Origin: Desulfovibrionales bacterium
Lineage (GTDB): Bacteria; Desulfobacterota; Desulfovibrionia; Desulfovibrionales; Desulfonatronaceae
DNA: 64,000 nucleotides
Reading direction: 5' to 3'
Assembly: GCA_007693505.1 (NCBI GenBank)
Contig: REDL01000077.1
Span: 1-64,000 of the forward strand
Position 1 is the first letter of the stretch. Every line of letters starts with the position of its first letter. The notes below the pieces were generated by a model. It had not been told where the DNA came from and ran no database searches. It worked only from the letters and a program-made list of their open reading frames with translations. The position numbers were made by a program, and so were the translations under genes. Shown here piece by piece: positions 1 to 64,000 of this stretch.

Positions 1-212
1 GGACACTTTTTCCCCTGCAAACTTGCAATGATGACAATTTTTCCGAAAAAAAGCCCTGTGTTCCGTCATCTCAGGTCCTGGACCCTGGAAACCAGCCTGA
101 AGAATACCTGGAACCTGTGAATGTTCCGTGGCCGGCCCGGAACGGCAGAATCCTGTTTGTTCCGCTGGGAACAACCATGTGACGGGGGCACCTTCATGAG
201 GAGGACGAGGAT
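1..212. other. Non-coding left edge upstream of sdaA
   Basis: No gene is supported here. The stretch holds several short inverted repeats, for example GTTCCG at 123-128 against CGGAAC at 138-143, and GTTCC/GGAAC around 160-173. It lacks the run of T that would make an intrinsic terminator. It ends in a strong ribosome binding site (AGGAGG near 198-203) for the serine dehydratase. It may be an untranslated leader, but I recognise no riboswitch class. Confidence 0.4.
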
Positions 213-1439
213 ATGCAATCTTTGCGCGAACTGTATCGCTATGGGATGGGACCGTCCAGCAGCCACACCATGGGACCTCGCCGGGCAGCGGAGGCGTTTC
301 GGAAAAAGTACCCCCAGGCCGCGAAAGTTCTGGTCACGCTCTATGGCAGTTTAAGTCTGACCGGGCGCGGTCATTTGACGGATCAGGCTGTTACCCAGGG
401 GCTTTTGCCGCTTCCCTGCGAGGTGATCTGGAGCACGGAGACCCTGCGAGACCATCCCAATGGAATGCGATTTGAAGCGCTGTCTCTTGCTGGTGACTGC
501 CTGGGTGTCTGGACCGGATTGAGCGTGGGAGGGGGAGAGTTGCGGGAACTGGGTGTTCCAGGGCGAGAATTCCCCAGTCGTTACCCCCAGACAACCATGG
601 AAGAAATTTTACATTGGGCAACGACGCGGGGCAATCCAATCTGGGCCCTGGCGGAAGCCCAGGAGGGTTCGGACCTCTGGGATCACCTTGGGTTTGTCTG
701 GATCAAGATGCAGGAGGCTGTCGCGGCCGGCCTGGACGCGGAAGGCTCCTTGCCGGGAGGGTTAAACCTGCAGCGCAAGGCTCGGGGGTTTTTAACCAGG
801 GCCAAGCAGCTGCGTCGCTCGGCCGGTCGAACCGGACTCCTTTCAGCCTATGCCCTGGCTGTTTCAGAACACAACGCAGCAGGGGGATATGTGATCACAG
901 CTCCGACCTGCGGTTCCTGCGGTGTCCTGCCGGCGGTGCTGATGTATCTGCGGCGCGAACTCAGCCTGGAGGAGGACTATGTCCTGCGCGCCCTGGCTAC
1001 GGCCGGTCTGGTGGGCAACATTGTCAAACACAACGCCTCCATTTCCGGCGCTGAAGTCGGGTGTCAGGGGGAAGTCGGTGTGGCCTGCGCCATGGCTGCA
1101 GCGGGCGCGGCCCAGCTTCTTGGAGGCTCTCCACATCAGATTGAATATGCGGCAGAAATCGGCCTGGAACATCATCTTGGACTGACCTGCGACCCGATTC
1201 TCGGCTTGGTTCAGGTTCCGTGCATTGAACGAAACGCTTTCGCCGCAATACGGGCCTTGGCCGCCGCTGAATTCGCCTTGCTTTCGGACGGCCGGCACTT
1301 GATCAGCTTTGATCAGGTGGTGGAGGCCATGCAGTTGACTGGACACGACCTGCCCAGCTTGTACCGCGAGACGGCTCAGGGCGGATTGGCCAAGGTTTAT
1401 ACCGGAAGCAGCACTCGACTGCAGCGGCACTCTCCGTAA
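213..1439 (+). CDS. sdaA: L-serine ammonia-lyase, iron-sulfur-dependent, single chain
   Basis: Deaminates L-serine to pyruvate and ammonia in the cytoplasm using a 4Fe-4S cluster as Lewis acid. The N-terminal beta region carries the GPSSSHTMGP motif (residues 13-22). The alpha region has APTCGSCG (230-237), the GCQGEVG block (Cys284) and LTCDP...VPCIERNA (Cys326, Cys337). Cys284, Cys326 and Cys337 match the three cluster ligands of the family. The protein is 408 residues, slightly shorter than the E. coli enzymes (about 455), with the shortening in the beta domain. The ATG at 213 is preceded by AGGAGG. It stands alone, 127 bases before the next gene. Confidence 0.95.
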   Translation: MQSLRELYRYGMGPSSSHTMGPRRAAEAFRKKYPQAAKVLVTLYGSLSLTGRGHLTDQAVTQGLLPLPCEVIWSTETLRDHPNGMRFEALSLAGDCLGVWTGLSVGGGELRELGVPGREFPSRYPQTTMEEILHWATTRGNPIWALAEAQEGSDLWDHLGFVWIKMQEAVAAGLDAEGSLPGGLNLQRKARGFLTRAKQLRRSAGRTGLLSAYALAVSEHNAAGGYVITAPTCGSCGVLPAVLMYLRRELSLEEDYVLRALATAGLVGNIVKHNASISGAEVGCQGEVGVACAMAAAGAAQLLGGSPHQIEYAAEIGLEHHLGLTCDPILGLVQVPCIERNAFAAIRALAAAEFALLSDGRHLISFDQVVEAMQLTGHDLPSLYRETAQGGLAKVYTGSSTRLQRHSP

Positions 1440-1566
1440 GCAGTTTTTTGATCGGCATCTCTGGACTTTTCACGGTTGGCTTCGTAGAAAAAAAGTGACC
1501 TTCTCCGATTGGATCGGACCACCGTCGGGCGAGATTTTTCGTTAACTTGAGCAATGGAGTGGAGAA

Positions 1567-2319
1567 ATGAAGCGCATGCTATGCGGTTTGCTTGTGTTGC
1601 TGGCCTTGCTGTTTCTGGGGGGACCGGCCTGGGCTGAAAATTTTCTGAAGATGCGTCATGTCAGCGAGCCATTCGAAGTCATGGGACAGCGTCAATCCGG
1701 TAGCGAGGAAATTGTCGAAATCTGGCTGAGTGGCAACAGGGCCAGAATGAACTCCTCTGATAATTCTTCGGTGATTCTTGATGGAGATAGACAGGTGATG
1801 TTCATGTTGGATCATGCGGAACAAACCTATACGGAGGTTCCCTTGAACCTGGGCGAGGCCATGTCCGGCATGTTCGGAGGCCAGGAGGGCGGACAGGATA
1901 TGGCCGCCATGATGTCCCAGATGATGGGGGCGATGATGCAGGTTCGTGCGGAGGTTGTGGATACCGGAACCACCAAGACCGTCAACGAGTGGACCTGTCG
2001 GGTCTACGAGTTGACCTTGAACATGCCCATGGGCAAGACCGTTTCCGAGATATGCGCTTCAGAGGAAATTGATGTCGATGTGAGCATGTACAACAAGATT
2101 GGACACGCCATGCTGGCCGGTCAACAGGGCTTTGAGGAACTGCTCCGGGAAATGGAGAAGATTGCCGGGGTTGCCGTGCTCACTGTCAGCAGGGCCAACA
2201 TAATGGGAGCGACAATGGTGACCCGGGAGGAGCTCCTGGAGCACCGAAAAATGGCCGCACCGGCTGGAAGTTTCGACATTCCCGATGGGTACATGAAGCA
2301 ACGCTTTATGGGCATGTAA
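1567..2319 (+). CDS. Secreted DUF4412 family protein
   Basis: A 250-residue exported protein of unknown function. Residues 1-23 form a typical signal peptide (charged start, Leu-rich core, cleavage after AWA). The mature part resembles DUF4412 proteins, a beta-rich periplasmic family. An unusual methionine- and glycine-rich stretch lies at about residues 99-124 (ten Met in 26 residues, including MMSQMMGAMM), which could be a flexible loop or a soft-metal site; that is inference. A good ribosome binding site (TGGAG, 1557-1561) precedes the ATG. It is followed after 27 bases by the STAS gene, so it may be co-transcribed with a regulatory pair. Confidence 0.75.
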   Translation: MKRMLCGLLVLLALLFLGGPAWAENFLKMRHVSEPFEVMGQRQSGSEEIVEIWLSGNRARMNSSDNSSVILDGDRQVMFMLDHAEQTYTEVPLNLGEAMSGMFGGQEGGQDMAAMMSQMMGAMMQVRAEVVDTGTTKTVNEWTCRVYELTLNMPMGKTVSEICASEEIDVDVSMYNKIGHAMLAGQQGFEELLREMEKIAGVAVLTVSRANIMGATMVTREELLEHRKMAAPAGSFDIPDGYMKQRFMGM

Positions 2320-2346
2320 CCGTAAAACATCACGAGGAGTGACGTC

Positions 2347-2679
2347 GTGGAATTTTCAAGCACGAAGGTCCAGCAGGGCGTGACGATCAAGGCAACGGGA
2401 CGTATGGACGCCGTAACGGCTCCGTCCTTTGAACAGGAGTGTCTGCGTTGGATGGAGCAGGGCAACGTTACGCTGATCCTGGACTTCTCCGGATTGGAAT
2501 ATATCAGCAGCGCTGGGTTGCGAGTGATCCTGGGAATAGGCAAAAAACTGAAAAATCAAGATGGGTTGTTGATTTTTGGTGGAATGAGCGCCATGGTCCG
2601 GGAAGTTTTCGATATTTCGGGTTTTACGTCTATTTTCCCAGTCCATGATTCCATGGAGGCAGCCCTTGCATCCACGTAG
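2347..2679 (+). CDS. STAS domain anti-sigma factor antagonist
   Basis: A 110-residue single STAS domain of the SpoIIAA/RsbV type. The segment DFSGLEYISSAGLRVIL (46-62) contains the Ser (54 or 55) that in this family is phosphorylated by the partner kinase. The phosphorylation state normally decides whether the protein binds the anti-sigma factor. Translation starts at a GTG (2347) with GAGGAG just upstream. Its 3' end overlaps the next gene, an ATPase of the matching anti-sigma kinase family, by 35 bases, so the two almost certainly act as a partner-switching pair. No SpoIIE-type phosphatase or dedicated sigma factor is visible nearby. Confidence 0.88.
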   Translation: MEFSSTKVQQGVTIKATGRMDAVTAPSFEQECLRWMEQGNVTLILDFSGLEYISSAGLRVILGIGKKLKNQDGLLIFGGMSAMVREVFDISGFTSIFPVHDSMEAALAST

Positions 2680-3103
2680 CGACGCGGAGTTGATCGGTCT
2701 TTCATTGCCGGCAAAACCCGCATCGCTGGAGCCTCTTCGGCGCTTCGTCCTGGAACACTTCCAATCCACTGGCATGGCTCCGACATTGGCGCTCAAAATT
2801 GACCTGGTTCTTGAAGAGGTCCTTTTGAACATTTTTACATACGCGTACGCTCCGGATCAGGCCGGAAAGGTCACTGTGGAGTGCGGATCGCAGACGGGCG
2901 AGGAAAGGTTTCTGGTCCGCTTCACGGACCAGGGCCCTCCCTTTGACCCGCTTTCCCAGGCTCTCCCGGATGTCACCGTGAGCATGGACGAGCGCGTTCA
3001 GGGCGGCCTGGGTATTCTTCTGACCAGAGAAATGAGTTCTTTTCAAGAATATCGACGGGAAGGCGATTTCAATATCCTGGATATTTACTTTGCGGAGTCG
3101 TGA
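2645..3103 (+). CDS. Anti-sigma regulatory factor, HATPase (SpoIIAB/RsbW-like serine kinase)
   Basis: A 152-residue GHKL ATPase domain. Visible boxes are the N box LVLEEVLLN (54-62, with Glu57/58 and Asn62), the G1 box FTDQGPPFDP (93-102) and a G2-like GGLGILLT (120-127). In this family the protein phosphorylates a STAS partner and binds a target such as a sigma factor. The ATG at 2645 lies inside the upstream STAS gene, implying translational coupling. No other ATG fits upstream of the conserved core. The real target in this organism is unknown. Confidence 0.88.
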   Translation: MIPWRQPLHPRSDAELIGLSLPAKPASLEPLRRFVLEHFQSTGMAPTLALKIDLVLEEVLLNIFTYAYAPDQAGKVTVECGSQTGEERFLVRFTDQGPPFDPLSQALPDVTVSMDERVQGGLGILLTREMSSFQEYRREGDFNILDIYFAES

Positions 3104-3155
3104 TCCGCTTGCTGTTTGTGCCGCGTAACCCTGTCAGAGCCTGGTCCCGATCATA

Positions 3156-4349
3156 ATGACCATTTCCCCGGACACATCGGCATTACCTTACCGGCTGATC
3201 CTTCACGTGGACATGGATGCGTTTTTCGCCGCGGTAGAACAACGTGATCGGCCCGAACTCCGGGGCAAGGCCGTGATTGTCGGCGGATCCGAACGGGGCG
3301 TCGTGTCCGCCTGCAGTTATGAAGCCAGGAGATTCGGGGTTCATTCGGCAATGCCCATTGCTCAGGCCCGTCGGTTGTGTCCGCTTGGAGTGTTCGTCCC
3401 GGTGCGCATGTCCCGGTATGCCGAAGTGTCGGGCCAGGTCATGTCCGTACTGGAACGATTCTCTCCCCTCATGGAACAGGCCTCAGTGGATGAGGCCTAT
3501 CTGGACGGCAGTGGGCTGGAGCGACTTTTCGGCCCTCCGCGGCAACTGGGCTTGGCCGTGAAGCAGGCCGTGCTGCACGAGACAGGTTTGACCTGTTCCG
3601 TGGGCATGGCTCCAGTCAAGTTTTTGGCCAAAATTGCCTCGGACCAGAACAAACCTGACGGGTTATTCATCCTCACTCCGGACCATGTCCGGGAGTTTCT
3701 TGGCGCATTACCTGTTTCCAAAATTCCCGGTGTTGGTCGGCAAGGGACGGAAAAACTCGCCCTTGTGGGCGTGCGGTGCGTTGGCGACATCATGGGGTAC
3801 CCGGTACATTTCTGGAAGGATCGCTTTGGCAAATGGGGGGAACTGCTCTATGCACGGGCCCAAGGTATCGACCCTCGGCCCGTGATTCGGGAAACCAAGG
3901 CCAAAAGCGAAGGTGCGGAGAACACCTTTGCCGAGGACAGTGAGGACCGGGGCGAGATGAAGCGCTGGCTTTTGGACCAAGCCGAGCGTGTTGGTCGGCG
4001 CCTGCGCCGAGAGGGAAACATGGGACGGACCATAACCTTGAAGATCAAATTCAGTGATTTCACGCTACGAACTCGTGGGACAACCCTGCAGGAACCGACT
4101 TCTTCCACCCGGGTGATTTTTGAAACCGCCACGCACCTGCTTGACCAGGAGCATCTGCCCCGCAGCGTCCGTCTGATCGGTCTGAGTGTGTCGAATTTTT
4201 CCCAAGCCCGTCGTCAACTTCCCTTATTTTCAACACGAAATCCAAATTCCGATGAGCATCTGGACAAGGCGCTTGACGCGATTCGGGAACGATTCGGGGC
4301 AACGGCCCTGGTTCGTGGAAGAATTTTTGGTTTCCGGAAACAGTCATGA
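3156..4349 (+). CDS. dinB: DNA polymerase IV (Y-family)
   Basis: Error-prone translesion DNA polymerase of 397 residues. The palm carries the metal ligands Asp19 in HVDMDAFF (17-24) and Asp112-Glu113 in SVDEAYLD (110-117). A helix-hairpin-helix segment (KIPGVGRQGTEKL, near 188-200) follows, then the little-finger domain. A QLPLF motif close to residue 355 matches a beta-clamp binding peptide. The gene ends in an ATGA overlap with the DUF3108 gene. No LexA-type operator was identified by eye. Confidence 0.95.
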   Translation: MTISPDTSALPYRLILHVDMDAFFAAVEQRDRPELRGKAVIVGGSERGVVSACSYEARRFGVHSAMPIAQARRLCPLGVFVPVRMSRYAEVSGQVMSVLERFSPLMEQASVDEAYLDGSGLERLFGPPRQLGLAVKQAVLHETGLTCSVGMAPVKFLAKIASDQNKPDGLFILTPDHVREFLGALPVSKIPGVGRQGTEKLALVGVRCVGDIMGYPVHFWKDRFGKWGELLYARAQGIDPRPVIRETKAKSEGAENTFAEDSEDRGEMKRWLLDQAERVGRRLRREGNMGRTITLKIKFSDFTLRTRGTTLQEPTSSTRVIFETATHLLDQEHLPRSVRLIGLSVSNFSQARRQLPLFSTRNPNSDEHLDKALDAIRERFGATALVRGRIFGFRKQS

Positions 4350-5188
4350 AGATACGTTCCCTGGGGTTCCCTCAACATTCAAGGATACGGCCGTCCATCC
4401 GGTTGAGAGGCAAAACCGTTTCTGTGCTGCTTTTTCTGGGACTTCTTGCCTTGTCCCCGATCATGCTTGCTTTTGGGAACGGCGTCTGGACGCAAAATAC
4501 CACCCCGGATCGGCCCTGGCCACCGGGCGAAGTACTCAATTACCAGGTTCGCTGGGGTGTCGTGCCCGCTGCGCGGGCTACCCTGGAAGTGCATGCCGTG
4601 GTGGATATCGACGGGCAACCGGCCCGCCATTTCGTGATGACCGCGCAGACCAATGCCTTTGCTGATCTGTTTTATCGGTACCGAAACCACATTGATGCGT
4701 TCACGGATCTGGACATGACCGGAACCTTGTTGTTTCAGAAGCGGGAGGTTGAGCGCAAAAGGCACCGGAGCATGGATGTACGCTTTGATTGGGACACGCT
4801 GGAGACCCAAGTCATGGAAAATGGAGCACCCGGAGAGGGCGTACAATTTCAGCCCGGAACCTTTGATCCTTTGTCGATCTTTTATGTATTTCGAAGCATG
4901 CCCTTGGAAGTCGGTTCGGAGCTGTTGGTCCCGGTGTCCGACGGCAAGAAACTGGTTGACGGCATTGCCCGGGTTCGAAAGCGGGAGGTGATCTCCGTCG
5001 ATGGTCGTGAATTCGACTGCTTTCTTGTTGAGCCGGATTTACGGGATTTGGGCGGCGTTTTTCGAAAAAGTCCGGACGCTGTTCTGCAAATCTGGGTGAC
5101 AGCTGATACCCTCCGGATTCCGGTGCGTATCCGCAGCCAAGTTGCCGTGGGGGCATTTACCGCCGAATTGGACCTGGAGCCTCATTGA
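4346..5188 (+). CDS. DUF3108 domain protein, exported
   Basis: A 280-residue protein with a basic N-terminus and a hydrophobic segment at about residues 24-43 that acts as a signal peptide or anchor. The rest matches the DUF3108 family pattern: a start like GEVLNYQVRWG (near 59) and an end in which the chain forms strands around VRIRSQVAVGAFTAELD. Members are predicted periplasmic or outer-membrane-facing beta proteins with no settled function. Its ATG overlaps the dinB stop by four bases. The pairing with dinB has no obvious functional logic. Confidence 0.75.
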   Translation: MKIRSLGFPQHSRIRPSIRLRGKTVSVLLFLGLLALSPIMLAFGNGVWTQNTTPDRPWPPGEVLNYQVRWGVVPAARATLEVHAVVDIDGQPARHFVMTAQTNAFADLFYRYRNHIDAFTDLDMTGTLLFQKREVERKRHRSMDVRFDWDTLETQVMENGAPGEGVQFQPGTFDPLSIFYVFRSMPLEVGSELLVPVSDGKKLVDGIARVRKREVISVDGREFDCFLVEPDLRDLGGVFRKSPDAVLQIWVTADTLRIPVRIRSQVAVGAFTAELDLEPH

Positions 5189-5225
5189 TGTCTTTCCTTG
5201 TGGCAACGCATCTTGCCTACCCTGA

Positions 5226-5906
5226 TCACGGTGTGACCCAGGTGCGCAAAACACCCAGGCCGTTCCACCACATGGCCATGTCTCCATTAAAGCGGGCCGG
5301 AAGTTCATAGACCACTTCCCACCGACGTTTGAACCGGGCGAGGGCATCCAAGGTCGCCTGCCGCGCATGTGAACGGGAGTCCGGAGCAAACCGCCAGTCG
5401 TCCACGAGAACCAGCGCCTCATGCGCAAGATGTTCCTCCACGTAGGTCAGGCCTTCAAACTGGCTCCGGTAGTTGTGCGCCCCGTCGTTGAAATAGCAGC
5501 CTATGGGCTTGGAAAGGCGGCCTTCGCTCAGTACGTGGCGGAAATCGGCCATGTGAAAGTCAATCCGCTGATGCGGCGGGCAAAAGCGACGAATGTTCTC
5601 CTGAAGGATGGCCATGGCCTGACCTGGATCATCCTGGAATTCCGAGAAATCGTCACAGGCCACCAAATGCTTGTCCTCATTGAACAGAGCCGCGGAAATC
5701 AACGTCTTGCCCTGGAAGGTTCGCACCTCAAAATAACATTCCTCCAGTGGCAGGCAGCGCACGGCGAGCTGAAGCAGTCGCTGGACCTTGGGGGCGGTTT
5801 TCCCCTGAATGGCTGGGAGCGGGTCACAGCGGAAATCCGTGGCCCGGGTCAGTTCCTGGACGGAAAAGACAAGTCTCAGAGTGTTGAGAAATGCAGTTGT
5901 ATCCAT
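5226..5906 (-). CDS. SAM-dependent methyltransferase-like protein
   Basis: A 226-residue protein resembling class I SAM-dependent methyltransferases of the Methyltransf_24 type. FEVRTFQGKTLISAALF (near 59-75) corresponds to motif I, normally E-x-G-T-x-x-G. ACDDF (near 83) follows as the post-beta-2 acidic residue. FNDGAHNYRSQFEGL (near 138-152) and LVLVDDW match the later strands. The first Gly of motif I is replaced by Arg, so catalytic activity is not assured. It begins 29 bases after nrdD on the same strand and could be co-transcribed with the reductase. Substrate unknown. Confidence 0.6.
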   Translation of the reverse strand: MDTTAFLNTLRLVFSVQELTRATDFRCDPLPAIQGKTAPKVQRLLQLAVRCLPLEECYFEVRTFQGKTLISAALFNEDKHLVACDDFSEFQDDPGQAMAILQENIRRFCPPHQRIDFHMADFRHVLSEGRLSKPIGCYFNDGAHNYRSQFEGLTYVEEHLAHEALVLVDDWRFAPDSRSHARQATLDALARFKRRWEVVYELPARFNGDMAMWWNGLGVLRTWVTP

Positions 5907-5935
5907 CCGCGTTGTCTCTCTGCGTCAAGTCCGCA

Positions 5936-8014
5936 TCAATCCGCGGGCGTTTTGGCTTCGGCCAATCCACCAAAAACCCGGCGATGAGCATACTCGGCCT
6001 GTTTTCCCTGGTTCCAGCGCTGGACCGGTCGGTAGTAGCCCACGACCCGAGTATAGATTTCGGCGGGATTGCCGCATTCCGGGCACTCTGGGTGTTCACC
6101 TCGAAGATAGCCGTGGTCCTTGCACACGGAAAAGGTTGGGGTGATGGAGATGTACGGCAGTTTGGTCCGGCTCATGGCCTTGACCAAAAAGGCTCGAAGC
6201 GCCTGGGGGTCGGCCACGGCTTCTCCGAGAAAGGTATGAAAGACCGTTCCGCCGGTGTACAGGGTCTGCAGTTGATCCTGGTGCTCCAAGGCGGTGAAGA
6301 TGTCCAGTCCCAGGTCCACAGGCAGAGCCGTGGAGTTGGTGTAGAAGGGGACTCCGTTCCCCGAGGCCTTGATTCCGGCATACAGCGACGTGTCCAGTTT
6401 GGCCAGCCGATAGCTGACGCCTTCCGCCGGAGTGGCTTCCAGGTTGAACAGGTTGCCGGTCTCTTCCTGAAAGCGCCTGGTCAGATCCTGGAGATGGAGC
6501 AGGGTGGTGCGCATCAGTCGGATACCGGTCGATGTCTCGATCCCTTTGCCCAGCAGATTCAGGCAGGCCTCATGCCCTCCAACCACCCCGATGGTGGAGA
6601 AGTGTCCCTGATAGGCGTTTTTCAGGTAGCGCCGGGTGAAGGGAAACATGCCTCGCTCCAGGTTGTCATTGATCAGCTTGCGCTTGAATTCCAGGCTGTC
6701 CCGAGCCAATTCGGCATATTCCGTGACCAGATCCAGAAAATCCCCTTCATCATGGGCCAGAAAGGCCAGCTTGGGCAGGTTCAGGGTAACCACGCCGATG
6801 GAACCGGTCAGATCACCAGCTCCAAACAATCCCCCGACTTTCTTGCGTAACTCGCGTAAATCCATCTGCAGTCGGCAACACATGGAGCGCACATCCTCGG
6901 GCTTGAAGTCGGAATTTATGAAGTTCTGGAAATACGGAACCCCATATTTGGCGGTGAGTTGGAGCAGCAATTCGCCCACCTCGGTTTCCCAGGGAAAGTC
7001 CTCGGTCACGTTATAGGTGGGGATGGGAAAGGAGAAGATCCGCCCATGGTAATCGCCCTGCAGCATGACCTCCAGAAAGGCCCGGTTGATCATCTCCATC
7101 TCCGGGCGGAAGTCCGCGTAGGTCTGGCTGTCGTGAAGGCGACCGCCGATGATTACTGCTTCAGAGGCCAGATGTTTTGGCGGGGCCAGGTCGAAACTCA
7201 GATTGGTGAATGGACTCTGCCCGCCCCAGCGGGAAGTGGTGTTCACGTTGAAGACGAACTTCTGGATGGCTTGGCGAACCTGGGGGTAGTCGAGACCGTC
7301 GTGGCGGACAAATGGGGCAAGGTAGGTGTCCACGTTGTTGAAGGCCTGGGCGCCAGCCCACTCGTTTTGCAGGGTACCCAAAAAATTGACCATCTGCCCC
7401 AGGGCGGAGTCGAAGTGTTTGGCCGGACCGGACGAGGATCGACCTTCCAGGTTGAACCCCTCCAGAAGCAGATCCCGCAGGCTCCACCCGGCGCAGTACC
7501 CGGCCAGGCCGAATGACAGGTCATGGATGTGCACATAGCCATGTTCATGTGCCTGGCGCACCTCTTGGGGATACTTTTCCAGGGCGTATCGGGCCTGAAC
7601 CGTGCCGGAAAGGTGCAGCATCAAGCCTTGAAAGGAGTGGGCCATGTTCGCATTCTCGGCCACCCGCCAGTCTGACTTGTTCATGTACGCGTCGATGGTC
7701 TCCGTGATGTCCAGAAACGCAGCTGTTTGTTCCCGAATTTGTCGGCGCTTTTCCCGGTAGAGAATGTAGCGTTTGGCTACATCGAACAGGCGAGACTGCA
7801 TGAGGATAGCCTCCACCTGGTCTTGAACCTGTTCCTGGTCCGGAACGGTCAGGCCGGCTTCGACCAAACGCTGTTCCACCTTGTTGGCCAGGCGGGCGGC
7901 CAGCAAGGCATCCTGGATGCCACATGCCCTCAGGGCCTTGAGGATGGCTGCGGCGATCCGGTCCACTGCCCAGGTTTCGGTACGTCCGTCACGTTTGCAA
8001 ATGTGGGTCAGCAT
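5936..8014 (-). CDS. nrdD: Anaerobic ribonucleoside-triphosphate reductase
   Basis: Class III ribonucleotide reductase, 692 residues, making dNTPs without oxygen or B12. The N-terminal 90 residues form an ATP-cone allosteric domain (ICKRDGRTETW...). The C-terminus has a Cys-rich zinc site (CKDH...CPEC) followed by RVVGYYRPVQRWNQGK, whose Gly659 is the expected glycyl radical. The frame stays open upstream to 8386, but that part overlaps nrdG and lacks family similarity. The ATG at 8014 overlaps the nrdG stop by seven bases and gives the normal N-terminus. Expression should follow the upstream cobalamin riboswitch. Confidence 0.95.
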   Translation of the reverse strand: MLTHICKRDGRTETWAVDRIAAAILKALRACGIQDALLAARLANKVEQRLVEAGLTVPDQEQVQDQVEAILMQSRLFDVAKRYILYREKRRQIREQTAAFLDITETIDAYMNKSDWRVAENANMAHSFQGLMLHLSGTVQARYALEKYPQEVRQAHEHGYVHIHDLSFGLAGYCAGWSLRDLLLEGFNLEGRSSSGPAKHFDSALGQMVNFLGTLQNEWAGAQAFNNVDTYLAPFVRHDGLDYPQVRQAIQKFVFNVNTTSRWGGQSPFTNLSFDLAPPKHLASEAVIIGGRLHDSQTYADFRPEMEMINRAFLEVMLQGDYHGRIFSFPIPTYNVTEDFPWETEVGELLLQLTAKYGVPYFQNFINSDFKPEDVRSMCCRLQMDLRELRKKVGGLFGAGDLTGSIGVVTLNLPKLAFLAHDEGDFLDLVTEYAELARDSLEFKRKLINDNLERGMFPFTRRYLKNAYQGHFSTIGVVGGHEACLNLLGKGIETSTGIRLMRTTLLHLQDLTRRFQEETGNLFNLEATPAEGVSYRLAKLDTSLYAGIKASGNGVPFYTNSTALPVDLGLDIFTALEHQDQLQTLYTGGTVFHTFLGEAVADPQALRAFLVKAMSRTKLPYISITPTFSVCKDHGYLRGEHPECPECGNPAEIYTRVVGYYRPVQRWNQGKQAEYAHRRVFGGLAEAKTPAD

Positions 8015-8694
8015 GCGTTCTCCTTGTTGTAACGCCCCTGAAAAGGGCGGAAGGGCTGGGTGTGCAGGGTAAAACCGGAGGGGAGCAGCATGGACATGGC
8101 CTGAATGTCTTCCGGTGTTAACAGCGGGACCAATGTTGTGCGGAACAAAAAACGGTCCGGGGAGAGTTCGGCCAGTTTGAAGGTTTGCCGCAGGGTGGCC
8201 TTGGCCTGGTGGGCGGAAATCCGGTTGCCGGTCAACAAGGGGTATTTGCGCCACGGACCCTTGATGTCCACGGCCACCAGATCCACGGCTTGGAGGGCCA
8301 GGGAGCGCTCCACCACGTCCGGGTGCATGCCGTTGGTGTCCAGCTTGATGGGCAGTGACAGCCGGACGTGCAACTCGGCCAACCACTCGGGCAGATCCTC
8401 GGACAAGGTTGCCTCCCCGCCGGTAACCACAAGACCGTCCAGCCAGGAGGCCTTACGGGCAAGCATGTCCAGGGTGCCGGTCCTGGAAAGGCAGGGATCA
8501 TCCTGGGAATGCCATGCAAGATGAAAATTGTGGCAGGTGGGGCAGCGCAGGTCGCAACCGCCAAGAAACAGGACGGCACAGACGCGACCCGGCCAGTCGC
8601 ACAAACTCATCGGCTCCAGGCCTCGCAGCCTGGACCAGGGGGAGAGATCGTTGCACATAACGCGATAGGGCGAAAAGCCCTCGGGAAAGGCCAT
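8008..8694 (-). CDS. nrdG: Anaerobic ribonucleotide reductase activating protein (radical SAM)
   Basis: A radical SAM activase of 228 residues that installs the glycyl radical on NrdD. Cys47, Cys51 and Cys54 form the CxxxCxxC cluster motif within GGCDLRCPTCHN. The preceding segment RGLEPMSLCDWPG is typical of the NrdG-like subfamily. The start is uncertain: ATG 8694 is the first after the riboswitch and ATG 8658 would give 216 residues. Neither has a convincing Shine-Dalgarno sequence, which fits riboswitch control of initiation. It overlaps nrdD by seven bases. Confidence 0.92.
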   Translation of the reverse strand: MAFPEGFSPYRVMCNDLSPWSRLRGLEPMSLCDWPGRVCAVLFLGGCDLRCPTCHNFHLAWHSQDDPCLSRTGTLDMLARKASWLDGLVVTGGEATLSEDLPEWLAELHVRLSLPIKLDTNGMHPDVVERSLALQAVDLVAVDIKGPWRKYPLLTGNRISAHQAKATLRQTFKLAELSPDRFLFRTTLVPLLTPEDIQAMSMLLPSGFTLHTQPFRPFQGRYNKENAC

Positions 8695-8723
8695 CAGGAC
8701 ATCCGCGTGCCCCGTGACAAATG

Positions 8724-8900
8724 CGCTTCAGGCAGGTCTTCTGACTTGTCCCCCCGAGCCGGCAGACCTTCCCGGAACACGGTTCCAGTGGTCAAATGCG
8801 CTGCCGATCGGGCATGATGGAACTTACAGCGGCGGGACCGTCCCGGAGTTGCACCGGGTTCCCTCGTAACGCTCCCAAGAAGGCGGAGCGACCTGAAGCA
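8724..8900 (-). promoter_or_regulatory. Cobalamin (B12) riboswitch
   Basis: Read on the minus strand, this stretch holds the hallmark elements in order. GAGGGAACCCGGTG comes first, then AACTCCGGGACGGTCCCGCC, then GCTGTAA. These are followed by GACCACTGG, GGGAAGG and the closing AAGTCAGAAGACCTGCC. The outer stem can form between TTCAGG (near 8892-8897) and CCTGAA (near 8727-8733). The element ends about 30 bases before the first nrdG ATG, leaving little room for a separate terminator, so translational control is likelier. In this family adenosylcobalamin binding turns expression off. Confidence 0.93.
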
Positions 8901-9022
8901 AGGAGACATTGCGTAGCGACATGGAAGGAGCGTGTCCTACAGGCCAGCACGCGATGCCGTTGTAGATGGAATTGATGACCTTGTCCAGAGCTGGGGATAT
9001 TCTTTGAAAGGCCTTTTCAGGG

Positions 9023-9550
9023 TCAAATCTTGGTTAGCGCCCCCTCATGGGCAAAGAACACCGCGCTTCGTCCCTCTGATGGTTCTGCCACTGCGGAGTC
9101 TTGCTGCAGGTAATGTTCATGAGGGGTGAGGGTCATGTTGTAGCCAAAGGTGATTTGCAATGATGCGCTCCGGTTCAAGCGGTCCGGTCGCAAGGTAAAC
9201 GTGAAGGGGACACCCTGGCCGGGATCCAAAGGGAGGCCGGAAAGAACCTGTAAGTCCTGGGCAAGAACCCGTCCTTGATCGTCACTGAGATAAGCGGCCA
9301 GCCGTAAGTCATTTATCCAGTTCAGATTCTCCGGGAGATTCTCAGCTCTTGGCATTGCCAGCCCGGTGATTCGATATTTTCCCTCGGATGATTCCGCAAT
9401 GTACAGAAAATTCCAAAACCGCATCTCCAGGCCTTGCTCGGTGTTCAATATCCACGGCTGGCGCTGCAAATGGCCAACACTTGTATAGGAGCAACCCAGC
9501 ATTGCCAGCAAGAACAGCAGAACGGACACTCGGAAGAGGGTGGGGCGCAT
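9023..9550 (-). CDS. Predicted lipoprotein of unknown function
   Basis: A 175-residue protein with a lipoprotein signal peptide: hydrophobic residues 6-18 and lipobox LAMLGC with the lipidated Cys at 20. The mature part shows no family I recognise; its alternating strands and the mention of a Leu-Asn-rich middle suggest a beta fold. It lies 60 bases downstream of the cupin gene in the same orientation and may be the last gene of the envC-ctpA operon. The 122 bases between its end and the cobalamin riboswitch hold no gene. Confidence 0.7.
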   Translation of the reverse strand: MRPTLFRVSVLLFLLAMLGCSYTSVGHLQRQPWILNTEQGLEMRFWNFLYIAESSEGKYRITGLAMPRAENLPENLNWINDLRLAAYLSDDQGRVLAQDLQVLSGLPLDPGQGVPFTFTLRPDRLNRSASLQITFGYNMTLTPHEHYLQQDSAVAEPSEGRSAVFFAHEGALTKI

Positions 9551-9610
9551 AAGTGTGTCACTCCTTTGAACGTCACTGTATCAGCAGAGAAATTCCAGTA
9601 ACAGGACGGG

Positions 9611-9964
9611 TCATCCTTGGCCACAGGGCGAGGCCTCGGCGATTTGCATGCTCCGACCATGCACAGCCAGCCAGATGCAAGGCGGGGTAATACTGGTCCG
9701 ATCGACCCGATGACGCAAGCCGGCGGGCAGAAAAAGCCAGTCCCCGGGTTTGAGGACCTTGGTTCTCTCATCCGCAAAGCCGATAGTTGCCTCACCTTGC
9801 AAAAGAACAACCCATTCGTCCAGTTCCTGCTCGTACCAAAAATCTTCTGGAGAAGTATGCCCCATGGAGATGATTCGCTCAATGCGCAGCCCTGCTCCCC
9901 ATGCCAGACAATCAACATGCTCCTCGGTCATTGGAGACAGTGGGATAGCGTAAAGGTTTGGCAT
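9611..9964 (-). CDS. Small cupin domain protein
   Basis: A single-domain cupin of 117 residues. Motif 1 is represented by DFWYEQELDEWVVLLQGEATIGF (given in part: YEQELDEWVVLLQGEA) and motif 2 by LKPGDWLFLPAGLRHRV. The usual two His of motif 1 are replaced (E-x-D-E-W retained) while the His of motif 2 is present, a pattern found in many uncharacterised cupins. It starts 13 bases after the deacetylase gene, so it is probably co-transcribed. Ligand or substrate unknown. Confidence 0.8.
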   Translation of the reverse strand: MPNLYAIPLSPMTEEHVDCLAWGAGLRIERIISMGHTSPEDFWYEQELDEWVVLLQGEATIGFADERTKVLKPGDWLFLPAGLRHRVDRTSITPPCIWLAVHGRSMQIAEASPCGQG

Positions 9965-9977
9965 AGAAGGAGAAGGC

Positions 9978-11528
9978 TTAACGCTCCGCCAGGGCCTGGT
10001 GGGCCAGGAGGGAGCCGAGGGAAACGATGTTGATCCCGGAGTCCCGTTCTCGCTCCCACAATTTCAGGGCTTCAAGAGTCTCCGGGTACGGATGGCCAAT
10101 GGCAATCACCTGACCCTGGGAGTAGGCCAGTTGTTCCGCCTTGCGCAATTGAAACAAAATTGCCTGGACATTGGGGATATTATCCAAAAAGATATGCCGC
10201 CGTAAATGGCTGAGGCCAATTTTTCGGGCTTGCTGGTCAGCGACGGAATTGCCGGTGGTCAGGCTGTCCAGAAAAAACAGGTCCCGGCGTTTCAATTCCT
10301 GGAATACCGTGTTCATGCCTGTCGGGTCAGCGGTGAACCGGGATCCCATATGGTTGTTGATGCCAATGGCCTGGGGAATTTGGGCCAGATTTTCCCGGAG
10401 AATGCCCAGAACCTGCTTGTCGTCCATGTCCACGAACAACGCTCCAGGTCCAGGATCGGCCCGGTGCGGGTAGTCCAGAGGCTCCATGGGCTGGTGGAGG
10501 ATCACGTCGCGGTTGGCGGCCGCTCCGATGCGAGCGACCTCCCTGGTGTGGGAAAGATGCGGCAAGACGGCAAATGTCACAGGAAAAGAGAGTGCGGCGA
10601 ATTCCCTGGCTTGGTGCAGATTTTCACCCAAGTCGTCGATCACCACCACCAAACGAGGGCCTGCGCCCGTTTGGCCTGGCTGAGGGAGGGGGGTGGTTTT
10701 CCGGGGGCGCTCTTCCAAAAAGAGGGTATGCGTTGGGAGGTTGAGCAGGGATATCCGCAATTCCTGTCTGCCGGGACCGGATGGGACGTGCTGCAGTTTT
10801 GCATCCTGCACCCAGAGCGCAAGGTTGTTCCGCAAGGCCTGCTCAAAGCTGAACGGGTCTCCATGCAGGCCAACGGACAGGGACTGGGTGTGATACTTTT
10901 GGCCATTGCGGGTCTTCATCTGGATATCCAGATGACGGACCGAGCGAGGATCAAGGTTCAGCTCCATGATGGTCTGGACCAAAGCCAGATCCACTTCCTT
11001 GATCTGCTGTTCCAGAAGTTCTTCATCAAAAATTTCATAGACCCTGCCCTGGTGCAGGGGGGGTGCTGATGGAGCGGAACCAGGAGCGACCCGCGCCCGG
11101 ATTTGGTTGGTGGACGGTGCATGGGGCAGTTTTGCGAGCATGTCCGCCGAGTTGGAGGAAGCGGAGCTGGATGAAGCCGCCTGGTGCACCGGCGAGGACG
11201 ATGCGGGCTGAGCCGACGAAGCGGGCGTGAATGGAGCAGAGGCCTGACGGTCCGAATTCGTGGACGGACTCGGGGGGGGCGTGGCGGCAACGTCCTGATG
11301 ATCCACGGGGGTCAAATTCAGGGCCCAGACCAGGGTCAAGGCCGTCACCCCCGTGGCCGCGGCCATGATCATCGCCCAAATCCTGGGGAAGCCCTTGCGG
11401 GAGGGACGTTTACGGCCGGTTTTCGAGGCCGTTTTTTTGGGTTTGCTCCCGCTCTTTCCGCCGTTCTTCGCGGTCGTTGCCGAAGAGCGGGAGCTCTTGC
11501 CGCCTTTTTTCGATGTCTTGCCGATCAT
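9978..11528 (-). CDS. Divergent polysaccharide deacetylase family protein (YibQ-like)
   Basis: A 516-residue envelope protein. Residues 1-46 are Lys/Ser-rich and cytoplasmic, one membrane helix spans about 49-70, and a low-complexity Ser/Ala/Pro linker runs to about 165. The C-terminal 230 residues form the divergent deacetylase domain, starting at LVVVIDDLGEN with AVLPHLSHT and DVILHQPMEP further on. Family members lie next to envC in many proteobacteria, as here, and are thought to act on cell-wall glycan; enzymatic activity is not established. It lies between ctpA and a cupin with gaps of 24 and 13 bases. Confidence 0.88.
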   Translation of the reverse strand: MIGKTSKKGGKSSRSSATTAKNGGKSGSKPKKTASKTGRKRPSRKGFPRIWAMIMAAATGVTALTLVWALNLTPVDHQDVAATPPPSPSTNSDRQASAPFTPASSAQPASSSPVHQAASSSSASSNSADMLAKLPHAPSTNQIRARVAPGSAPSAPPLHQGRVYEIFDEELLEQQIKEVDLALVQTIMELNLDPRSVRHLDIQMKTRNGQKYHTQSLSVGLHGDPFSFEQALRNNLALWVQDAKLQHVPSGPGRQELRISLLNLPTHTLFLEERPRKTTPLPQPGQTGAGPRLVVVIDDLGENLHQAREFAALSFPVTFAVLPHLSHTREVARIGAAANRDVILHQPMEPLDYPHRADPGPGALFVDMDDKQVLGILRENLAQIPQAIGINNHMGSRFTADPTGMNTVFQELKRRDLFFLDSLTTGNSVADQQARKIGLSHLRRHIFLDNIPNVQAILFQLRKAEQLAYSQGQVIAIGHPYPETLEALKLWERERDSGINIVSLGSLLAHQALAER

Positions 11529-11552
11529 TGCCGGGCCAGGTCAAAAAGCGGG

Positions 11553-12827
11553 TTAGCGCAGTGCCTTGAGTCGAGGCATGGCCTTGACCATTTCCAGGGC
11601 CAACCGCAACTGGTTGTCCCTTTCGAGCATTTTCAGGACTTCAGGCCGAGGCTGATCCAGTTGATCCTGGGGAATTGGTCCGGTTTCCAGATGGCGGATC
11701 AGGTCTCCCTCACGAACCATGGGTATGCGTCCCTCCTGCTGTTCTTCACTCAATGCAACAAACGGGACGGAAATGTCCGGCAGAATGCCTTTTGCCTGGA
11801 TGGAGCGTCCACTAGGCGTATAATAGACCGCCGTGGTCAGCTTGATCCCGGAACCATCGGCCAAGGGGATGATGGTTTGGACAGAACCTTTGCCAAAGGT
11901 CTGTTCACCGAGGATCAATGCCCGGCCATGGTCCTGCAAGGCACCGGCGACAATTTCCGAAGCTGAGGCCGAGCCCCCGTTGATCAGCACCACCATGGGA
12001 GTTTCCCGATCCAGAACATTTCTGGAAGCCTCAAAGTTCATCTGCGCCTGGGTCGCTCGCCCCTGGGTGAAGACAATTTTTCCCTCCTCAAGAAATGCAT
12101 CGGCTACGGCGACAGCCTGGTTGAGGAGGCCACCGGGGTTGTTGCGCAGGTCAAGAATCAGGCCGACGCGTCCTTCTGGCGCAAATTGGGCCAGCGCATC
12201 ACGCAGATCATCCATGGAAGTTTCCTTGAAACTGGTCAGGCGGATCAGCACCACCCCTGGTTCCAATTCAAACAACTTGACCGTATGCATCGGAATGACG
12301 TCGCGGGTAATGGTTATGGTGCGTGGAACGGTCTCGCCTCGGGAAAGGATGGTCAAATCCACTGTGGTTCCACGAGGGCCGCGGATCAGTTTGACGGCGT
12401 CCATGATCGTAATGTCTTGAGTAGACTGGCCATCGATTTCCATAATATGATCACCGGCCCGAAGTCCCTCGCGAAAAGCCGGCGTATCCTCAATGGGAGA
12501 AACCACGGTCAATCGGCCTTCAACAATACTGATTTCAATACCGATGCCGGTGAATTCCCCGGATGTATCGATTTGCATTTCCCGGAATGCATCCTGCGTC
12601 ATGAAACTGGAGTGGGGATCCAGTTCCTGGAGCATGCCGCGAATGGCACCCTGGATCATTTCATTTCGATCCACGTCCTGGACATAATACCGTTCGACCA
12701 AGTCCAGGACCTGGCTGAAACGTTTGAGCGGCGAATACCGCTCCTCGTCCGTAGCCATGCTTTGGCTGAATGTGATGGCCAGGAGAAAGAGTAACGTCAC
12801 GGTGCCAACCCAATGGACAACCCGCAT
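11553..12827 (-). CDS. ctpA: S41 family C-terminal processing peptidase
   Basis: A periplasmic Ser-Lys protease of 424 residues. A signal-anchor helix (residues 5-22) is followed by a PDZ domain around GIEISIVEGRLTVVSPIEDTPA and GLRAGDHIMEIDG. The catalytic core has the Ser in GGSASASEIVAGAL and the Lys in TFGKGSVQT, the standard CtpA dyad. An upstream in-frame ATG exists at 12845, but a perfect GGAGGT (12832-12837, minus strand) positions the ATG at 12827, which I chose. It probably trims cell-wall hydrolases or their regulators, fitting the neighbouring EnvC-like gene. Confidence 0.93.
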   Translation of the reverse strand: MRVVHWVGTVTLLFLLAITFSQSMATDEERYSPLKRFSQVLDLVERYYVQDVDRNEMIQGAIRGMLQELDPHSSFMTQDAFREMQIDTSGEFTGIGIEISIVEGRLTVVSPIEDTPAFREGLRAGDHIMEIDGQSTQDITIMDAVKLIRGPRGTTVDLTILSRGETVPRTITITRDVIPMHTVKLFELEPGVVLIRLTSFKETSMDDLRDALAQFAPEGRVGLILDLRNNPGGLLNQAVAVADAFLEEGKIVFTQGRATQAQMNFEASRNVLDRETPMVVLINGGSASASEIVAGALQDHGRALILGEQTFGKGSVQTIIPLADGSGIKLTTAVYYTPSGRSIQAKGILPDISVPFVALSEEQQEGRIPMVREGDLIRHLETGPIPQDQLDQPRPEVLKMLERDNQLRLALEMVKAMPRLKALR

Positions 12828-13104
12828 AAATACCTCCGAGTGCATTTTAAGATCTTTTTTGTAAGGGATTATTTTGGTGCTGCTTCAGAGCACCATTGTG
12901 GAAATAAGTGCCAGTTGTCGTTTGGCAACGGTGAGCTGGTCTTGATGTTCAAACATGCGCTGTACAGCGCCTCCCCCCTGAATCCGTCGTTCCCGAGCCG
13001 GTGGGAAGGTTTCCCTCATGGTTGGCGGCTGGATTTGCCCTCATCACCCAGGGTGAATCTTCGGGTAAGCGGAGGGAGTGCCCCCAGGCTTCCATTTCAA
13101 TCCG
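12828..13104. other. Gap between envC-like and ctpA genes
   Basis: No coding region is supported in these 277 bases. They include a small hairpin (GGTGCT/AGAGCACC, 12873-12891). A GC-rich block at about 12975-13090 has short inverted segments such as CACCC/GGGTG. The A/T-rich side next to ctpA (12846-12880) could hold its own promoter. The GC-rich block looks like a dispersed intergenic element, but one copy cannot show that. Confidence 0.35.
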
Positions 13105-14262
13105 CTATTGAGCCACGAGCCAGTGGCCAGGATTAACGGGATTTTGCTGAAAACGCAATTCAAAGTAGAGGCCTGGACCATCGACCTTGGGATAAAAACC
13201 CGCGATTCCCAATTGTTCGCTCTTTTCCACTTCTTGTCCCACAGCCACTGTGGCCGTGCTCAGGAAAGCGTAGAGGCTGTAGTAGTCCTCGCCATGATAC
13301 AGAATGACCACATGGCCATATCCGCGTAAAACGTCGCTATGCACCACTTTGCCCCAGGAAATGGCCCGCACCGGGGCACTCTCGGACAACGCCATACTCA
13401 GACCGCGGTGCGGCGGGCTGGCTTGGGGCCGATACGATTCCACGAGTCGTCCCTGGGCAGGCCAGGACATGCCTCCACGAAAATTCGAAAATGTCCTGGT
13501 GGTCATGGCCTGCAATTGGTAGTTCAGTTCCGTGATGCTCTGCATAATTTCCTGGATGTGCTCTTCCGCAGATACCTGTTGCGCCCGGACTTCCTGAACC
13601 CCTCGCAAAAAATCCAGTTTTTGCTGCAGAAGCCGGTCCTTGCCGGCATTGACCCGAACCATTTGCCGACTGATCTCCTCTCTGGCTTGCTCCAGGAGAA
13701 CCTGACCACGGGCCAACTCCCGTTCCTGTTCCCGGAGCTGGGCAATCCGATCCTGTACCAGTTCGTAGATGCGGGACAACCAGTGAAATTGGCGATCCGC
13801 TTCATCCCAGGTGTTGAGGGTTTCAAGATAGTGTTCCACGCCCTGGAGGTGAACCGGCCAGAGCACGGTCAACAAGCGCGCAAGTTCCTCACTGGTGCGG
13901 GATTGGGCCAGTTCCAGTTCTTGGTAGTCTTGCAGTCGAGCCTGTTCCTCCCTGCGCAGGTGTTCCAAGCGAGACTCCAGGTTCTCGACTTCCTCCGCAG
14001 TGCTTCGCAGCCGGGTCTCCACGTCCTGCAAGTTGGCGAATAGGCGGCGCTCTTGATCCGTAAGTCCCTTCAGAATTTTTTCGTGCGCACGCATGTCTCT
14101 CTGGCGTTGCTCAATGGCCCTCTGGACAGTTTCCGGCGTCTCGGCATTAAGCCCGCGCGGTCCCGCACACAGGAAAAGCAGCATTAGGGCACCGCAAAAA
14201 ATGCGAAACCCCCTGAAGTGCCGCACTGCAGGCAGCATGGAGGTGGCTTGATGGTTGGTCAC
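13105..14262 (-). CDS. EnvC-like murein hydrolase activator (coiled coil plus degenerate LytM/M23)
   Basis: A 385-residue periplasmic protein. A signal peptide (about residues 20-40) is followed by a long coiled coil (45-250, many Glu/Gln/Arg heptads) and a C-terminal M23/LytM domain. The metal-binding HxH of active enzymes is replaced by YFELRFQQNPVNP, the form seen in EnvC, so it should activate amidases rather than cut peptidoglycan itself. The order envC-like, ctpA, deacetylase on one strand resembles the conserved envC-yibQ neighbourhood. A 277-base gap separates it from ctpA. Confidence 0.9.
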   Translation of the reverse strand: MTNHQATSMLPAVRHFRGFRIFCGALMLLFLCAGPRGLNAETPETVQRAIEQRQRDMRAHEKILKGLTDQERRLFANLQDVETRLRSTAEEVENLESRLEHLRREEQARLQDYQELELAQSRTSEELARLLTVLWPVHLQGVEHYLETLNTWDEADRQFHWLSRIYELVQDRIAQLREQERELARGQVLLEQAREEISRQMVRVNAGKDRLLQQKLDFLRGVQEVRAQQVSAEEHIQEIMQSITELNYQLQAMTTRTFSNFRGGMSWPAQGRLVESYRPQASPPHRGLSMALSESAPVRAISWGKVVHSDVLRGYGHVVILYHGEDYYSLYAFLSTATVAVGQEVEKSEQLGIAGFYPKVDGPGLYFELRFQQNPVNPGHWLVAQ

Positions 14263-14291
14263 GAATTACGTCGTATCAAGGGGTAAAACGG

Positions 14292-14960
14292 TTAGATTGC
14301 TTCGCGGAGAAACGGCCGCAGCGGACATTCGTTGCAGAGCGGCAAACGCTTGCGACACCATTTTTTGCCCACACGAACCAGAAGGGCGTGATATTCATTG
14401 AAAAAATCAACCTGCGGCGCCAGGTGGGACATGAACACTTCTTGGAGTTCAGGGTAGCTCACATCTTCAGGTACAAGTCCATGGCGGTGGGCGATTCTGG
14501 CTGTGTAGGCGTCGACGACAAAAACCGGTCGGTTCAAGGCATAAAGCAAAATGCTGTCCGCTGTTTCCGGTCCGATACCGTTCACGTTCAAGAGTTGTTT
14601 ACGCAACTGCGAGGTGTCGTTGTTGATGAGATCCGTCACGTCCCGGGCACCTTCTCTCTCCAGGAACTCCAGAAAATGAAATATTTTTTTGGTTTTTTGA
14701 CGAAAAAAACCAGATGGCTGGATATTTTTTTCCACTTCTTCCGGTCGGGCTCTGCGCAATGATTCGGCGGTGAGCAGTCCGGCGCGGCGCAGGTTGGCAA
14801 TGGCCTTTTCCACGTTGGACCAGTTCGTGTTTTGGGTCAAGATGGCACCAACAGCCACCTCGAAGGGGCCCTGGGCCGGCCACCAACCGCTGGGACCCAG
14901 CCGGGCCAGCATGGCGTCGAACATGGCAACAAGCAACCGGGATGTTGTGGTGGACAGCAT
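14292..14960 (-). CDS. Endonuclease III-related HhH-GPD DNA glycosylase
   Basis: A 222-residue HhH-GPD protein of the EndoIII-related COG2231 type. The hairpin VNGIGPETADSILLYA (126-141) carries Glu132 where EndoIII has its catalytic Lys. The general-acid Asp is kept (Asp150 in VVDAYT). This points to a monofunctional glycosylase without lyase activity. The cluster loop has Cys202, Cys209 and Cys212 in the C-x6-C-x2-C spacing, but the expected fourth Cys is Leu218. It is 29 bases upstream of the EnvC-like gene and divergent from the thiol peroxidase. The exact base substrate is unknown. Confidence 0.85.
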   Translation of the reverse strand: MLSTTTSRLLVAMFDAMLARLGPSGWWPAQGPFEVAVGAILTQNTNWSNVEKAIANLRRAGLLTAESLRRARPEEVEKNIQPSGFFRQKTKKIFHFLEFLEREGARDVTDLINNDTSQLRKQLLNVNGIGPETADSILLYALNRPVFVVDAYTARIAHRHGLVPEDVSYPELQEVFMSHLAPQVDFFNEYHALLVRVGKKWCRKRLPLCNECPLRPFLREAI

Positions 14961-15189
14961 GGATGTATTTGGTTTGTGTCATATTGCAAGCAAGAAACAG
15001 GGAAGAGTTCTTGCAACTCCCATCGCCTCAGAGTACGCTTCTCGAATCAGAAAGCCAAGACAGGAGCGCCGACCAGGTGAAGCATTGGGTGTACCCAGGC
15101 CGTATAAGCTTTTCTCTGATCTCGCACTCGGACCTGTATCCGGGTGGGACTGCTCACACCACATCAACAACTTTGCCAAGGAGCTGACC

Positions 15190-15705
15190 ATGAAAGAACG
15201 CTTTGGATTAATTACGTTGAAAGGACAACCCGTCACCTTGGTTGGGAATTCCGTTCAGGAAGGGGACCTTGCCCCGGATTTCCAGGTGGTCGACAATGAT
15301 CTCAAGCCGTTCAATTTTTCAGCGATGAAGGATAAGGTGGTGATCATCACGTCAGTTTCCTCGCTGGACACCCCGGTTTGTGACCTGGAAGCCCGGCGCT
15401 TTAATCAGGAAGCGGGCCAACTGGGAGAGGATGTCCAGATTCTGGTGGTCAGCATGGACCTGCCTTTTGCCCAGAAGCGCTGGTGCGCCGCCGCCGGGGT
15501 GAGTAACGTTTTGACCCTCTCCGATCACAAGGACGCCTCGTTTGGGACCCAGTACGGTGTTCTGATCAAGGAGCTCCGCCTTTTGGCCCGTGTCGTCTTT
15601 GTCTTGGATCGTCAAAAAAATATTCGTTACATGGAGCTGGTCAAGGAAGTTGGGCAGGAGCCGAACTACGATCTGGCCCTGGATGCGGCGAAAAAATTGC
15701 TGTAA
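15190..15705 (+). CDS. tpx: Thiol peroxidase, Tpx-type peroxiredoxin
   Basis: A 171-residue peroxiredoxin that reduces peroxides with thioredoxin. SSLDTPVCD holds the peroxidatic Cys64 and KRWCAAAG the resolving Cys99, the standard atypical 2-Cys arrangement of Tpx. The frame is open far upstream (to 14770), but that region overlaps the opposite-strand glycosylase gene. The ATG at 15190 has AAGGAG seven bases before it and gives the family's normal N-terminus. It is monocistronic and followed by a clear terminator. It presumably protects an anaerobe during air exposure. Confidence 0.95.
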   Translation: MKERFGLITLKGQPVTLVGNSVQEGDLAPDFQVVDNDLKPFNFSAMKDKVVIITSVSSLDTPVCDLEARRFNQEAGQLGEDVQILVVSMDLPFAQKRWCAAAGVSNVLTLSDHKDASFGTQYGVLIKELRLLARVVFVLDRQKNIRYMELVKEVGQEPNYDLALDAAKKLL

Positions 15706-15741
15706 TCTGAATGACATCTGACGAGGAAGCCACGCTTTAGA

Positions 15742-15769
15742 AGTGCCGCGAGATTAGTGCCGCGAGATT
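15742..15769 (+). repeat. Perfect 14-bp tandem duplication at tpx terminator
   Basis: AGTGCCGCGAGATT occurs twice head to tail (15742-15755 and 15756-15769). The second copy is the 5' arm of the tpx terminator, so either copy could pair with the single 3' arm at 15787-15795. It looks like a slippage duplication. Confidence 0.85.
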
Positions 15770-15802
15770 TTCTTTGTTACAGGAAGTCTCGCGGCCTTTT
15801 TG
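15756..15802 (+). terminator. Intrinsic terminator downstream of tpx
   Basis: GCCGCGAGA (15759-15767) pairs perfectly with TCTCGCGGC (15787-15795) around an 18-base loop and is followed by CTTTTTGG. It ends the tpx transcript. The A-rich 5' flank is weak, so it mainly serves the plus strand. Confidence 0.85.
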
Positions 15803-15931
15803 GGGGTGCGGAGTGCATTCTCGACAGCTTTCTTGGTGCGCGCGATCTCCTCACATGTCCCTTCTTCGCTTCATCCGTCGATTGTCCGACAACATGCCGC
15901 GGAGTTGTCCAGATTTGATGACTCCGAAGCC

Positions 15932-16870
15932 TCAGCCTTTGGGTCTGCGTACGTATTCCAAAAGTTTGCGTGGATATTTGCAAAGCAGGCGCGGCATGGA
16001 TGTGCGGATATTATTTTCCTTGCAGGCGCGGACTATTTCCCGGTTTAGCATCCAGTTGCTTTTCACGTTTCGAGAGCTGACACCACCGTGGCGCATGTGC
16101 ACGAGAACCTTGGGGATGTGGGCATAGGCGAGGCTATGGCGGGCCAGGAAGCGGGTCAGAAGTTCGTAGTCCGCGGCGATGTGGTAATCCGTGCGGTAAA
16201 AGCCAAGACGTATGTAGTGTTCCCGTAAGGTGAAGAAGGTCGGATGGGGCGGCATCCAGCCCTGACAAAATCGCCCAGGGTGGAAGTCAGATGAGTCGTA
16301 AAAGCGGACGACCTTGCGCGGATCGTTCCGGCCCACCACCAGGAGGTCGGCAAAGACCGCGTCGGCTCTGGTTTGGGCAAATGTTTGGACCACGTCGAGG
16401 ATGACGTCCGAACGGGGATAGAAGTCATCGGCGTTGAGCGTGCCGACAATGGTCCCGGTGGCCATGCGGATGCCCTTGTTCATGGCGTCGTAAATGCCCT
16501 GATCCGGTTCGGATATCCACCTGGAGATCCCGTCTGCGTGCGCCTGGATAATGGAGACGGTTCCGTCTTTGGAGCCGCCGTCCACGATGATGTGCTCGAT
16601 GTGGGGATAGGTCTGGTTGCGGATGCTTTGGATAGCGTCGGAAAGGTGCGCCTCGCCATTGAGCACAGCGGTGATGATACTGACTCGAGGGTGCTTTCGG
16701 GGGGGCTCCCAAGAGTGCTCCCAAGGGTGCCCCTGGGTCTGCTCCTGAGAGAGTTCCTGCATGTGTCCCGGAGCAATTTTCGGAAAATTCTCCGGAGAGC
16801 GTTCCGGACTGCTCTCCGGCTCCCGTTGAGAAACGTTGTTCTTGAACGATGTGTTGGAAGGAGCGAGCAT
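15932..16870 (-). CDS. Family 2 glycosyltransferase with tetrapeptide-repeat N-terminus
   Basis: A 312-residue GT2 enzyme that would transfer a sugar from a nucleotide donor during glycan assembly. The catalytic domain starts at PRVSIITAVLNGE (61-73), with DGGSKDGT and the DxD-like LNADDFYP following. SEPDQGIYDAMNKG matches WcaA-type enzymes. Ahead of it lie about 60 extra residues with a four-residue periodicity not normal for the family. It starts three bases after the stop of the upstream GT4 gene, so it is the last gene of a compact minus-strand operon. Donor and acceptor are unknown. Confidence 0.87.
   Translation of the reverse strand: MLAPSNTSFKNNVSQREPESSPERSPENFPKIAPGHMQELSQEQTQGHPWEHSWEPPRKHPRVSIITAVLNGEAHLSDAIQSIRNQTYPHIEHIIVDGGSKDGTVSIIQAHADGISRWISEPDQGIYDAMNKGIRMATGTIVGTLNADDFYPRSDVILDVVQTFAQTRADAVFADLLVVGRNDPRKVVRFYDSSDFHPGRFCQGWMPPHPTFFTLREHYIRLGFYRTDYHIAADYELLTRFLARHSLAYAHIPKVLVHMRHGGVSSRNVKSNWMLNREIVRACKENNIRTSMPRLLCKYPRKLLEYVRRPKG
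16682..16825 (-). repeat. Degenerate 12-bp (tetrapeptide) tandem repeat in the GT2 gene
   Basis: Residues 16-63 of the GT2 protein read as twelve consecutive four-residue units: REPE, SSPE, RSPE, NFPK, IAPG, HMQE, LSQE, QTQG, HPWE, HSWE, PPRK, HPRV. Position 3 drifts in blocks (P x5, Q x3, W x2, R x2) and position 4 is mostly Glu. At DNA level the unit is 12 bases, with cores such as TCCGGA and GAGCAC-CTTGG. The repeat ends where the conserved GT2 fold begins. Confidence 0.75.
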
Positions 16871-16873
16871 GAC

Positions 16874-18232
16874 TTAAGGGTGCTCCGGTCTGGTCGTACC
16901 GGCGGAGCGGGGTAGCACTGGGTTGCCTTGCGGCAACGTTCCAGCGCTTGGCTCCGGCGATTCGTTCTCCGTGTGACTGATGGAATGGGCCATTGTTCCA
17001 TGCCCAGGGGCGGTCGAAGGACGATTCGGCCTCGTGACGTATCTGTTTTGGCCGCGCCAGGCAGCCCCGGCATAGAGACTCAAGGTCTGGCGGGCCGCCT
17101 TGATCCAGGAAAAACGTTCCAGGTTGAGCCGTCCCTGGGCCACGAGGCTGGCGCACAGGTCTTTGTCCGTAAGTGCGTGGGCCAGGGTGGCGGCCATATC
17201 CAGGGCATTTTCCGGGTCGAAGAACACCGCGCCTTCTCCAGCCACCTCTGGCAAGGCCCCGCGGTTTGCGCAGGCCACCGGCACTTCAGCAGCCTGGGCT
17301 TCCAGTACGGGGAGGCCGAAGCCCTCATACAGCGATGGAAAGACGAACAGTGCTGCCTGGGTCAGCAGGCGATCAAGTTCGAACCTGGGCAGGTAGCCGG
17401 TCAGCCTGATCCGGTGGGCTATGTTCCAGCGACCAATGGCCTGGTCCACGGCCCCGTCTTCAGGCAGATGCCCGGCCAGAGCAAGGTGGTGCGGCACGGA
17501 GGTCGCGATCCGGGCAAAGGCCTCGATCAGTCTGGGGATGTTTTTGTGCGGAGATTGGCTGGCAAAAGCCAGAATATACGGGGTGTCCGACTGATGGGAG
17601 GGCTGAAAAGACGGTGACCATGAAACGGGTTGCGATGCTGTTTCTGAGAAGAGCAGGCCCGATGGGCGATGCCATTCCGAAGGCAGCGGAGCTTCATGGA
17701 CCACATGGATCCGTTCCAGGGGCAGGCCGAGATGGCGGTGGATTTCCTGGCGGGAAAAATCGGAAACCGTGATCACCTGGCTGGCCGTTTGGGCGCTAAA
17801 GCGGACAAGCAAGGCCAGTGCCAGACGCTTGAACAGCGGCATGCTTCGGCCATGGCCTTTGGTGTTCATGTCGTGAATGGTGACCACCCCGGGACAGCTT
17901 CCCAGCACCGGGGCCACGTAGCCCAGGGAGTGCAGTACGTCTATACCGTAGCGACGAGCCAGGGCGGGCAGACGGAATTGTTCATACAGCAGCCTTCTGG
18001 TCCGACTGGAAGCCCGTACCGGGCAAACCACCCGCTGAAAGGCCGGAATTTCGGGCAAAGGCCAATCCGCGCCTTCCTGGTTCAGGAAAACCACATACTC
18101 CAGTCCATCATCCACCTCGGCCAAGCCGTGCAAAAGCCCTGCGGCGTAGGTTTCCGTTCCGCCCACAATGCCGGGCAGGAGGTAAAGGAGGTTCAGGCCG
18201 ACGCGAAGAGGGTGGCGTTCAGTTATTGGCAC
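16874..18232 (-). CDS. Family 4 glycosyltransferase
   Basis: A 452-residue GT-B enzyme of the GT4 family. The N-terminal domain has the glycine-rich GIVGGTETYAAGL (16-28) and VVTIHDMN. The C-terminal donor-binding domain has PYILAFASQSPHKNI and the signature EGFGLPVLE (EX7E). Beyond about residue 385 there is a 65-residue Pro/Ser/Thr-rich tail without recognisable similarity. It sits four bases after the toxin gene and three bases before the GT2 gene. It probably adds one sugar to a surface glycan; specificity cannot be read from sequence. Confidence 0.88.
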   Translation of the reverse strand: MPITERHPLRVGLNLLYLLPGIVGGTETYAAGLLHGLAEVDDGLEYVVFLNQEGADWPLPEIPAFQRVVCPVRASSRTRRLLYEQFRLPALARRYGIDVLHSLGYVAPVLGSCPGVVTIHDMNTKGHGRSMPLFKRLALALLVRFSAQTASQVITVSDFSRQEIHRHLGLPLERIHVVHEAPLPSEWHRPSGLLFSETASQPVSWSPSFQPSHQSDTPYILAFASQSPHKNIPRLIEAFARIATSVPHHLALAGHLPEDGAVDQAIGRWNIAHRIRLTGYLPRFELDRLLTQAALFVFPSLYEGFGLPVLEAQAAEVPVACANRGALPEVAGEGAVFFDPENALDMAATLAHALTDKDLCASLVAQGRLNLERFSWIKAARQTLSLYAGAAWRGQNRYVTRPNRPSTAPGHGTMAHSISHTENESPEPSAGTLPQGNPVLPRSAGTTRPEHP

Positions 18233-18236
18233 GGTA

Positions 18237-18590
18237 TCAAGGCTCGTTCGGTGTGTTCGGCAGGAGGAACAAACTGAGCTTGGTCATAAGACGATTTCGA
18301 CGATCCACTGAAACTTCGCCTCTACTCCTTTTAAGTTTAGACCCGGGCAAGACCGCAAGCAATCCGCCTCGAATCAAGGAAGCGGTTTTAAGGCCTGAGC
18401 GGCTGAAGTCGATGTCCCCTGGGGCGATGACCTCATGGAGGTCAATGCAAAAATGTTTTGTTTGGCTAATGATCGCGCAAGCCAGAAGATCATTGAAGGG
18501 AGACATGCTTAGAAGAAACAATACCGGCCTCAGTTTGTTTTTTCCATCAGCTTGAGGCAAGGCGGCAAGCACAACGTCGCCCTCTTTCAT
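18237..18590 (-). CDS. PemK/MazF-type toxin, predicted mRNA interferase
   Basis: A 117-residue PemK/MazF-like protein. The start MKEGDVVLAALPQADGKNK followed by LRPVLFL matches the family's GD-V and RPV strands. The later SGLKTASLIRGGLLAVLP carries the conserved core found in many environmental PemK proteins. It is expected to cut mRNA unless bound by its antitoxin. Its ATG overlaps the stop of the upstream small gene by four bases, the usual antitoxin-toxin arrangement. It is embedded in a glycosyltransferase operon with only four bases before the next gene. Confidence 0.85.
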   Translation of the reverse strand: MKEGDVVLAALPQADGKNKLRPVLFLLSMSPFNDLLACAIISQTKHFCIDLHEVIAPGDIDFSRSGLKTASLIRGGLLAVLPGSKLKRSRGEVSVDRRNRLMTKLSLFLLPNTPNEP

Positions 18591-18808
18591 GATGGTTGAA
18601 TATCTTCCATGGTATATTCAGGTTCGTCTTTTCCGTAAGCACGGCTGAGACTCTCGGCAGCCAGACTGCTCCAGGCGGCTCGTTCAGCTTCAAGAGGGGG
18701 AGGACTGAGTATGGTAACAAGCAATTGTGCGTCATCCGGCAAGTCGCAGGGCTCATCGAGTTGAATATTTTTCCCGTTAAAGTGCGCTTTGAGGGTGATT
18801 GTCGGCAT
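18587..18808 (-). CDS. Putative antitoxin of the PemK-type pair
   Basis: A 73-residue acidic protein. Its start (MPTITLKAHFNGKNIQLDEP) resembles short antitoxins with an N-terminal beta strand pair. The tail (about 44-73: ERAAWSSLAAESLSRAYGKD...) is an amphipathic helix followed by a disordered acidic end, as expected for a toxin-wrapping segment. GGAGA ahead of ATG 18808 supports this start. An ATG at 18823 that overlaps the upstream glycosyltransferase stop is the alternative and would add MNGDT. Assignment rests on size, order and the ATGA coupling to the toxin. Confidence 0.75.
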   Translation of the reverse strand: MPTITLKAHFNGKNIQLDEPCDLPDDAQLLVTILSPPPLEAERAAWSSLAAESLSRAYGKDEPEYTMEDIQPS

Positions 18809-18819
18809 GGTGTCTCCAT

Positions 18820-19929
18820 TCATGTTGTGCTGTCCAGCATGGTCCGGCGAATGATCGTGGCGGTGCGGTCCCAATTGAACGTGTCCCGGACGGTCTTCTT
18901 CAGGTTCTCGGGCATTCTGGTTTCCAAGGCAAGTATTTCCCGGATGCGTCCCACCCAGCCTTCCGGCTGAAAATCGTTCAGGACTGTGGCGCCGTAGGGT
19001 GCGAACTGGCTCAGGGAACTGTTGGCCTGGACCAAAGCCGGTGTGCCTTGGGACAGGGCTTCGATTACTGGCAAACCGAAACCTTCCAGCACGGAGGGAA
19101 AGACCAGGGCCACGGCTTGGCGGTACAGCGCGGGCAGGTCTTCCGGGGCCACCCGCCCCAGGAGCAGGATATCCTCGGAATACGGATGTTCCGCGATGGC
19201 CTGGCGCAGGGAGGCATCGTGCCAAGACTCTGCGCCAGTGAGGACGAGTTTGCATATGGACCGGGCATCGGTTTGTCTCGTCGAGGTTGCGGTCTGCTGG
19301 CGAAGTAGCGCGAAGACCTGGAGCAGGAAGGGGATATTCTTCTTGGGTTCCAGGCTGCCCACATGAAGGAGATACCTCGCGGGCAGCGGGACGGTGTTGA
19401 TTGTTGCCAGGGGAGCGGGCGGGGCCAGGAACGTTTCGGAGAGTCCGCAGGGAGCCAGGGTGATCCGCGAACGGGGAACGGCGAACACCTGAGCCACGTC
19501 CTCGGCCGTGTATTCCGAGATGGCGAAGATATGGGCCGCGTGGTCCAACACCGCGGGCAGGGAGCGGGTGCCCAGGCGTCCGCGCCAGGAGAGCAGGGCG
19601 CGGTCGTGCCACGCACCCAGATCCAGGATGACCACGCCGAATTGACGACGCCAGAATTTACGGGGCACGAAGGTGTTGGTGAACAGGAAAAGATCATCCG
19701 GACGGGCCTCCAGGCCGGCCAAAATGGGCCGCCAGAGCAGATCCCGGAGTATGCCGTTCAGCTGGCGATGGATACCACTCCGCCCGAGGACCCGAAAGGG
19801 GCTCGTGAGGGGCAGTACCTGCAAGGGCAAGGCCTGTCGCATCAGGCGATGGCAGACCTCCCAGGCGTACACCGATGAACCCGTTTCGGTCTGGTTTGTC
19901 AGGCTGAGATCCACGAAGAGGCGTTTCAT
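18820..19929 (-). CDS. Family 4 glycosyltransferase
   Basis: A 369-residue GT4 enzyme. The N-terminal domain is seen in MKRLFVDLSLTNQTETGSSV and FAISEYTAEDVAQ. The C-terminal domain has RYLLHVGSLEPKKNIPFLL and the EX7E signature EGFGLPVIE followed by ALSQGTPALVQAN. The ATG overlaps the stop of the preceding GT4 gene by four bases. Its own stop overlaps a possible antitoxin start. It belongs to the same operon and presumably extends the same glycan; donor and acceptor are unknown. Confidence 0.9.
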   Translation of the reverse strand: MKRLFVDLSLTNQTETGSSVYAWEVCHRLMRQALPLQVLPLTSPFRVLGRSGIHRQLNGILRDLLWRPILAGLEARPDDLFLFTNTFVPRKFWRRQFGVVILDLGAWHDRALLSWRGRLGTRSLPAVLDHAAHIFAISEYTAEDVAQVFAVPRSRITLAPCGLSETFLAPPAPLATINTVPLPARYLLHVGSLEPKKNIPFLLQVFALLRQQTATSTRQTDARSICKLVLTGAESWHDASLRQAIAEHPYSEDILLLGRVAPEDLPALYRQAVALVFPSVLEGFGLPVIEALSQGTPALVQANSSLSQFAPYGATVLNDFQPEGWVGRIREILALETRMPENLKKTVRDTFNWDRTATIIRRTMLDSTT

Positions 19930-21236
19930 GGTTGGATGGTTTTGTGTTTCAATTGTCCTGGAGTGTCATGGAGCGCTGATGAGCAATCATGAACCTGAGG
20001 GTCGGCGGAGTTACCAATGACCTGATGATAGACCTGTACTGTTTTCGCAACGCATTCAGCCCAGGTGAATCGCGCGGCCTGCTTCAATCCCCGCTCCCTG
20101 GCTGTCTGGCGGAAAGGCTCGTCAGTCAGCAATTTTTCCAGACCTTCCTGGATGGCTTGCTCATTCTCGGGGTCCACCAGCAGGGCCGCGTCCCCGGCCA
20201 CCTCAGGCAGGCTGGCGCGGTTGGCGGTGAGCACCGGCACTCCGCAGGCCATCGCCTCCAGCACCGGTAGCCCGAACCCTTCATAAAATGATGGCATGGC
20301 CAACCCGGCGGCACCGGCAACCAGAGCCGGGAGACTGCGCTCAGGAACATAGCCCAGTCGTCGGACCGCACCCGCCGTTTCCAACGGGTGCATCAATCGC
20401 TCCAGGTCCTCGGTCAGCCATCCGCCGGATCCGGCCAAAACCAATGGAAAGAATGTCTTGATTCCGGTGGGAAGCCCGGCAAAGGCCATCAGCAACCGGG
20501 CCAGATTCTTGCGTGGTTCCCGTGTGGCCACACAGAGCAGGTAGCGCCCATGTTCCAGGTGCAGGTCCTGCAGGATTGGCCGGGTCCGCTGCATGGGCAT
20601 AGGCTGGAACGCGGGGTCCACGCCCAACGGCGTAACACTGACCCGATGCGCCGCGGCCCCCAGAATCTGGAGGATTTCCTGACGGACGAATTCGGAGTCC
20701 GTCAGGATGTGGTCCGCTTGGCGCAGCGTTTTGGGCAGTTCCCGGTCCAGGAGCATGAGCCGTTCCCTGGGATGGTATGCCGGGAAGTGGAGAAAGGAAA
20801 GGTCATGGATGGTGACCACGCTTGGCCCTGCATACGGCAACAGGAGATAATTGGGGCCATGCAAAACCGGGGTTGCGGTCGAGCGGGTTTTTGTCCAAAA
20901 AGAAATTTTTTTCAGGCCGAAACTGATCCGGTCCTGCAGGCAGCGGCAGGGGAGTGCCCGGCGCAACGAGGTAACCGTGCTGCTGCCCGCATCCGCGGTG
21001 ATGGTTTTTTTGCGATCAAAGGGCCCACAGGGGTCGGCTACCCAACTACGACCAGCAAAAAAACGCACGGAGCCGAGATCTGAGCGAGTCTGGAGGCCAC
21101 GTGCCAACTCCAGGACGTAGCGGCCAATGCCGGTCAGATGGGTATCCCGCAAGGCGTCCGTGAGCAACAGGACGTCCGGTCTGCCCTCTGAGGCCAATGG
21201 CGAGGAGGGAACTGAAGCAAATAGCGTTTGGTGCAT
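19926..21236 (-). CDS. Family 4 glycosyltransferase, first gene of the minus-strand glycan operon
   Basis: A 436-residue GT4 enzyme. GRPDVLLLTDALRDTHLTGIGRYV marks the N-terminal domain (in part LTGIGRYVLELARGL). PSVVTIHDLSFLHFP, YLLCVATREPRKNLARLL and the signature EGFGLPVLEAMACGVPVL follow in order. The frame remains open upstream to 22337, but that part is antisense to the GDP-mannose dehydratase gene and shows no similarity. ATG 21236 is the first sensible start, though its Shine-Dalgarno is weak. The promoter should lie in the 111-base divergent gap before the dehydratase. Confidence 0.88.
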   Translation of the reverse strand: MHQTLFASVPSSPLASEGRPDVLLLTDALRDTHLTGIGRYVLELARGLQTRSDLGSVRFFAGRSWVADPCGPFDRKKTITADAGSSTVTSLRRALPCRCLQDRISFGLKKISFWTKTRSTATPVLHGPNYLLLPYAGPSVVTIHDLSFLHFPAYHPRERLMLLDRELPKTLRQADHILTDSEFVRQEILQILGAAAHRVSVTPLGVDPAFQPMPMQRTRPILQDLHLEHGRYLLCVATREPRKNLARLLMAFAGLPTGIKTFFPLVLAGSGGWLTEDLERLMHPLETAGAVRRLGYVPERSLPALVAGAAGLAMPSFYEGFGLPVLEAMACGVPVLTANRASLPEVAGDAALLVDPENEQAIQEGLEKLLTDEPFRQTARERGLKQAARFTWAECVAKTVQVYHQVIGNSADPQVHDCSSALHDTPGQLKHKTIQP

Positions 21237-21347
21237 GGGGTTCCAGGTGGACAAGCCATAAATTTGACCATAAAGAACGACTTCACGCAAGATCACCGCA
21301 GGGACAACGCCCTCCGTCTTGAAAAACTGAGCTGAACCAAAATCAAC

Positions 21348-22316
21348 ATGCCGAACAGACAAAAAAAAGCCCTGATCATGGGCATCTCCGGGCAGGACGG
21401 GGCCTACCTGGCCAGGTTTCTTCTGGATAAGGGCTATCGGGTATTTGGGACGTCCCGTGACGTACAGATGTCTTCCTTCGCGAACCTGCGTCGGCTGAAG
21501 GTGATGGAACAGGTTACCCTTCTTTCCGTGGCGGTGACGGACTTTCGCAGCGTGCTGCAGGCCATCATCCGTTCTGAGCCGGACGAAATCTATAATCTGG
21601 CCGGGCAGAGTTCCGTGGGACTCTCCTTTGAACAACCCATGGAAACCTTTGAAAGCATCAGTGTCGCGGTGATCAACCTGCTGGAGGCCATTCGCTTTTT
21701 TGAGGGACCGGTACGGCTGTACAATGCCGGGTCCAGCGAGTGCTTTGGAAATACCCAGGGGCTGCCTGCCAACGAAGAGACTCCGTTTCGACCGCGCAGC
21801 CCATATGCCGTGGCCAAATCCGCGGCATTCTGGGAAGTTGCCAATTATCGTGAAGCATACGGTCTGTACGCCTGCTCCGGTATTCTCTTTAACCATGAGT
21901 CTCCTCTGCGTCCGGAGCGTTTTGTCACCCAGAAGATTGTGGCCGCAGCCTGTCGGATTGCCCAGGAGGGTAAAGGTGAACTGTCCCTGGGAAATATCGA
22001 TGTGCAGCGGGATTGGGGATGGGCGCCGGAGTATGTGGAGGCCATGTGGCAAATGCTGCAACAGGAGATTCCCGACGACTACGTGATCGCCACCGGCAAG
22101 ACGTTCAGCCTGGAAGACTTCACGCGCCATGTGTTTGAGCATCTTCATCTGGATTGGACCAACCATGTGCGCACCAACCCAGAATTCATTCGCCCCACGG
22201 ACATCATGGTCAGCCGGGCCGACCCCTCCAAGGCGGATCGTCATTTGGGCTGGCGGGCGCAATGCACCATGCCGGACGTTGCCCGGATGATGGTGGATGC
22301 GCGGATCAAGGCATAA
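21348..22316 (+). CDS. gmd: GDP-mannose 4,6-dehydratase
   Basis: Converts GDP-D-mannose to GDP-4-keto-6-deoxy-D-mannose, the precursor of GDP-rhamnose, GDP-fucose and related sugars. The Rossmann motif is GISGQDGAYLARFLL (13-27). The active site shows SSECFGNTQG, and YAVAKSAA supplies the Tyr/Lys pair. NHESPLRPERFVTQKI is a Gmd fingerprint. At 322 residues it is close to the short Pseudomonas-type Gmd. No Rmd or Fcl reductase lies in the window, so the end sugar cannot be named. It is divergent from the glycosyltransferase operon. Confidence 0.95.
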   Translation: MPNRQKKALIMGISGQDGAYLARFLLDKGYRVFGTSRDVQMSSFANLRRLKVMEQVTLLSVAVTDFRSVLQAIIRSEPDEIYNLAGQSSVGLSFEQPMETFESISVAVINLLEAIRFFEGPVRLYNAGSSECFGNTQGLPANEETPFRPRSPYAVAKSAAFWEVANYREAYGLYACSGILFNHESPLRPERFVTQKIVAAACRIAQEGKGELSLGNIDVQRDWGWAPEYVEAMWQMLQQEIPDDYVIATGKTFSLEDFTRHVFEHLHLDWTNHVRTNPEFIRPTDIMVSRADPSKADRHLGWRAQCTMPDVARMMVDARIKA

Positions 22317-22462
22317 GAGAATCGGGCCAAAATTCAAAAGCTCTGTTTCAACAACCTGGGATGTGACTGAAATAACGTTTCCTGGGTCATGAGCGAACAG
22401 CCCTCATCACTGAAGTTCGAAATTTTGAAAACGTGAACCTTTGAACACCAGACCAAAGCAGC

Positions 22463-22969
22463 ATGCCTGAAACCAATGACATCACCGTGGCAGGGATCTC
22501 CGTCGAAGAACTGAACGCCAAGATTGAGACCGTACTGGCGGAAATGAACGCGGACCATGGCGACCCAATGATCAAAGCCCTGCAGGATGACATTGCCTTG
22601 CGTAGCTACCACGTGGAAGGCTTGGTCAATGAAGCGGCCCAGTGTTTTCCAGCCAGAACCGCGCTGCCAGCACGGATGAATCGATTCCCATTGAAATATT
22701 TCGGCTTCCTGCACCGCTTCATCCTGCGGTTTTACGAAGTGCTCTTCCGTGAGCAACGCGGGGTGAACCTGGCCCTGATCAAGGCTCTGCGCGAATCCAT
22801 GGCTGTCAATCGCCAACTCAATGAACAGGTCCAGCGCGGACAGCAGAAAATGGTCGAAATCCTCCAGGACATGCAAAACCGTTCCACCGCGCAGCATGCT
22901 GTATTGGCTCAAATGGAAAACGAACTGCTGAGTCTCCGGGAGCAACGGGACCGCCCCAAAGAATCTTGA
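22463..22969 (+). CDS. Coiled-coil protein of unknown function in the glycan locus
   Basis: A 168-residue protein without signal peptide or membrane segment. An aromatic-basic middle (about 70-100, FLHRFILRFYEVLFREQ) is followed by a helix rich in Gln/Glu (105-165) likely to form a coiled coil. Similar N-terminal modules occur in front of methyltransferases or glycosyltransferases in polysaccharide loci, so it may be a detached partner domain for the next gene; this is inference. It starts 146 bases after gmd and ends 84 bases before the double glycosyltransferase. Confidence 0.65.
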   Translation: MPETNDITVAGISVEELNAKIETVLAEMNADHGDPMIKALQDDIALRSYHVEGLVNEAAQCFPARTALPARMNRFPLKYFGFLHRFILRFYEVLFREQRGVNLALIKALRESMAVNRQLNEQVQRGQQKMVEILQDMQNRSTAQHAVLAQMENELLSLREQRDRPKES

Positions 22970-23053
22970 TTGACCTCGGTCCGACCAACTCGTGGGAATG
23001 GGCCAGTCCGGCCCTTTCAGCACATCAACACCCTTCACTGATCTGGATTCATC

Positions 23054-25405
23054 GTGCAAACCAATCCAACCGGGCGAAGCGTCGCCATCGTCATTCCATG
23101 GTTTGGCAAGGACCTCAAAGGCGGAGCCGAACAACAGGCCTGGCAGATGGCAACCCGGCTTGCGGCTCGGGGGCATTCTGTCGAGGTCTTGACCACCTGC
23201 GGGCGATCCTTTCAAGACCATTGGGCTGCCAACCATTATCCCGAAGGCATGGCCCGGGAGGATGGCTTGATGATCCGCCGTTTTGCCCTGCGCCATAGTT
23301 CATTTCATGATTTCAATGCGTTAAATGGCCACCTTCTGCGCCTGGACCGGAACATGCTCAAACCGGGTGTCAGTCCGGTGCCGGGCAATGCCGCGGAGGT
23401 GTTCGCCTCAGACAGCGTCCATGCCCAGGGGTTGCTGGACCATTTGAGCAAGCATGGCCGGAACTACACCGCGGTGGTATTTTTGCCGTATTTGTATGGG
23501 CCGACATTGAACGGGTTGCCTCTCGTGGCTGAGCAAGCCTATTTGATGCCCTGTTTGCACGATGAAGCCTATGCCTACCTGCCGCAGGTGGAGCGGGTTT
23601 TTCGCTTGGCCAAGGGGATTTTATACTTGTCTGCCGGGGAGAAAGCCCTGGCGGAAAAGTTGTATGGCCCTGGAATTCTGCCCAAGGGGGTGCTGGTCGG
23701 TGCCGGTGTGGAACTGGTAGCACCCCATGCGGGTTCGGACAACACCCATATTCTGGAGACAACGGGGGAAGCCTTCGTGCTTTGTCTCGGCCGGAGAGAC
23801 CTGCATAAAAACACGGATTTCCTGGTTCAGGCCTTTCACCGTCACCGAAAACGCCATTCTGATTCCAGCCTGCGGCTTGTGCTGGCAGGGCCGGGTGACC
23901 ATTCCTACGACGACCGCGATCACGGCGTGGTGGATCTGGGATTGGTCAGTGAGGACGAGAAGGCCGTTCTTCTGGCCAAATGCCGGGCCTTGTTCCATCC
24001 CAGCGAAAACGAGAGCTATTCACGGGTGATCATGGAGGCCTGGTTCAGTGAGCAACCGGTGGCAGCCCATGGCCGCTGTTTGGCTACAGCCACGGTGGTT
24101 CGTCAAAGCGGTGGCGGGTGGCTGGCAGTGACCCTGGACCAGTGGGCCGACCTTTTTGACCTGGTTGCAACGGCTTCGCCCACGGAACGCCACGCTCTTG
24201 GCCAACTGGGACGGGATCATGCCCGGGAGCATGCTTCCTGGGACCGGGTGGTGGACCGCTACGAGCAGGCCTTGGGACTGCATGGGTGCTCAGCCGTTGA
24301 CAATGGACCGTGTGTTCAGGTTGCCGACCAGGGCCGGGCCATACACCAGATTGTGGCCGGGTTTCGCCTCGGTGACGCGATTTCCAATTACGCCCGGGCC
24401 ATCCGGGAACAGCTCACGGCTCAGGGATTTACCTCGGAAATCTTTCTTCCGGGAGAGCACCTGGATCCGGCGGCCAGGCATTTGGCCCATCCCTATCACC
24501 AAGGCTGCATTAAACCAGGTGACGGGCTGATCTACCACCATTCCATCGGTTCGGATCTGACCCCGTTCGCCGCGGTGCACCAAGGGCCGAAGTGTTTGAT
24601 CTACCACAACATCACTCCGGCGCATTTCTATGCACCCTACAGCGATGCCCGTGTCGACCTGTTGGAAGGTGGACGGGCTGAATTGAGCGCACTGGCGAAA
24701 TGTTTCCCGCTCAGTGTCGGCGTGTCGGAGTACAACGCCCAGGAACTGGTGCAAGCCGGGTTTTCCGATCCGGGGGTTCTGCCGCTGATTGTCGATCCGG
24801 CCCAATGGAACAGCGCACCCGACCCGATCCTGATGGCCCGATTCCAGGACGGACGCACGAATATCCTTTTCGTGGGCCGGGTGGCTCCAAACAAACGCCA
24901 GGACCTGCTGATCCGGGCGTTTGCGGTTTACCGAAGCCTGGACCCTTTTGCCCGGATGATTTTCGTGGGAGGATTTGACCCGGCCGATCCGTATTACATC
25001 AGTCTGACCTGGATGGCGGACAAATTCGGTCTGGGAGACAACCTGCTTTTTCTGGGCAGCATTCCAGATCCTGGACTGCATTCCTGTTACCGCACGGCCC
25101 ATCTCTTTTGGTCCATGAGTGAGCACGAAGGCTTCGGAGTGCCGTTGATCGAGGCCATGTGGTTCAATGTTCCCGTGCTGGCTCTGGCCCGTGCGGCCGT
25201 TTCCGAGACCATGGGCGACGCAGGAGCTCTGCTACATGATGTACATGACTATCCCCGTATGGCCGCCCTGGCCCGGGTGTTGATCCACGACGACCAGATT
25301 CGTAATCACGTTGTCCGATCTCAGCAGGTTCGACGGACAACCTTCATGGCCGCACCATTTCATGATCGCTTTCAGCGGGTGCTGGACCGGATGGGATTGC
25401 GATGA
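23054..25405 (+). CDS. Tandem double-domain family 4 glycosyltransferase
   Basis: A 783-residue protein containing two complete GT4 units. Unit 1 (about 8-405) shows IVIPWFGKDLKGGAEQQAW, FVLCLGRRDLHKNTDFLV and the signature ENESYSRVIMEAW. Unit 2 (about 415-783) shows HQIVAGFRLGDAISNYARAI, ILFVGRVAPNKRQDLLI and EHEGFGVPLIEAMW. Both keep the EX7E motif, so both may be active and could add two sugars in a row or alternately. No membrane segment. The joint near residues 405-420 is short, suggesting gene fusion rather than a read-through artefact. Confidence 0.9.
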   Translation: MQTNPTGRSVAIVIPWFGKDLKGGAEQQAWQMATRLAARGHSVEVLTTCGRSFQDHWAANHYPEGMAREDGLMIRRFALRHSSFHDFNALNGHLLRLDRNMLKPGVSPVPGNAAEVFASDSVHAQGLLDHLSKHGRNYTAVVFLPYLYGPTLNGLPLVAEQAYLMPCLHDEAYAYLPQVERVFRLAKGILYLSAGEKALAEKLYGPGILPKGVLVGAGVELVAPHAGSDNTHILETTGEAFVLCLGRRDLHKNTDFLVQAFHRHRKRHSDSSLRLVLAGPGDHSYDDRDHGVVDLGLVSEDEKAVLLAKCRALFHPSENESYSRVIMEAWFSEQPVAAHGRCLATATVVRQSGGGWLAVTLDQWADLFDLVATASPTERHALGQLGRDHAREHASWDRVVDRYEQALGLHGCSAVDNGPCVQVADQGRAIHQIVAGFRLGDAISNYARAIREQLTAQGFTSEIFLPGEHLDPAARHLAHPYHQGCIKPGDGLIYHHSIGSDLTPFAAVHQGPKCLIYHNITPAHFYAPYSDARVDLLEGGRAELSALAKCFPLSVGVSEYNAQELVQAGFSDPGVLPLIVDPAQWNSAPDPILMARFQDGRTNILFVGRVAPNKRQDLLIRAFAVYRSLDPFARMIFVGGFDPADPYYISLTWMADKFGLGDNLLFLGSIPDPGLHSCYRTAHLFWSMSEHEGFGVPLIEAMWFNVPVLALARAAVSETMGDAGALLHDVHDYPRMAALARVLIHDDQIRNHVVRSQQVRRTTFMAAPFHDRFQRVLDRMGLR

Positions 25406-25479
25406 GCCGCTATTACCCAGAAACAAACTAGGGATGGTGGCGAAATGTTTTGCCCCGTTCCAACAAGCAGGTTACCATC

Positions 25480-26409
25480 ATGACGGAAGTATCGGTCGTA
25501 GTGCCCTTGTATAATGAAGAGGGCAATGTTGTGGAATTGCACCGGGAGATCAGGGAGGTCTGCGAGGCCAACGGGTATAAATACGAAATCATCCTGGTGG
25601 ATGATGGTTCCCGGGATGCCACACTGAAGCGGGCCAAGGAATGCTCACCGGCGAAAATCATCCGTTTTCGTCGCAACTTCGGACAGACCGCTGCTTTTGA
25701 CGCCGGGATCAAACAGGCTCGTTATCGGTATATCGTGACCATGGATGGAGATCGACAAAATGATCCGCGGGACATTCCTCGAATGATCGCCTACCTGGAA
25801 GAACATGATTATGATGTGGTTTCCGGGTGGCGCAAAAAACGTAAGGATACCTTTTCCAAGCGATTCTTTTCCAACGGGGCGAAAGTATTGCGGGATGTAC
25901 TGATCAAGGACAATATTCACGACAGCGGGTGCGCCTTGAAAGTCTATCGTCGGGAATGTTTCGAAAACATCAACCTTTTCGGGGAAATGCATCGTTTTAT
26001 CCCGGCACTGCTCAAGATCAAGGGGTTCACCGTGGGCGAAGTGGAAGTCAACCATCGCCCCCGGGTTTCCGGTGTATCCAAGTATAACTGGAAACGGGCC
26101 ATGAAGGGCTTTGTGGACATGGTTTCGGTCTGGTTTTGGAACAAGTATGCGGTCCGGCCGCTCCACCTTTTGGGCGGGGCCGGGATGATCATGTTGGGCA
26201 TTGGGCTGCTTTTTTCCCTCTATACGATACTTTTGTTCCTGCAAGGGTATAACATGTCCCACACGGTCTGGCCGCTGCTTTCCGCCTTTTCCGTGATCAC
26301 CGGACTGCAGCTTTTTGTCAGTGGACTGCTCACGGACATGCTCTCGAAATTGTATTACGAGAAATCCAGAGACAAAGCCTATATCATCCGGGAAATTATT
26401 GAACTTTAA
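25480..26409 (+). CDS. Polyprenyl-phosphate glycosyltransferase, GT2 with two membrane helices (GtrB/DPM1-like)
   Basis: A 309-residue GT2 enzyme that would move a hexose from a nucleotide donor to undecaprenyl phosphate. EVSVVVPLYNEEGNV opens the domain. ILVDDGSRDAT and TMDGDRQNDP are the nucleotide and metal motifs. Two C-terminal helices span about 235-260 and 270-295. A TTG start at 25450 would add ten residues, but the ATG at 25480 directly precedes the conserved start. It is the membrane entry point of the locus and is followed after 21 bases by an 8-TM protein. Confidence 0.9.
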   Translation: MTEVSVVVPLYNEEGNVVELHREIREVCEANGYKYEIILVDDGSRDATLKRAKECSPAKIIRFRRNFGQTAAFDAGIKQARYRYIVTMDGDRQNDPRDIPRMIAYLEEHDYDVVSGWRKKRKDTFSKRFFSNGAKVLRDVLIKDNIHDSGCALKVYRRECFENINLFGEMHRFIPALLKIKGFTVGEVEVNHRPRVSGVSKYNWKRAMKGFVDMVSVWFWNKYAVRPLHLLGGAGMIMLGIGLLFSLYTILLFLQGYNMSHTVWPLLSAFSVITGLQLFVSGLLTDMLSKLYYEKSRDKAYIIREIIEL

Positions 26410-26430
26410 GATGTTCGGGAGCAATGGATC

Positions 26431-27432
26431 ATGCGCATGGAAGACGTTTCGGCTCTGATTGCACCGGATGCTCTCCTCCAGGCCCTGGGCGTAGCACTCC
26501 TGCTGCTGCCCGGACTAGTGGCCATGGGAGCGGTGTGTGTCGCCTTGCTGACGGCAGTGTGCCTCAGGAAATCATCCCGGGTCTTCGCGGACAAGCTGGC
26601 CAAGCAAATCACCGAGTTCGGGGTGCTTGTCCTCGGTGCGTGGCTGCTGCTTGTTTCAGCCCGTTGGGGGTTATGGGTCGGCGAGATATGGCCGGTGTCC
26701 GATATTCTGCGGGCTTTTTACCATCTGTTCTTTGATGTCCCTGGGCAAGCAGCCCTGGTGGCGACCTTGCTGTCCCTGCTTTTTGTCCGCGCCTGGCGTC
26801 ATAAAAAACGCAGCTCAGCTGGGCATTTTGTTCTGGGTGGAGTGGCCTGCATGACCTGGCTCGTCGTCTTGATGCTGTTCATCCTGGGAGGACTCTTCCT
26901 TGTTCACGTCGAGACCCCTTCAGCCAGGATGGACCTCCCGTCCGCTACGGTGTTCCTCTTCGCTCCGACGGCCTGGCTTGTATGGGCGCAAGCCCTTTTT
27001 CTGGGCATGGCCATGGCGGGTGGAGTGGGGTTGCTGTATCTGGTCGTACGTCGCAAGCGAGAGGATTATGGACGGGACTATTACGGGTGGGCTGCCCGGG
27101 CCTGTGCTGTTCGGGCGTTCAGTTCAGGGATTGCGCAGGCACTCTGGGCCGGGGCACTGTATCTGAGCCTGAACTTGGCCTGGGCTGATTTGGCGATTCA
27201 GGAGGTGACTCAGTGGACACGTGCAGCTCTGGCGGCGCTTCCGGCCTCCCCGGCCTTCCCGGCCATGTCGGCATTCCTCGCTATTTCCATGGCAGCCTGG
27301 TTGAGTCTGCTGCCTCTTGTCCGAGGCCAGAATCCCATGCGCCTGAAAGGGCTGATGCTGGTCCATGTCCTGCTCCTGCTCATCGCGGCGGTTTTACTGA
27401 TAATGGTTGTCTCTGAGCTGTTTTTGACGTGA
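26431..27432 (+). CDS. Integral membrane protein, about eight helices, unknown function
   Basis: A 333-residue very hydrophobic protein. Helices are visible near residues 16-46, 65-88, 105-120, 133-160, 170-200, 230-252, 275-296 and 303-331. Basic loops such as RRKREDYGRDYYGW (about 208-222) suggest cytoplasmic faces. No flippase, polymerase or ligase motif could be recognised. Position right after the polyprenyl-phosphate glycosyltransferase makes a role in moving or transferring a lipid-linked sugar plausible, but that rests on context only. Confidence 0.6.
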   Translation: MRMEDVSALIAPDALLQALGVALLLLPGLVAMGAVCVALLTAVCLRKSSRVFADKLAKQITEFGVLVLGAWLLLVSARWGLWVGEIWPVSDILRAFYHLFFDVPGQAALVATLLSLLFVRAWRHKKRSSAGHFVLGGVACMTWLVVLMLFILGGLFLVHVETPSARMDLPSATVFLFAPTAWLVWAQALFLGMAMAGGVGLLYLVVRRKREDYGRDYYGWAARACAVRAFSSGIAQALWAGALYLSLNLAWADLAIQEVTQWTRAALAALPASPAFPAMSAFLAISMAAWLSLLPLVRGQNPMRLKGLMLVHVLLLLIAAVLLIMVVSELFLT

Positions 27433-27529
27433 AGAAATGTTTTCATCGACCGGGGCCCCTGTATTTGTCCTGACGGCAACAGCGTGGCCCTGAAACTGAC
27501 ATGCATTCGAACTGGAGTTGCATTCTACA

Positions 27530-28357
27530 ATGAAGAAATTTTCCCGCTATTCTGTTTTTTTGCTTCTGTTCGTGGCTCTGCTCTGCTGGGTTCGTCCCGA
27601 TATCGCCCACAGCGGCACCTCCGGGCAACCCGAAGAGCCCTTGATACTCCAGGAGCTGTTGCGCGCCCATCCGGACCTGGTCCTGGATGTACTGCGGGAC
27701 CATCCCCTGGAACTGATTGAAATTCTGGAACAGGCCGTGGCCATCAAGCGGGAAGCTGACCAGCGTCGGCAGGAGCAGGCCGACTTGGCCATGGATCGTC
27801 ATCCCGTGATTTCTCCTGATCGTCCCATTCGCGGCAATCCGGACGCTCCGGTGACGATTGTCGAGTACTCGGATTTTCTGTGTCCCTATTGCAGTCAAGC
27901 CACAGAGACCGTCAAACACCTGATGGCCCAGGATCAAGATGGGAGATTCCGTCTCGTTTTCAAGCACCTGCCCCTGAACCCTGTCTCTCATGAGTTGGCG
28001 CTGGCCTTCGAGGCCGTGGCCTTGCAAAATCATGAAGCAGCATGGAAACTGCATGGCCAATTATTCCAGCAACAGGGCCGACTGCGAGGTGGTGGAGCCG
28101 AGATCGTGCTTCAGGAGATCATTGCCGGGCTGGACATCGACACGGAGCAATTTGCCGTGGATCGAAGACGTCAGGAATTGGCCGGTGTGATCCAGGCCGA
28201 TATGGAGGAAGCCCGACGGTTCGGCTTCACTGGGACTCCCATGTTCCTGGTCAACGGCATTCCTCTGCGTGGGGCTGTGCCAATGTCGGAATTTCAGCGA
28301 GTTATCGAATTGGCCATGTCGCGAGATGCGTCCGACTCGCGGACTGACAAGGAGTGA
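27530..28357 (+). CDS. DsbA-family thiol-disulfide oxidoreductase, exported
   Basis: A 275-residue protein with a signal peptide (about residues 1-28). A charged helical region follows (about 35-85, rich in Leu/Glu/Asp). The thioredoxin-fold domain starts at [17 protein letters not shown] with the CPYC redox motif, and the cis-Pro lies in [11 protein letters not shown]. It resembles BdbD/ScsC-like DsbA proteins that oxidise or isomerise periplasmic disulfides. A TTG at 27518 is in frame, but ATG 27530 with GGAG twelve bases before it is preferred. It is followed closely by glnS. Confidence 0.88.
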
Positions 28358-28361
28358 ACAA

Positions 28362-30065
28362 ATGATGAGCACCACCGCCATAGCCTCAAATTTTATCAAA
28401 TCCATCGTGGAGGAAGATCTGCGGACCGGCAAAAACAACGGCCACGTGATCACCCGATTTCCTCCGGAACCCAATGGCTACCTGCATATCGGGCATGCCA
28501 AGTCTATCTGTCTGAATTTTGGCTTGGCCCGAGAGTTCAATGGGGCCTGTCACCTGCGATTCGATGACACCAATCCGATCAAGGAGGACGTGGAGTATGT
28601 CGAGTCCATCAAACGTGATGTCCGCTGGCTGGGTTTCGATTGGGGGGACAACATGTTTTTTGCCTCGGACTATTTTGATCAATTGCATGATTATGCCGTG
28701 GCGTTGATCCGCCGAGACAAGGCCTATGTCTGCAGCTTGAGCACCGAGGAAATCCGGGCGTATCGCGGGACACTGACCGAGCCGGGCCGGGACAGCCCTT
28801 ATCGCAATCGGGGTATTGAAGAAAACCTGGATCTTTTCGCTCGGATGCGGGCTGGGGAGTTCGAGGAGGGGAGGCACGTGCTTCGGGCCAAGATTGATAT
28901 GGCTTCGCCCAATGTCAGCCTGCGCGATCCGGTGATCTACCGGATCAAGAAGGCCGCCCACCATCGCACTGGAGACACCTGGTGCATTTACCCCATGTAT
29001 GACTTCGCCCACTGTCTGTCTGATTCCATCGAAGGAGTTACTCATTCCATCTGCACCCTGGAATTTGAAAACAATCGCCCCTTGTACCACTGGTTTCTGG
29101 ATACCCTGGAAACCCCCTGTCACCCAGAGCAGATTGAATTCGCCAGGCTGAACCTGAGCTATACCGTGCTCAGCAAGCGCAAACTGATCCAGCTTGTCCA
29201 GGACAAGACCGTCAGCGGCTGGGATGATCCAAGGATGCCGACAATTTCCGGCATGCGTCGGCGTGGTGTGCCGCCACAGGCACTCCGCAGCTTCTGCGAC
29301 CGGATCGGGGTGGCCAGGGCCGACTCCATGGTCGACATCTCCCTATTGGAACACTGTATTCGAGAGGTGCTCAATATCCGCGCACCGCGGGTCATGGCCG
29401 TGCTGCGCCCCCTTAAGGTGGTTATCACCAATTATCCGGAAGGGCACGTGGACGAACTGGAAGCGCCCCTGCACCCGGAAAACCCGGAAATGGGCAACCG
29501 AACAATTCCTTTTGCCCGGGAACTGTACATCGAAAGAGACGATTTCATGGAGGAGCCGCCCAAGAAATTTTATCGGTTGGCCCCGGGAAGAGAGGTGCGA
29601 TTGCGCTACGGATATTATATCACCTGCCGAGAAGTGATCAAAAATGATCATGGGGAGATCATGGAGTTGCGATGTACCTACGATCCAGCTTCTCGTGGTG
29701 GAGGGACGCCGGATGGACGCAAGGTCAAGGCCACCCTGCACTGGGTTTGCGCCCAAACGGCCAAGCCGGCCCAGGTGCGAATCTACAACCACCTCTTCAC
29801 CACGGCCAATCCCAACGAGGCTCCGGAGGGCAAGGACTTCCGCTTCAACATCAATCCAAATTCCCTGGAAGTGCTTGAAGGTTGCCAAGTGGAGCCGCAT
29901 CTGGCCGGTGCTGAATCCGGCAGTCGATGGCAGTTCGAGCGCCTGGGTTATTACAGTGTTGATCCTGTGGAAAGTACCCCAGAGGAGTTGATTTTCAACC
30001 GGATTATTTCCCTGCGGGACACCTGGGCCAAAGTCCAGGCTGCTGAGGGCAAGAACGCATCCTGA
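28362..30065 (+). CDS. glnS: Glutaminyl-tRNA synthetase
   Basis: Class I synthetase of 567 residues charging tRNA-Gln with glutamine. [15 protein letters not shown] (34-48) holds the HIGH motif (42-45). [11 protein letters not shown] near 270 is the KMSKS-equivalent. The C-terminal half contains the beta-barrel anticodon-binding domains (for example [14 protein letters not shown]). AAGGAG at 28349-28354 precedes ATG ATG at 28362; an upstream in-frame extension overlaps the DsbA gene and is not credible. It starts four bases after that stop, suggesting co-transcription. Confidence 0.96.
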
Positions 30066-30117
30066 ACGCTCCAGACGTCCTCTCTTCACTCCACATTTTT
30101 TCTCGCGAGTCATCCTT

Positions 30118-33100
30118 ATGTTCGATACAGATAGTCCTTCACCCCAGAGTTCGGTACCGTCCGCACAGGATTCATCTCCGACCCATTACGTGGCCATTGG
30201 CGCCTCAGCCGGTGGACTTGAGGCCATCGAAGCCTTCTTCCTGAACATGGTGCCGAACAGCGGGCTGGGATTTATCGTGGTGCAGCATCTTTCCCCGGAC
30301 TACAAAAGCCTGATGAAGGAATTGCTGTCCAAAAAAACCCCGATGCCGGTGCATCGGGCCGAGGAGGGCATGCGTGTCAAGGCCGACAACGTTTATCTGA
30401 TACCCCCCAAGAAAAACCTGAGCATTTTCCACGGCAAATTGTTGCTTTCCGAGCAGGATCATACCCGTGGCATCAACCTGCCCATCGACGTTTTCCTCCA
30501 ATCCCTGGCCGAGGACCAAAGCGAGCGCGCGGTGGCGATCATCCTTTCAGGCACAGGTAGCGACGGGATGCGCGGCGTCCGGGTTATCAAGGAATTTGGC
30601 GGGATGATCATGGTGCAAAGCGAGGAAAGTGCCAAGTTCGATGGCATGCCTCGAGCGGCTATTTCCACCGGACTGTGCGACTTCATTCTTCCACCGGAAG
30701 AGATGCCGGGACAATTGTTGAACTGGGTCAAGCATCCTTACGTGAGCAAAGCCGAACGGGCTGAGACGCTTTTCAAGGAGGAAGACGGACTGACCCGGAT
30801 TTTTTCCATCCTGCGTGAACGGTTCAAGGTCGACTTCACGTATTACAAGCCCAGCACGGTCAACCGCCGGATTGAGCGGCGAATGACCATCAATCAGGTC
30901 AAGGATATCAAGGATTACGTCGCCTTCATGGGCAACTACGCCGGAGAGGCTACGGCTCTGTTCCGGGAACTGCTCATTGGTGTGACCAGTTTTTTTCGCG
31001 ACCCGCAAGCATACGATATTCTTGGAAAAAAATGGCTCAAGGAATTGATCAAAAACACGGATGCGCGAGAAGTTCGCTTCTGGGTGGCTGGTTGTTCCAC
31101 CGGGGAGGAAGCCTACAGCCTGGCTATTCTGGCCCGGGAATGTCTGGCGGAACTGGAAGTGAGCCGAGACATCAAGATATTTGCCACGGATATCGATCGG
31201 GACGCCATTCATTTCGCGGCCAACGGTATCTATCCGGAGAGCATCGCCGCGGATGTTTCCCCCCAACGGCTGGCCAAGAACTTCCACAGACGCGATGAAC
31301 ATTTTCAGATTTCCCGAACTATCCGAGAGATGGTGGTCTTTGCCCAGCACAACCTGATCAAGGATCCGCCCTTCACCAATATCAGCTTGATTTCTTGTCG
31401 CAACCTGTTGATCTACCTCCAACCGTCATTGCAGCAGAAAGTTTTTGAGTTCTTCAATTTCTCCTTGAACCCCGCTGGTCTGCTCTTTTTGGGCACCAGT
31501 GAAACCATCGGTGACATGACGGAATTTTTCGCTCCTTTGGATCATAAGTGGAAATTGTATCAATCCAAAGGGCGGATGAAGCGGGTTGGCGGTCCAATGC
31601 ACCTGGCGGTTTCCGACACCCGTGTCCAGGAGGTCAAAGGCCAATTCGCCGCGGCCCGCAAGTCCCTGCAATCTGGTGACCCGGACAAGGTTTTGGAACG
31701 CTTCCTGGACGCCGTCAGTGAAAACTACATTCCTCTGGCTTTGATCGTAAACGAACAGATGGATGTCTTGCACATCATTGGCGACAGTGAAGGATACCTG
31801 CGCCTGCCTTCAGGTAAACCGACCCTGAATGTGACCAAGATGACCACCAGGCAACTTTCCATCCCCATGGCAACCGGCATTCAAAAGGTTTTTCGTCAGG
31901 GCCGGGATGTGCTGTTCCACAATCTGCCCACCTCCTCGGGCCACCTGTCCCGAACCGTCAACCTCCGCTTTGTTCCGCTCCCGACGTCCAAGGGACAGGC
32001 TCCTTTGGTCGCCGTGCTCATCGAGGAGGCAACTGCATATCGTCCCACAGCGAGTGACGAACTGAAAGACACTCCCTGTGATTTGAGCCAAGAGGCGGAG
32101 CAGCGCATCACGGACCTGGAACAGGAACTCCAGTTTTCCCGTGAAAATCTTCAGGCCACCATTGAGGAACTGGAAACTTCCAATGAGGAGCTGCAGGCTA
32201 CCAACGAGGAGCTCGTGGCCAGCAACGAGGAGCTGCAGGCCACCAACGAGGAACTCCAGTCCACCAACGAAGAACTGTACACGGTCAACGCCGAATATCA
32301 GAATCGGATCATTGAGCTGACCGAACTGAATCATGACGTGAACAATTTGCTGGCCGCCTCCATGGTCGGCAAGCTGTTGCTGGACGAGAACCTGGAGATC
32401 AGGCGCTTTTCACCCAAAGTCACCGAACTTTTTCGGTTGATTGACAAGGACATCGGCCGCCCCGTCTCGCACATTGTCCACTTTCTGGAAGACATTGATC
32501 TGCTGGAGATGATCCGCAACGTCCAGGAAAGTTCTGAGATGGTCGAGGCCGAAGTGCGAAGCCAGGGAAAGCGCTGGTATCTGATGCGCATCACCCCCTA
32601 CCTGGTCGGCCCGAATGTTTATTCCGGCACCGTGCTGACCTTTGTGGACATCACCAAATTGAAGACCGTGGAACAGGAACTCCGGGAATCCGAGCAACGC
32701 TTTGCTGCTGTGGTCAACACCTCGCCGGCGCTGATCTGGATGTCCGGTCCGGATAAGATGTGCACATGGTTCAACGATCCCTGGCTGGCCTTCACCGGAA
32801 GAACCCTGCAACAGGAAGTGGGGGACGGATGGGCCGAGGGCATCCACCCCGAGGATCAAGAGCAAAGCCTCCAGCTGTATTCCGGAGCCTTTGACCGCCG
32901 GGAACCTTTTGAAATGGAATACCGGTTACGTCGCCATGACGGTGAATACCGCTGGATTCTGGACCAGGGGCATCCGCGACACTCTCCCGAAGGCAAGTTC
33001 ATTGGCTATATTGGTTCCTGTCTGGATATCACGGAACTGAAAAAGGCCGAAACCGCCCTGCGTGCCGAGCGGATGCAGATTTTCAGCTGGTTTGACGACA

Positions 33101-33405
33101 TCGACGAGTGTATCTATGCCGCTGACAAAAAGACCCACGAAATCCTCTATGCCAACAAGGCCATGGAGCTCTCTTTCGGTGAGGATCTGGTGGGAAAGCC
33201 CTGCCATGAACGAATTCAGGGAACGGATCACCCCTGCGGAATCTGCGCGGACAGAAAATCGGATGACACAACAGATCGGGTTCGGGTAGGGACTTTTCAG
33301 GAAAACCGCAGTGACAGTCAGTTTAAATCCGTGGATAAGATCATTCATTGGCATGATGGACGCGAGGCTTGCTTGCGGTATCTGAAAATAATCGCATCGA
33401 AATAA
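30118..33405 (+). CDS. CheB-CheR-coiled coil-PAS fusion signalling protein
   Basis: A 1095-residue protein. It opens with a CheB methylesterase domain (about 22-205: Ser30 in GASAGG, His57 in VVQHLSP, Asp in GTGSDGMRG). A CheR methyltransferase follows (about 225-490, SAM motif [14 protein letters not shown]). Next is a coiled coil built from [11 protein letters not shown]-type repeats (about 660-740), then three PAS/PAC segments to the end. No receiver or kinase domain is present. Such fusions usually have a C-terminal kinase; here a PAS histidine kinase follows as a separate gene 33 bases on. Role in taxis or other signalling is inferred. Confidence 0.93.
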
Positions 33406-33438
33406 ACGATTGTCCATGGAGCGTGTGGGAATCGGCTT

Positions 33439-34890
33439 ATGAGCAAACAAAAGGCGTACCGGGAGGGTGATCAGACCTCGGACCTGCGGCGACTGGCAGA
33501 AGAGCACTTGGCATCCCATGGACAACACCCCGGAGCGGTTGCGCACCCGAGCAATGAAGCACGATTGATCCACGATCTCCGGGTGCATCAGGTCGAGCTT
33601 GAACTGCAAAATGAGGAGCTCAGGGAAACCCAGAAACATCTCGAGGCAGCCCGGGACAGCTACGCTCGGCTTTTTCAGCAAGCACCTGTGGGCTATTTGA
33701 TTGTGGAGGATAACGGTGTCGTCCTGCAAGTCAATGCGACCTTTTGCACAATGTTGGGGCTGTCGATCAATGACGTGGTGGGGAAACCACTCTCCGACTT
33801 CCTGGAACAGGAGGACCGTGGGATTTTTCTGGGACGGTTCAAAGCGTTTTTCAAAAATCCGGAAGGTAAAACCATGGAAGTCCGGATGCATCGGGACGGA
33901 GAAACGTTCCCCGTGCGCATGCGCGGTCGAGTCGAGGACAAGATCCCCGTAAAACCGGCCGGACGAAAAACCATTGAAAACGGACTGTTTCTCACCGTGA
34001 GCGATATCACCGAGCAGAAGCAGGCCGAGACCGCATTGCGAAGGGCCAAGGAGCAGGCGGAAGCAGCAAATCGGATCAAGACCGATTTCCTGATGAACAT
34101 GAGCCATGAACTGCGCACGCCGCTCAACGGTCTGCTGGGCATGCTGGGGTTGCTGGACCAGCCGGAAATGGATGCGGACCAGAACAAGTTGCTGACCATG
34201 GCCGTGAATTCCGCCAACCGTCTTTCCCGTGTGTTGACGGACATCCTGGACCTGACCGAAATCGAGAGCGGACGTGTCACCCTGAATACAAGACCGTTCT
34301 CCACCATCCAACTCACCGAGTCGATCCGCGACCTGTTTGCTCCGGTTTTTCAGGAAAAAGGTCTGCGGTTGCGGATCAATACAGCACAAGATTTGCCGAA
34401 TACAGCCATCGGAGATGATATCCGCATTCGTCAGGTACTATTCAATCTGGTGGGCAATGCCTGCAAATTCACCCCTTCTGGAGAGGTGACGGTGCATGTG
34501 GACTGGGAGCCTGGTGACCGTCCCAAACAATTCAAGCTGATGCTTCGGGTCACGGATACCGGAATCGGAATGTCCCCTGAACAGCAATCCCGAGCCTTTG
34601 AATCCTTTTACCAGGCTGATCTGTCAATAACCAAACGGTATCAAGGAGTCGGCCTGGGGTTGACCATTGTCCAACGATTGATGGATTTGATGCAGGGTAC
34701 GGTATCCTTGCGGAGCATTCCCCGCATGGAAGCAGCGCGGGAAATGGATCAGGAGATGATCTTGAGTTCGGGAGATCATCCGGTTTCCGGTTCCACACTG
34801 AGTACGGAAGTATTGTGCACAATACCCCTGGAATATGGCATAGCTTGCACCGCGTCGGGATCGGCGCAAGATTGTTCGACTGGAGGGTAA
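33439..34890 (+). CDS. PAS domain sensor histidine kinase, soluble
   Basis: A 483-residue kinase with no membrane helix. A helical lead (HQVELELQNEELRETQKHLE) is followed by one PAS domain (about 72-195). The HisKA domain has its phospho-His in NMSHELRTPLNG (about residue 225). The HATPase domain carries NLVGNACKFT, DTGIGM and GVGLGLTIV. The lead is the pattern found in kinases partnered with CheB-CheR-PAS proteins, and the gene follows such a protein directly. No receiver is attached; the later hybrid kinase has one. Confidence 0.92.
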   Translation: MSKQKAYREGDQTSDLRRLAEEHLASHGQHPGAVAHPSNEARLIHDLRVHQVELELQNEELRETQKHLEAARDSYARLFQQAPVGYLIVEDNGVVLQVNATFCTMLGLSINDVVGKPLSDFLEQEDRGIFLGRFKAFFKNPEGKTMEVRMHRDGETFPVRMRGRVEDKIPVKPAGRKTIENGLFLTVSDITEQKQAETALRRAKEQAEAANRIKTDFLMNMSHELRTPLNGLLGMLGLLDQPEMDADQNKLLTMAVNSANRLSRVLTDILDLTEIESGRVTLNTRPFSTIQLTESIRDLFAPVFQEKGLRLRINTAQDLPNTAIGDDIRIRQVLFNLVGNACKFTPSGEVTVHVDWEPGDRPKQFKLMLRVTDTGIGMSPEQQSRAFESFYQADLSITKRYQGVGLGLTIVQRLMDLMQGTVSLRSIPRMEAAREMDQEMILSSGDHPVSGSTLSTEVLCTIPLEYGIACTASGSAQDCSTGG

Positions 34891-34891
34891 T

Positions 34892-34918
34892 ATGAAAACA
34901 GCTTCGAGGACAACATGA
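34892..34918 (+). CDS. Possible eight-codon leader peptide
   Basis: Directly after the kinase stop, GGAGGG (34882-34887) places a ribosome at ATG 34892, which encodes only MKTASRTT before TGA. That stop overlaps the ATG of the substrate-binding lipoprotein (ATGA at 34915-34918). The arrangement could re-initiate ribosomes on the lipoprotein gene. It may also be a chance result of ribosome-binding bases at the kinase end. Confidence 0.35.
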   Translation: MKTASRTT

Positions 34919-36192
34919 CCAGGGCCTTTCATGATCGTTGTCGCGGCCCAAGACTCGCCGATTTTTTCCCCTGCATGACCCTTGTTTTCATTGCCCTCTT
35001 TTGGAGTTGCACTCCGGAACCCGCATCGCGATCGGTATGCACGGATGTCCTTGGATGTGTCTGGGTTGAGAGAGGGGAGCCGGTTAAGGTGATCAGCCTG
35101 CATACCTTTACAGGTCCCCTGGCCTCATTAAGTGAGGAACACGTTCGGAACATGGAGATGCACATCGCCGAACGCTCGGGCATTCACGGCCATCCCGTGA
35201 CCATCATCCGGGAAGACGAACAGTGTTCTCCCTCCGGAGGGCTGGTTGCAGCCCAAAAAATTGCCGCAGATCCGAAAGTGGTTGCGATTCACGGCCCCAA
35301 CTGCTCCAGCGCGGCTGTACCGGCGTCTCGCATTCTTTCCGAAGCCGGGATGGTCATGGTATCCGGAACAGCCACGGCACCGTCACTGACCTCAGTGGGG
35401 GGCGAGCCTGGCGCGAACGCCCAGCCCGGCTTTTTCCGGACCGTAGCCAATGATCAGTACCAGGGAGTCGCGGCGGCGGCTTTTGCCAACGGTTTTCTTG
35501 GCCGCACCAGGGCCGCGGTGGTCCATGACCACAGCTCCTATGCCCGGGGGTTGGTCGAGGCCTTTTCCGAGGCTTTTCGCGCCAGGGGGGGGGAGGTTGT
35601 TTACAGCGGGGTGGTTGGACGCGGTGATCAAAACATGTACCCGCTCGTCCAGGCCATGGCCTCACACACTCCGGAACTGCTCTTCATGCCGATTTTCATG
35701 CCGGAGGCGGAACATCTTGTCTGGGCTGTCCGGTCCACACCCGAACTGGAGAAAATGCTGTTGCTCAGCGCGGACTCTACATTGAACCGGCCATTCTTGG
35801 AGATTTGCGGTAGTGCGTGCCAAGGCATGTTTTTCATTGCTCCGGACCCGCCCGACGGAACGACCTATGAGGCTTTCCTGGATCGATATTCGCGAATGTT
35901 TGGCCCAGGTCCGGAGGGTTCATTTCACGCCCATAGTTATGATGCAGCAACCATACTGCTTCATGCCTTGGAACGGGCCTCCTTTCCCGAGCCTGACGGC
36001 TCTTTGCGTATCGAACGGCAACGTGTTCGGGATGTCTTGTCCGGTCTTCGGGAATTTCCAGGGGTGACCGGCTCGTTGAGCTGTGATGCCCACGGCGATT
36101 GCGGCGTGCCGCGTTTCCGGTTGGTCCGCCATGGGTCATCAATGGATTTCGAACAGATTCTGCGTAACCCTCTTGCGATCCATGCCCCTTAA
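34915..36192 (+). CDS. Periplasmic substrate-binding lipoprotein, Leu/Ile/Val-binding type
   Basis: A 425-residue type I periplasmic binding protein. The signal ends in LFWSC, making Cys32 the likely lipidated residue. The two-lobed fold is recognisable from VKVISLHTFTGPLA, VVAIHGPNCSSAAVPASRIL and the hinge-like HAHSYDAATILL. No ABC permease or ATPase is adjacent. It lies 24 bases before a hybrid sensor kinase with a large periplasmic region, so it most likely presents a ligand to that kinase; this is inference from context. Ligand unknown. Confidence 0.85.
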   Translation: MTRAFHDRCRGPRLADFFPCMTLVFIALFWSCTPEPASRSVCTDVLGCVWVERGEPVKVISLHTFTGPLASLSEEHVRNMEMHIAERSGIHGHPVTIIREDEQCSPSGGLVAAQKIAADPKVVAIHGPNCSSAAVPASRILSEAGMVMVSGTATAPSLTSVGGEPGANAQPGFFRTVANDQYQGVAAAAFANGFLGRTRAAVVHDHSSYARGLVEAFSEAFRARGGEVVYSGVVGRGDQNMYPLVQAMASHTPELLFMPIFMPEAEHLVWAVRSTPELEKMLLLSADSTLNRPFLEICGSACQGMFFIAPDPPDGTTYEAFLDRYSRMFGPGPEGSFHAHSYDAATILLHALERASFPEPDGSLRIERQRVRDVLSGLREFPGVTGSLSCDAHGDCGVPRFRLVRHGSSMDFEQILRNPLAIHAP

Positions 36193-36216
36193 GCCGGGCA
36201 TGATTTCCGATTGCCC

Positions 36217-38988
36217 ATGAACGTGGTCTCGCCCCTGGTTCGACGCTGGCGCGGAGCGGCCATTGGCTTTAAGTTTACGGCAATTATGAGCTTCATGCTG
36301 CTGTTGATCCTGCTCACGGCGCTGACCGGAGCCATCGCGTTGCGTACCACCTTGGGACACGTTGAGTCCACCATCATCTCCACCACGGATATCCGTGAAC
36401 TGACCCTGGAGATCGACCGCGAGTTGCAACACGTTCGTCAATTGGAACGGGCCTTCTTTCTCCAATGGCCGCGGATCGGCTTTTCCCAGGCCATGGAGCT
36501 CTACGGTGTACCATCGCAACAACGCATCGCAGGGGTGTACACCCTGACAAACCGTCTGCGGGCCAAGCTGGAAGATTCGCCTGTCAGCCAGGACCTGCGC
36601 AACGCAATCGTGCATCTGGATTTTTATTTAGCCGCGGCGGAACGGTATGCCGACGCCTTTGCCGAAGCCGTGTTGCTGGTTTCCGAACTGGCCAGGGAGA
36701 ATACCGGGCGACAGTCCACACTGTTCGCTCTTGGAGAGATCCTGGTGGACCGTCTGGAAATGCTGCAACACAAAGATCTGCTGCTGATGGTTCGAACCGC
36801 CCAGGTCCAGATTAACCGCTATTTGTCCACCCGTTTGCAATCCGACATGCAAGCAGCATTGAACCTCCTGGAAGATCTTGAACGGCATGTCCAGGTCGTC
36901 CATGACCTCCCTGAGGTTAGTCGATCTGAACTGGTGAATATTCTTCATGCGCACGGTTTCGTGGTCGAGGAAATTCTGGAATTGGATCGGCGGCTGAATG
37001 AAAAGGTCCGGGAGTTCGAACTACGGATTCAGGCCCTTTTGCCTATTTCCGATCAATTGGTGGCCTTGGCCCGCCTGGAGGTGGATCAGGCTCGAAAAGA
37101 TATCGAGAGCACCCGCCGCAACGCCAACTTGTTGCTTTCTATTTCTGTTTTCTGCGCTGTTTTGATGGGCCTCTTTTCGGCTTTGCTTCTGCATCGATCC
37201 ATCACACACAACCTTGCGGTGCTTTCCGCGACGGCGGATCAGCTTCGGGGAGGGAATCTGCGGGCCCGGGCCATCGTGCCAACCGGTGACGAAGTGGGCA
37301 AACTGGCCGTGACCTTCAACAGCATGGCTGAACAGATCGCGGATTTGATGCATGATCTGCGGCAGCGGATGGAAATGAGCCAGACCCGTTTGTTTCAAGG
37401 AATCGAAGCCATTGAAGAGGGCTTCGCGCTCTTTGATAAACACGGACGGCTTGTAACTGCAAACCGAAACGTGGCCCGGATGCTGCCGTCCTTGGAGAAC
37501 GTTCTGCACTCAGGTGTTGCCTACAAGGAATTGATGGACGTCATTTTGCAGGCCGGCCTGATAATTCCCAGTCCGTCAGATGCCCGGGAAGGGCAGGATG
37601 ATCGTGCGGAAGATTGGCGGGGTATCCACCTGGAAATGTTTCGAGAGGGCATGGGCATCGAGGAAGTGCGGCTTGCAAACGACCGGATTCTACAGTTGCG
37701 ATATTTTCGTGCGGAGAACGGGGAGACCGTTGTCCTGATGGGAGACGTCACCGAACGCAGGCAAATGGAAGAGGAACGACTGGAAATGGAGCGCCGGCTT
37801 CTCCATGCTCAAAAGCTGGAGAGCCTGGGGGTGCTCGCTGGGGGTATTGCCCACGATTTCAACAATCTGCTTTCGGCGATGATGGGAAACATGGAACTGG
37901 CCCTGTCTTCGGTCGAATTGGAGGGGGCAGCTCGTCAACGCGTGGAACACGGACTATTGGCAGCACGACGTGCGGCTGATCTGACTCGCCAGATGCTGGC
38001 CTACTCCGGAAAGGGGAAGTTTGACGTCCAATTCATGACTCTCAACGATCTGGTTCAAGATAACATCCATATCTTTCAGACCGCATTGGGCAAAAACATT
38101 CATTTCGTTCTGGACCTTGCCCCGAAATTGCCCTTGATCAGGGCAGACGCCGGGCAGATTCAGCAGGTGATCATGAACCTGATCACCAACGCTTCCGAGG
38201 CCATCGGCGACCGCTCCGGTACCATGACGCTTTCCACCCGGCATGCGTTCTGTGATGCCGCCTGCGTGGAGCGTTCCCGGATCATGGAAAAACCCCAGCC
38301 CGGCTGGTTCGTCTGGCTGGAGGTCCAGGATACCGGGACAGGCATGAGCGAAGATGTACAATCCAGGCTTTTTGACCCGTTTTTCAGCACCAAGTTCACC
38401 GGGCGAGGTCTGGGACTATCCGCTGTTCTGGGAATCGTCCGTGGACATAATGGAACGATCTTCCTGGAAAGCTCTCCGGACTCCGGAACCACCTTCCAGG
38501 TTCTCTTTCCGGTAGCTGCAGGTCCGGCAGTCAAAAACCGGCTCACAGAACCATCACCGATTGATCTTAAAGAGACCAAAACAGGCAACACGCCCTTTCA
38601 CAAGCCTGGAGTGATTCTGGTCGTTGATGACGAGGAAATGGTTCGGAACCTTTCTGCCGAGGCCTTGCATCACCTTGGCTACAAGGTGATCACAGCCAGC
38701 GACGGTCTTGAGGCGGTCCAGGAAGTTCGGGAGAATGCAGGCCGGATAGATTGCGTGATTCTGGATCTGATGATGCCCAGGATGGATGGGGTGACCGCAT
38801 TCATGGAGCTGCGCAAGATTGCACCAAAGCTGCCTGTAGTCCTCTGTTCCGGTTACAGTTCCTGGGAGGTGGAGCAGCGCTTTGCCGGAGATCGTCCGGA
38901 AGCGTTTTTGCAAAAACCCTTTACTATCGACGCGTTGCGAGGCCTGCTTCATGATCTGCTGCAGCACCGTGATAGAGAGCCCAGGTAA
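36217..38988 (+). CDS. Membrane hybrid sensor histidine kinase with C-terminal receiver
   Basis: A 923-residue kinase. Membrane helices lie at about 17-42 and 300-325 and enclose a 260-residue helical sensor region. HAMP follows (about 328-380), then a PAS-like segment (about 395-510). The HisKA domain has GGIAHDFNNLL (phospho-His near 547), and a HATPase domain follows with MNLITNASEAI and GRGLGLSAV. The receiver (about 800-918) starts VILVVDDEEMV with Asp in VILDLMMPRMDG. A TTG six bases upstream is the only alternative start. It probably takes its signal from the lipoprotein encoded just before it. Confidence 0.93.
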   Translation: MNVVSPLVRRWRGAAIGFKFTAIMSFMLLLILLTALTGAIALRTTLGHVESTIISTTDIRELTLEIDRELQHVRQLERAFFLQWPRIGFSQAMELYGVPSQQRIAGVYTLTNRLRAKLEDSPVSQDLRNAIVHLDFYLAAAERYADAFAEAVLLVSELARENTGRQSTLFALGEILVDRLEMLQHKDLLLMVRTAQVQINRYLSTRLQSDMQAALNLLEDLERHVQVVHDLPEVSRSELVNILHAHGFVVEEILELDRRLNEKVREFELRIQALLPISDQLVALARLEVDQARKDIESTRRNANLLLSISVFCAVLMGLFSALLLHRSITHNLAVLSATADQLRGGNLRARAIVPTGDEVGKLAVTFNSMAEQIADLMHDLRQRMEMSQTRLFQGIEAIEEGFALFDKHGRLVTANRNVARMLPSLENVLHSGVAYKELMDVILQAGLIIPSPSDAREGQDDRAEDWRGIHLEMFREGMGIEEVRLANDRILQLRYFRAENGETVVLMGDVTERRQMEEERLEMERRLLHAQKLESLGVLAGGIAHDFNNLLSAMMGNMELALSSVELEGAARQRVEHGLLAARRAADLTRQMLAYSGKGKFDVQFMTLNDLVQDNIHIFQTALGKNIHFVLDLAPKLPLIRADAGQIQQVIMNLITNASEAIGDRSGTMTLSTRHAFCDAACVERSRIMEKPQPGWFVWLEVQDTGTGMSEDVQSRLFDPFFSTKFTGRGLGLSAVLGIVRGHNGTIFLESSPDSGTTFQVLFPVAAGPAVKNRLTEPSPIDLKETKTGNTPFHKPGVILVVDDEEMVRNLSAEALHHLGYKVITASDGLEAVQEVRENAGRIDCVILDLMMPRMDGVTAFMELRKIAPKLPVVLCSGYSSWEVEQRFAGDRPEAFLQKPFTIDALRGLLHDLLQHRDREPR

Positions 38989-39127
38989 GTGCCGTACATT
39001 TCCTGACGCTGCTCTTCCTGGAATCGGTCTCCGAGGCGAAAATACTGAAAAACATCCTCAATAGCTTCGATTCTGATCCGTACACCGATGACCAAAACGA
39101 GAGCACACTCTGACGTTCCCAAGCATT

Positions 39128-40303
39128 ATGCTGTTTGCCCGTAACAACACCCAGGGTACTCCCGGTGAGCGACCAGAACGTGATTTTCATTTTGTCCTAG
39201 AAGGTCTGCAGCCCAACGCTTCCGGTGCCATGGACGGAACCTTGAGCGGTCGACTGGACGTTCGCAACACCGGTGAACTCTGGCGGCGTCTGCATCGAGT
39301 TGCGGGTAAATCTGGGCCAATACTCCTGCGACTGAACGTCTCCAAGCTCGAGTATGTGGATGCCTCCGGTCTGGCGTTGTTTACGGAACTCGAGGAGGTT
39401 TTACGGTCCAAGGGAGGGAAGCTCGAGCTGGTGGGGATGCGCTTGGAGCTGCGTCGCGCTCTTGACCAGTTTCTTGTTCAAAGCCGTGCGGTTGCGGTTC
39501 CACGCAGTCATGGCAATATTCTGGAACGGATCGGGCGTGGAACACAGCGTTTTTTTCACGATGTGCGCGACCTTGTTGGCTTCGTGGGACTGTTTGCTTC
39601 CGGCTTTGGCCAGGCACTGCGCCGGCCGACCAGTATCCGCTGGCGGGATTTCTGGCTGAATTGTGAAACCGTGGGAGCCAACGCCGTGCTGATCATCATG
39701 CTCATCGGCTTTCTGATGGGCCTGATCATCTCCTTTCAATCGGCCATGCCCCTGCGAATGTTCGGCGCGGAAATCTACGTGGCCAGGCTTTTGGGGTTGT
39801 CGATGGTCCGGGAACTCGGTCCGCTGGTTACGGCAATAATCCTTGCCGGGCGCTCTGGAGCCTCCTTTGCGGCCGAACTGGGCACCATGAAGATCAACGA
39901 AGAGCTAAACGCCCTGAACACCATGGGTCTGGACCCGGTCCGACTGCTGGTCGTGCCCCGCATGCTGGCCGCAATGTGCATGACACCGTTGTTGACCATG
40001 GTGTTTATTCTCTTCAGCCTGGTCGGCGGGGCCGTGGTCATGCTCTCCCTGGGATACCCCCTGGTGAGCTATATAAACCAGGTAACTCTTTCCGTTGGGG
40101 TGGGGGATTTGGTCAACGGTCTCTTCAAGTCTCTCGTTTTCAGTGTATTAGTGGGGGGGATCGGCTGCGTTCGTGGTCTACAGACCGGTCAGGGGGCTTG
40201 GGCCGTTGGGGCTGCGACCACCAGTGCAGTTGTCAGCGGGATTGTCCTTATTGCGGTTATGGACGGGATTTTTGCTGTTTTGTATTATGTCTTCCATTAC
40301 TGA
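39128..40303 (+). CDS. mlaE: MlaE-type ABC permease with fused N-terminal STAS domain
   Basis: The permease of an Mla/MCE phospholipid transporter, 391 residues. The first 125 residues form a STAS domain (KLEYVDASGLALF near 77), corresponding to the separate MlaB of E. coli. From about residue 145 the MlaE domain follows, with several helices and the family's LGPLVTAIILAGRSGASFAAELG loop (in part GRSGASFAAELGTMK). It overlaps mlaF by 17 bases. It begins a plus-strand run of six genes with almost no gaps. Confidence 0.94.
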   Translation: MLFARNNTQGTPGERPERDFHFVLEGLQPNASGAMDGTLSGRLDVRNTGELWRRLHRVAGKSGPILLRLNVSKLEYVDASGLALFTELEEVLRSKGGKLELVGMRLELRRALDQFLVQSRAVAVPRSHGNILERIGRGTQRFFHDVRDLVGFVGLFASGFGQALRRPTSIRWRDFWLNCETVGANAVLIIMLIGFLMGLIISFQSAMPLRMFGAEIYVARLLGLSMVRELGPLVTAIILAGRSGASFAAELGTMKINEELNALNTMGLDPVRLLVVPRMLAAMCMTPLLTMVFILFSLVGGAVVMLSLGYPLVSYINQVTLSVGVGDLVNGLFKSLVFSVLVGGIGCVRGLQTGQGAWAVGAATTSAVVSGIVLIAVMDGIFAVLYYVFHY

Positions 40304-41120
40304 AATGACAGCCTGCGGTCTTGATCTCGCCCGCACAGGCTCTCCACTGATTCAGGTTCAGGGCTTGACGGCCGGATATGGTGAACGAATCGTACTGCGT
40401 GATGTCGACCTGGAAGTCTTTGCCGGTGAAATCGTGATTTTTCTGGGCGGCTCGGGGTGTGGCAAAAGCACATTGCTCAAGCAGATGATCGGGTTGGAAC
40501 AGCCCCTGGCTGGCAAGGTGTTGATTACCGGTCAGGACATCCATGCCGCTCGCGGAACCCAGCGCAGGCGCATCCTGAACGGTTTCGGTGTCAGCTATCA
40601 GACAGGGGCTCTTTTCGGCTCCTTGAGTGTTCTGGAAAATGTCCTGTTGCCATTGGAGGAGTGCACGGATCTGCCTGAAACCCTGCGCCTGCGCGTTGCT
40701 CGGATGAAGCTGGCCCAGGTGGGTCTGGCCGGATTTGAAAGCCATGCCCCCGCGGAGCTGAGCGGTGGAATGGTCAAACGGGCGGCCATTGCCAGGGCCA
40801 TGGCCCTTGATCCCTGCATGCTGTTTTTGGACGAACCCTCGGCAGGGTTGGATCCCGTAACTTCGGCGGAACTGGATGCCCTGATTCTGGATCTGGCTCG
40901 GGGTTTGGGCATGACCTTCGTGATTGTCACCCACGAACTGGCCAGTGTATTCGCCATTGCCGACCGGGTCATCATGCTGAGCAAGGCCAAACAGGGAATC
41001 GTGGCCCAGGGCGATCCCCGAGACCTGCGCGACCATGCAACAGATCCACTGGTTAAGGATTTCTTTCATCACCACGTATCAGGAATGCTGAATACGAGCG
41101 CTGAGGCAACCAGCGCCTGA
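40287..41120 (+). CDS. mlaF: MlaF-type ABC transporter ATP-binding protein
   Basis: The ATPase of the lipid transporter, 277 residues. Walker A is LGGSGCGKSTLL, the signature is LSGGMVKRAAIARAM, Walker B is CMLFLDEP and the switch His is in VIVTHELAS. The frame is open upstream to 40173 within mlaE. The ATG at 40287, overlapping the mlaE stop, gives a normal length; ATG 40305 would remove six residues. The short C-terminal tail is consistent with MlaF. It powers lipid movement through MlaE and MlaD. Confidence 0.95.
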   Translation: MSSITEMTACGLDLARTGSPLIQVQGLTAGYGERIVLRDVDLEVFAGEIVIFLGGSGCGKSTLLKQMIGLEQPLAGKVLITGQDIHAARGTQRRRILNGFGVSYQTGALFGSLSVLENVLLPLEECTDLPETLRLRVARMKLAQVGLAGFESHAPAELSGGMVKRAAIARAMALDPCMLFLDEPSAGLDPVTSAELDALILDLARGLGMTFVIVTHELASVFAIADRVIMLSKAKQGIVAQGDPRDLRDHATDPLVKDFFHHHVSGMLNTSAEATSA

Positions 41121-41145
41121 CCCCCTGAACCTTGGTACTGCATCC

Positions 41146-42294
41146 ATGAGCGTCCATACCAATTACGTCAAACTGGGAGCCTTCGTACTGGTCGCCGTTT
41201 TCCTGATCCTTGCCGGATTAATTGTTCTGGGGGGCGGCAAACTCTGGCGAGAACGTATTCTCGTGGAAACCTACCTGGACGAATCCGCCCAAGGACTGGA
41301 GAAGGGAACGATCGTCAAAATGCGCGGAGTCGATGTGGGCAACATTGAGAATATTTCCTTTGTCCATCTCAAGTACCCCGAAGCCTTTCAGGCCGGCCAT
41401 CGGTATGTTTTGGTGGAAATCGGCCTGCAAGCCGAAAAGTTTGGGGATTTCCCTCGGGACAGGTTCAAGGACATATTGACCCAGGAAATCCATAACGGAC
41501 TGCGGATCCGGATTACTCCCCAAGGGCTGACCGGAGCGGCTTTCCTGGAACTGGACTATACCATGCCGCAGCGTGCACCGGCCCTGCCCATCAACTGGAC
41601 ACCCAAGTTTCCGTACATTCCCTCTGCACCTGGGACCATTGCTCGATTTGAGGAAACCTTCGAATCGGTCAGCGTGACGTTGCGAAATTTGGAAGAAGTC
41701 AACGTGAGTGCCCCCTTGGAGCGTTTGGAAAAGCTTCTGATTCTGGCAGGGGACAAGCTCGACGCGTTGGAAGCCGCGCAATTCAGTTCCGAGGCCGTTG
41801 CGTTGTTGCAGGAATTGCGTCAAACTAATGCCAAAGTGTCCCAATTCCTTGGACCTCAGGATGCCCCCCCAGGGCAGGGAGATGTCGTGAATCTGCAATC
41901 CATCTTTCGTGATGTTTCCCAGACCATGGCTGACGTGCGAGTCGTGGCTCAAACAGTGCATACCTGGATCGAGGATGACCAGGGTGGGATGGGTGACCTG
42001 CGCCAGGCAATCGTTGACCTGCGGCGAACCATGGCCATGGCGCCGGAAATGATAGAGGACTTTTCCGTTACAATGGACACAGCTCATGAAAGTTTTCTGC
42101 TTTTTCAGCGGCTCCTGAGCCAGATTCAGTTCCGTCTGGCCACGAAACTGGAGCAACTTGACACCTTGCTGCACAACCTTGGCCGCACAAGTGAAAATCT
42201 TCGGGAAATTACCGAGGACGCCAGAGTGTATCCTTCCAGACTGTTCTTTGGTGAGCCCCCCATCGATTTTCAAGGCCGAGAGCCCCAACCGTGA
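41146..42294 (+). CDS. mlaD: MlaD-type MCE domain protein
   Basis: A 382-residue inner-membrane-anchored MCE protein that forms the periplasmic ring of the lipid transporter. One helix spans about residues 10-32. The MCE domain follows (about 38-150: VETYLDESAQGLEKGTIVKM, GVDVGNI, ITPQGLTGAAFLELDY). The remaining 230 residues are helical and longer than in E. coli MlaD, resembling the extended MCE proteins that form tubes. The next gene overlaps its stop by four bases. Confidence 0.94.
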   Translation: MSVHTNYVKLGAFVLVAVFLILAGLIVLGGGKLWRERILVETYLDESAQGLEKGTIVKMRGVDVGNIENISFVHLKYPEAFQAGHRYVLVEIGLQAEKFGDFPRDRFKDILTQEIHNGLRIRITPQGLTGAAFLELDYTMPQRAPALPINWTPKFPYIPSAPGTIARFEETFESVSVTLRNLEEVNVSAPLERLEKLLILAGDKLDALEAAQFSSEAVALLQELRQTNAKVSQFLGPQDAPPGQGDVVNLQSIFRDVSQTMADVRVVAQTVHTWIEDDQGGMGDLRQAIVDLRRTMAMAPEMIEDFSVTMDTAHESFLLFQRLLSQIQFRLATKLEQLDTLLHNLGRTSENLREITEDARVYPSRLFFGEPPIDFQGREPQP

Positions 42295-42953
42295 AGTATT
42301 GTCCATTTCTTATGCCGGCCATGACGCACTACGCCGTACTTATCGCGACGATCATTTTTTTTCTCGGTTTTTCCGCCCTGTCCGGGTGTGCTTCCCTGAC
42401 CCGTCCTGAGCCGGAACGACGTCACTATCTGCTTCAGGTTCAGCGTCCCGGTCCGGTTTTGGAGCGTCCCATGGAGGCTCCCATCCTGGCTGTGCGCTCC
42501 TTTCGGACCGCTCCGGCAGCCGATTCAAGAGGCATTGTGACCATTCGGTCCGATGGGCTGGTGCAACGGAATTTTTACGATCGCTTTTTTGTGCCTCCAG
42601 GAGAGATGCTTGCAGGACAGTTCCGGATTTGGCTGGGCCAATCCGGACTTTTCAGCCTGGTCACAGGTATGGGCATGTTGATCGAGCCGGACCTGATCCT
42701 GGAGGGGTACATACAAGAACTGCATCAGGATCTGAGTCATGGGAAGCAACGGGCCGTAATGGCCATGCAAATGCTGCTCTTGCGCCCGACCCGCTCCGGA
42801 GACATGGAGGTGGTCGCCCAGTACGATTTCAACCAGATCGTTGATCTGCCGGACACTTCCATTGATTCGCTGGTGAACGGGTGGAATTTGGCCCTGAAAC
42901 ACATCCTCGTCGACCTGGAAAACTCCTTGCGGGACCAATCTTTTCAGATATGA
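42291..42953 (+). CDS. ABC-type transport auxiliary lipoprotein, PqiC-like
   Basis: A 220-residue outer-membrane lipoprotein of the family found with MCE transporters (PqiC/DUF330-like). The lipobox is LSGC with Cys33 (counting from GTG 42291). The start of the mature part, RRHYLLQVQRPGP, and VAQYDFNQIV are typical. GTG 42291 overlaps the mlaD stop by four bases; ATG 42312 or 42321 are alternatives. It probably receives or passes lipids at the outer membrane. Its own stop overlaps the next start (ATGA at 42950-42953). Confidence 0.86.
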   Translation: MKYCPFLMPAMTHYAVLIATIIFFLGFSALSGCASLTRPEPERRHYLLQVQRPGPVLERPMEAPILAVRSFRTAPAADSRGIVTIRSDGLVQRNFYDRFFVPPGEMLAGQFRIWLGQSGLFSLVTGMGMLIEPDLILEGYIQELHQDLSHGKQRAVMAMQMLLLRPTRSGDMEVVAQYDFNQIVDLPDTSIDSLVNGWNLALKHILVDLENSLRDQSFQI

Positions 42954-43657
42954 TTCAGAATAATTCAGAAATAACATTCGGTTTGTCGGAACTGGCCGGC
43001 GAGCATGAAGTGTTGGCTCGGGAATACCTGCGGCTGTTGTTGGCTGCCAAGCGGAAGGATGCGGCCAACCTTGTGGTCAAGGCCGTGGAGCAAGGGGTCC
43101 CTGTCAAGGACGTATACTTGCGGATTTTTCAGCCTGTTCTCTACGAAATCGGCCACCTTTGGCAACACAATGTTGTTTCCGTGGCGCAGGAGCATTACTG
43201 CACTGCGGCAACCCAGTTCACCATGTCCCTGCTGTACCAGTATATTTTTACAGGAAAAAAAACCGGGCGATGTTTTGTGGGCTGTTGCGTCGGGGGAGAA
43301 CTGCATGAAATCGGCATGCGCATGGTCACGGATTTTTTTGAGATGGAAGGCTGGGATACCTACTACATGGGGGCCAGCACCCCGGACGAAGATGTAATTC
43401 GGACCATTGTCGACCAAAAGGCGAACGTGGTGGGCATTTCCGTCACCATGACCTTCCACTTACACCTTGTGGGTCGCTTGATCCTGCGTATTCGCAGTCA
43501 CCCGAAATGCCGCAACGTCAAGATCATGGTCGGTGGATATCCATTTTTGTCCAATCATCAGCTCTGGAGGGGCGTGGGAGCACATGCATTCGCCACGGAC
43601 GCCAGCCAGGCCATTGAGGTGGCCGGTTTTCTTCTGGAAGATGGGAGAGAGTCATGA
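42950..43657 (+). CDS. Stand-alone cobalamin-binding protein with CarH-type photoreceptor motifs
   Basis: A 235-residue soluble protein made of a helical B12-binding cap (about 10-100) and a Rossmann B12-binding domain (about 106-228). The cap has Trp71 followed nine residues later by Glu81-His82, the W-x9-EH motif that shields adenosylcobalamin in CarH-type photoreceptors. The Rossmann domain has Glu117-x-His119-x2-Gly122, the E-x-H-x2-G motif providing the lower axial His. The residue after the Trp, a His in Thermus CarH that ligates cobalt after light, is Gln72 here with His73 next to it. There is no DNA-binding domain. ATGA overlaps link it to the lipoprotein before and the histidine kinase after. 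Confidence 0.85.
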   Translation: MIQNNSEITFGLSELAGEHEVLAREYLRLLLAAKRKDAANLVVKAVEQGVPVKDVYLRIFQPVLYEIGHLWQHNVVSVAQEHYCTAATQFTMSLLYQYIFTGKKTGRCFVGCCVGGELHEIGMRMVTDFFEMEGWDTYYMGASTPDEDVIRTIVDQKANVVGISVTMTFHLHLVGRLILRIRSHPKCRNVKIMVGGYPFLSNHQLWRGVGAHAFATDASQAIEVAGFLLEDGRES

Positions 43658-44856
43658 ACCGAAGCAGCCATCGAGACGTCATCGCGTTGCTGTGTGACGA
43701 CATGGGGGTTGTCCGGGAAGTGCTTGCCGACGAACGTAACCGATTCGAGAACGTTCCAGCGGGATTACCCTTTACGGCATTTGTTCATCCCACTTCACTG
43801 ACCAAAGCTCGAAACTTTTTCAAGGAGATTCAGGAGAAAGGTATTGTCCTGGATTGGGAGCTGGGTGTTGCCACGGCCAATACGGTGACCATTCTTCAGT
43901 TCACTGGAGTCCGTCACGAACGCCAAACGATCATCGTTGGGGCCGAGGATAGCAACTCGGTGATGGAACTCTATGAAGAGATTCTCAGCATGCACGGGGA
44001 CCAGATCACCCTGCTCCGGTCCGAGGTCAAGCGACGCAAGGAGTTGGCTGACGAACTGCAGCTGATGAACCTTCAGGGGTATGAAGAGGTTACCCGGCTG
44101 AACAACGAGTTGGTAACCATGCAGAGGGATCTCGTCAAAAAGACTCGTGAGTTGGAAGCCCTGAATCAGCAGAAAAACCTCTTTCTGGGCATCGCGGCCC
44201 ACGACCTGCGTAATCCCATCGGCAATATCCTGAACTTGAGTCAACTGCTTCAGGGCGATCTTCACGGCAAGCTCGATGAAGATGCTACGCTGTATTTCCG
44301 ATTGATCGATTCAAGCTGCGGTTTCCTGCTCCAACTGATCTCGGATCTGTTGGATTTTTCCCAAATCGAGTCCGGAAAACTGGTCTTGGATCTGGAAACC
44401 GTGGACCTGGAGGCCTTGGTGTCCCAACAGACATCCTATGCGCGAACCTCGGCCGAGGCCAAAGGAGTAGGGGTGTCCTTCTCTGCCCTGGGAGAGGGTC
44501 CATTCACCACCCAGGGGGATCGTGGGCGCCTGACACAGGTGGTGGACAACCTGATCAGCAATGCCGTCAAGTTCAGCAGCTCGGAGAGCACTATCGAGGT
44601 TTTTCTGAATCGGAAAGGGAAAAAAATGCTGTTTACGGTCCAGGACCATGGACCTGGCATCAGCCCGGAAGATCAAGCCAAGCTTTTCCATCCATTTGCC
44701 AAGACCTCCGTCCGTCCCACCGCCGGAGAACGAAGCACGGGACTGGGACTGAGCATCGTCAAACGCATAGTCGATGCCCATGGCGGTGAAATTGAGCTGG
44801 AGAGCAGCGTTGGCCGGGGAACGAGGCTACGGGTATGCCTCCCGGCGCAGGAGTAA
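43654..44856 (+). CDS. Histidine kinase coupled to the cobalamin-binding protein
   Basis: A 400-residue soluble kinase. The N-terminal 110 residues look like a divergent PAS domain (FTAFVHPTSLTKARNFFKEI). A coiled coil spans about 115-172, then HisKA with phospho-His183 in IAAHDLRNPIGN. The HATPase domain has DNLISNAVKFS, DHGPGIS and STGLGLSIVK. Its start overlaps the B12-protein stop by four bases, so the two are made together and probably form a sensor-kinase complex. No response regulator lies within reach in the window, so the output is unknown. Confidence 0.9.
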   Translation: MNRSSHRDVIALLCDDMGVVREVLADERNRFENVPAGLPFTAFVHPTSLTKARNFFKEIQEKGIVLDWELGVATANTVTILQFTGVRHERQTIIVGAEDSNSVMELYEEILSMHGDQITLLRSEVKRRKELADELQLMNLQGYEEVTRLNNELVTMQRDLVKKTRELEALNQQKNLFLGIAAHDLRNPIGNILNLSQLLQGDLHGKLDEDATLYFRLIDSSCGFLLQLISDLLDFSQIESGKLVLDLETVDLEALVSQQTSYARTSAEAKGVGVSFSALGEGPFTTQGDRGRLTQVVDNLISNAVKFSSSESTIEVFLNRKGKKMLFTVQDHGPGISPEDQAKLFHPFAKTSVRPTAGERSTGLGLSIVKRIVDAHGGEIELESSVGRGTRLRVCLPAQE

Positions 44857-44889
44857 TCCACCAGCCAAATCGACAACCAGCTGCAGGGG

Positions 44890-45471
44890 CTAATGCCCAT
44901 GGTGGAATACCGGAGCCGGAGCCCCAGTCCATTGCTCCAACCAATTCCGCATGAGCTCGATCTCCCGATTCTGGGCGCGAATGATTTCTTCGGCCAAGGC
45001 CTGTAATTCTGGTTGCTCGGTCAGATTCTTGTCCAGTACATCGTGAGCCACATGCACGGCGGCAAGGTGGTGTTCGATCATGTCCTCCAAAAAGACAATA
45101 TCCGCTTCCTGCGGGGATAACCCCTGAATATCCCGCATCATGGGTTGGTAGGCGGCTTCAATGGTCGCATCCGGATGCCATAGTTCGATCCACTGACGCA
45201 TTTTGGTTATTTCCTGGGTCTGTACTTCAATGATTTCCTTGGCGAAATCTCGAATTTCCTGGCGCTCGGTCATGGCCATGACTTGCTTGGCGCTGTCCAC
45301 GGCCTCCTGGTGATGAGGGATCATCTCCACCAGAAACTCCAGTTCGCTGTGTACCTGATGTTGATGTTCATGCACCTCAACCTCCGCCATACCCTGTGAA
45401 GCGACAAGGCATAGCATGCCCAAGACCATGGGGAGCGTCCAAATTTTTAACATGCGCAATGTGTTCATCAT
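44890..45471 (-). CDS. DUF305 family exported protein
   Basis: A 193-residue protein with a signal peptide (about 1-29) and a duplicated four-helix DUF305 arrangement. The two His-rich signatures are MIPHHQEAVDSAK (near 50) and MIEHHLAAVHVA (near 130). A further His cluster lies at the ends (HEHQHQVH near 34, HHGH at the C-terminus). The family is ferritin-like and often linked to metal stress; copper or other metal binding is inference. A strong GGAGGAAGG precedes ATG ATG at 45471. It is convergent with the kinase gene. Confidence 0.85.
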   Translation of the reverse strand: MMNTLRMLKIWTLPMVLGMLCLVASQGMAEVEVHEHQHQVHSELEFLVEMIPHHQEAVDSAKQVMAMTERQEIRDFAKEIIEVQTQEITKMRQWIELWHPDATIEAAYQPMMRDIQGLSPQEADIVFLEDMIEHHLAAVHVAHDVLDKNLTEQPELQALAEEIIRAQNREIELMRNWLEQWTGAPAPVFHHGH

Positions 45472-45645
45472 CCTTCCTCCTTATTGCCGTGATTATTCAC
45501 CAAACCATTGCCCGCCCCGAAAACGGATCGTATCAATCGGATCGTCCCTCATCGTAAATATTTTCTAACGAAACGAGAACATCCCAAATTGCTTTCAAGA
45601 ACAACATGTTATCTGTTTGATACGATTATGCTCATGAAGATAATG

Positions 45646-45674
45646 TTGTCAATGGACAGCGCTAAATATGTTAT
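45646..45674 (+). promoter_or_regulatory. Possible sigma-70 promoter of the serine hydrolase gene
   Basis: TTGTCA (45646-45651) and TGTTAT (45669-45674) are 17 bases apart in an A/T-rich gap, about 50 bases before the start. The match is five of six and four of six bases. No other gene would use it. Confidence 0.4.
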
Positions 45675-45724
45675 TTTATCTCATGAATATAGTTCAACCA
45701 AAAACAACAACCCGGAGAGGTCCC

Positions 45725-46933
45725 ATGTCTCATTATTTTCACTTTCCGCGCTTATTCCTGCTTGGCCTATGTTGGTTATGGCTCTTCTGCTTTGCTGGCC
45801 CGGGCATGGCTCGGGAGGGGTTTTTGGAACCTGAGGAACTGGAAACGACGATGTTTCGTCTGATGGACAAATGGCAGGTGCATGGTGTGGCGGTGGCCTT
45901 GATCGGCGGTGGCCAAGTGGTTTGGGAGGAGGGCTATGGTTGGGCGGATATGGAGGCGTGGCTGCCGGCCCTGCCGGATACGGTCTTTCAGGCCGCTTCC
46001 GTTTCCAAGGCAGTGAGTGCGGCAGTCGTCTTGCGCCTCGTTCAGGATGGGGTGCTGGATCTCGATGAACCGGTTTCCGGATACCTGACGAGGTGGCAAC
46101 TGCCGGAGTCGGGCTATGATCTTGATGGGGTGACGTTGCGTCGGATTCTCAGTCATACCGCTGGGCTTTCGGTACCAGGATATATGGGCTTTCCACCGGA
46201 CCAAGCGGTTCAGACCTTGGAAGATTCCCTGAGCTCGGCTGCGGACGCCGATGATCGTGGTGTGTCCGTGATCCTGCCGCCTGGGGAGCAATGGGTTTAC
46301 TCCGGGGGCGGCTACACCCTTCTGCAATTGTTGGTCGAAGAGGTTACCGGGCGAGCATTTGCTCAAGTGGCGGCTGATCTTGTTCGTTATCCGCTCGAGA
46401 TGAACCTGAGCAGCTTTGGCGACGATTCCCGGCTGCATGGCCACCAGGCCCGGTCCTATACCGCGGACAATCGCGTCGTGCCCAAGCGTCATTTCACGGC
46501 TCTCGCCGCGGCGGGCCTGTGGGCAACAGCCGGGGACTTGGCCCGGTTTGCCGTGGCGTTAGCGGAGAGTGCGGCAGGGGAGGGGGGGCAACTGGAACTG
46601 CGGCCGGAGCTTGCTCAGGAAATGTTTTTGCCCCAGCCTGGTACGGAGAACGACTTCTTTTTTGCCGGGAGCCGCTGGGGACTTGGCTTGGGACTGCTCA
46701 ATCTGCCAGACGAACAAGGCCTGCTGGCGTTCCACCCCGGGGCCAATCCTCCAGCCTGGCACTCCCTCTTGGCCATCCTTCCCGGCAACACTTCGGAGGA
46801 TTCTCAAACCAGAGGCTTCGTCATCCTGACCAATGGTGAACATGGCGAGGAACTCGTTCTGGACGCCATGTGTTTGTGGATGGAGGCCGTGGCTGCTCAC
46901 GGTGTGGCGGAATGTGTGGAAAGAACGCCTTGA
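45725..46933 (+). CDS. Serine hydrolase, beta-lactamase / class C PBP family, exported
   Basis: A 402-residue exported protein with a signal peptide (about 1-29). The fold is that of class C beta-lactamase-like hydrolases (DD-peptidases, esterases). The nucleophile motif SVSK is at 92-95, the Tyr motif YSGGGYTLLQ is near 192, and the third motif appears as HPGANPP. GGAGAGG just upstream fixes ATG 45725; an ATG at 45668 has no such support. Substrate cannot be predicted. It stands alone and converges with the DHH-CBS-CCA gene. Confidence 0.88.
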   Translation: MSHYFHFPRLFLLGLCWLWLFCFAGPGMAREGFLEPEELETTMFRLMDKWQVHGVAVALIGGGQVVWEEGYGWADMEAWLPALPDTVFQAASVSKAVSAAVVLRLVQDGVLDLDEPVSGYLTRWQLPESGYDLDGVTLRRILSHTAGLSVPGYMGFPPDQAVQTLEDSLSSAADADDRGVSVILPPGEQWVYSGGGYTLLQLLVEEVTGRAFAQVAADLVRYPLEMNLSSFGDDSRLHGHQARSYTADNRVVPKRHFTALAAAGLWATAGDLARFAVALAESAAGEGGQLELRPELAQEMFLPQPGTENDFFFAGSRWGLGLGLLNLPDEQGLLAFHPGANPPAWHSLLAILPGNTSEDSQTRGFVILTNGEHGEELVLDAMCLWMEAVAAHGVAECVERTP

Positions 46934-47026
46934 AAATTATTGAACCGCTTGGTTATTGTCTGATTATTGCCTGAAAAAAGCAGTTTGCTACGCGCTTTGG
47001 GGGTGTACGTTTTGGCGATGGTCATT

Positions 47027-49681
47027 TTAAGACTCGGACATTTTCAGTTTGTCCACCAACTTTCCAGCCAGGACCAGCTGACTGCCCCGGTCCGGGGCCT
47101 TGCCGTCGATCATGGCCGCCTGGAGGGTTCGCAATATCTCTGAATAATGGGGGCCAGGAATCAACCCCATGGCTTTCAGATCCTTGCCGGTCACCGCGAT
47201 CTTTTGGGTCCGCAGTTGGGTCAGGTAGAGGGAAATGTTTCGGCGCATGGTTTCCTTTTGGCTGCGGGCCATCAGGTACAGCACCGATTCCAGAGGCAAT
47301 GGACTAAGAATGAAAAAGAGTTCGCTCATGAACCCTTCGCGTCCTTGCCACTGGTTCAGAAGCTGTACGGTTTCATCCAGGGCTTTTCGCATACTCCGAA
47401 GAGAATGCTCATCTTTATCTGAAAAGTTCAAGCGTCGCATGAAGATTTTGAACTGGGCATCATCCAGTCCAGAACCCAGACCGAGGAAATAGAGTTTCCA
47501 GGATTGCGCCTTGGGCTCCAGGTAAAGCAGACGGTACCAGTTCAGGACCCGTTCCACCTCGCCCAGGGTGGTTTCCAGCTGGTCGGTGAGCTTGAGCAGG
47601 GGGTGGAGCACCTGAAGCAGATGAAATCCATCCATGCGCCGGAAGCAGGCCAGGACTTCCAGCTCCTCCATAATCAGCCGCAACTCCTGGAACAAACGAC
47701 GACCGGAGAGCTTCTGGAACAGGTTCAGGTTCATGGCGTTCTTGATCAGCCGTTCGGTTTGCCGATCCATTCGAAAATGAAAGCGCTGTTCAAAGCGGAT
47801 GGCCCGAAGAATGCGGGTTGGGTCTTCCACAAAGCTCAGGGAGTGCAAAACCCGGATGGTCCGCTCCTTGATATCTTTCTGAGCCGAGAAGAAGTCCACC
47901 AGGTTGCCGAAATGGTCCGGCATGAGGCGCACCGCCAAGGCATTGATGGTGAAGTCCCGGCGGTACAGGTCCATCTTAATGGAAGACAGTTCCACCGTGG
48001 GCAGGGCGGTGGGGTATTGATAGTACTCCAGGCGGGCCGTGGCCACATCCACCTTCTGACCGTCCGGAAGGATGACTACCGCGGTCTGGAATTTTTTATG
48101 CATCCGGATCCGTCCCTCTAACTCCCGGCTGAAGAGCTGCGCGAAACCGATACCATCACCTTCCACGACCAGATCGATGTCCAAGTTTGGACGGTTGAGT
48201 AAAATATCCCGGATAAACCCCCCGACGGCATAAACGTTCACCCCCATATCCCGACCCAGGGTTCCAGCATGTTCCAGAAGTTTGAGAATATGCTCCGGGA
48301 GCCGGGCCCGAAGCATATTTTTGATATTCCGTTCACTGCGGCGTTCAGGCAAAAGAAATTCCGGTATCCGGGCCGACTCCTGAATAAAGATGGTAATCAG
48401 ATCCGTCCGGGTGATCACTGCGGTCACATGACCCTCTTCCATCACCGGAACAAGTCGCTGCTTCTGGCCCAGGATGATTTCCATGACCGCATAGAGGTCG
48501 TTCTGTGGTGTCAGCGTGGCCACGTCCCGCTGCATATATTCATCCACGGTCAACTCGCCCAGGCCGTGGCCCACTGCCCGGTCCGAAAGCTGATGCTCCA
48601 GGATTCCCAGGCAGCCGCCATCTTCTTGGACTACGGGAATGGCCTTCAGGCCATAGCGGGTCATGATCTCCGTGGCCTGAATCAGAGTCGTTCCCGACAA
48701 AACAGTCACAGCGGGTTTGGACATGAAGTCCCGGACCAGAATTTGCGGGTTGATGTGCGAGTAGAGCAGGGCGAACAATTCTTCCTTGATTTCGGACAAC
48801 GTTCGGTCTTTGATGGTCGCTGATGCGGCATAGACATGGCCGCCGCCGCCGAAAAAGCCGCAGAGCCTCCCGGCGTCAACTTCCGGACGTCGACTTCGGG
48901 CGATGAGGTGCACGCGGTCATTCATCCTGGCCAGGGCAAAAAGCACCCTAATGTTTTCCATTTCCACCAGTTTGTGCACCAGCACGGCAAAATCCCCCAC
49001 GTACTCGTCCACGCTGACTTCGGTAATCACCACTTCAATCCCGTTGATGTCATGCACCGTAGCCGAACCGAGCATCGCGTGAAGCAGGTGGATCTGTTGC
49101 GCACTTAAGTCGCGGGTGATCAGATCCGAGATGGTGTCCAGGTCCATACCCTGGGCCAACAGCCAGGAGGCCGCGTCGAAATCATGAGTGGTGGTGGAGG
49201 AAAACGTAAAAGCTCCTGTGTCCTCATAGATGCCCAGCCCCATGATCGTCGCCTCATCCGGGGTTATGGCGATTTTTCGTTTGCGGATTTCCCGGATGAG
49301 AATGGCCGTGGTCGACCCCCAAGGCTGAACGATGCTTTTCTGGGCCGGCAGGTCATCATCCGAGTCCGGGTGATGGTCGTAGACGTGGATGATCAGGCCT
49401 GGCAAATCCAGCACACTGCGAACATGTTCCACACGGGAGCGCTGCCGGGTATCCACCACAACAAGCTGTTTTACGGCCGAAATGTCGATCTCCTTCATGG
49501 CTTGAAAATTGAAAAGATATGTCGCGCTCTGAATGAAGAAATTCCGCAGGTTTTTTTCCTGGCTGCCGGGAAAAATCAGTGCCGCGTCCGGATACAGCTT
49601 GCCGGCGGCCACCATGGCCGCCAGGGCATCAAAGTCGGCGTTGTTGTGGGCGGTGATCAGAATTTCGGGGTGTTGCGGCAT
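47027..49681 (-). CDS. DHH-CBS-tRNA nucleotidyltransferase fusion (CCA- or A-adding)
   Basis: An 884-residue fusion. Residues 1-190 form a DHH phosphoesterase (NADFDAL, Asp102-His-His) and about 195-305 its DHHA1 domain (GGGGH at 278-282). Two CBS domains lie at about 317-435. The nucleotidyltransferase head has AVGGFIRDILL and the catalytic Asp501/Asp503, then the RNA-binding helices (about 630-884). It resembles enzymes that add all or part of the tRNA 3'-CCA, with a possible RNA-trimming or dinucleotide-sensing half. It follows xerD by 29 bases. Whether it adds CCA or only A cannot be read here. Confidence 0.92.
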   Translation of the reverse strand: MPQHPEILITAHNNADFDALAAMVAAGKLYPDAALIFPGSQEKNLRNFFIQSATYLFNFQAMKEIDISAVKQLVVVDTRQRSRVEHVRSVLDLPGLIIHVYDHHPDSDDDLPAQKSIVQPWGSTTAILIREIRKRKIAITPDEATIMGLGIYEDTGAFTFSSTTTHDFDAASWLLAQGMDLDTISDLITRDLSAQQIHLLHAMLGSATVHDINGIEVVITEVSVDEYVGDFAVLVHKLVEMENIRVLFALARMNDRVHLIARSRRPEVDAGRLCGFFGGGGHVYAASATIKDRTLSEIKEELFALLYSHINPQILVRDFMSKPAVTVLSGTTLIQATEIMTRYGLKAIPVVQEDGGCLGILEHQLSDRAVGHGLGELTVDEYMQRDVATLTPQNDLYAVMEIILGQKQRLVPVMEEGHVTAVITRTDLITIFIQESARIPEFLLPERRSERNIKNMLRARLPEHILKLLEHAGTLGRDMGVNVYAVGGFIRDILLNRPNLDIDLVVEGDGIGFAQLFSRELEGRIRMHKKFQTAVVILPDGQKVDVATARLEYYQYPTALPTVELSSIKMDLYRRDFTINALAVRLMPDHFGNLVDFFSAQKDIKERTIRVLHSLSFVEDPTRILRAIRFEQRFHFRMDRQTERLIKNAMNLNLFQKLSGRRLFQELRLIMEELEVLACFRRMDGFHLLQVLHPLLKLTDQLETTLGEVERVLNWYRLLYLEPKAQSWKLYFLGLGSGLDDAQFKIFMRRLNFSDKDEHSLRSMRKALDETVQLLNQWQGREGFMSELFFILSPLPLESVLYLMARSQKETMRRNISLYLTQLRTQKIAVTGKDLKAMGLIPGPHYSEILRTLQAAMIDGKAPDRGSQLVLAGKLVDKLKMSES

Positions 49682-49710
49682 GTTGGGAGTATCTTTGCGG
49701 CACTGAAGGG

Positions 49711-50712
49711 TCAGGGTTTACGGTGAAGGGGTGTATGGATTGCGGTGTATTGTGGCTGTGGCCGAGGGTCGGCAGGGGACCGGCTCCGGGGATGATGTTC
49801 CTGGTGCTGACGTTTTAACCGGGAAGATTGGACATGGGTGTAAATTTCTGTGGCCAGAATATCCGCGTGACCGAGCAGAATCTGCACACTTCGTAAGTCA
49901 GCCCCGCCTTCCAACAGATGGGTGGCGAATGAGTGACGCAATGTGTGCGGGGAAATGGGGCGAGTGATACCGGCCTTTTGGGCGTGGTTCTTGATCAGTT
50001 TCCACACGCCCTGCCTGGTCAGCCCTTTGCCGGAACGGTTGAGAAACAGCAGATCCGACTTTGGCTGGAAAGTCGGGCGCCAAGTCTGGATGTAGATGTC
50101 CAGGAGTTTTGCGGCCATGGCATGCACCGGAACCACCCGCTCCTTGCGTCCTTTCCCGAAGACCCGCAAAAGCCCGGCCTGCAGGTCTATATCCAAAGGG
50201 CGCAGGGCGATCAGCTCTGAAACTCGTAATCCTGCGGCGTAGAGCAGCTCAAACATGGTTCGGTCCCGAAAACCCAGCTTCCCGCTGGTATCGGGCTGGG
50301 CCAGCAATGCCGTGATCTCCTCCCGGCTGAGCACGTCCGGCAAATGCAGGGGCAACTTGGGATTCTCAAGTTTTTCCAGAAAGTTTTCCGGAATCAGGCG
50401 TTCCCGGACCAGAAAGGCAAACAATCCCCTGAGCGTTGCGAGATGGCGGGCCAAGGAGCGATTCTGCAGACCGGACTGCCGTAGGTGCAGCAGGTAGAAC
50501 AGCCCATCTTGGACAGAAAATTCCTCGAGTCGGAGCCTCTCTTGGATCAGAAACCGCTGCAGGGACTCCAGGTCGCTGGTGTAGGCCGCCACACTGTTCT
50601 CCGCCAGCCCCTTTTCCACGAGGATGTGTTCCAGGAACAGGTCCATCCAAGGGTGCAGGGAGTGAGAGGCTGGTATGCGGGCGGCAGACTGTGACGAAGG
50701 GTGCATGTGCAT
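49711..50712 (-). CDS. xerD: Site-specific tyrosine recombinase XerD
   Basis: A 333-residue tyrosine recombinase that would resolve chromosome dimers at dif. The N-terminal SAM-like domain (about 20-110, FLEHILVEKGLAENSVAAY) is followed by the catalytic domain. The catalytic Arg is in AAGLRVSELI, His-x2-Arg in SPHTLRHSFA, His in LLGHADI and the Tyr in TEIYTHV. A 32-residue Pro/His/Arg-rich tail after the Tyr region is unusual. It is in front of the DHH-CBS-CCA gene and shows no neighbours suggesting an integron or phage. Confidence 0.92.
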   Translation of the reverse strand: MHMHPSSQSAARIPASHSLHPWMDLFLEHILVEKGLAENSVAAYTSDLESLQRFLIQERLRLEEFSVQDGLFYLLHLRQSGLQNRSLARHLATLRGLFAFLVRERLIPENFLEKLENPKLPLHLPDVLSREEITALLAQPDTSGKLGFRDRTMFELLYAAGLRVSELIALRPLDIDLQAGLLRVFGKGRKERVVPVHAMAAKLLDIYIQTWRPTFQPKSDLLFLNRSGKGLTRQGVWKLIKNHAQKAGITRPISPHTLRHSFATHLLEGGADLRSVQILLGHADILATEIYTHVQSSRLKRQHQEHHPRSRSPADPRPQPQYTAIHTPLHRKP

Positions 50713-50864
50713 ATCGGGTGTAGCAGGAAGGTTTGGCAGGTCAAGCCATTCTCGAGAATGGGGAGTCCTTTGTCCAGAGTATTTGGTGTTTCAGTGTCTT
50801 TTGGTCAAACCATTTATGCCGGTGCCTAAGTGGTTGCTGGTAAAATGTCTCATACTGAGGGGAT

Positions 50865-50944
50865 TTGACTTTCGAAAGAACTCTTTACTAAAGAATTTCC
50901 TGGTGACGAGCCTTCCTACGCGTTATGGAAGGCTCATTGTTTTT
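50865..50944 (+). promoter_or_regulatory. Leader region with terminator-like hairpin before dapL
   Basis: GAGCCTTCC (50908-50916) pairs perfectly with GGAAGGCTC (50927-50935) and is followed by ATTGTTTTT, a proper intrinsic terminator for the plus strand. No plus-strand gene lies before it; xerD runs the other way. It must therefore sit in the dapL leader. TTGACT at 50865-50870 with TACTAA 15 bases on could be the promoter. It may attenuate dapL, or end a very short RNA. Confidence 0.55.
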
Positions 50945-51010
50945 CAATCGCACCCCGACTTCACGCACCGTCAAGCGATAAACCTACAAAGAAGCCAAGG
51001 AGTTCCGAAC

Positions 51011-52177
51011 ATGCCGCATTTCAAGCCTGCGCAGCGCCTGGCGCAGCTGCCGCCGTACCTGTTTGCCGAGATCGACCGGGTCAAGAATGAAGTCAAGGCC
51101 AAGGGGGTGGATATCATCGACCTGGGGGTGGGTGATCCGGATTTACCGACTCCGGATTTCATCATCCAGTCCATGGTCAAGGCTTTGAACAAGATTGAAC
51201 ATCATCGCTATCCGTCCTATAGCGGATTGAATTCCTTTCGGGAGTGCGTGGCCAAGTGGTATGGTGACCGTTTCGGCGTGACCCTGGACCCCACATCCCA
51301 GGTGCTCAGCCTGATCGGCTCTAAAGAGGGATTGGCCCATTTCCCTCTGGCGTTCGTCGACCCTGGCGATCTGGTCATGACGTCGACTCCCAACTACCCG
51401 GTCTATCCCATTGCGACAATGTTTGCCGGTGGAGAGACCTATTTTGTTCCACTGACCGAGTCCACCAATTTTTTACCCGACCTGGATGCCATCCCGGCGG
51501 ACATCTGGAAAAAAGCCAAGATTTTCTTCCTGAATTACCCGAACAACCCCACTTCGGCCATGGCACCTCGGAGTTTTTATGAAAAACTGATCGCCAAGGC
51601 CCAGGAATTCGGGACCATCCTGGTTCATGACGCCGCCTATTCGGAAATGTATTATGATCCAGCCAACAAACCCCTGAGTATCCTGGAAATTCCCGGAGCC
51701 ATGGATGTGGCTATCGAGTTTCATTCCCTGTCCAAGACCTACAACATGACCGGCTGGCGGGTGGGCATGGCCGTGGGTAACCAGGAATTGGTCCAGGGGC
51801 TGGGCAAGATCAAGAGCAATATCGACTCGGGTATTTTCCAGGCGGTACAAGAGGCCGGAATCACCGCATTGGAACAAGGTGAGGCCTTTGCCCAGCAGAT
51901 GCGGGACATCTACAAGGCTCGCCGGGACGTGGTGGTGGCCGAACTGGCCAAGATCGGCCTGGAATGTCGCTCCCCGCAAGCCACGTTCTATGTCTGGACC
52001 AAGGTACCCCACGGACGGGACTCAACTGGATTCGTCGCCGATGTGCTCCAGAAGACCGGGGTTGTGGTCACGCCGGGCAATGGGTTCGGCACTCCTGGAG
52101 AGGGCTACTTCCGTATCGCCCTGACCGTGGGCGAGGATCGCTTGCGCGAGGCCTTGGGGCGTATCGCCAAACTGTAA
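51011..52177 (+). CDS. dapL: LL-diaminopimelate aminotransferase
   Basis: A PLP enzyme of 388 residues that makes LL-diaminopimelate directly from tetrahydrodipicolinate for lysine and peptidoglycan. The PLP Lys is Lys242 in HSLSKTYNMTGWR; NYPNNPTSAMA and DAAYSEMYY are typical of the aspartate aminotransferase fold. It could be a close aminotransferase relative, but DLGVGDPDLPTP fits DapL. AAGGAG at 50997-51002 fixes ATG 51011, although the frame is open further upstream. A terminator-like hairpin lies in its leader. Confidence 0.88.
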   Translation: MPHFKPAQRLAQLPPYLFAEIDRVKNEVKAKGVDIIDLGVGDPDLPTPDFIIQSMVKALNKIEHHRYPSYSGLNSFRECVAKWYGDRFGVTLDPTSQVLSLIGSKEGLAHFPLAFVDPGDLVMTSTPNYPVYPIATMFAGGETYFVPLTESTNFLPDLDAIPADIWKKAKIFFLNYPNNPTSAMAPRSFYEKLIAKAQEFGTILVHDAAYSEMYYDPANKPLSILEIPGAMDVAIEFHSLSKTYNMTGWRVGMAVGNQELVQGLGKIKSNIDSGIFQAVQEAGITALEQGEAFAQQMRDIYKARRDVVVAELAKIGLECRSPQATFYVWTKVPHGRDSTGFVADVLQKTGVVVTPGNGFGTPGEGYFRIALTVGEDRLREALGRIAKL

Positions 52178-52245
52178 CCGCGCACGGAAGGGGGAGGGCG
52201 GGGTTCCGCCTTGCCCTTACCCCGAACTGCATCAGGCACCAATTC

Positions 52246-52776
52246 TTGTCCTCTTCCCATGCCCCCCCCGGGAATATACCAGCGTTTATCAGCCTCGGCT
52301 CCAACCTTGGAGACCTGGAAGACAATCTGGAACGAGCCCGGAACGCCATGAGCGCTCTGAACGATGTCCAGCTCACTGCCTGTTCCCCGGTGTACTATAC
52401 GGAACCTCAGGATGTTCGAAATCAGCCTTGGTTCGCCAACCAGGTTGTTCTTTTGGATTGTCGCACTGTTTGGACGGCACCGGACCTGCTTCAAGCTCTC
52501 TTGGGAATTGAAAGCCAAATGGGGCGTATTCGCGGACAAAGCAAAGGTCCGCGGATCATTGACCTGGATTTGTTGCTCTTCGGTACCCAACACCACGCCT
52601 CACGCGACCTGATCTTGCCACACCCTCGTATCCAGGACAGAGCATTCGTCCTCATCCCCTTACTCGACATTGCCCCATATCTCTCCCTGCCAGATGGGAC
52701 AAACCTTTCCAAGGCACTCGAACGACTATCATTTCATGTCCATGACCGCCGGATCGAACAGGCGGAAGAGGGCTAG
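52246..52776 (+). CDS. folK: 2-amino-4-hydroxy-6-hydroxymethyldihydropteridine pyrophosphokinase
   Basis: The folate-pathway HPPK enzyme, about 176 residues from a TTG. FISLGSNLGDLEDNL and GPRIIDLDLLLFG (the HPPK signature), with HPRIQDRAFVLIPL after it, identify it. The start is unclear. The only ATG near the conserved beginning (52259) is followed by eight C and is one base out of frame. Nine C would give a natural MPPPGNIPAFISLG start. TTG 52246 is in frame but has a weak ribosome binding site. A real frameshift, slippage or sequencing error are all possible. Confidence 0.88.
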   Translation: MSSSHAPPGNIPAFISLGSNLGDLEDNLERARNAMSALNDVQLTACSPVYYTEPQDVRNQPWFANQVVLLDCRTVWTAPDLLQALLGIESQMGRIRGQSKGPRIIDLDLLLFGTQHHASRDLILPHPRIQDRAFVLIPLLDIAPYLSLPDGTNLSKALERLSFHVHDRRIEQAEEG

Positions 52777-52965
52777 CTTGGTTGGAGAGGATTTTTTCGG
52801 CAATTGATTTTTCCAACTCCTGACTCTATTGCATACAGGGTGAACATCCAAAATAGGCGTTGTTCCGCGAATGGTTTATGATGTTGATTACGCTTTTTTC
52901 AAAGCATATTTACCAGGAAAGCCGGAGACGGCAGACTTGGAGAACGACGAGCAAAGGGAGCATTC

Positions 52966-53229
52966 ATGTTGAAATTTTTGATCTTCATTGCCGCGATTTT
53001 TATTTTGTACAAGCTACTGATGGGCGACCTGAATAAAAAAAAGGAGGTCAAGGAAAAAGAGCATGAGAACCTGGCCGCCAACGGAGTCATGACCAAGGAT
53101 CCAGTCTGTGGGACCTATGTTCCAGTGGGGAGCGACATCCGGATCAAGGAAGGCGACACCGTACATTGTTTTTGCAGTTATGAATGCCGGGATTCCTACA
53201 TGAAGAAGTTGGGAGCCGGGAAAGAGTGA
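52966..53229 (+). CDS. Small membrane-anchored YHS-like metal-binding protein
   Basis: An 87-residue protein. Residues 3-18 form a membrane helix, residues 22-35 are strongly Lys/Glu-rich, and residues 44-80 form a YHS/TRASH-like domain. DPVCGTYVP (Cys48) and CFCSYECRDSY (Cys68, Cys70, Cys74) give four cysteines suited to metal binding. AGGGAG lies nine bases ahead of the ATG. It is monocistronic, followed by a hairpin. Function unknown; metal sensing or trafficking is inference. Confidence 0.8.
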   Translation: MLKFLIFIAAIFILYKLLMGDLNKKKEVKEKEHENLAANGVMTKDPVCGTYVPVGSDIRIKEGDTVHCFCSYECRDSYMKKLGAGKE

Positions 53230-53236
53230 CTGGTAA

Positions 53237-53264
53237 AAAGCCGCTCAGTATTCTGGGCGGCTTT
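53237..53264. terminator. Possible terminator after the YHS-like gene
   Basis: AAAGCCGC (53237-53244) pairs with GCGGCTTT (53257-53264) eight bases after the stop codon. The T run is short on both strands, so it is a modest terminator. Nothing recognisable lies between it and the acyltransferase gene end at 53476. Confidence 0.5.
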
Positions 53265-53475
53265 GCCGTGTGGATCGTCGTCGTGTTTGAAAGCGGCATT
53301 TTCCATGATGTTTTACAAAGGGGCAGGATTTTCAAAAGGCACAAGATTGTCCCATAATGTAAATTATGTAAACTTTAGCAACAAAATCCCATTCGTCTTT
53401 CACTCTTCTTCAAAATGATCAGCAACCCATAAATCAATTCCTTGCCCGTACTCTCTCGTTGCCGGATTTTCCTGA

Positions 53476-54369
53476 TCATGTCCCCAGGTCCTCTGTTGGC
53501 CGGGTCTTCCACCGGCGATGCATCCAAAACCACTGTTCCGGGTAGCGACGGACCATAACCTCAACAGCCTGGGTATAGAAAGCAGCAACAGCGTGCAGTT
53601 GTTCATGCCGATCTCCGGACAATTTCGTGGTGTCCAGGGGGTCTTCGAAAAGCAACCGGTAGTGATCCGGGTCTTCCCGAATGAGAAAAACTGGCCAGAC
53701 AAGGGCTTTGGCCCGCAAGGCCAGCAAGGCCGGACCAACGTTTACTGCTGCCTTAAGCCCCAAAAAAGGCAAAAAAACGGCTTCTTCCCGGCGACAGTTA
53801 TGGTCCACCAGGAATGCGCTTAAGCCCTTCTGCTTCAGATTGTGCAGGACCTTGGGGACGGCCTGCTCATGCTCGATGATTCGAACGGTTGGGTGGCTGC
53901 GTAAGCGTCGAATGACCCGGTATAGGCAGCGGTCGTGCGTGGGTTTGACAATCACCTGTTTATGTTCTTGTGGAGCCATCAAGTGTAAAAGCCCTCCAAG
54001 TAGCTCCCAGGCTCCAAGATGGGCGGTGGCAGCCACAAAGGCCCTGTCTCGCATCTGATTGAGAATTTCTTGCAGGCGCTCTGGAGACTCAATCATCACG
54101 CGGTCCTTGCGAAACCGCCAGTCCACTTTTCGGCAAAACAAAACCTCAAGAAAGGATCGCCCGTTCTGGGTGAAACTTTCCCGGGCCACGGTTGTTGCCT
54201 TGGCCCGGTCCACTCCCAGGCGTTCCTGGATGGTCGTCACGGCCAACCTGCGCCTTGAAGGGACAGCTGTCCAAATCAACCATCCCAGGCCATGCCCAAG
54301 ACGCTGGATATGTCCATACTGGGCAGACTGACCAATGGCCGCCATAATTTCATAAAACATCATGCGCAT
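53476..54369 (-). CDS. Lipid A biosynthesis acyltransferase, LpxL/HtrB family
   Basis: A 297-residue inner-membrane acyltransferase that adds a secondary acyl chain to lipid A. The catalytic H-x4-E is His117 to Glu122 in AHLGAWELLGG. The end of the domain has YPEQWFWMHRRWKTRP, typical of HtrB/LpxL. A weak membrane-associating segment lies at about 23-38. It is divergent from the 658-residue orphan gene across a very A/T-rich gap. Whether it acts as LpxL- or LpxM-type cannot be told. Confidence 0.9.
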   Translation of the reverse strand: MRMMFYEIMAAIGQSAQYGHIQRLGHGLGWLIWTAVPSRRRLAVTTIQERLGVDRAKATTVARESFTQNGRSFLEVLFCRKVDWRFRKDRVMIESPERLQEILNQMRDRAFVAATAHLGAWELLGGLLHLMAPQEHKQVIVKPTHDRCLYRVIRRLRSHPTVRIIEHEQAVPKVLHNLKQKGLSAFLVDHNCRREEAVFLPFLGLKAAVNVGPALLALRAKALVWPVFLIREDPDHYRLLFEDPLDTTKLSGDRHEQLHAVAAFYTQAVEVMVRRYPEQWFWMHRRWKTRPTEDLGT

Positions 54370-54459
54370 CAGAAATTCATGCTTTACATTAGCATTTTTT
54401 TTTAAATATTTATTTTTTATATAATTAATCTTCCATTAACAAGTGGCAAGCTGAACAGC
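54370..54459. promoter_or_regulatory. A/T-rich divergent promoter region
   Basis: About 80 percent A/T, with long T and A runs (54393-54420) that stand out from the GC-rich surroundings. It separates two divergent genes, so both promoters should lie here. The A/T bias continues into the first 150 bases of the plus-strand gene. No exact -35/-10 pair can be chosen with confidence. Confidence 0.5.
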
Positions 54460-56436
54460 ATGCGTTTCTGTTACCGTACCCAGAGCATATTGTTTTTTGG
54501 CGAAAAATCACGTAATATTTCAAAAAATAGATACGAAGGGTACGAAGGACAGAAAAGTAAAATTTATGCGTTTAAAAGACATTCAAGGATTGTTCTCGAT
54601 CCAGAACCATACACCACCCCTTTCGGCATGAGCATTATCTGGGAGCAGGCTTTTTCTCAAGTTCAGGATATGACCTGGGCCGATTCCTGGACGCTCAATC
54701 AGCTTCCGGAATTCAGCTCTTTGACGGCATTGCGTCACTTCCTGGACATCGTACATATCAAATATTGCTTGATCAAACCGTACTTTGAAACGGCAAACTA
54801 TCCGTTGGTCGAGGCCCGTGAATTGCTCCCTTCCTTTGACCTGGACATTTTCGAGTACAAGCATTTGCCAGGGTTCAGCTTGGTAGCCCTGGCCAGGCCG
54901 CTCTCCTATTTTCAGGAAATCTTTCAATTCGACATCCTGCATTCCCCTTTCGAGCACCTGGATCTGGGCGATGAGGCCGTCTGCCCCTTGGAAACCCATA
55001 TCTCCCGGCAGAACCAGCTGGCCTTTCAAAATCGTCTGCCAAGACAAATGCACGATGAATTTCAATATTATTTCTCTGAAAGGGATCTGACCACACTGGA
55101 ACAGTACCCCAGAGTTCTTTCCTTTTTGCTGCGCATGGAGCGAGCGCATGTTGTATCGCAACTACCCCAGGGGCCGTTCATCTTTTCCGGAATCAATGCC
55201 TCTTTCCCCTCGGACCTGGATACCGAGTTGAAACGCTTCGGACTGCGAATCGGTAAATTCAAGGTTGGCGATAACCGCTGTTACGAGCACAATCGCAACT
55301 TTGTTTATCAGTTTTTGATGGAGTTGTATGGGTTCCCAATCGTTTCCGAACGGAGAACCTCATCCGCGCTGTTCGCACGTCGACTGTTCAAGCTCAGTGA
55401 GGATTTTCTCATTCGTGTCTTGGGCCAATCCGACCGGACTCTAACCACCTTGCGTTCCAACTCAAAGGCAAAAAATTATCCTCAGGTAGACAAAATCGCC
55501 CTGGTTCGGATTGATTCGGACCAAGGTGAACTCATCAGGCATCTTGGTGATAAGGGCGCTTTTGTCGATTCCCACAAGCGCGTCGTTGTTCTTCGGGTAA
55601 CCTATCGTCAGCATCGTTACGACCGGAATAATGTTCGTCAGGACCGAGCCCTTTCGGTCCTGCGCCAAGAAATTATTCACCCCCTTTCCGGCGAAACCTG
55701 TTGCGAAGCCAACGTCATCAAGGATATTTCCAACATGCTTCTTAACCTTAATGATATTGTCAAAGGCGAATATGCCGGTACAATTCGGTTCAAGAAGTTG
55801 GAGGTGGTTGACAACACCGATACACACGAAAAGCGACTCAAATTCCTTTACAGCTGGCTTTCCAAACATCAGCGCAGAATCATAGGCTACAGCGATGAGT
55901 TTTACTCCGGAGTGGTGAAAGTTCTGGACGGATATCTTTTTGATCAGCACAATCTGGATCTTTTCAAGCAGCATCAGGATCTATATACCGAAGTCTGGTC
56001 ACGGTATTCCTACATTCGACAGGCCCGCAAGGTCCGTATCCTGGAGGATTTGACTCAGCGTTCCCGCAAGGGCCAACCTCTCTCCTGGCTGGATATGCTG
56101 ATCCAGATTAATGAAATTCTTCAAGATTTTAAGTTCGAGGTCCACCCTTATTTCGATGAACTGATGGAGCGCGTTATCAATCGGTGCGAAAGAGTGTTGA
56201 ACAATGCCTACCTGAACAAGCGCTACGTGTTGATGCGGGACGATGAGGCCAGTACTTATGGCTTGCGGGTCAAGGCCCAATTTCGACGTTTGGTGCGCTT
56301 GCTGGATGAATTACAGGATATTCGCAAGCATCACCCGAAACCGCGCAACTATGAACCGGGGTTGCGTGAAAATGAGACAACCACGTCAAAACAGAAAACG
56401 GAAGCTGGGAAGCGAAGAAACACTGGCGAGAGTTGA
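54460..56436 (+). CDS. Large protein of unknown function
   Basis: A 658-residue soluble-looking protein with no signal peptide or membrane helix and no family I can name. It is rich in Tyr, Phe and charged residues. Its second half (about 430-630) is mostly helical with many Arg/Asp/Leu, and the last 35 residues are Lys/Thr/Glu-rich and disordered. The first 40 codons have A/T-rich usage unlike the rest, so the true start may be later, for example Met57 (54628). It is upstream of gcvT by 92 bases, with no functional link evident. Confidence 0.6.
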   Translation: MRFCYRTQSILFFGEKSRNISKNRYEGYEGQKSKIYAFKRHSRIVLDPEPYTTPFGMSIIWEQAFSQVQDMTWADSWTLNQLPEFSSLTALRHFLDIVHIKYCLIKPYFETANYPLVEARELLPSFDLDIFEYKHLPGFSLVALARPLSYFQEIFQFDILHSPFEHLDLGDEAVCPLETHISRQNQLAFQNRLPRQMHDEFQYYFSERDLTTLEQYPRVLSFLLRMERAHVVSQLPQGPFIFSGINASFPSDLDTELKRFGLRIGKFKVGDNRCYEHNRNFVYQFLMELYGFPIVSERRTSSALFARRLFKLSEDFLIRVLGQSDRTLTTLRSNSKAKNYPQVDKIALVRIDSDQGELIRHLGDKGAFVDSHKRVVVLRVTYRQHRYDRNNVRQDRALSVLRQEIIHPLSGETCCEANVIKDISNMLLNLNDIVKGEYAGTIRFKKLEVVDNTDTHEKRLKFLYSWLSKHQRRIIGYSDEFYSGVVKVLDGYLFDQHNLDLFKQHQDLYTEVWSRYSYIRQARKVRILEDLTQRSRKGQPLSWLDMLIQINEILQDFKFEVHPYFDELMERVINRCERVLNNAYLNKRYVLMRDDEASTYGLRVKAQFRRLVRLLDELQDIRKHHPKPRNYEPGLRENETTTSKQKTEAGKRRNTGES

Positions 56437-56528
56437 TCCGTTGAAGGCACTGACGAGTCATTTCCCAAACTGAACGTTTGATTTCCAAACTTTCCTGGAC
56501 TCCGCCGAAACCGATGAAAAGGTAGCGA

Positions 56529-57605
56529 ATGCAAAAAACTCCCTTGCATGCATGGCATACAGCCCATCAAGGCAAGATGGTGCCCTTCGCCGGATGGGAA
56601 ATGCCGGTACAATACGCTTCGGGAATTCTGGCCGAACATGAGCAGACCCGGAACAGGGCTGCGCTGTTTGATATCTGCCACATGGGCGAATTCCTTGTCT
56701 CTGGAGCGGATGCTGAAGCCGCTCTGGGGCGGATCGTCACCCACAACCTCGCAAAGCTGCGGCAGGGTATGGCCGGTTACGGATTCCTCCTGAATGCACA
56801 GGGAGGTATTCTGGATGACCTGATCCTCTATCGACTGCAGCCGGATCAATTCCTGCTCGTGGTCAACGCTTCGCGGATTGCCCACGACCGGGACTGGATA
56901 CGCGGCCTGCTGCCCTCTTCGGTCACCTTGGAGGACGTCTCGGAGCAAACCGCCAAAATCGATTTACAAGGTCCACTCGCCCTGGAGACGTTGAACCGTG
57001 TCTTGCCTGACACATGGCACGAGATGCCTTTTTTTTCCTTTCGCCGCACCCGTTTCCAGGGTACAGATATCCTGGTGAGCCGCACTGGGTACACTGGCGA
57101 ACTGGGATATGAAATCTATCTCCCGACATCATCGGCTCTCGCATTCTGGGAAGCCTGTCTGGAGGACGAACATGTCCGTCCAGCTGGCCTGGGTGCTCGA
57201 GATACCCTGCGACTGGAAATGGGGCTGCCGTTGTATGGCCAGGATTTGGATGAGCACCATACCCCGGCCGAGGCGGGCTACACCTCTCTGCTCTCCTCGC
57301 CGGCGTCATATGTCGGAAAGGAGCATCAGCTGCGTGTTCGGGAACGACTGGTGCCACTGCTCATCCCAGGTCGGCGCAGTGTTCGGCATGGGGATGCAGT
57401 TGTCTCCGTTGCGGGGGATCTGGTGGGACGGGTTACCAGCGGCAGTTTCGCACCATCCCTGGGCCAGGCTGTTGCATTGGCGTATATCGACGATCAACAC
57501 ACCGAAATACCGGAATTCGTGGTCAAGACAGGGAGGGCTGAACTGGCCGCGCAACGAACAACCTTGCCATTTTATACCCAGGGAACCGCCCGCATCAAAG
57601 TTTAA
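56529..57605 (+). CDS. gcvT: Glycine cleavage system T protein (aminomethyltransferase)
   Basis: The folate-dependent T protein, 358 residues, transferring the methylene group to tetrahydrofolate. KTPLHAWHTAHQGKMVPFAGWEMPVQY is a GcvT start (in part KMVPFAGWEMPVQY). DICHMGEF, RTGYTGELGYEIY and GLGARDTLRLEMGLPLYGQDL are the family blocks. The H and P proteins are not in the window, although genes of this system are often together. It starts 92 bases after the orphan gene and is 100 bases before rsmE. Confidence 0.94.
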   Translation: MQKTPLHAWHTAHQGKMVPFAGWEMPVQYASGILAEHEQTRNRAALFDICHMGEFLVSGADAEAALGRIVTHNLAKLRQGMAGYGFLLNAQGGILDDLILYRLQPDQFLLVVNASRIAHDRDWIRGLLPSSVTLEDVSEQTAKIDLQGPLALETLNRVLPDTWHEMPFFSFRRTRFQGTDILVSRTGYTGELGYEIYLPTSSALAFWEACLEDEHVRPAGLGARDTLRLEMGLPLYGQDLDEHHTPAEAGYTSLLSSPASYVGKEHQLRVRERLVPLLIPGRRSVRHGDAVVSVAGDLVGRVTSGSFAPSLGQAVALAYIDDQHTEIPEFVVKTGRAELAAQRTTLPFYTQGTARIKV

Positions 57606-57705
57606 ACAGCTTCCGGATCCGATCCGAAAGATCGTCTTTGGGATATTTTTTCTCAGGACAGTTGCATGAGCGCTGGAGGACTTTCCCAACTTATGAAAAA
57701 TTCTC

Positions 57706-58437
57706 GTGAAATCCGTTTATCTGCCACCGGAACACTGGCATGAACCCTTCGAACTGACCGGCCCGGAAGTTCATCACCTGGTGACTGTGGTGCGTGCCGA
57801 GCCTGGAACTGTTCTGCGTCTGTTTGATGGCCGTGGCAGGACTGGAACCTTCGTCCTGCAAAGCACGACACGGAAAACAGCCCGACTGGAACAGCTCTCT
57901 GAGGAGCACTTTCCACGTCCCTCACGGGAAATTTACCTGGCTCTGGGCTGGAACAAGGCTGCTCGACGCGGCTGGATTCTGGAAAAAGCGGTGGAACTGG
58001 GAGCGGCTGGGCTGCTCTTCTGGCAGGCCCGACACAGTCAGGGGCGTGTGCCGAAACTGCCCAAGGACAGTTGGGCCGCCCATTTGACAACCGCAGCCAA
58101 GCAATGCGGCGCATCCTGGCTGCCGACTCTGAAGACCGTGCCGGAGGGACCCTCCGGAATAGAACGTCAGTTTTCGGAAGATACCCGGAAATACCTGCTC
58201 TGGGAAAATGTCTCCACTCGAAACCTCTTTGACCCTGCAACCCTTTCGGATACCGGATGTACGGTCCTGGTCCTCGGACCGGAAGGCGGACTTGCCGAAG
58301 ATGAGGCACGGTATTTTACGGAAAACGGTTACCAGCCCTGTTCTTTGGGCCGCTCCATATTGCGCTGGGAGACGGCCGCCCTGCTCTGTCTCGGCCTTTG
58401 CTATTGGCAGGGACAGCGTTTTGACCCTGATGCATGA
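57706..58437 (+). CDS. rsmE: 16S rRNA (uracil-1498-N3)-methyltransferase
   Basis: A SPOUT methyltransferase of 243 residues that methylates U1498 of 16S rRNA. The N-terminal PUA-like part is seen in EVHHLVTVVRAEPG. The C-terminal knot domain has WILEKAVELGAAGLLF, AAKQCGASWLP, VLGPEGGLAEDE and LGRSILRWETAAL. Translation starts at GTG 57706, overlapping no gene. It is probably part of a plus-strand housekeeping group with the zinc-ribbon and rarA genes. Confidence 0.94.
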   Translation: MKSVYLPPEHWHEPFELTGPEVHHLVTVVRAEPGTVLRLFDGRGRTGTFVLQSTTRKTARLEQLSEEHFPRPSREIYLALGWNKAARRGWILEKAVELGAAGLLFWQARHSQGRVPKLPKDSWAAHLTTAAKQCGASWLPTLKTVPEGPSGIERQFSEDTRKYLLWENVSTRNLFDPATLSDTGCTVLVLGPEGGLAEDEARYFTENGYQPCSLGRSILRWETAALLCLGLCYWQGQRFDPDA

Positions 58438-58475
58438 TGTCCCCTGTTCAGCCTGAACCCCTGTGAGCCAGATCC

Positions 58476-59315
58476 ATGTATTGCCCAAAATGCAAACACA
58501 CCAGTTTCGACCATCTCTCGACCTGTCCAAAATGCGGCTACGACTGGCAATCAATCCGCACGGCCTTGAATCTGAGTTGGCTGCAATCCCCCGGCCACGA
58601 ATGGCTGCCTGAATCCTCGCCCAAACAGGGAGAGCCAAGCCCCAGCCCGCTCCATGAAACTCCGGGAGCTGATACGGCCTCGGGATCTCAGGGAGTTCCT
58701 GCGCTCCAAGAGCACGAGCCACATCATGCCGACGCAGTTCAATCGTTACAGTTCGAAACCGAGAGCACGCCTTTTGAGGGCACGGATGACGTCTTCCAGG
58801 TTTCACCGGTCTCAGAGCCCGTTGAGGGATCGAGCCAAGGTCGAGAGCATCACATCGGCCAACCCAAGACATCTCCTGCGCCGCCATCCGCCGAGTTGAG
58901 CCCCGATTTGGCAATCGACACAGAGCATCTTGAAGATCTTGGTTTTTCACAGCCCAAACAGTCAGAAACCCCTGCCGCATCCGAGGACTCCGACCAGGAC
59001 ATTCCAGTCTGGGAAATCGAATTGCCCCAGGATATTCTGCCCAGTGACTACTTTCCTGAGTCTGGTGAAAAACCGACTCAAGCCAAGAAACAGGCTGCAG
59101 GGCCTGACACGGGCTATGCCGAAATATCCGGGGACATCGACTATGATTTTGCCGATGTTGAGATGATTTTTCCAGACTTGGATGAAAACACTCAAGAAAG
59201 CACCACACAGAAAGCGAAAAAGACACCCAAAGTTACAGATTCCGGGAAGCAGAATGACGTTCCCAAGCCCTCCTCGAAGAACCCACTGGGGGGAGCGCCA
59301 GAGGAAAGTCAGTGA
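58476..59315 (+). CDS. Zinc-ribbon protein with long disordered acidic tail
   Basis: A 279-residue protein of unknown function. Cys3, Cys6, Cys17 and Cys20 form a zinc ribbon (MYCPKCKH...CPKCGYDW). After about residue 40 the chain is rich in Ser, Pro, Glu and Asp with few hydrophobic residues, and looks disordered. Two short acidic-hydrophobic segments (about 175-190 and 220-240, IDYDFADVEMIFPDL) could be binding motifs. Its stop overlaps the GTG of rarA by four bases, so translation is coupled. A scaffold role is inference. Confidence 0.75.
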   Translation: MYCPKCKHTSFDHLSTCPKCGYDWQSIRTALNLSWLQSPGHEWLPESSPKQGEPSPSPLHETPGADTASGSQGVPALQEHEPHHADAVQSLQFETESTPFEGTDDVFQVSPVSEPVEGSSQGREHHIGQPKTSPAPPSAELSPDLAIDTEHLEDLGFSQPKQSETPAASEDSDQDIPVWEIELPQDILPSDYFPESGEKPTQAKKQAAGPDTGYAEISGDIDYDFADVEMIFPDLDENTQESTTQKAKKTPKVTDSGKQNDVPKPSSKNPLGGAPEESQ

Positions 59316-60529
59316 ATTACCGCCAACCTCTGGCAGCAGCCATCCGGCCGACAACCCTGGAGGATTTTGTCGGACAGGATCACCTGCGGATCCGCCTCAA
59401 CGCCCTGTTTCAGGCCAAGCGCATGCCCAGTCTGCTGCTCTTCGGCCCGCCTGGCTGCGGCAAATCCACCTTGGCCCTGCTCTTGGCCACCTCCCGCAAT
59501 CAGCCGTATCTGCGCCTGAGTGCTCCGGAGGTCGGACTGGCCAACCTGCGCAAGAAATTGGAGAAGGTGGAAATCCTGGTATTGGACGAGCTGCACCGCT
59601 TTTCCAAAGCCCAGCAAGATTTTTTTCTGCCCATTTTGGAAAGCGGAGAAATCACCCTGCTGGCCACCACCACGGAAAATCCGTCCTTCAGCGTGACCAA
59701 GCAGCTCCTTTCGCGAATGCACGTGCTCCGGCTTCGACCATTGAGTCGTTTGGAGCTGACTGAGCTGGCACTGCGCGGCGCCCGCAACCTGGGGGCCGAC
59801 ATTCCTCAAGCCAGCCTGGAAATCCTCAGCGGCCTCTCCAACGGAGATGCCCGGACCCTCTTCAACCTTCTGGAGCTGACCGCGGAACTGCCTCCGGAAA
59901 AGTGGGCCGAGGACAAATTACGCCAAGCCTTGCCGGAAGTCGTCCAGCGCGGAGATCGGGACGGCGATTCTCACTATGAACTGGCCTCGGCACTGATCAA
60001 ATCCATCCGCGGCAGCGACCCGGACGCGGCCCTTTACTACCTGGCCTGCCTGCTGGAGGGCGGCGAGGATCCCCGCTTCATCTGTCGACGCCTGATCCTT
60101 TCCGCCTCCGAAGATGTCGGTCTGGCCGATCCCCAGGCCTTGAGCATGGCCGTGGCCTGCCAACAGGCCGTGGAGTTCGTGGGCATGCCCGAAGGCTTCA
60201 TTCCCCTGGCCGAAACCGTTGTCTATCTTTCCCTGGCCCCCAAGAGCAACGCCACCTATGCCGCCTACCTGGCCGCCCAAAAGGAAATCCGCGCCAACGG
60301 CCCCCGCCCCGTCCCCCTGCACCTGCGCAACGCCTCCACGGCCCTGCAAAAGGAATGGGGCTACGGCCGCGGCTACAAATACCCCCACGCCTACCCCGAT
60401 GCCTGGATCGAACAGGACTACCTCCCCTCCGACGTCACCCTCCACTTCTACGAACCCAAATCGCTAGGCCAGGAGCCACGGCTGAACGCCTGGCTGGCGA
60501 AGTATCGGAAAAAGCGCAAGGCGGGGTAA
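59312..60529 (+). CDS. rarA: Replication-associated recombination protein A (AAA+ ATPase)
   Basis: A 405-residue RarA/MgsA-type clamp-loader-like ATPase acting at stalled replication forks. Walker A is FGPPGCGKST (44-53) and Walker B with the HRF extension is LVLDELHRFSKAQQD. Sensor 1 is ATTTENPSF. The C-terminal domain has the family's SEDVGLADPQAL and EWGYGRGYKYPHAY. It starts at GTG 59312 overlapping the zinc-ribbon gene stop. The last 300 bases are markedly C-rich in third codon positions. Confidence 0.95.
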   Translation: MNYRQPLAAAIRPTTLEDFVGQDHLRIRLNALFQAKRMPSLLLFGPPGCGKSTLALLLATSRNQPYLRLSAPEVGLANLRKKLEKVEILVLDELHRFSKAQQDFFLPILESGEITLLATTTENPSFSVTKQLLSRMHVLRLRPLSRLELTELALRGARNLGADIPQASLEILSGLSNGDARTLFNLLELTAELPPEKWAEDKLRQALPEVVQRGDRDGDSHYELASALIKSIRGSDPDAALYYLACLLEGGEDPRFICRRLILSASEDVGLADPQALSMAVACQQAVEFVGMPEGFIPLAETVVYLSLAPKSNATYAAYLAAQKEIRANGPRPVPLHLRNASTALQKEWGYGRGYKYPHAYPDAWIEQDYLPSDVTLHFYEPKSLGQEPRLNAWLAKYRKKRKAG

Positions 60530-60629
60530 CCAGTCTTCAGCGCTCCTTGCCCTTGTCAGTCTGCTGGGCAGATTCTTCACTGAAATAATGTCAGGCCATC
60601 CTGACGGAAAAAGTCTTCTGTCTTGCCCC

Positions 60630-60656
60630 TAAAGAATTTCCTCCGGCTGTCGATAA
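60630..60656 (+). promoter_or_regulatory. Sigma-28 (FliA) promoter of the flagellin gene
   Basis: TAAA (60630-60633), then 15 bases, then GTCGATAA (60649-60656) matches the FliA consensus TAAA-N15-GCCGATAA with one mismatch. It is about 110 bases ahead of the flagellin start, leaving an untranslated leader. Confidence 0.85.
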
Positions 60657-60764
60657 TGTAGTCAAATGCTGGGCGGCCATATCCACGGCGGGTATGGATC
60701 ATGTCCATGATGGACGGTTTGACGCCCAGGCAAGGACGCCAACATATCGCAAGGAGGAAGGACA

Positions 60765-61745
60765 ATGTTAAGCATTAATACCAACATGATGGCCATGAAT
60801 GCGGCCCGGAATCTTTCCAACAACTATGGCGCGCTGGCTACATCCACCCAGCGTCTTTCATCCGGTCTGCGCATCAACAGCGGTGCCGACGACGCCGCCG
60901 GTTTGGCCATTCGGGAATTTATGCGGGCGGAAATCGCATCATTGAACCAAGGTATTCGCAACGCCAACGACGCAATTTCCCTGATCCAGACCGCGGACGG
61001 TGCTTTGGCCGTTATCGACGAAAAGTTGATTCGGATGAAGGAATTGGCCACTCAGGCAGCCACGGGAACCTACAATTCAGATCAACGCTTGATCATCGAC
61101 TCCGAGTATCAGGCTATGGCATCTGAGATTACTCGTATTGCTAATGCTACGAAATTTAATGGTATCTATCTTTTGAATGGAAATTTGTCAGGAAGTGGAT
61201 CTAACGTCGCTACAGCTAATCCTCATCTCTGGGGAGATGGCCACACTGGCTCAACAATGAAACCCACTGGTCCTTTAAAGGTTCACTTCGGACCAGCGAA
61301 CAACAGTTCTGAAGATTACTACTACATTGCAATTGGTATCGCTACTGCTTCCGCTCTTGGTGTTGGAAACAATTCGAATCAAACACAAAACTTTTATTCT
61401 GCTGGAATGTCGGGATTGGCCGGGGGGGACGGTGACGACGGCTTCTCCATCTCCACGCAGCAAGGTGCCCAGCGTGCCCTAAACGCTCTGGAAAATGCCA
61501 TTCTCTCCAAGGACAATATTCGGGCCAGTCTTGGTGCGCTTCAAAACCGTTTGTCCAACACCATCACCAACCTCCAGATCCAGGCCGAAAACATCCAGGC
61601 CGCGGAATCGCGGATTTCCGACGCGGATATTGCCCACGAAATGACCCAATTTGTTCGCAACCAGATCCTGACCCAGGCCGGGGTGGCCATGCTTGCCCAG
61701 GCCAATTCCCTGCCCCGGATGGCCATGCAGCTCATCGGCGGCTAA
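60765..61745 (+). CDS. Flagellin
   Basis: The filament subunit, 326 residues. The N-terminal helices (1-140, SINTNMMAMNAARNLSNNYG and TQRLSSGLRINSGADDAAG) and C-terminal helices (about 225-326, ending SLPRMAMQLIGG) are standard D0/D1 domains. The surface-exposed middle (about 140-222, bases 61180-61430) is short and has a more A/T-rich codon usage than the ends, suggesting recombination or rapid change there. A strong AAGGAGGAAGG precedes the ATG. It has a sigma-28 promoter and its own terminator. Confidence 0.96.
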   Translation: MLSINTNMMAMNAARNLSNNYGALATSTQRLSSGLRINSGADDAAGLAIREFMRAEIASLNQGIRNANDAISLIQTADGALAVIDEKLIRMKELATQAATGTYNSDQRLIIDSEYQAMASEITRIANATKFNGIYLLNGNLSGSGSNVATANPHLWGDGHTGSTMKPTGPLKVHFGPANNSSEDYYYIAIGIATASALGVGNNSNQTQNFYSAGMSGLAGGDGDDGFSISTQQGAQRALNALENAILSKDNIRASLGALQNRLSNTITNLQIQAENIQAAESRISDADIAHEMTQFVRNQILTQAGVAMLAQANSLPRMAMQLIGG

Positions 61746-61770
61746 GCACTCGTTAGGGCTTAATTACAAC

Positions 61771-61802
61771 GGCCGGGCCCTGACAAGGTCCGGCCTTTTT
61801 TT
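61771..61802 (+). terminator. Intrinsic terminator downstream of flagellin
   Basis: GGCCGGGCC (61771-61779) pairs with GGTCCGGCC (61787-61795), one G-T pair, followed by seven T. It ends the flagellin transcript and isolates it from fliD. Confidence 0.92.
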
Positions 61803-61827
61803 GGAGATGGTGGCCTGCAAGTAGCAA

Positions 61828-61843
61828 TGGCACTGGCTTTGCT
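61828..61843 (+). promoter_or_regulatory. Sigma-54 promoter of fliD
   Basis: TGGCAC-N5-TTGCT (61828-61843) matches the sigma-54 consensus TGGCAC-N5-TTGCW, with GG and GC twelve bases apart. It lies 55 bases before the fliD ATG and after the flagellin terminator, the right place for a middle-class flagellar promoter. Confidence 0.8.
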
Positions 61844-61898
61844 TCCCAATCCATGAGGTAAAAACACCCAGCAACTTTTTCCCGAAAAAGGTCAGCTC

Positions 61899-63563
61899 AT
61901 GGATACCGAATCCCTCATATCAGGATCGATCAATTTTACTGGTCTCGGCTCCGGAACGGACTTCAAGACCATGATCGAACAGTTGATCAATTTAGAACGG
62001 AGGCAAACCGCCCGCCTGGAACTCTGGAAGGCGGAATGGGAAGAAAAGCAGGAAGGCTTTCGGGAGTTGAATTCCAAAATGCTCAGCCTGCGGACCAATC
62101 TGCAAGGCATGAACACCATGAGTCGCTTTTTGGTCAAGAATGCGGAAAGTATCAATGAAAGCGTGCTCACCGCCAGCGCCACGGACAGGGCTCAAGTCGG
62201 AAACCATGTTCTGGAGGTGAACCAGCTTGCCCAGAACCACATCCTGGCCAGCAATGACTCCCAGCCGGGCACGACCTCGGACCTCACCGGAGGCGCGCAA
62301 CAAATATTTTCCTATACCTACAAAGGGAAAGAGCGGGAACTGACGGTTCCCCCGGGGACCACGCTTGAAGGGCTTCGCAACCTGGTCAACAATGACCCGG
62401 AAAACCCCGGCGTCCGCGCGAGCATCATCAAATTGAGTGATGGGGAATACCATCTGCAGCTGCGGGGCATGGACCTGGGAGCTGACAAGCAGATTACCAT
62501 CAACGCAGCGACAACGCTCCCCGGTTTTGCGGATTTCACCGAGATCCAGGCGGCCCAGAACGCATTGATGAAGATTGATGGATTCCCACCGGGCGAGGAC
62601 AATTGGATTGAACGCTCCACGAACCGGGTAGCTGACCTGCTGGAAGGCGTGACACTCAACCTGCGCCAGGCAGGGAGCACGCAACTGAACATCGCTGTGG
62701 ACAATGACCAGGTCAAGGAAAACGTCCGGGAATTTGTAACACAGGTTAACGAAATTCGTCAGAAAATCCAGTCACTCACCAAGGTCGACACCAGCGGCAA
62801 CGGTTCCATCCTGACCGGAAACTACGCGATACAGATGATCGACTCGCGCATGAAATCCATCTTGAGTGTCAGTGGTGTCGGCTTTGATGTGAACAACGAC
62901 GTGTTCAGTTCCTTGGCCATGGTCGGCATTACCACGGATGCCGAGGAAGGCTCTCCCATGTTTGGTATGCTCAAAATTGACGAAGAGGTCCTGGACCATT
63001 CCCTGCGCAACCGCCCAGATGCCTTTGCCCGGATATTTGCCGCCGACTATATCGGCTCTTCCGACTCCCAGGATTTTCGCTACTACTCCAGCATCGACGG
63101 CGTGACCAAGGGTGGCGAGTACGCCGTAAGCTATACGGTCAGCGGGGGTACGATCATCAACGCCACCATCAACGGCAATCCGGCCAGTTACAGCGGCAAT
63201 GGCGAAATTACCGGCATGAGCGGCAAGCCGGAAGCCGGTATGGTGATCAAGGTGGACAACCTCACGGACGGAACCTACTCCGGCAACGTCTTTTTGAAAT
63301 ACGGCAAAATTCCGGAACTGGCCGATGCCCTGCGAGTTTTAACGGATTCAAGCTCCGGCCCCTTGAAAATACTCGAAGAAAACTATGATGACATTACTGA
63401 AGGGATTGATCGGAAAATCGAGTTTGAGCAACGCCGAATCGCCCGAATGGAACGCGACTTGCGCGCCCGCTTTGCCCGGCTAGAGGCCTTGCTGGGCTAT
63501 TATGATCAACTCAGCGTTTCCTTGCGGTCTCAGATGGGGCAGCTCAGTGCGGATACTCGCTAG
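61899..63563 (+). CDS. fliD: Flagellar filament capping protein
   Basis: The filament cap (hook-associated protein 2), 554 residues. The N-terminal part has INFTGLGSGTDFKTMIEQLI, the usual FliD start. FLVKNAESINESVLTASATD is the FliD_N region, and the middle and C-terminal domain include the end VSLRSQMGQLSADTR. It is secreted by the flagellar type III system without a signal peptide. The sigma-54 promoter upstream and fliS downstream give the standard order. Confidence 0.94.
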   Translation: MDTESLISGSINFTGLGSGTDFKTMIEQLINLERRQTARLELWKAEWEEKQEGFRELNSKMLSLRTNLQGMNTMSRFLVKNAESINESVLTASATDRAQVGNHVLEVNQLAQNHILASNDSQPGTTSDLTGGAQQIFSYTYKGKERELTVPPGTTLEGLRNLVNNDPENPGVRASIIKLSDGEYHLQLRGMDLGADKQITINAATTLPGFADFTEIQAAQNALMKIDGFPPGEDNWIERSTNRVADLLEGVTLNLRQAGSTQLNIAVDNDQVKENVREFVTQVNEIRQKIQSLTKVDTSGNGSILTGNYAIQMIDSRMKSILSVSGVGFDVNNDVFSSLAMVGITTDAEEGSPMFGMLKIDEEVLDHSLRNRPDAFARIFAADYIGSSDSQDFRYYSSIDGVTKGGEYAVSYTVSGGTIINATINGNPASYSGNGEITGMSGKPEAGMVIKVDNLTDGTYSGNVFLKYGKIPELADALRVLTDSSSGPLKILEENYDDITEGIDRKIEFEQRRIARMERDLRARFARLEALLGYYDQLSVSLRSQMGQLSADTR

Positions 63564-63631
63564 CTGGACCGAGCCCCAGGTTTCCTTTCTTTCCGCAAAG
63601 CGACAACCTGACGAAAAATGAGGAGTGGAAT

Positions 63632-64000
63632 ATGTATAACGCCGCCAGAGCCTATCTCCAGACCCAGGTCACCACGACAAACCCCGGAGATGTGGTCGTC
63701 TTGCTCTACGGGGGGGCGATCAATTTTTTGCAGCAGGCCAAGTTGAAAATGCAGGAACGGGACATGGAGCAAAAAGGACTGCTCATTTCCAAGGCCCTGG
63801 ACATTCTCGGCGAACTCGACGGCAGCCTGAACACCCAGAAAGGTGGTGATCTTGGTGAGAATTTGCACAAACTGTATTTCTACTGCAACACCCGCCTGCT
63901 GATGGCCAACCTGAAGCTGGACCCCAAGCTCATCGATGAGGTGATCACTATTTTGAACGGGCTGAAATCCGCCTTCGAGGAAATCAAGAATCAACAGCCG
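63632..64000 (+). CDS. fliS: Flagellar export chaperone FliS (partial, runs off the window)
   Basis: The first 123 codons of FliS, which binds the flagellin C-terminus before export. MYNAARAYLQTQVTTTNPGDVVVLLYGGAINFL (in part YLQTQVTTTNPGDVVVLLY) is the family start and most of its length (usually 120-150 residues) is visible. GAGGAG lies about eight bases before the ATG. It starts 68 bases after fliD, so it likely shares its transcript. Confidence 0.93.
   Translation, partial: MYNAARAYLQTQVTTTNPGDVVVLLYGGAINFLQQAKLKMQERDMEQKGLLISKALDILGELDGSLNTQKGGDLGENLHKLYFYCNTRLLMANLKLDPKLIDEVITILNGLKSAFEEIKNQQP

Follow-up and report, generated by a model that had tools for sequence, protein, structure and literature searches.

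A gene pair in a Desulfovibrionales genome probably encodes a two-protein light (or adenosylcobalamin, AdoCbl) sensor, in which a B12-binding protein acts in trans on the PAS-helix region of a separate histidine kinase; the probability of this reading is put at roughly 0.6. The reading builds on direct observations, namely the gene pair, the pocket signature, the clade of the B12 protein, a constant PAS-helix region ahead of varied outputs, natural fusions and a gene for an AdoCbl-forming enzyme. Throughout, the window is the whole stretch of DNA that was analysed, 64,000 nucleotides of contig REDL01000077.1.

The initial annotation had described a 235-residue B12 protein whose gene overlaps by ATGA with that of a histidine kinase, and both open reading frames were recovered as described, at 42950-43657 (235 aa) and 43654-44856 (400 aa). 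The residues it had named (Trp71, Gln72, His73, Glu81-His82 and Glu117-Leu-His119-x2-Gly122) lie where it had placed them. It had also claimed that the B12 protein lacks a DNA-binding domain, and Pfam and NCBIfam indeed place none in it, with ~22 residues ahead of the B12 domain; the MerR-type N-terminal domain that characterises CarH is missing from both searches. The features of the region are as follows.

39128-40303, + strand: mlaE, Mla-type lipid transport
Start near 40287, end 41120, + strand: mlaF, Mla-type lipid transport
41146-42294, + strand: mlaD, Mla-type lipid transport
42291-42953, + strand: lipoprotein gene of the Mla-type operon, in ATGA overlap with the B12 gene
42950..43657, + strand: B12 protein, 235 aa (ORF; Pfam domains; clade support 97)
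B12 protein residues 23-95: B12-binding_2, four-helix cap (Pfam, 51.9 bits)
43151..43162, + strand: GxxW signature element, Gly68-Trp71 (alignment; signature from PMC11796333)
43163-43165, + strand: Gln72, at the position of the CarH light-state His (alignment)
43190..43195, + strand: EH signature element, Glu81-His82 (alignment)
43202..43216, + strand: T85-A-A-T88-Q89, helix after EH (order-level class-1 conservation)
B12 protein residues 110-216: B12-binding, Rossmann domain (Pfam, 70.6 bits)
43295..43306, + strand: GxxH signature element, Gly116-His119, lower axial Co ligand (alignment)
43370..43384, + strand: GxxxP signature element, Gly141-Pro145 (alignment)
43654..44856, + strand: histidine kinase, 400 aa, intact, ATGA-coupled to the B12 gene (ORF, Pfam)
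43675..43950, + strand: PAS-fold domain, kinase residues ~8-99 (AlphaFold model)
44008..44175, + strand: long helix joining PAS to HisKA, residues 119-174 (model)
44098..44166, + strand: helix motif LNNELVTMQRDLVKKTRELEALN, common to kinase, hybrid and GGDEF partners and to B12-kinase fusions
Kinase residues 173-241: HisKA (Pfam)
Kinase residues 288-399: HATPase_c (Pfam)

Judged by its signature, the B12 protein has a complete CarH-type AdoCbl pocket. Its whole motif reads ExHx2G-x41-SxT-x28-GG, against a published B12-binding motif of D/ExHx2G/P-x41-SxT/V-x22-27-GG (PMC9304148). The light signature of GxxW, EH, GxxH and GxxxP has been calibrated by experiment with controls, and in full it separated photoreceptors from a light-blind domain (PMC11796333). 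All four elements are present in the window protein (G68-W71, E81-H82, G116-H119 and G141-P145), as is the combination of W-EH plus E/DxH that marks a photocobilin-type B12 domain. In CarH, the EH pair caps the adenosyl group.

Relatives of the B12 protein were found in 30 of 199 genomes of the order (whole-protein search, E < 1e-20), and W-x9-EH and ExHx2G recur in these loci, with one exception seen (Gly for Glu81 in L045). Three classes of B12 proteins are visible, of which class 1, that of the window, is marked by WQ and ELHE. Class 1 as assembled here comprises 15 genomes of the order plus 80 loci fetched out of 273 confirmed in named genomes. It extends, in many cases as metagenome bins, to Chloroflexota, Pseudomonadota, Bacteroidota, Bacillota, Planctomycetota, Acidobacteriota, Gemmatimonadota, Verrucomicrobiota, Armatimonadota, one Lokiarchaeota contig and others. 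A 114-row tree puts class 1 on one side of a branch with an SH-aLRT support of 97 (class 2, 93; class 3, 98), and the reference sequences fall outside the classes, several on long branches, so that their exact placement is unsure. The clade of the window protein is distinct, with support, from CarH, the solved photocobilins and the corrinoid methyltransferase carriers. Within the window's order, family f5 groups in this tree with a Desulfovibrio metagenome bin, from which the host is probably a sulfate reducer akin to Desulfovibrionales.

Conservation within class 1 centres on the pocket. Across all 95 rows, Trp71, His82 and His119 are invariant (95/95 each) and Glu81 is kept in 94/95, with 80 of these rows biased at those columns because they came from a scan with peptide patterns including EH[YF]CTA or ELHE. 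The other 15 rows (set A3) came from the whole-protein search within the order and are free of that pattern bias; in them W71, H82, E117 and H119 never vary, while at least 90% keep E81. On this alignment, the pocket motifs of the window protein are not due to chance.

The nearest solved sequences are all AdoCbl photoreceptors, namely SasPcob (8j2w/x; E 1e-33, profile), the CarH-like CtMerR (8jbs) and AbPcob (8j2y), ahead of the corrinoid carriers, and a model of a close relative, L054, superposes on SasPcob with Z 27.6 and an rmsd of 1.7 over 208 residues. The photocobilins (SasPcob, AbDPcob) and photoglobin-B12 proteins share both the B12 fold and the signature with the window protein, and most members of its clade resemble photocobilins in having the B12 domain C-terminal and a globin N-terminal. 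The window protein differs in having no fused globin and in having a separate PAS-helix kinase as partner; its clade also branches apart from SasPcob (support 97, with long reference branches). Photocobilins that stand alone have been shown to control a diguanylate cyclase in trans (PMC10979010), and action on an enzyme in trans is what is proposed for the window protein. Zhang 2024 refers to Schneider for the proposal that photoglobin-B12 proteins form a light-sensing bundle, and part of the gene-neighbourhood picture may already have been published in the photoglobin paper of 2022. The openly licensed literature yielded no spectrum, binding assay, light response or kinase assay for any protein of the clade.

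With CarH/LitR the window protein has in common W-x9-EH, ExHx2G-x41-SxT and the fold (the L054 model against TtCarH, whose comparison sequence comes from plasmid pTT27, gives a Z of about 21). It differs in having no MerR DNA-binding domain, in having Gln for the light-state His, and in an output by phosphorylation. The CarH family model had no match in 99 genomes of the phylum.

The light state of CarH is bis-His, with the second His directly following Trp. Gln72 takes that place in the window protein, and the initial annotation had proposed altered photochemistry from Gln72 and the neighbouring His73. This part of the proposal was not supported: Gln follows Trp in 87/95 class-1 rows, and His73 occurs in just 5/95 and is not conserved. 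SasPcob likewise has Gln after Trp (PMC11796333), and its light state is ligated by water or hydroxide (PMC10979010). As Gln72 is the family norm and His73 is not, a non-bis-His light state is likely in the window protein too, though it would not be new.

The partner is by all its boxes a histidine kinase (H, N, G1 and G2 all found), and its N-terminus was assigned by structure prediction, Pfam giving no match in the first 165 residues. The AlphaFold model of residues 1-175 (pLDDT 83.5) shows a PAS fold followed by the helix 119-174, and comparison with known structures (Foldseek, VIA-align) returned PAS domains, with a best Z of 11.4. PAS folds are common. Among the Foldseek matches are the N-Q-PAS1 region of PpsR (4l9g) and PpsR in its complex with AppA (4hh3_A). 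A PAS profile searched against PDB sequences up to E = 10 matched just three seemingly unrelated proteins, and neither PpsR nor any solved PAS domain was among them. The helix carries the motif LNNELxxxQREL, and a loose pattern for it matches a downstream signalling ORF at 87/98 loci, including those of class 2 and of PAS-less Paenibacillus kinases. In L075 and L110, two of the fusions, the pattern matches between the B12 domain and the kinase, and some partners, mostly in Paenibacillus, retain the helix alone.

This arrangement resembles AppA-PpsR and AerR-CrtJ, in which a CarH-fold sensor works in trans and its partner combines a PAS domain at the N-terminus with a long helix. The SCHIC domain of AppA, which has the CarH fold, contacts PpsR on the long helix that follows the first PAS, and AerR-CrtJ has been modelled in the same way, with helix four of the helical cap as the contact (PMC9144470). 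The L054 model matches both sensors (AerR 7te2, Z 21.1; AppA SCHIC 4hh3_C, Z 20.5). However, the window partner is a kinase (HisKA, HATPase_c), and those of relatives also a cyclase, rather than an HTH repressor, and it has no detectable sequence kinship with those partners. With PpsR absent from the sequence matches of the PAS profile, the likeness is one of fold and arrangement.

A candidate for the kinase-facing surface is T85-A-A-T88-Q89, since in AppA/AerR a helix of the bundle is turned towards the linker of PpsR/CrtJ; from its position after EH, this helix would correspond to the AerR/AppA contact helix. T85, A86, T88 and Q89 are invariant in the 15 order-level class-1 sequences, a set not selected on these letters, and are not kept in CarH or the photocobilins.

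Signalling through a separate kinase, the core of the original two-protein reading, is supported by the genomic record: the gene pair, whose search in relatives had been suggested, recurs in the order and across phyla, the PAS-helix was found only beside such B12 genes, and fusions occur. The supported part is a CarH-type AdoCbl sensor domain that would act via a kinase and not on DNA, without the special photochemistry. With a profile of the kinase N-terminus, a PAS-helix gene was detected 3' of the B12 gene in 65/80 named loci, at a distance of no more than 150 bp in 62 of these. Among 199 genomes of the order, 14/14 full-length profile matches lie directly downstream of a class-1 B12 gene, and in a sample of 297 genomes of the phylum 2/2 matches adjoin a B12 gene. 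The presence of the PAS-helix beside B12 genes is partly built in, because the profile was made from neighbours of B12 genes, but its absence everywhere else in the searched genomes is not. B12 genes without a PAS partner also occur (5/7 in the phylum sample at the threshold used, and the class-1 gene of G108 in the order). Behind the PAS-helix, outputs vary between kinase, hybrid kinase, PAS-kinase and GGDEF, and natural fusions of B12 domain and kinase are found at L075, L110 and L132. Mirror-tree distance correlations among B12 domain, PAS and kinase core are about equal (0.64, 0.67 and 0.61), so coevolution does not single out the PAS as the contact.

Under the proposed mechanism, the B12 protein would bind AdoCbl in a base-off/His-on form via His119, and Trp71, Glu81 and His82 would form the cap over the adenosyl group. 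Green or blue light would cleave the Co-C bond, the adenosyl group would leave, and its loss would move the helix bearing Glu81-His82. The bis-His state of CarH is out of reach with Gln72, so a water- or hydroxo-cobalamin would be left in the lit protein. The B12 protein is expected to dock on the PAS domain of the kinase and/or the following LNNEL helix, where movement of the Glu81-His82 helix would alter the packing of the kinase helix and so change autophosphorylation; an unlinked response regulator would then pass the signal on. Docking on the PAS-helix, switched by the light-moved Glu81-His82 helix, is favoured by the AppA-PpsR arrangement, the structural matches of L054 and the precedent of photocobilins acting in trans. 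From cofactor binding and the light response to the docking site, the direction of the effect and its target, these steps are what we infer from the comparisons above. No response regulator lies beside the pair within the window.

The same proteins could instead report AdoCbl supply, or the ratio of AdoCbl to hydroxocobalamin and hence oxygen, with the AdoCbl-bound and apo forms setting kinase activity and light having no physiological part; this is possible but unlikely. The capping residues would recognise AdoCbl whether or not it is lit, and the genome has a CobO-type adenosyltransferase gene (cobO), so that AdoCbl can be made in this organism, although a PF01923-type enzyme is absent. Many named records come from sediment, sulfur-cycle and anaerobic lineages, and the genes that flank the pair in the window include none recognised as light-related. 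The genome appears to belong to an order of anaerobic sulfate reducers, in which a use for light is not obvious, a point against the main reading. On the other hand, relatives also occur in Adhaeribacter and Paenibacillus, which live in air and at surfaces, and most are fused to a phycobilisome-type globin, which points to a role for light. The family also retains the full photoreceptor signature that excluded the light-blind domain (PMC11796333).

The globin evidence can be traced in some detail. The N-terminal domain of L054 matches the Pfam Phycobilisome family at 33.5 bits (cut-off 22.2) and superposes on the phycobilisome subunit fold with Z 18.0 and an rmsd of 2.0 over 127 residues. Such a globin is fused N-terminally to the B12 domain in 74 loci, and separate globin genes adjoin several other globin-less B12 members. 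The window B12 ORF has no globin match, but elsewhere the genome encodes, as a separate protein, a globin like those fused to class-1 proteins (G000:C65:95708-96142; L144:6673-7143), not near the B12-kinase pair and next to a gene that looks EVE-like by sequence. Within the order, the B12 sensor is present in 12/15 genomes with a separate globin and 18/184 without (Fisher p 5e-9, a value that ignores kinship). Heme oxygenase (PF01126) had no match in the window's genome.

The operon setting raises another alternative, namely that the lipid-transport operon or a membrane partner is the target of the B12 protein, with the kinase playing no part; this is judged very unlikely. The Mla-type set (39128..42953) lies directly upstream of the B12 gene, with overlaps or short gaps from mlaE to the kinase, and the B12 gene is translationally coupled to it; two more species of the genus keep the Mla-B12-kinase order, one extra membrane-protein gene preceding the B12 gene, and in a different family G006 carries Mla genes a short way downstream. 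However, G030 keeps the pair and the extra membrane-protein gene though most Mla genes are lost, most other loci examined in the order show no complete Mla set beside the pair, and B12-kinase fusions exist. Seen more widely, the window holds a hybrid PAS histidine kinase followed by the Mla-type operon coupled to the pair (36211-42953), an order kept in G015 and G010. Further upstream, 30118-33405 encodes a 1095-aa protein whose start resembles a CheB/CheR-type methylesterase fusion, ahead of other sensory genes. The extra gene of the three genus relatives, a ~290-aa membrane protein with no Pfam match (L033:9966-10844, L034:7519-8415 and L035:10115-11095), was not found in the window.

A role of the B12 protein as corrinoid methyl carrier, with the kinase beside it by chance, can practically be dismissed: carriers such as MtbC, MtgC and 4JGI share its two-domain fold and lower His motif, and MtbC is its best NCBIfam match by E-value, but it reaches just 56.8 bits there against a cut-off of 350, 4JGI has Phe for Trp and no EH cap where the window protein has both, no methyltransferase gene or context was recognised at the locus, and signalling genes accompany the B12 gene again and again in many phyla. 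Membership of the motifs in a carrier family, named at the outset as one finding that would refute the initial reading, is thus not indicated by the scores or by the comparison with 4JGI. Scores for the other carriers (MtgC, 53 bits against 370; pyl_corrinoid, 53 against 215) and for CarH (56.7 against 400) are similarly low, and the near-equality of the CarH and MtbC scores, both far under their cut-offs, places the window protein in neither family.

Experimental knowledge of B12 photoreception comes chiefly from repressors that bind DNA, from AerR and from a handful of photocobilins. The recurrence of the same pair in many distant bacteria suggests that B12 light sensing may extend far past the gene-repressor CarH. 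A CarH-fold sensor clade across many phyla is linked genetically to one receiver, PAS plus a conserved helix, with interchangeable outputs; this is a real and widespread variant within B12 photoreceptor signalling rather than a new category. A broader conjecture, offered tentatively and still open to considerable doubt, is a general docking rule, in which bacterial trans-acting AdoCbl photosensors have the PAS-LNNEL helix as their standard receiver ahead of kinases, hybrid kinases and diguanylate cyclases, following the logic of AppA on the PpsR linker helix. Here it might serve a sensor of the Mla operon, maybe with the unlinked globin as a third subunit, through which an anaerobic sulfate reducer would tune its envelope or signalling to light. 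Signal transfer by stand-alone B12 photoreceptors becomes directly testable with two small proteins, and a modular green-light switch for kinases or cyclases is on offer. Genetics could be permitted by genes on Azospirillum plasmids.

Related genes are found on plasmids of two Azospirillum species, with the B12-kinase neighbourhood annotated in A. thermophilum and a B12 gene found in A. brasilense Sp7. On a plasmid of Ilyobacter polytropus (L138:2443-4486), the B12 gene overlaps a GGDEF gene and is annotated merely as 'cobalamin-dependent protein'. The contig binned as Lokiarchaeota carries a class-1 B12 gene with a PAS-helix kinase (L117:5593-8296). In Adhaeribacter, the partner is a PAS-helix protein of ~170 aa without an output domain (L060:6696-7196, L065:6658-7170 and L100:6638-7165), followed 3' at L100 by a gene that resembles a KaiC-like ATPase in sequence.

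The other two classes show arrangements of their own. Class 2 proteins (L047-L052) have WE and mostly YHQIG or FHQIG, and are paired with kinases that have a different N-terminal domain and the same NNEL-type linker helix; at L048, a globin gene lies 3' of the kinase gene. Class 3 proteins (L025, L027 and L029-L032) are 376-423 aa long with a globin-type N-terminus, and the gene next to that of L030 encodes a GGDEF protein.
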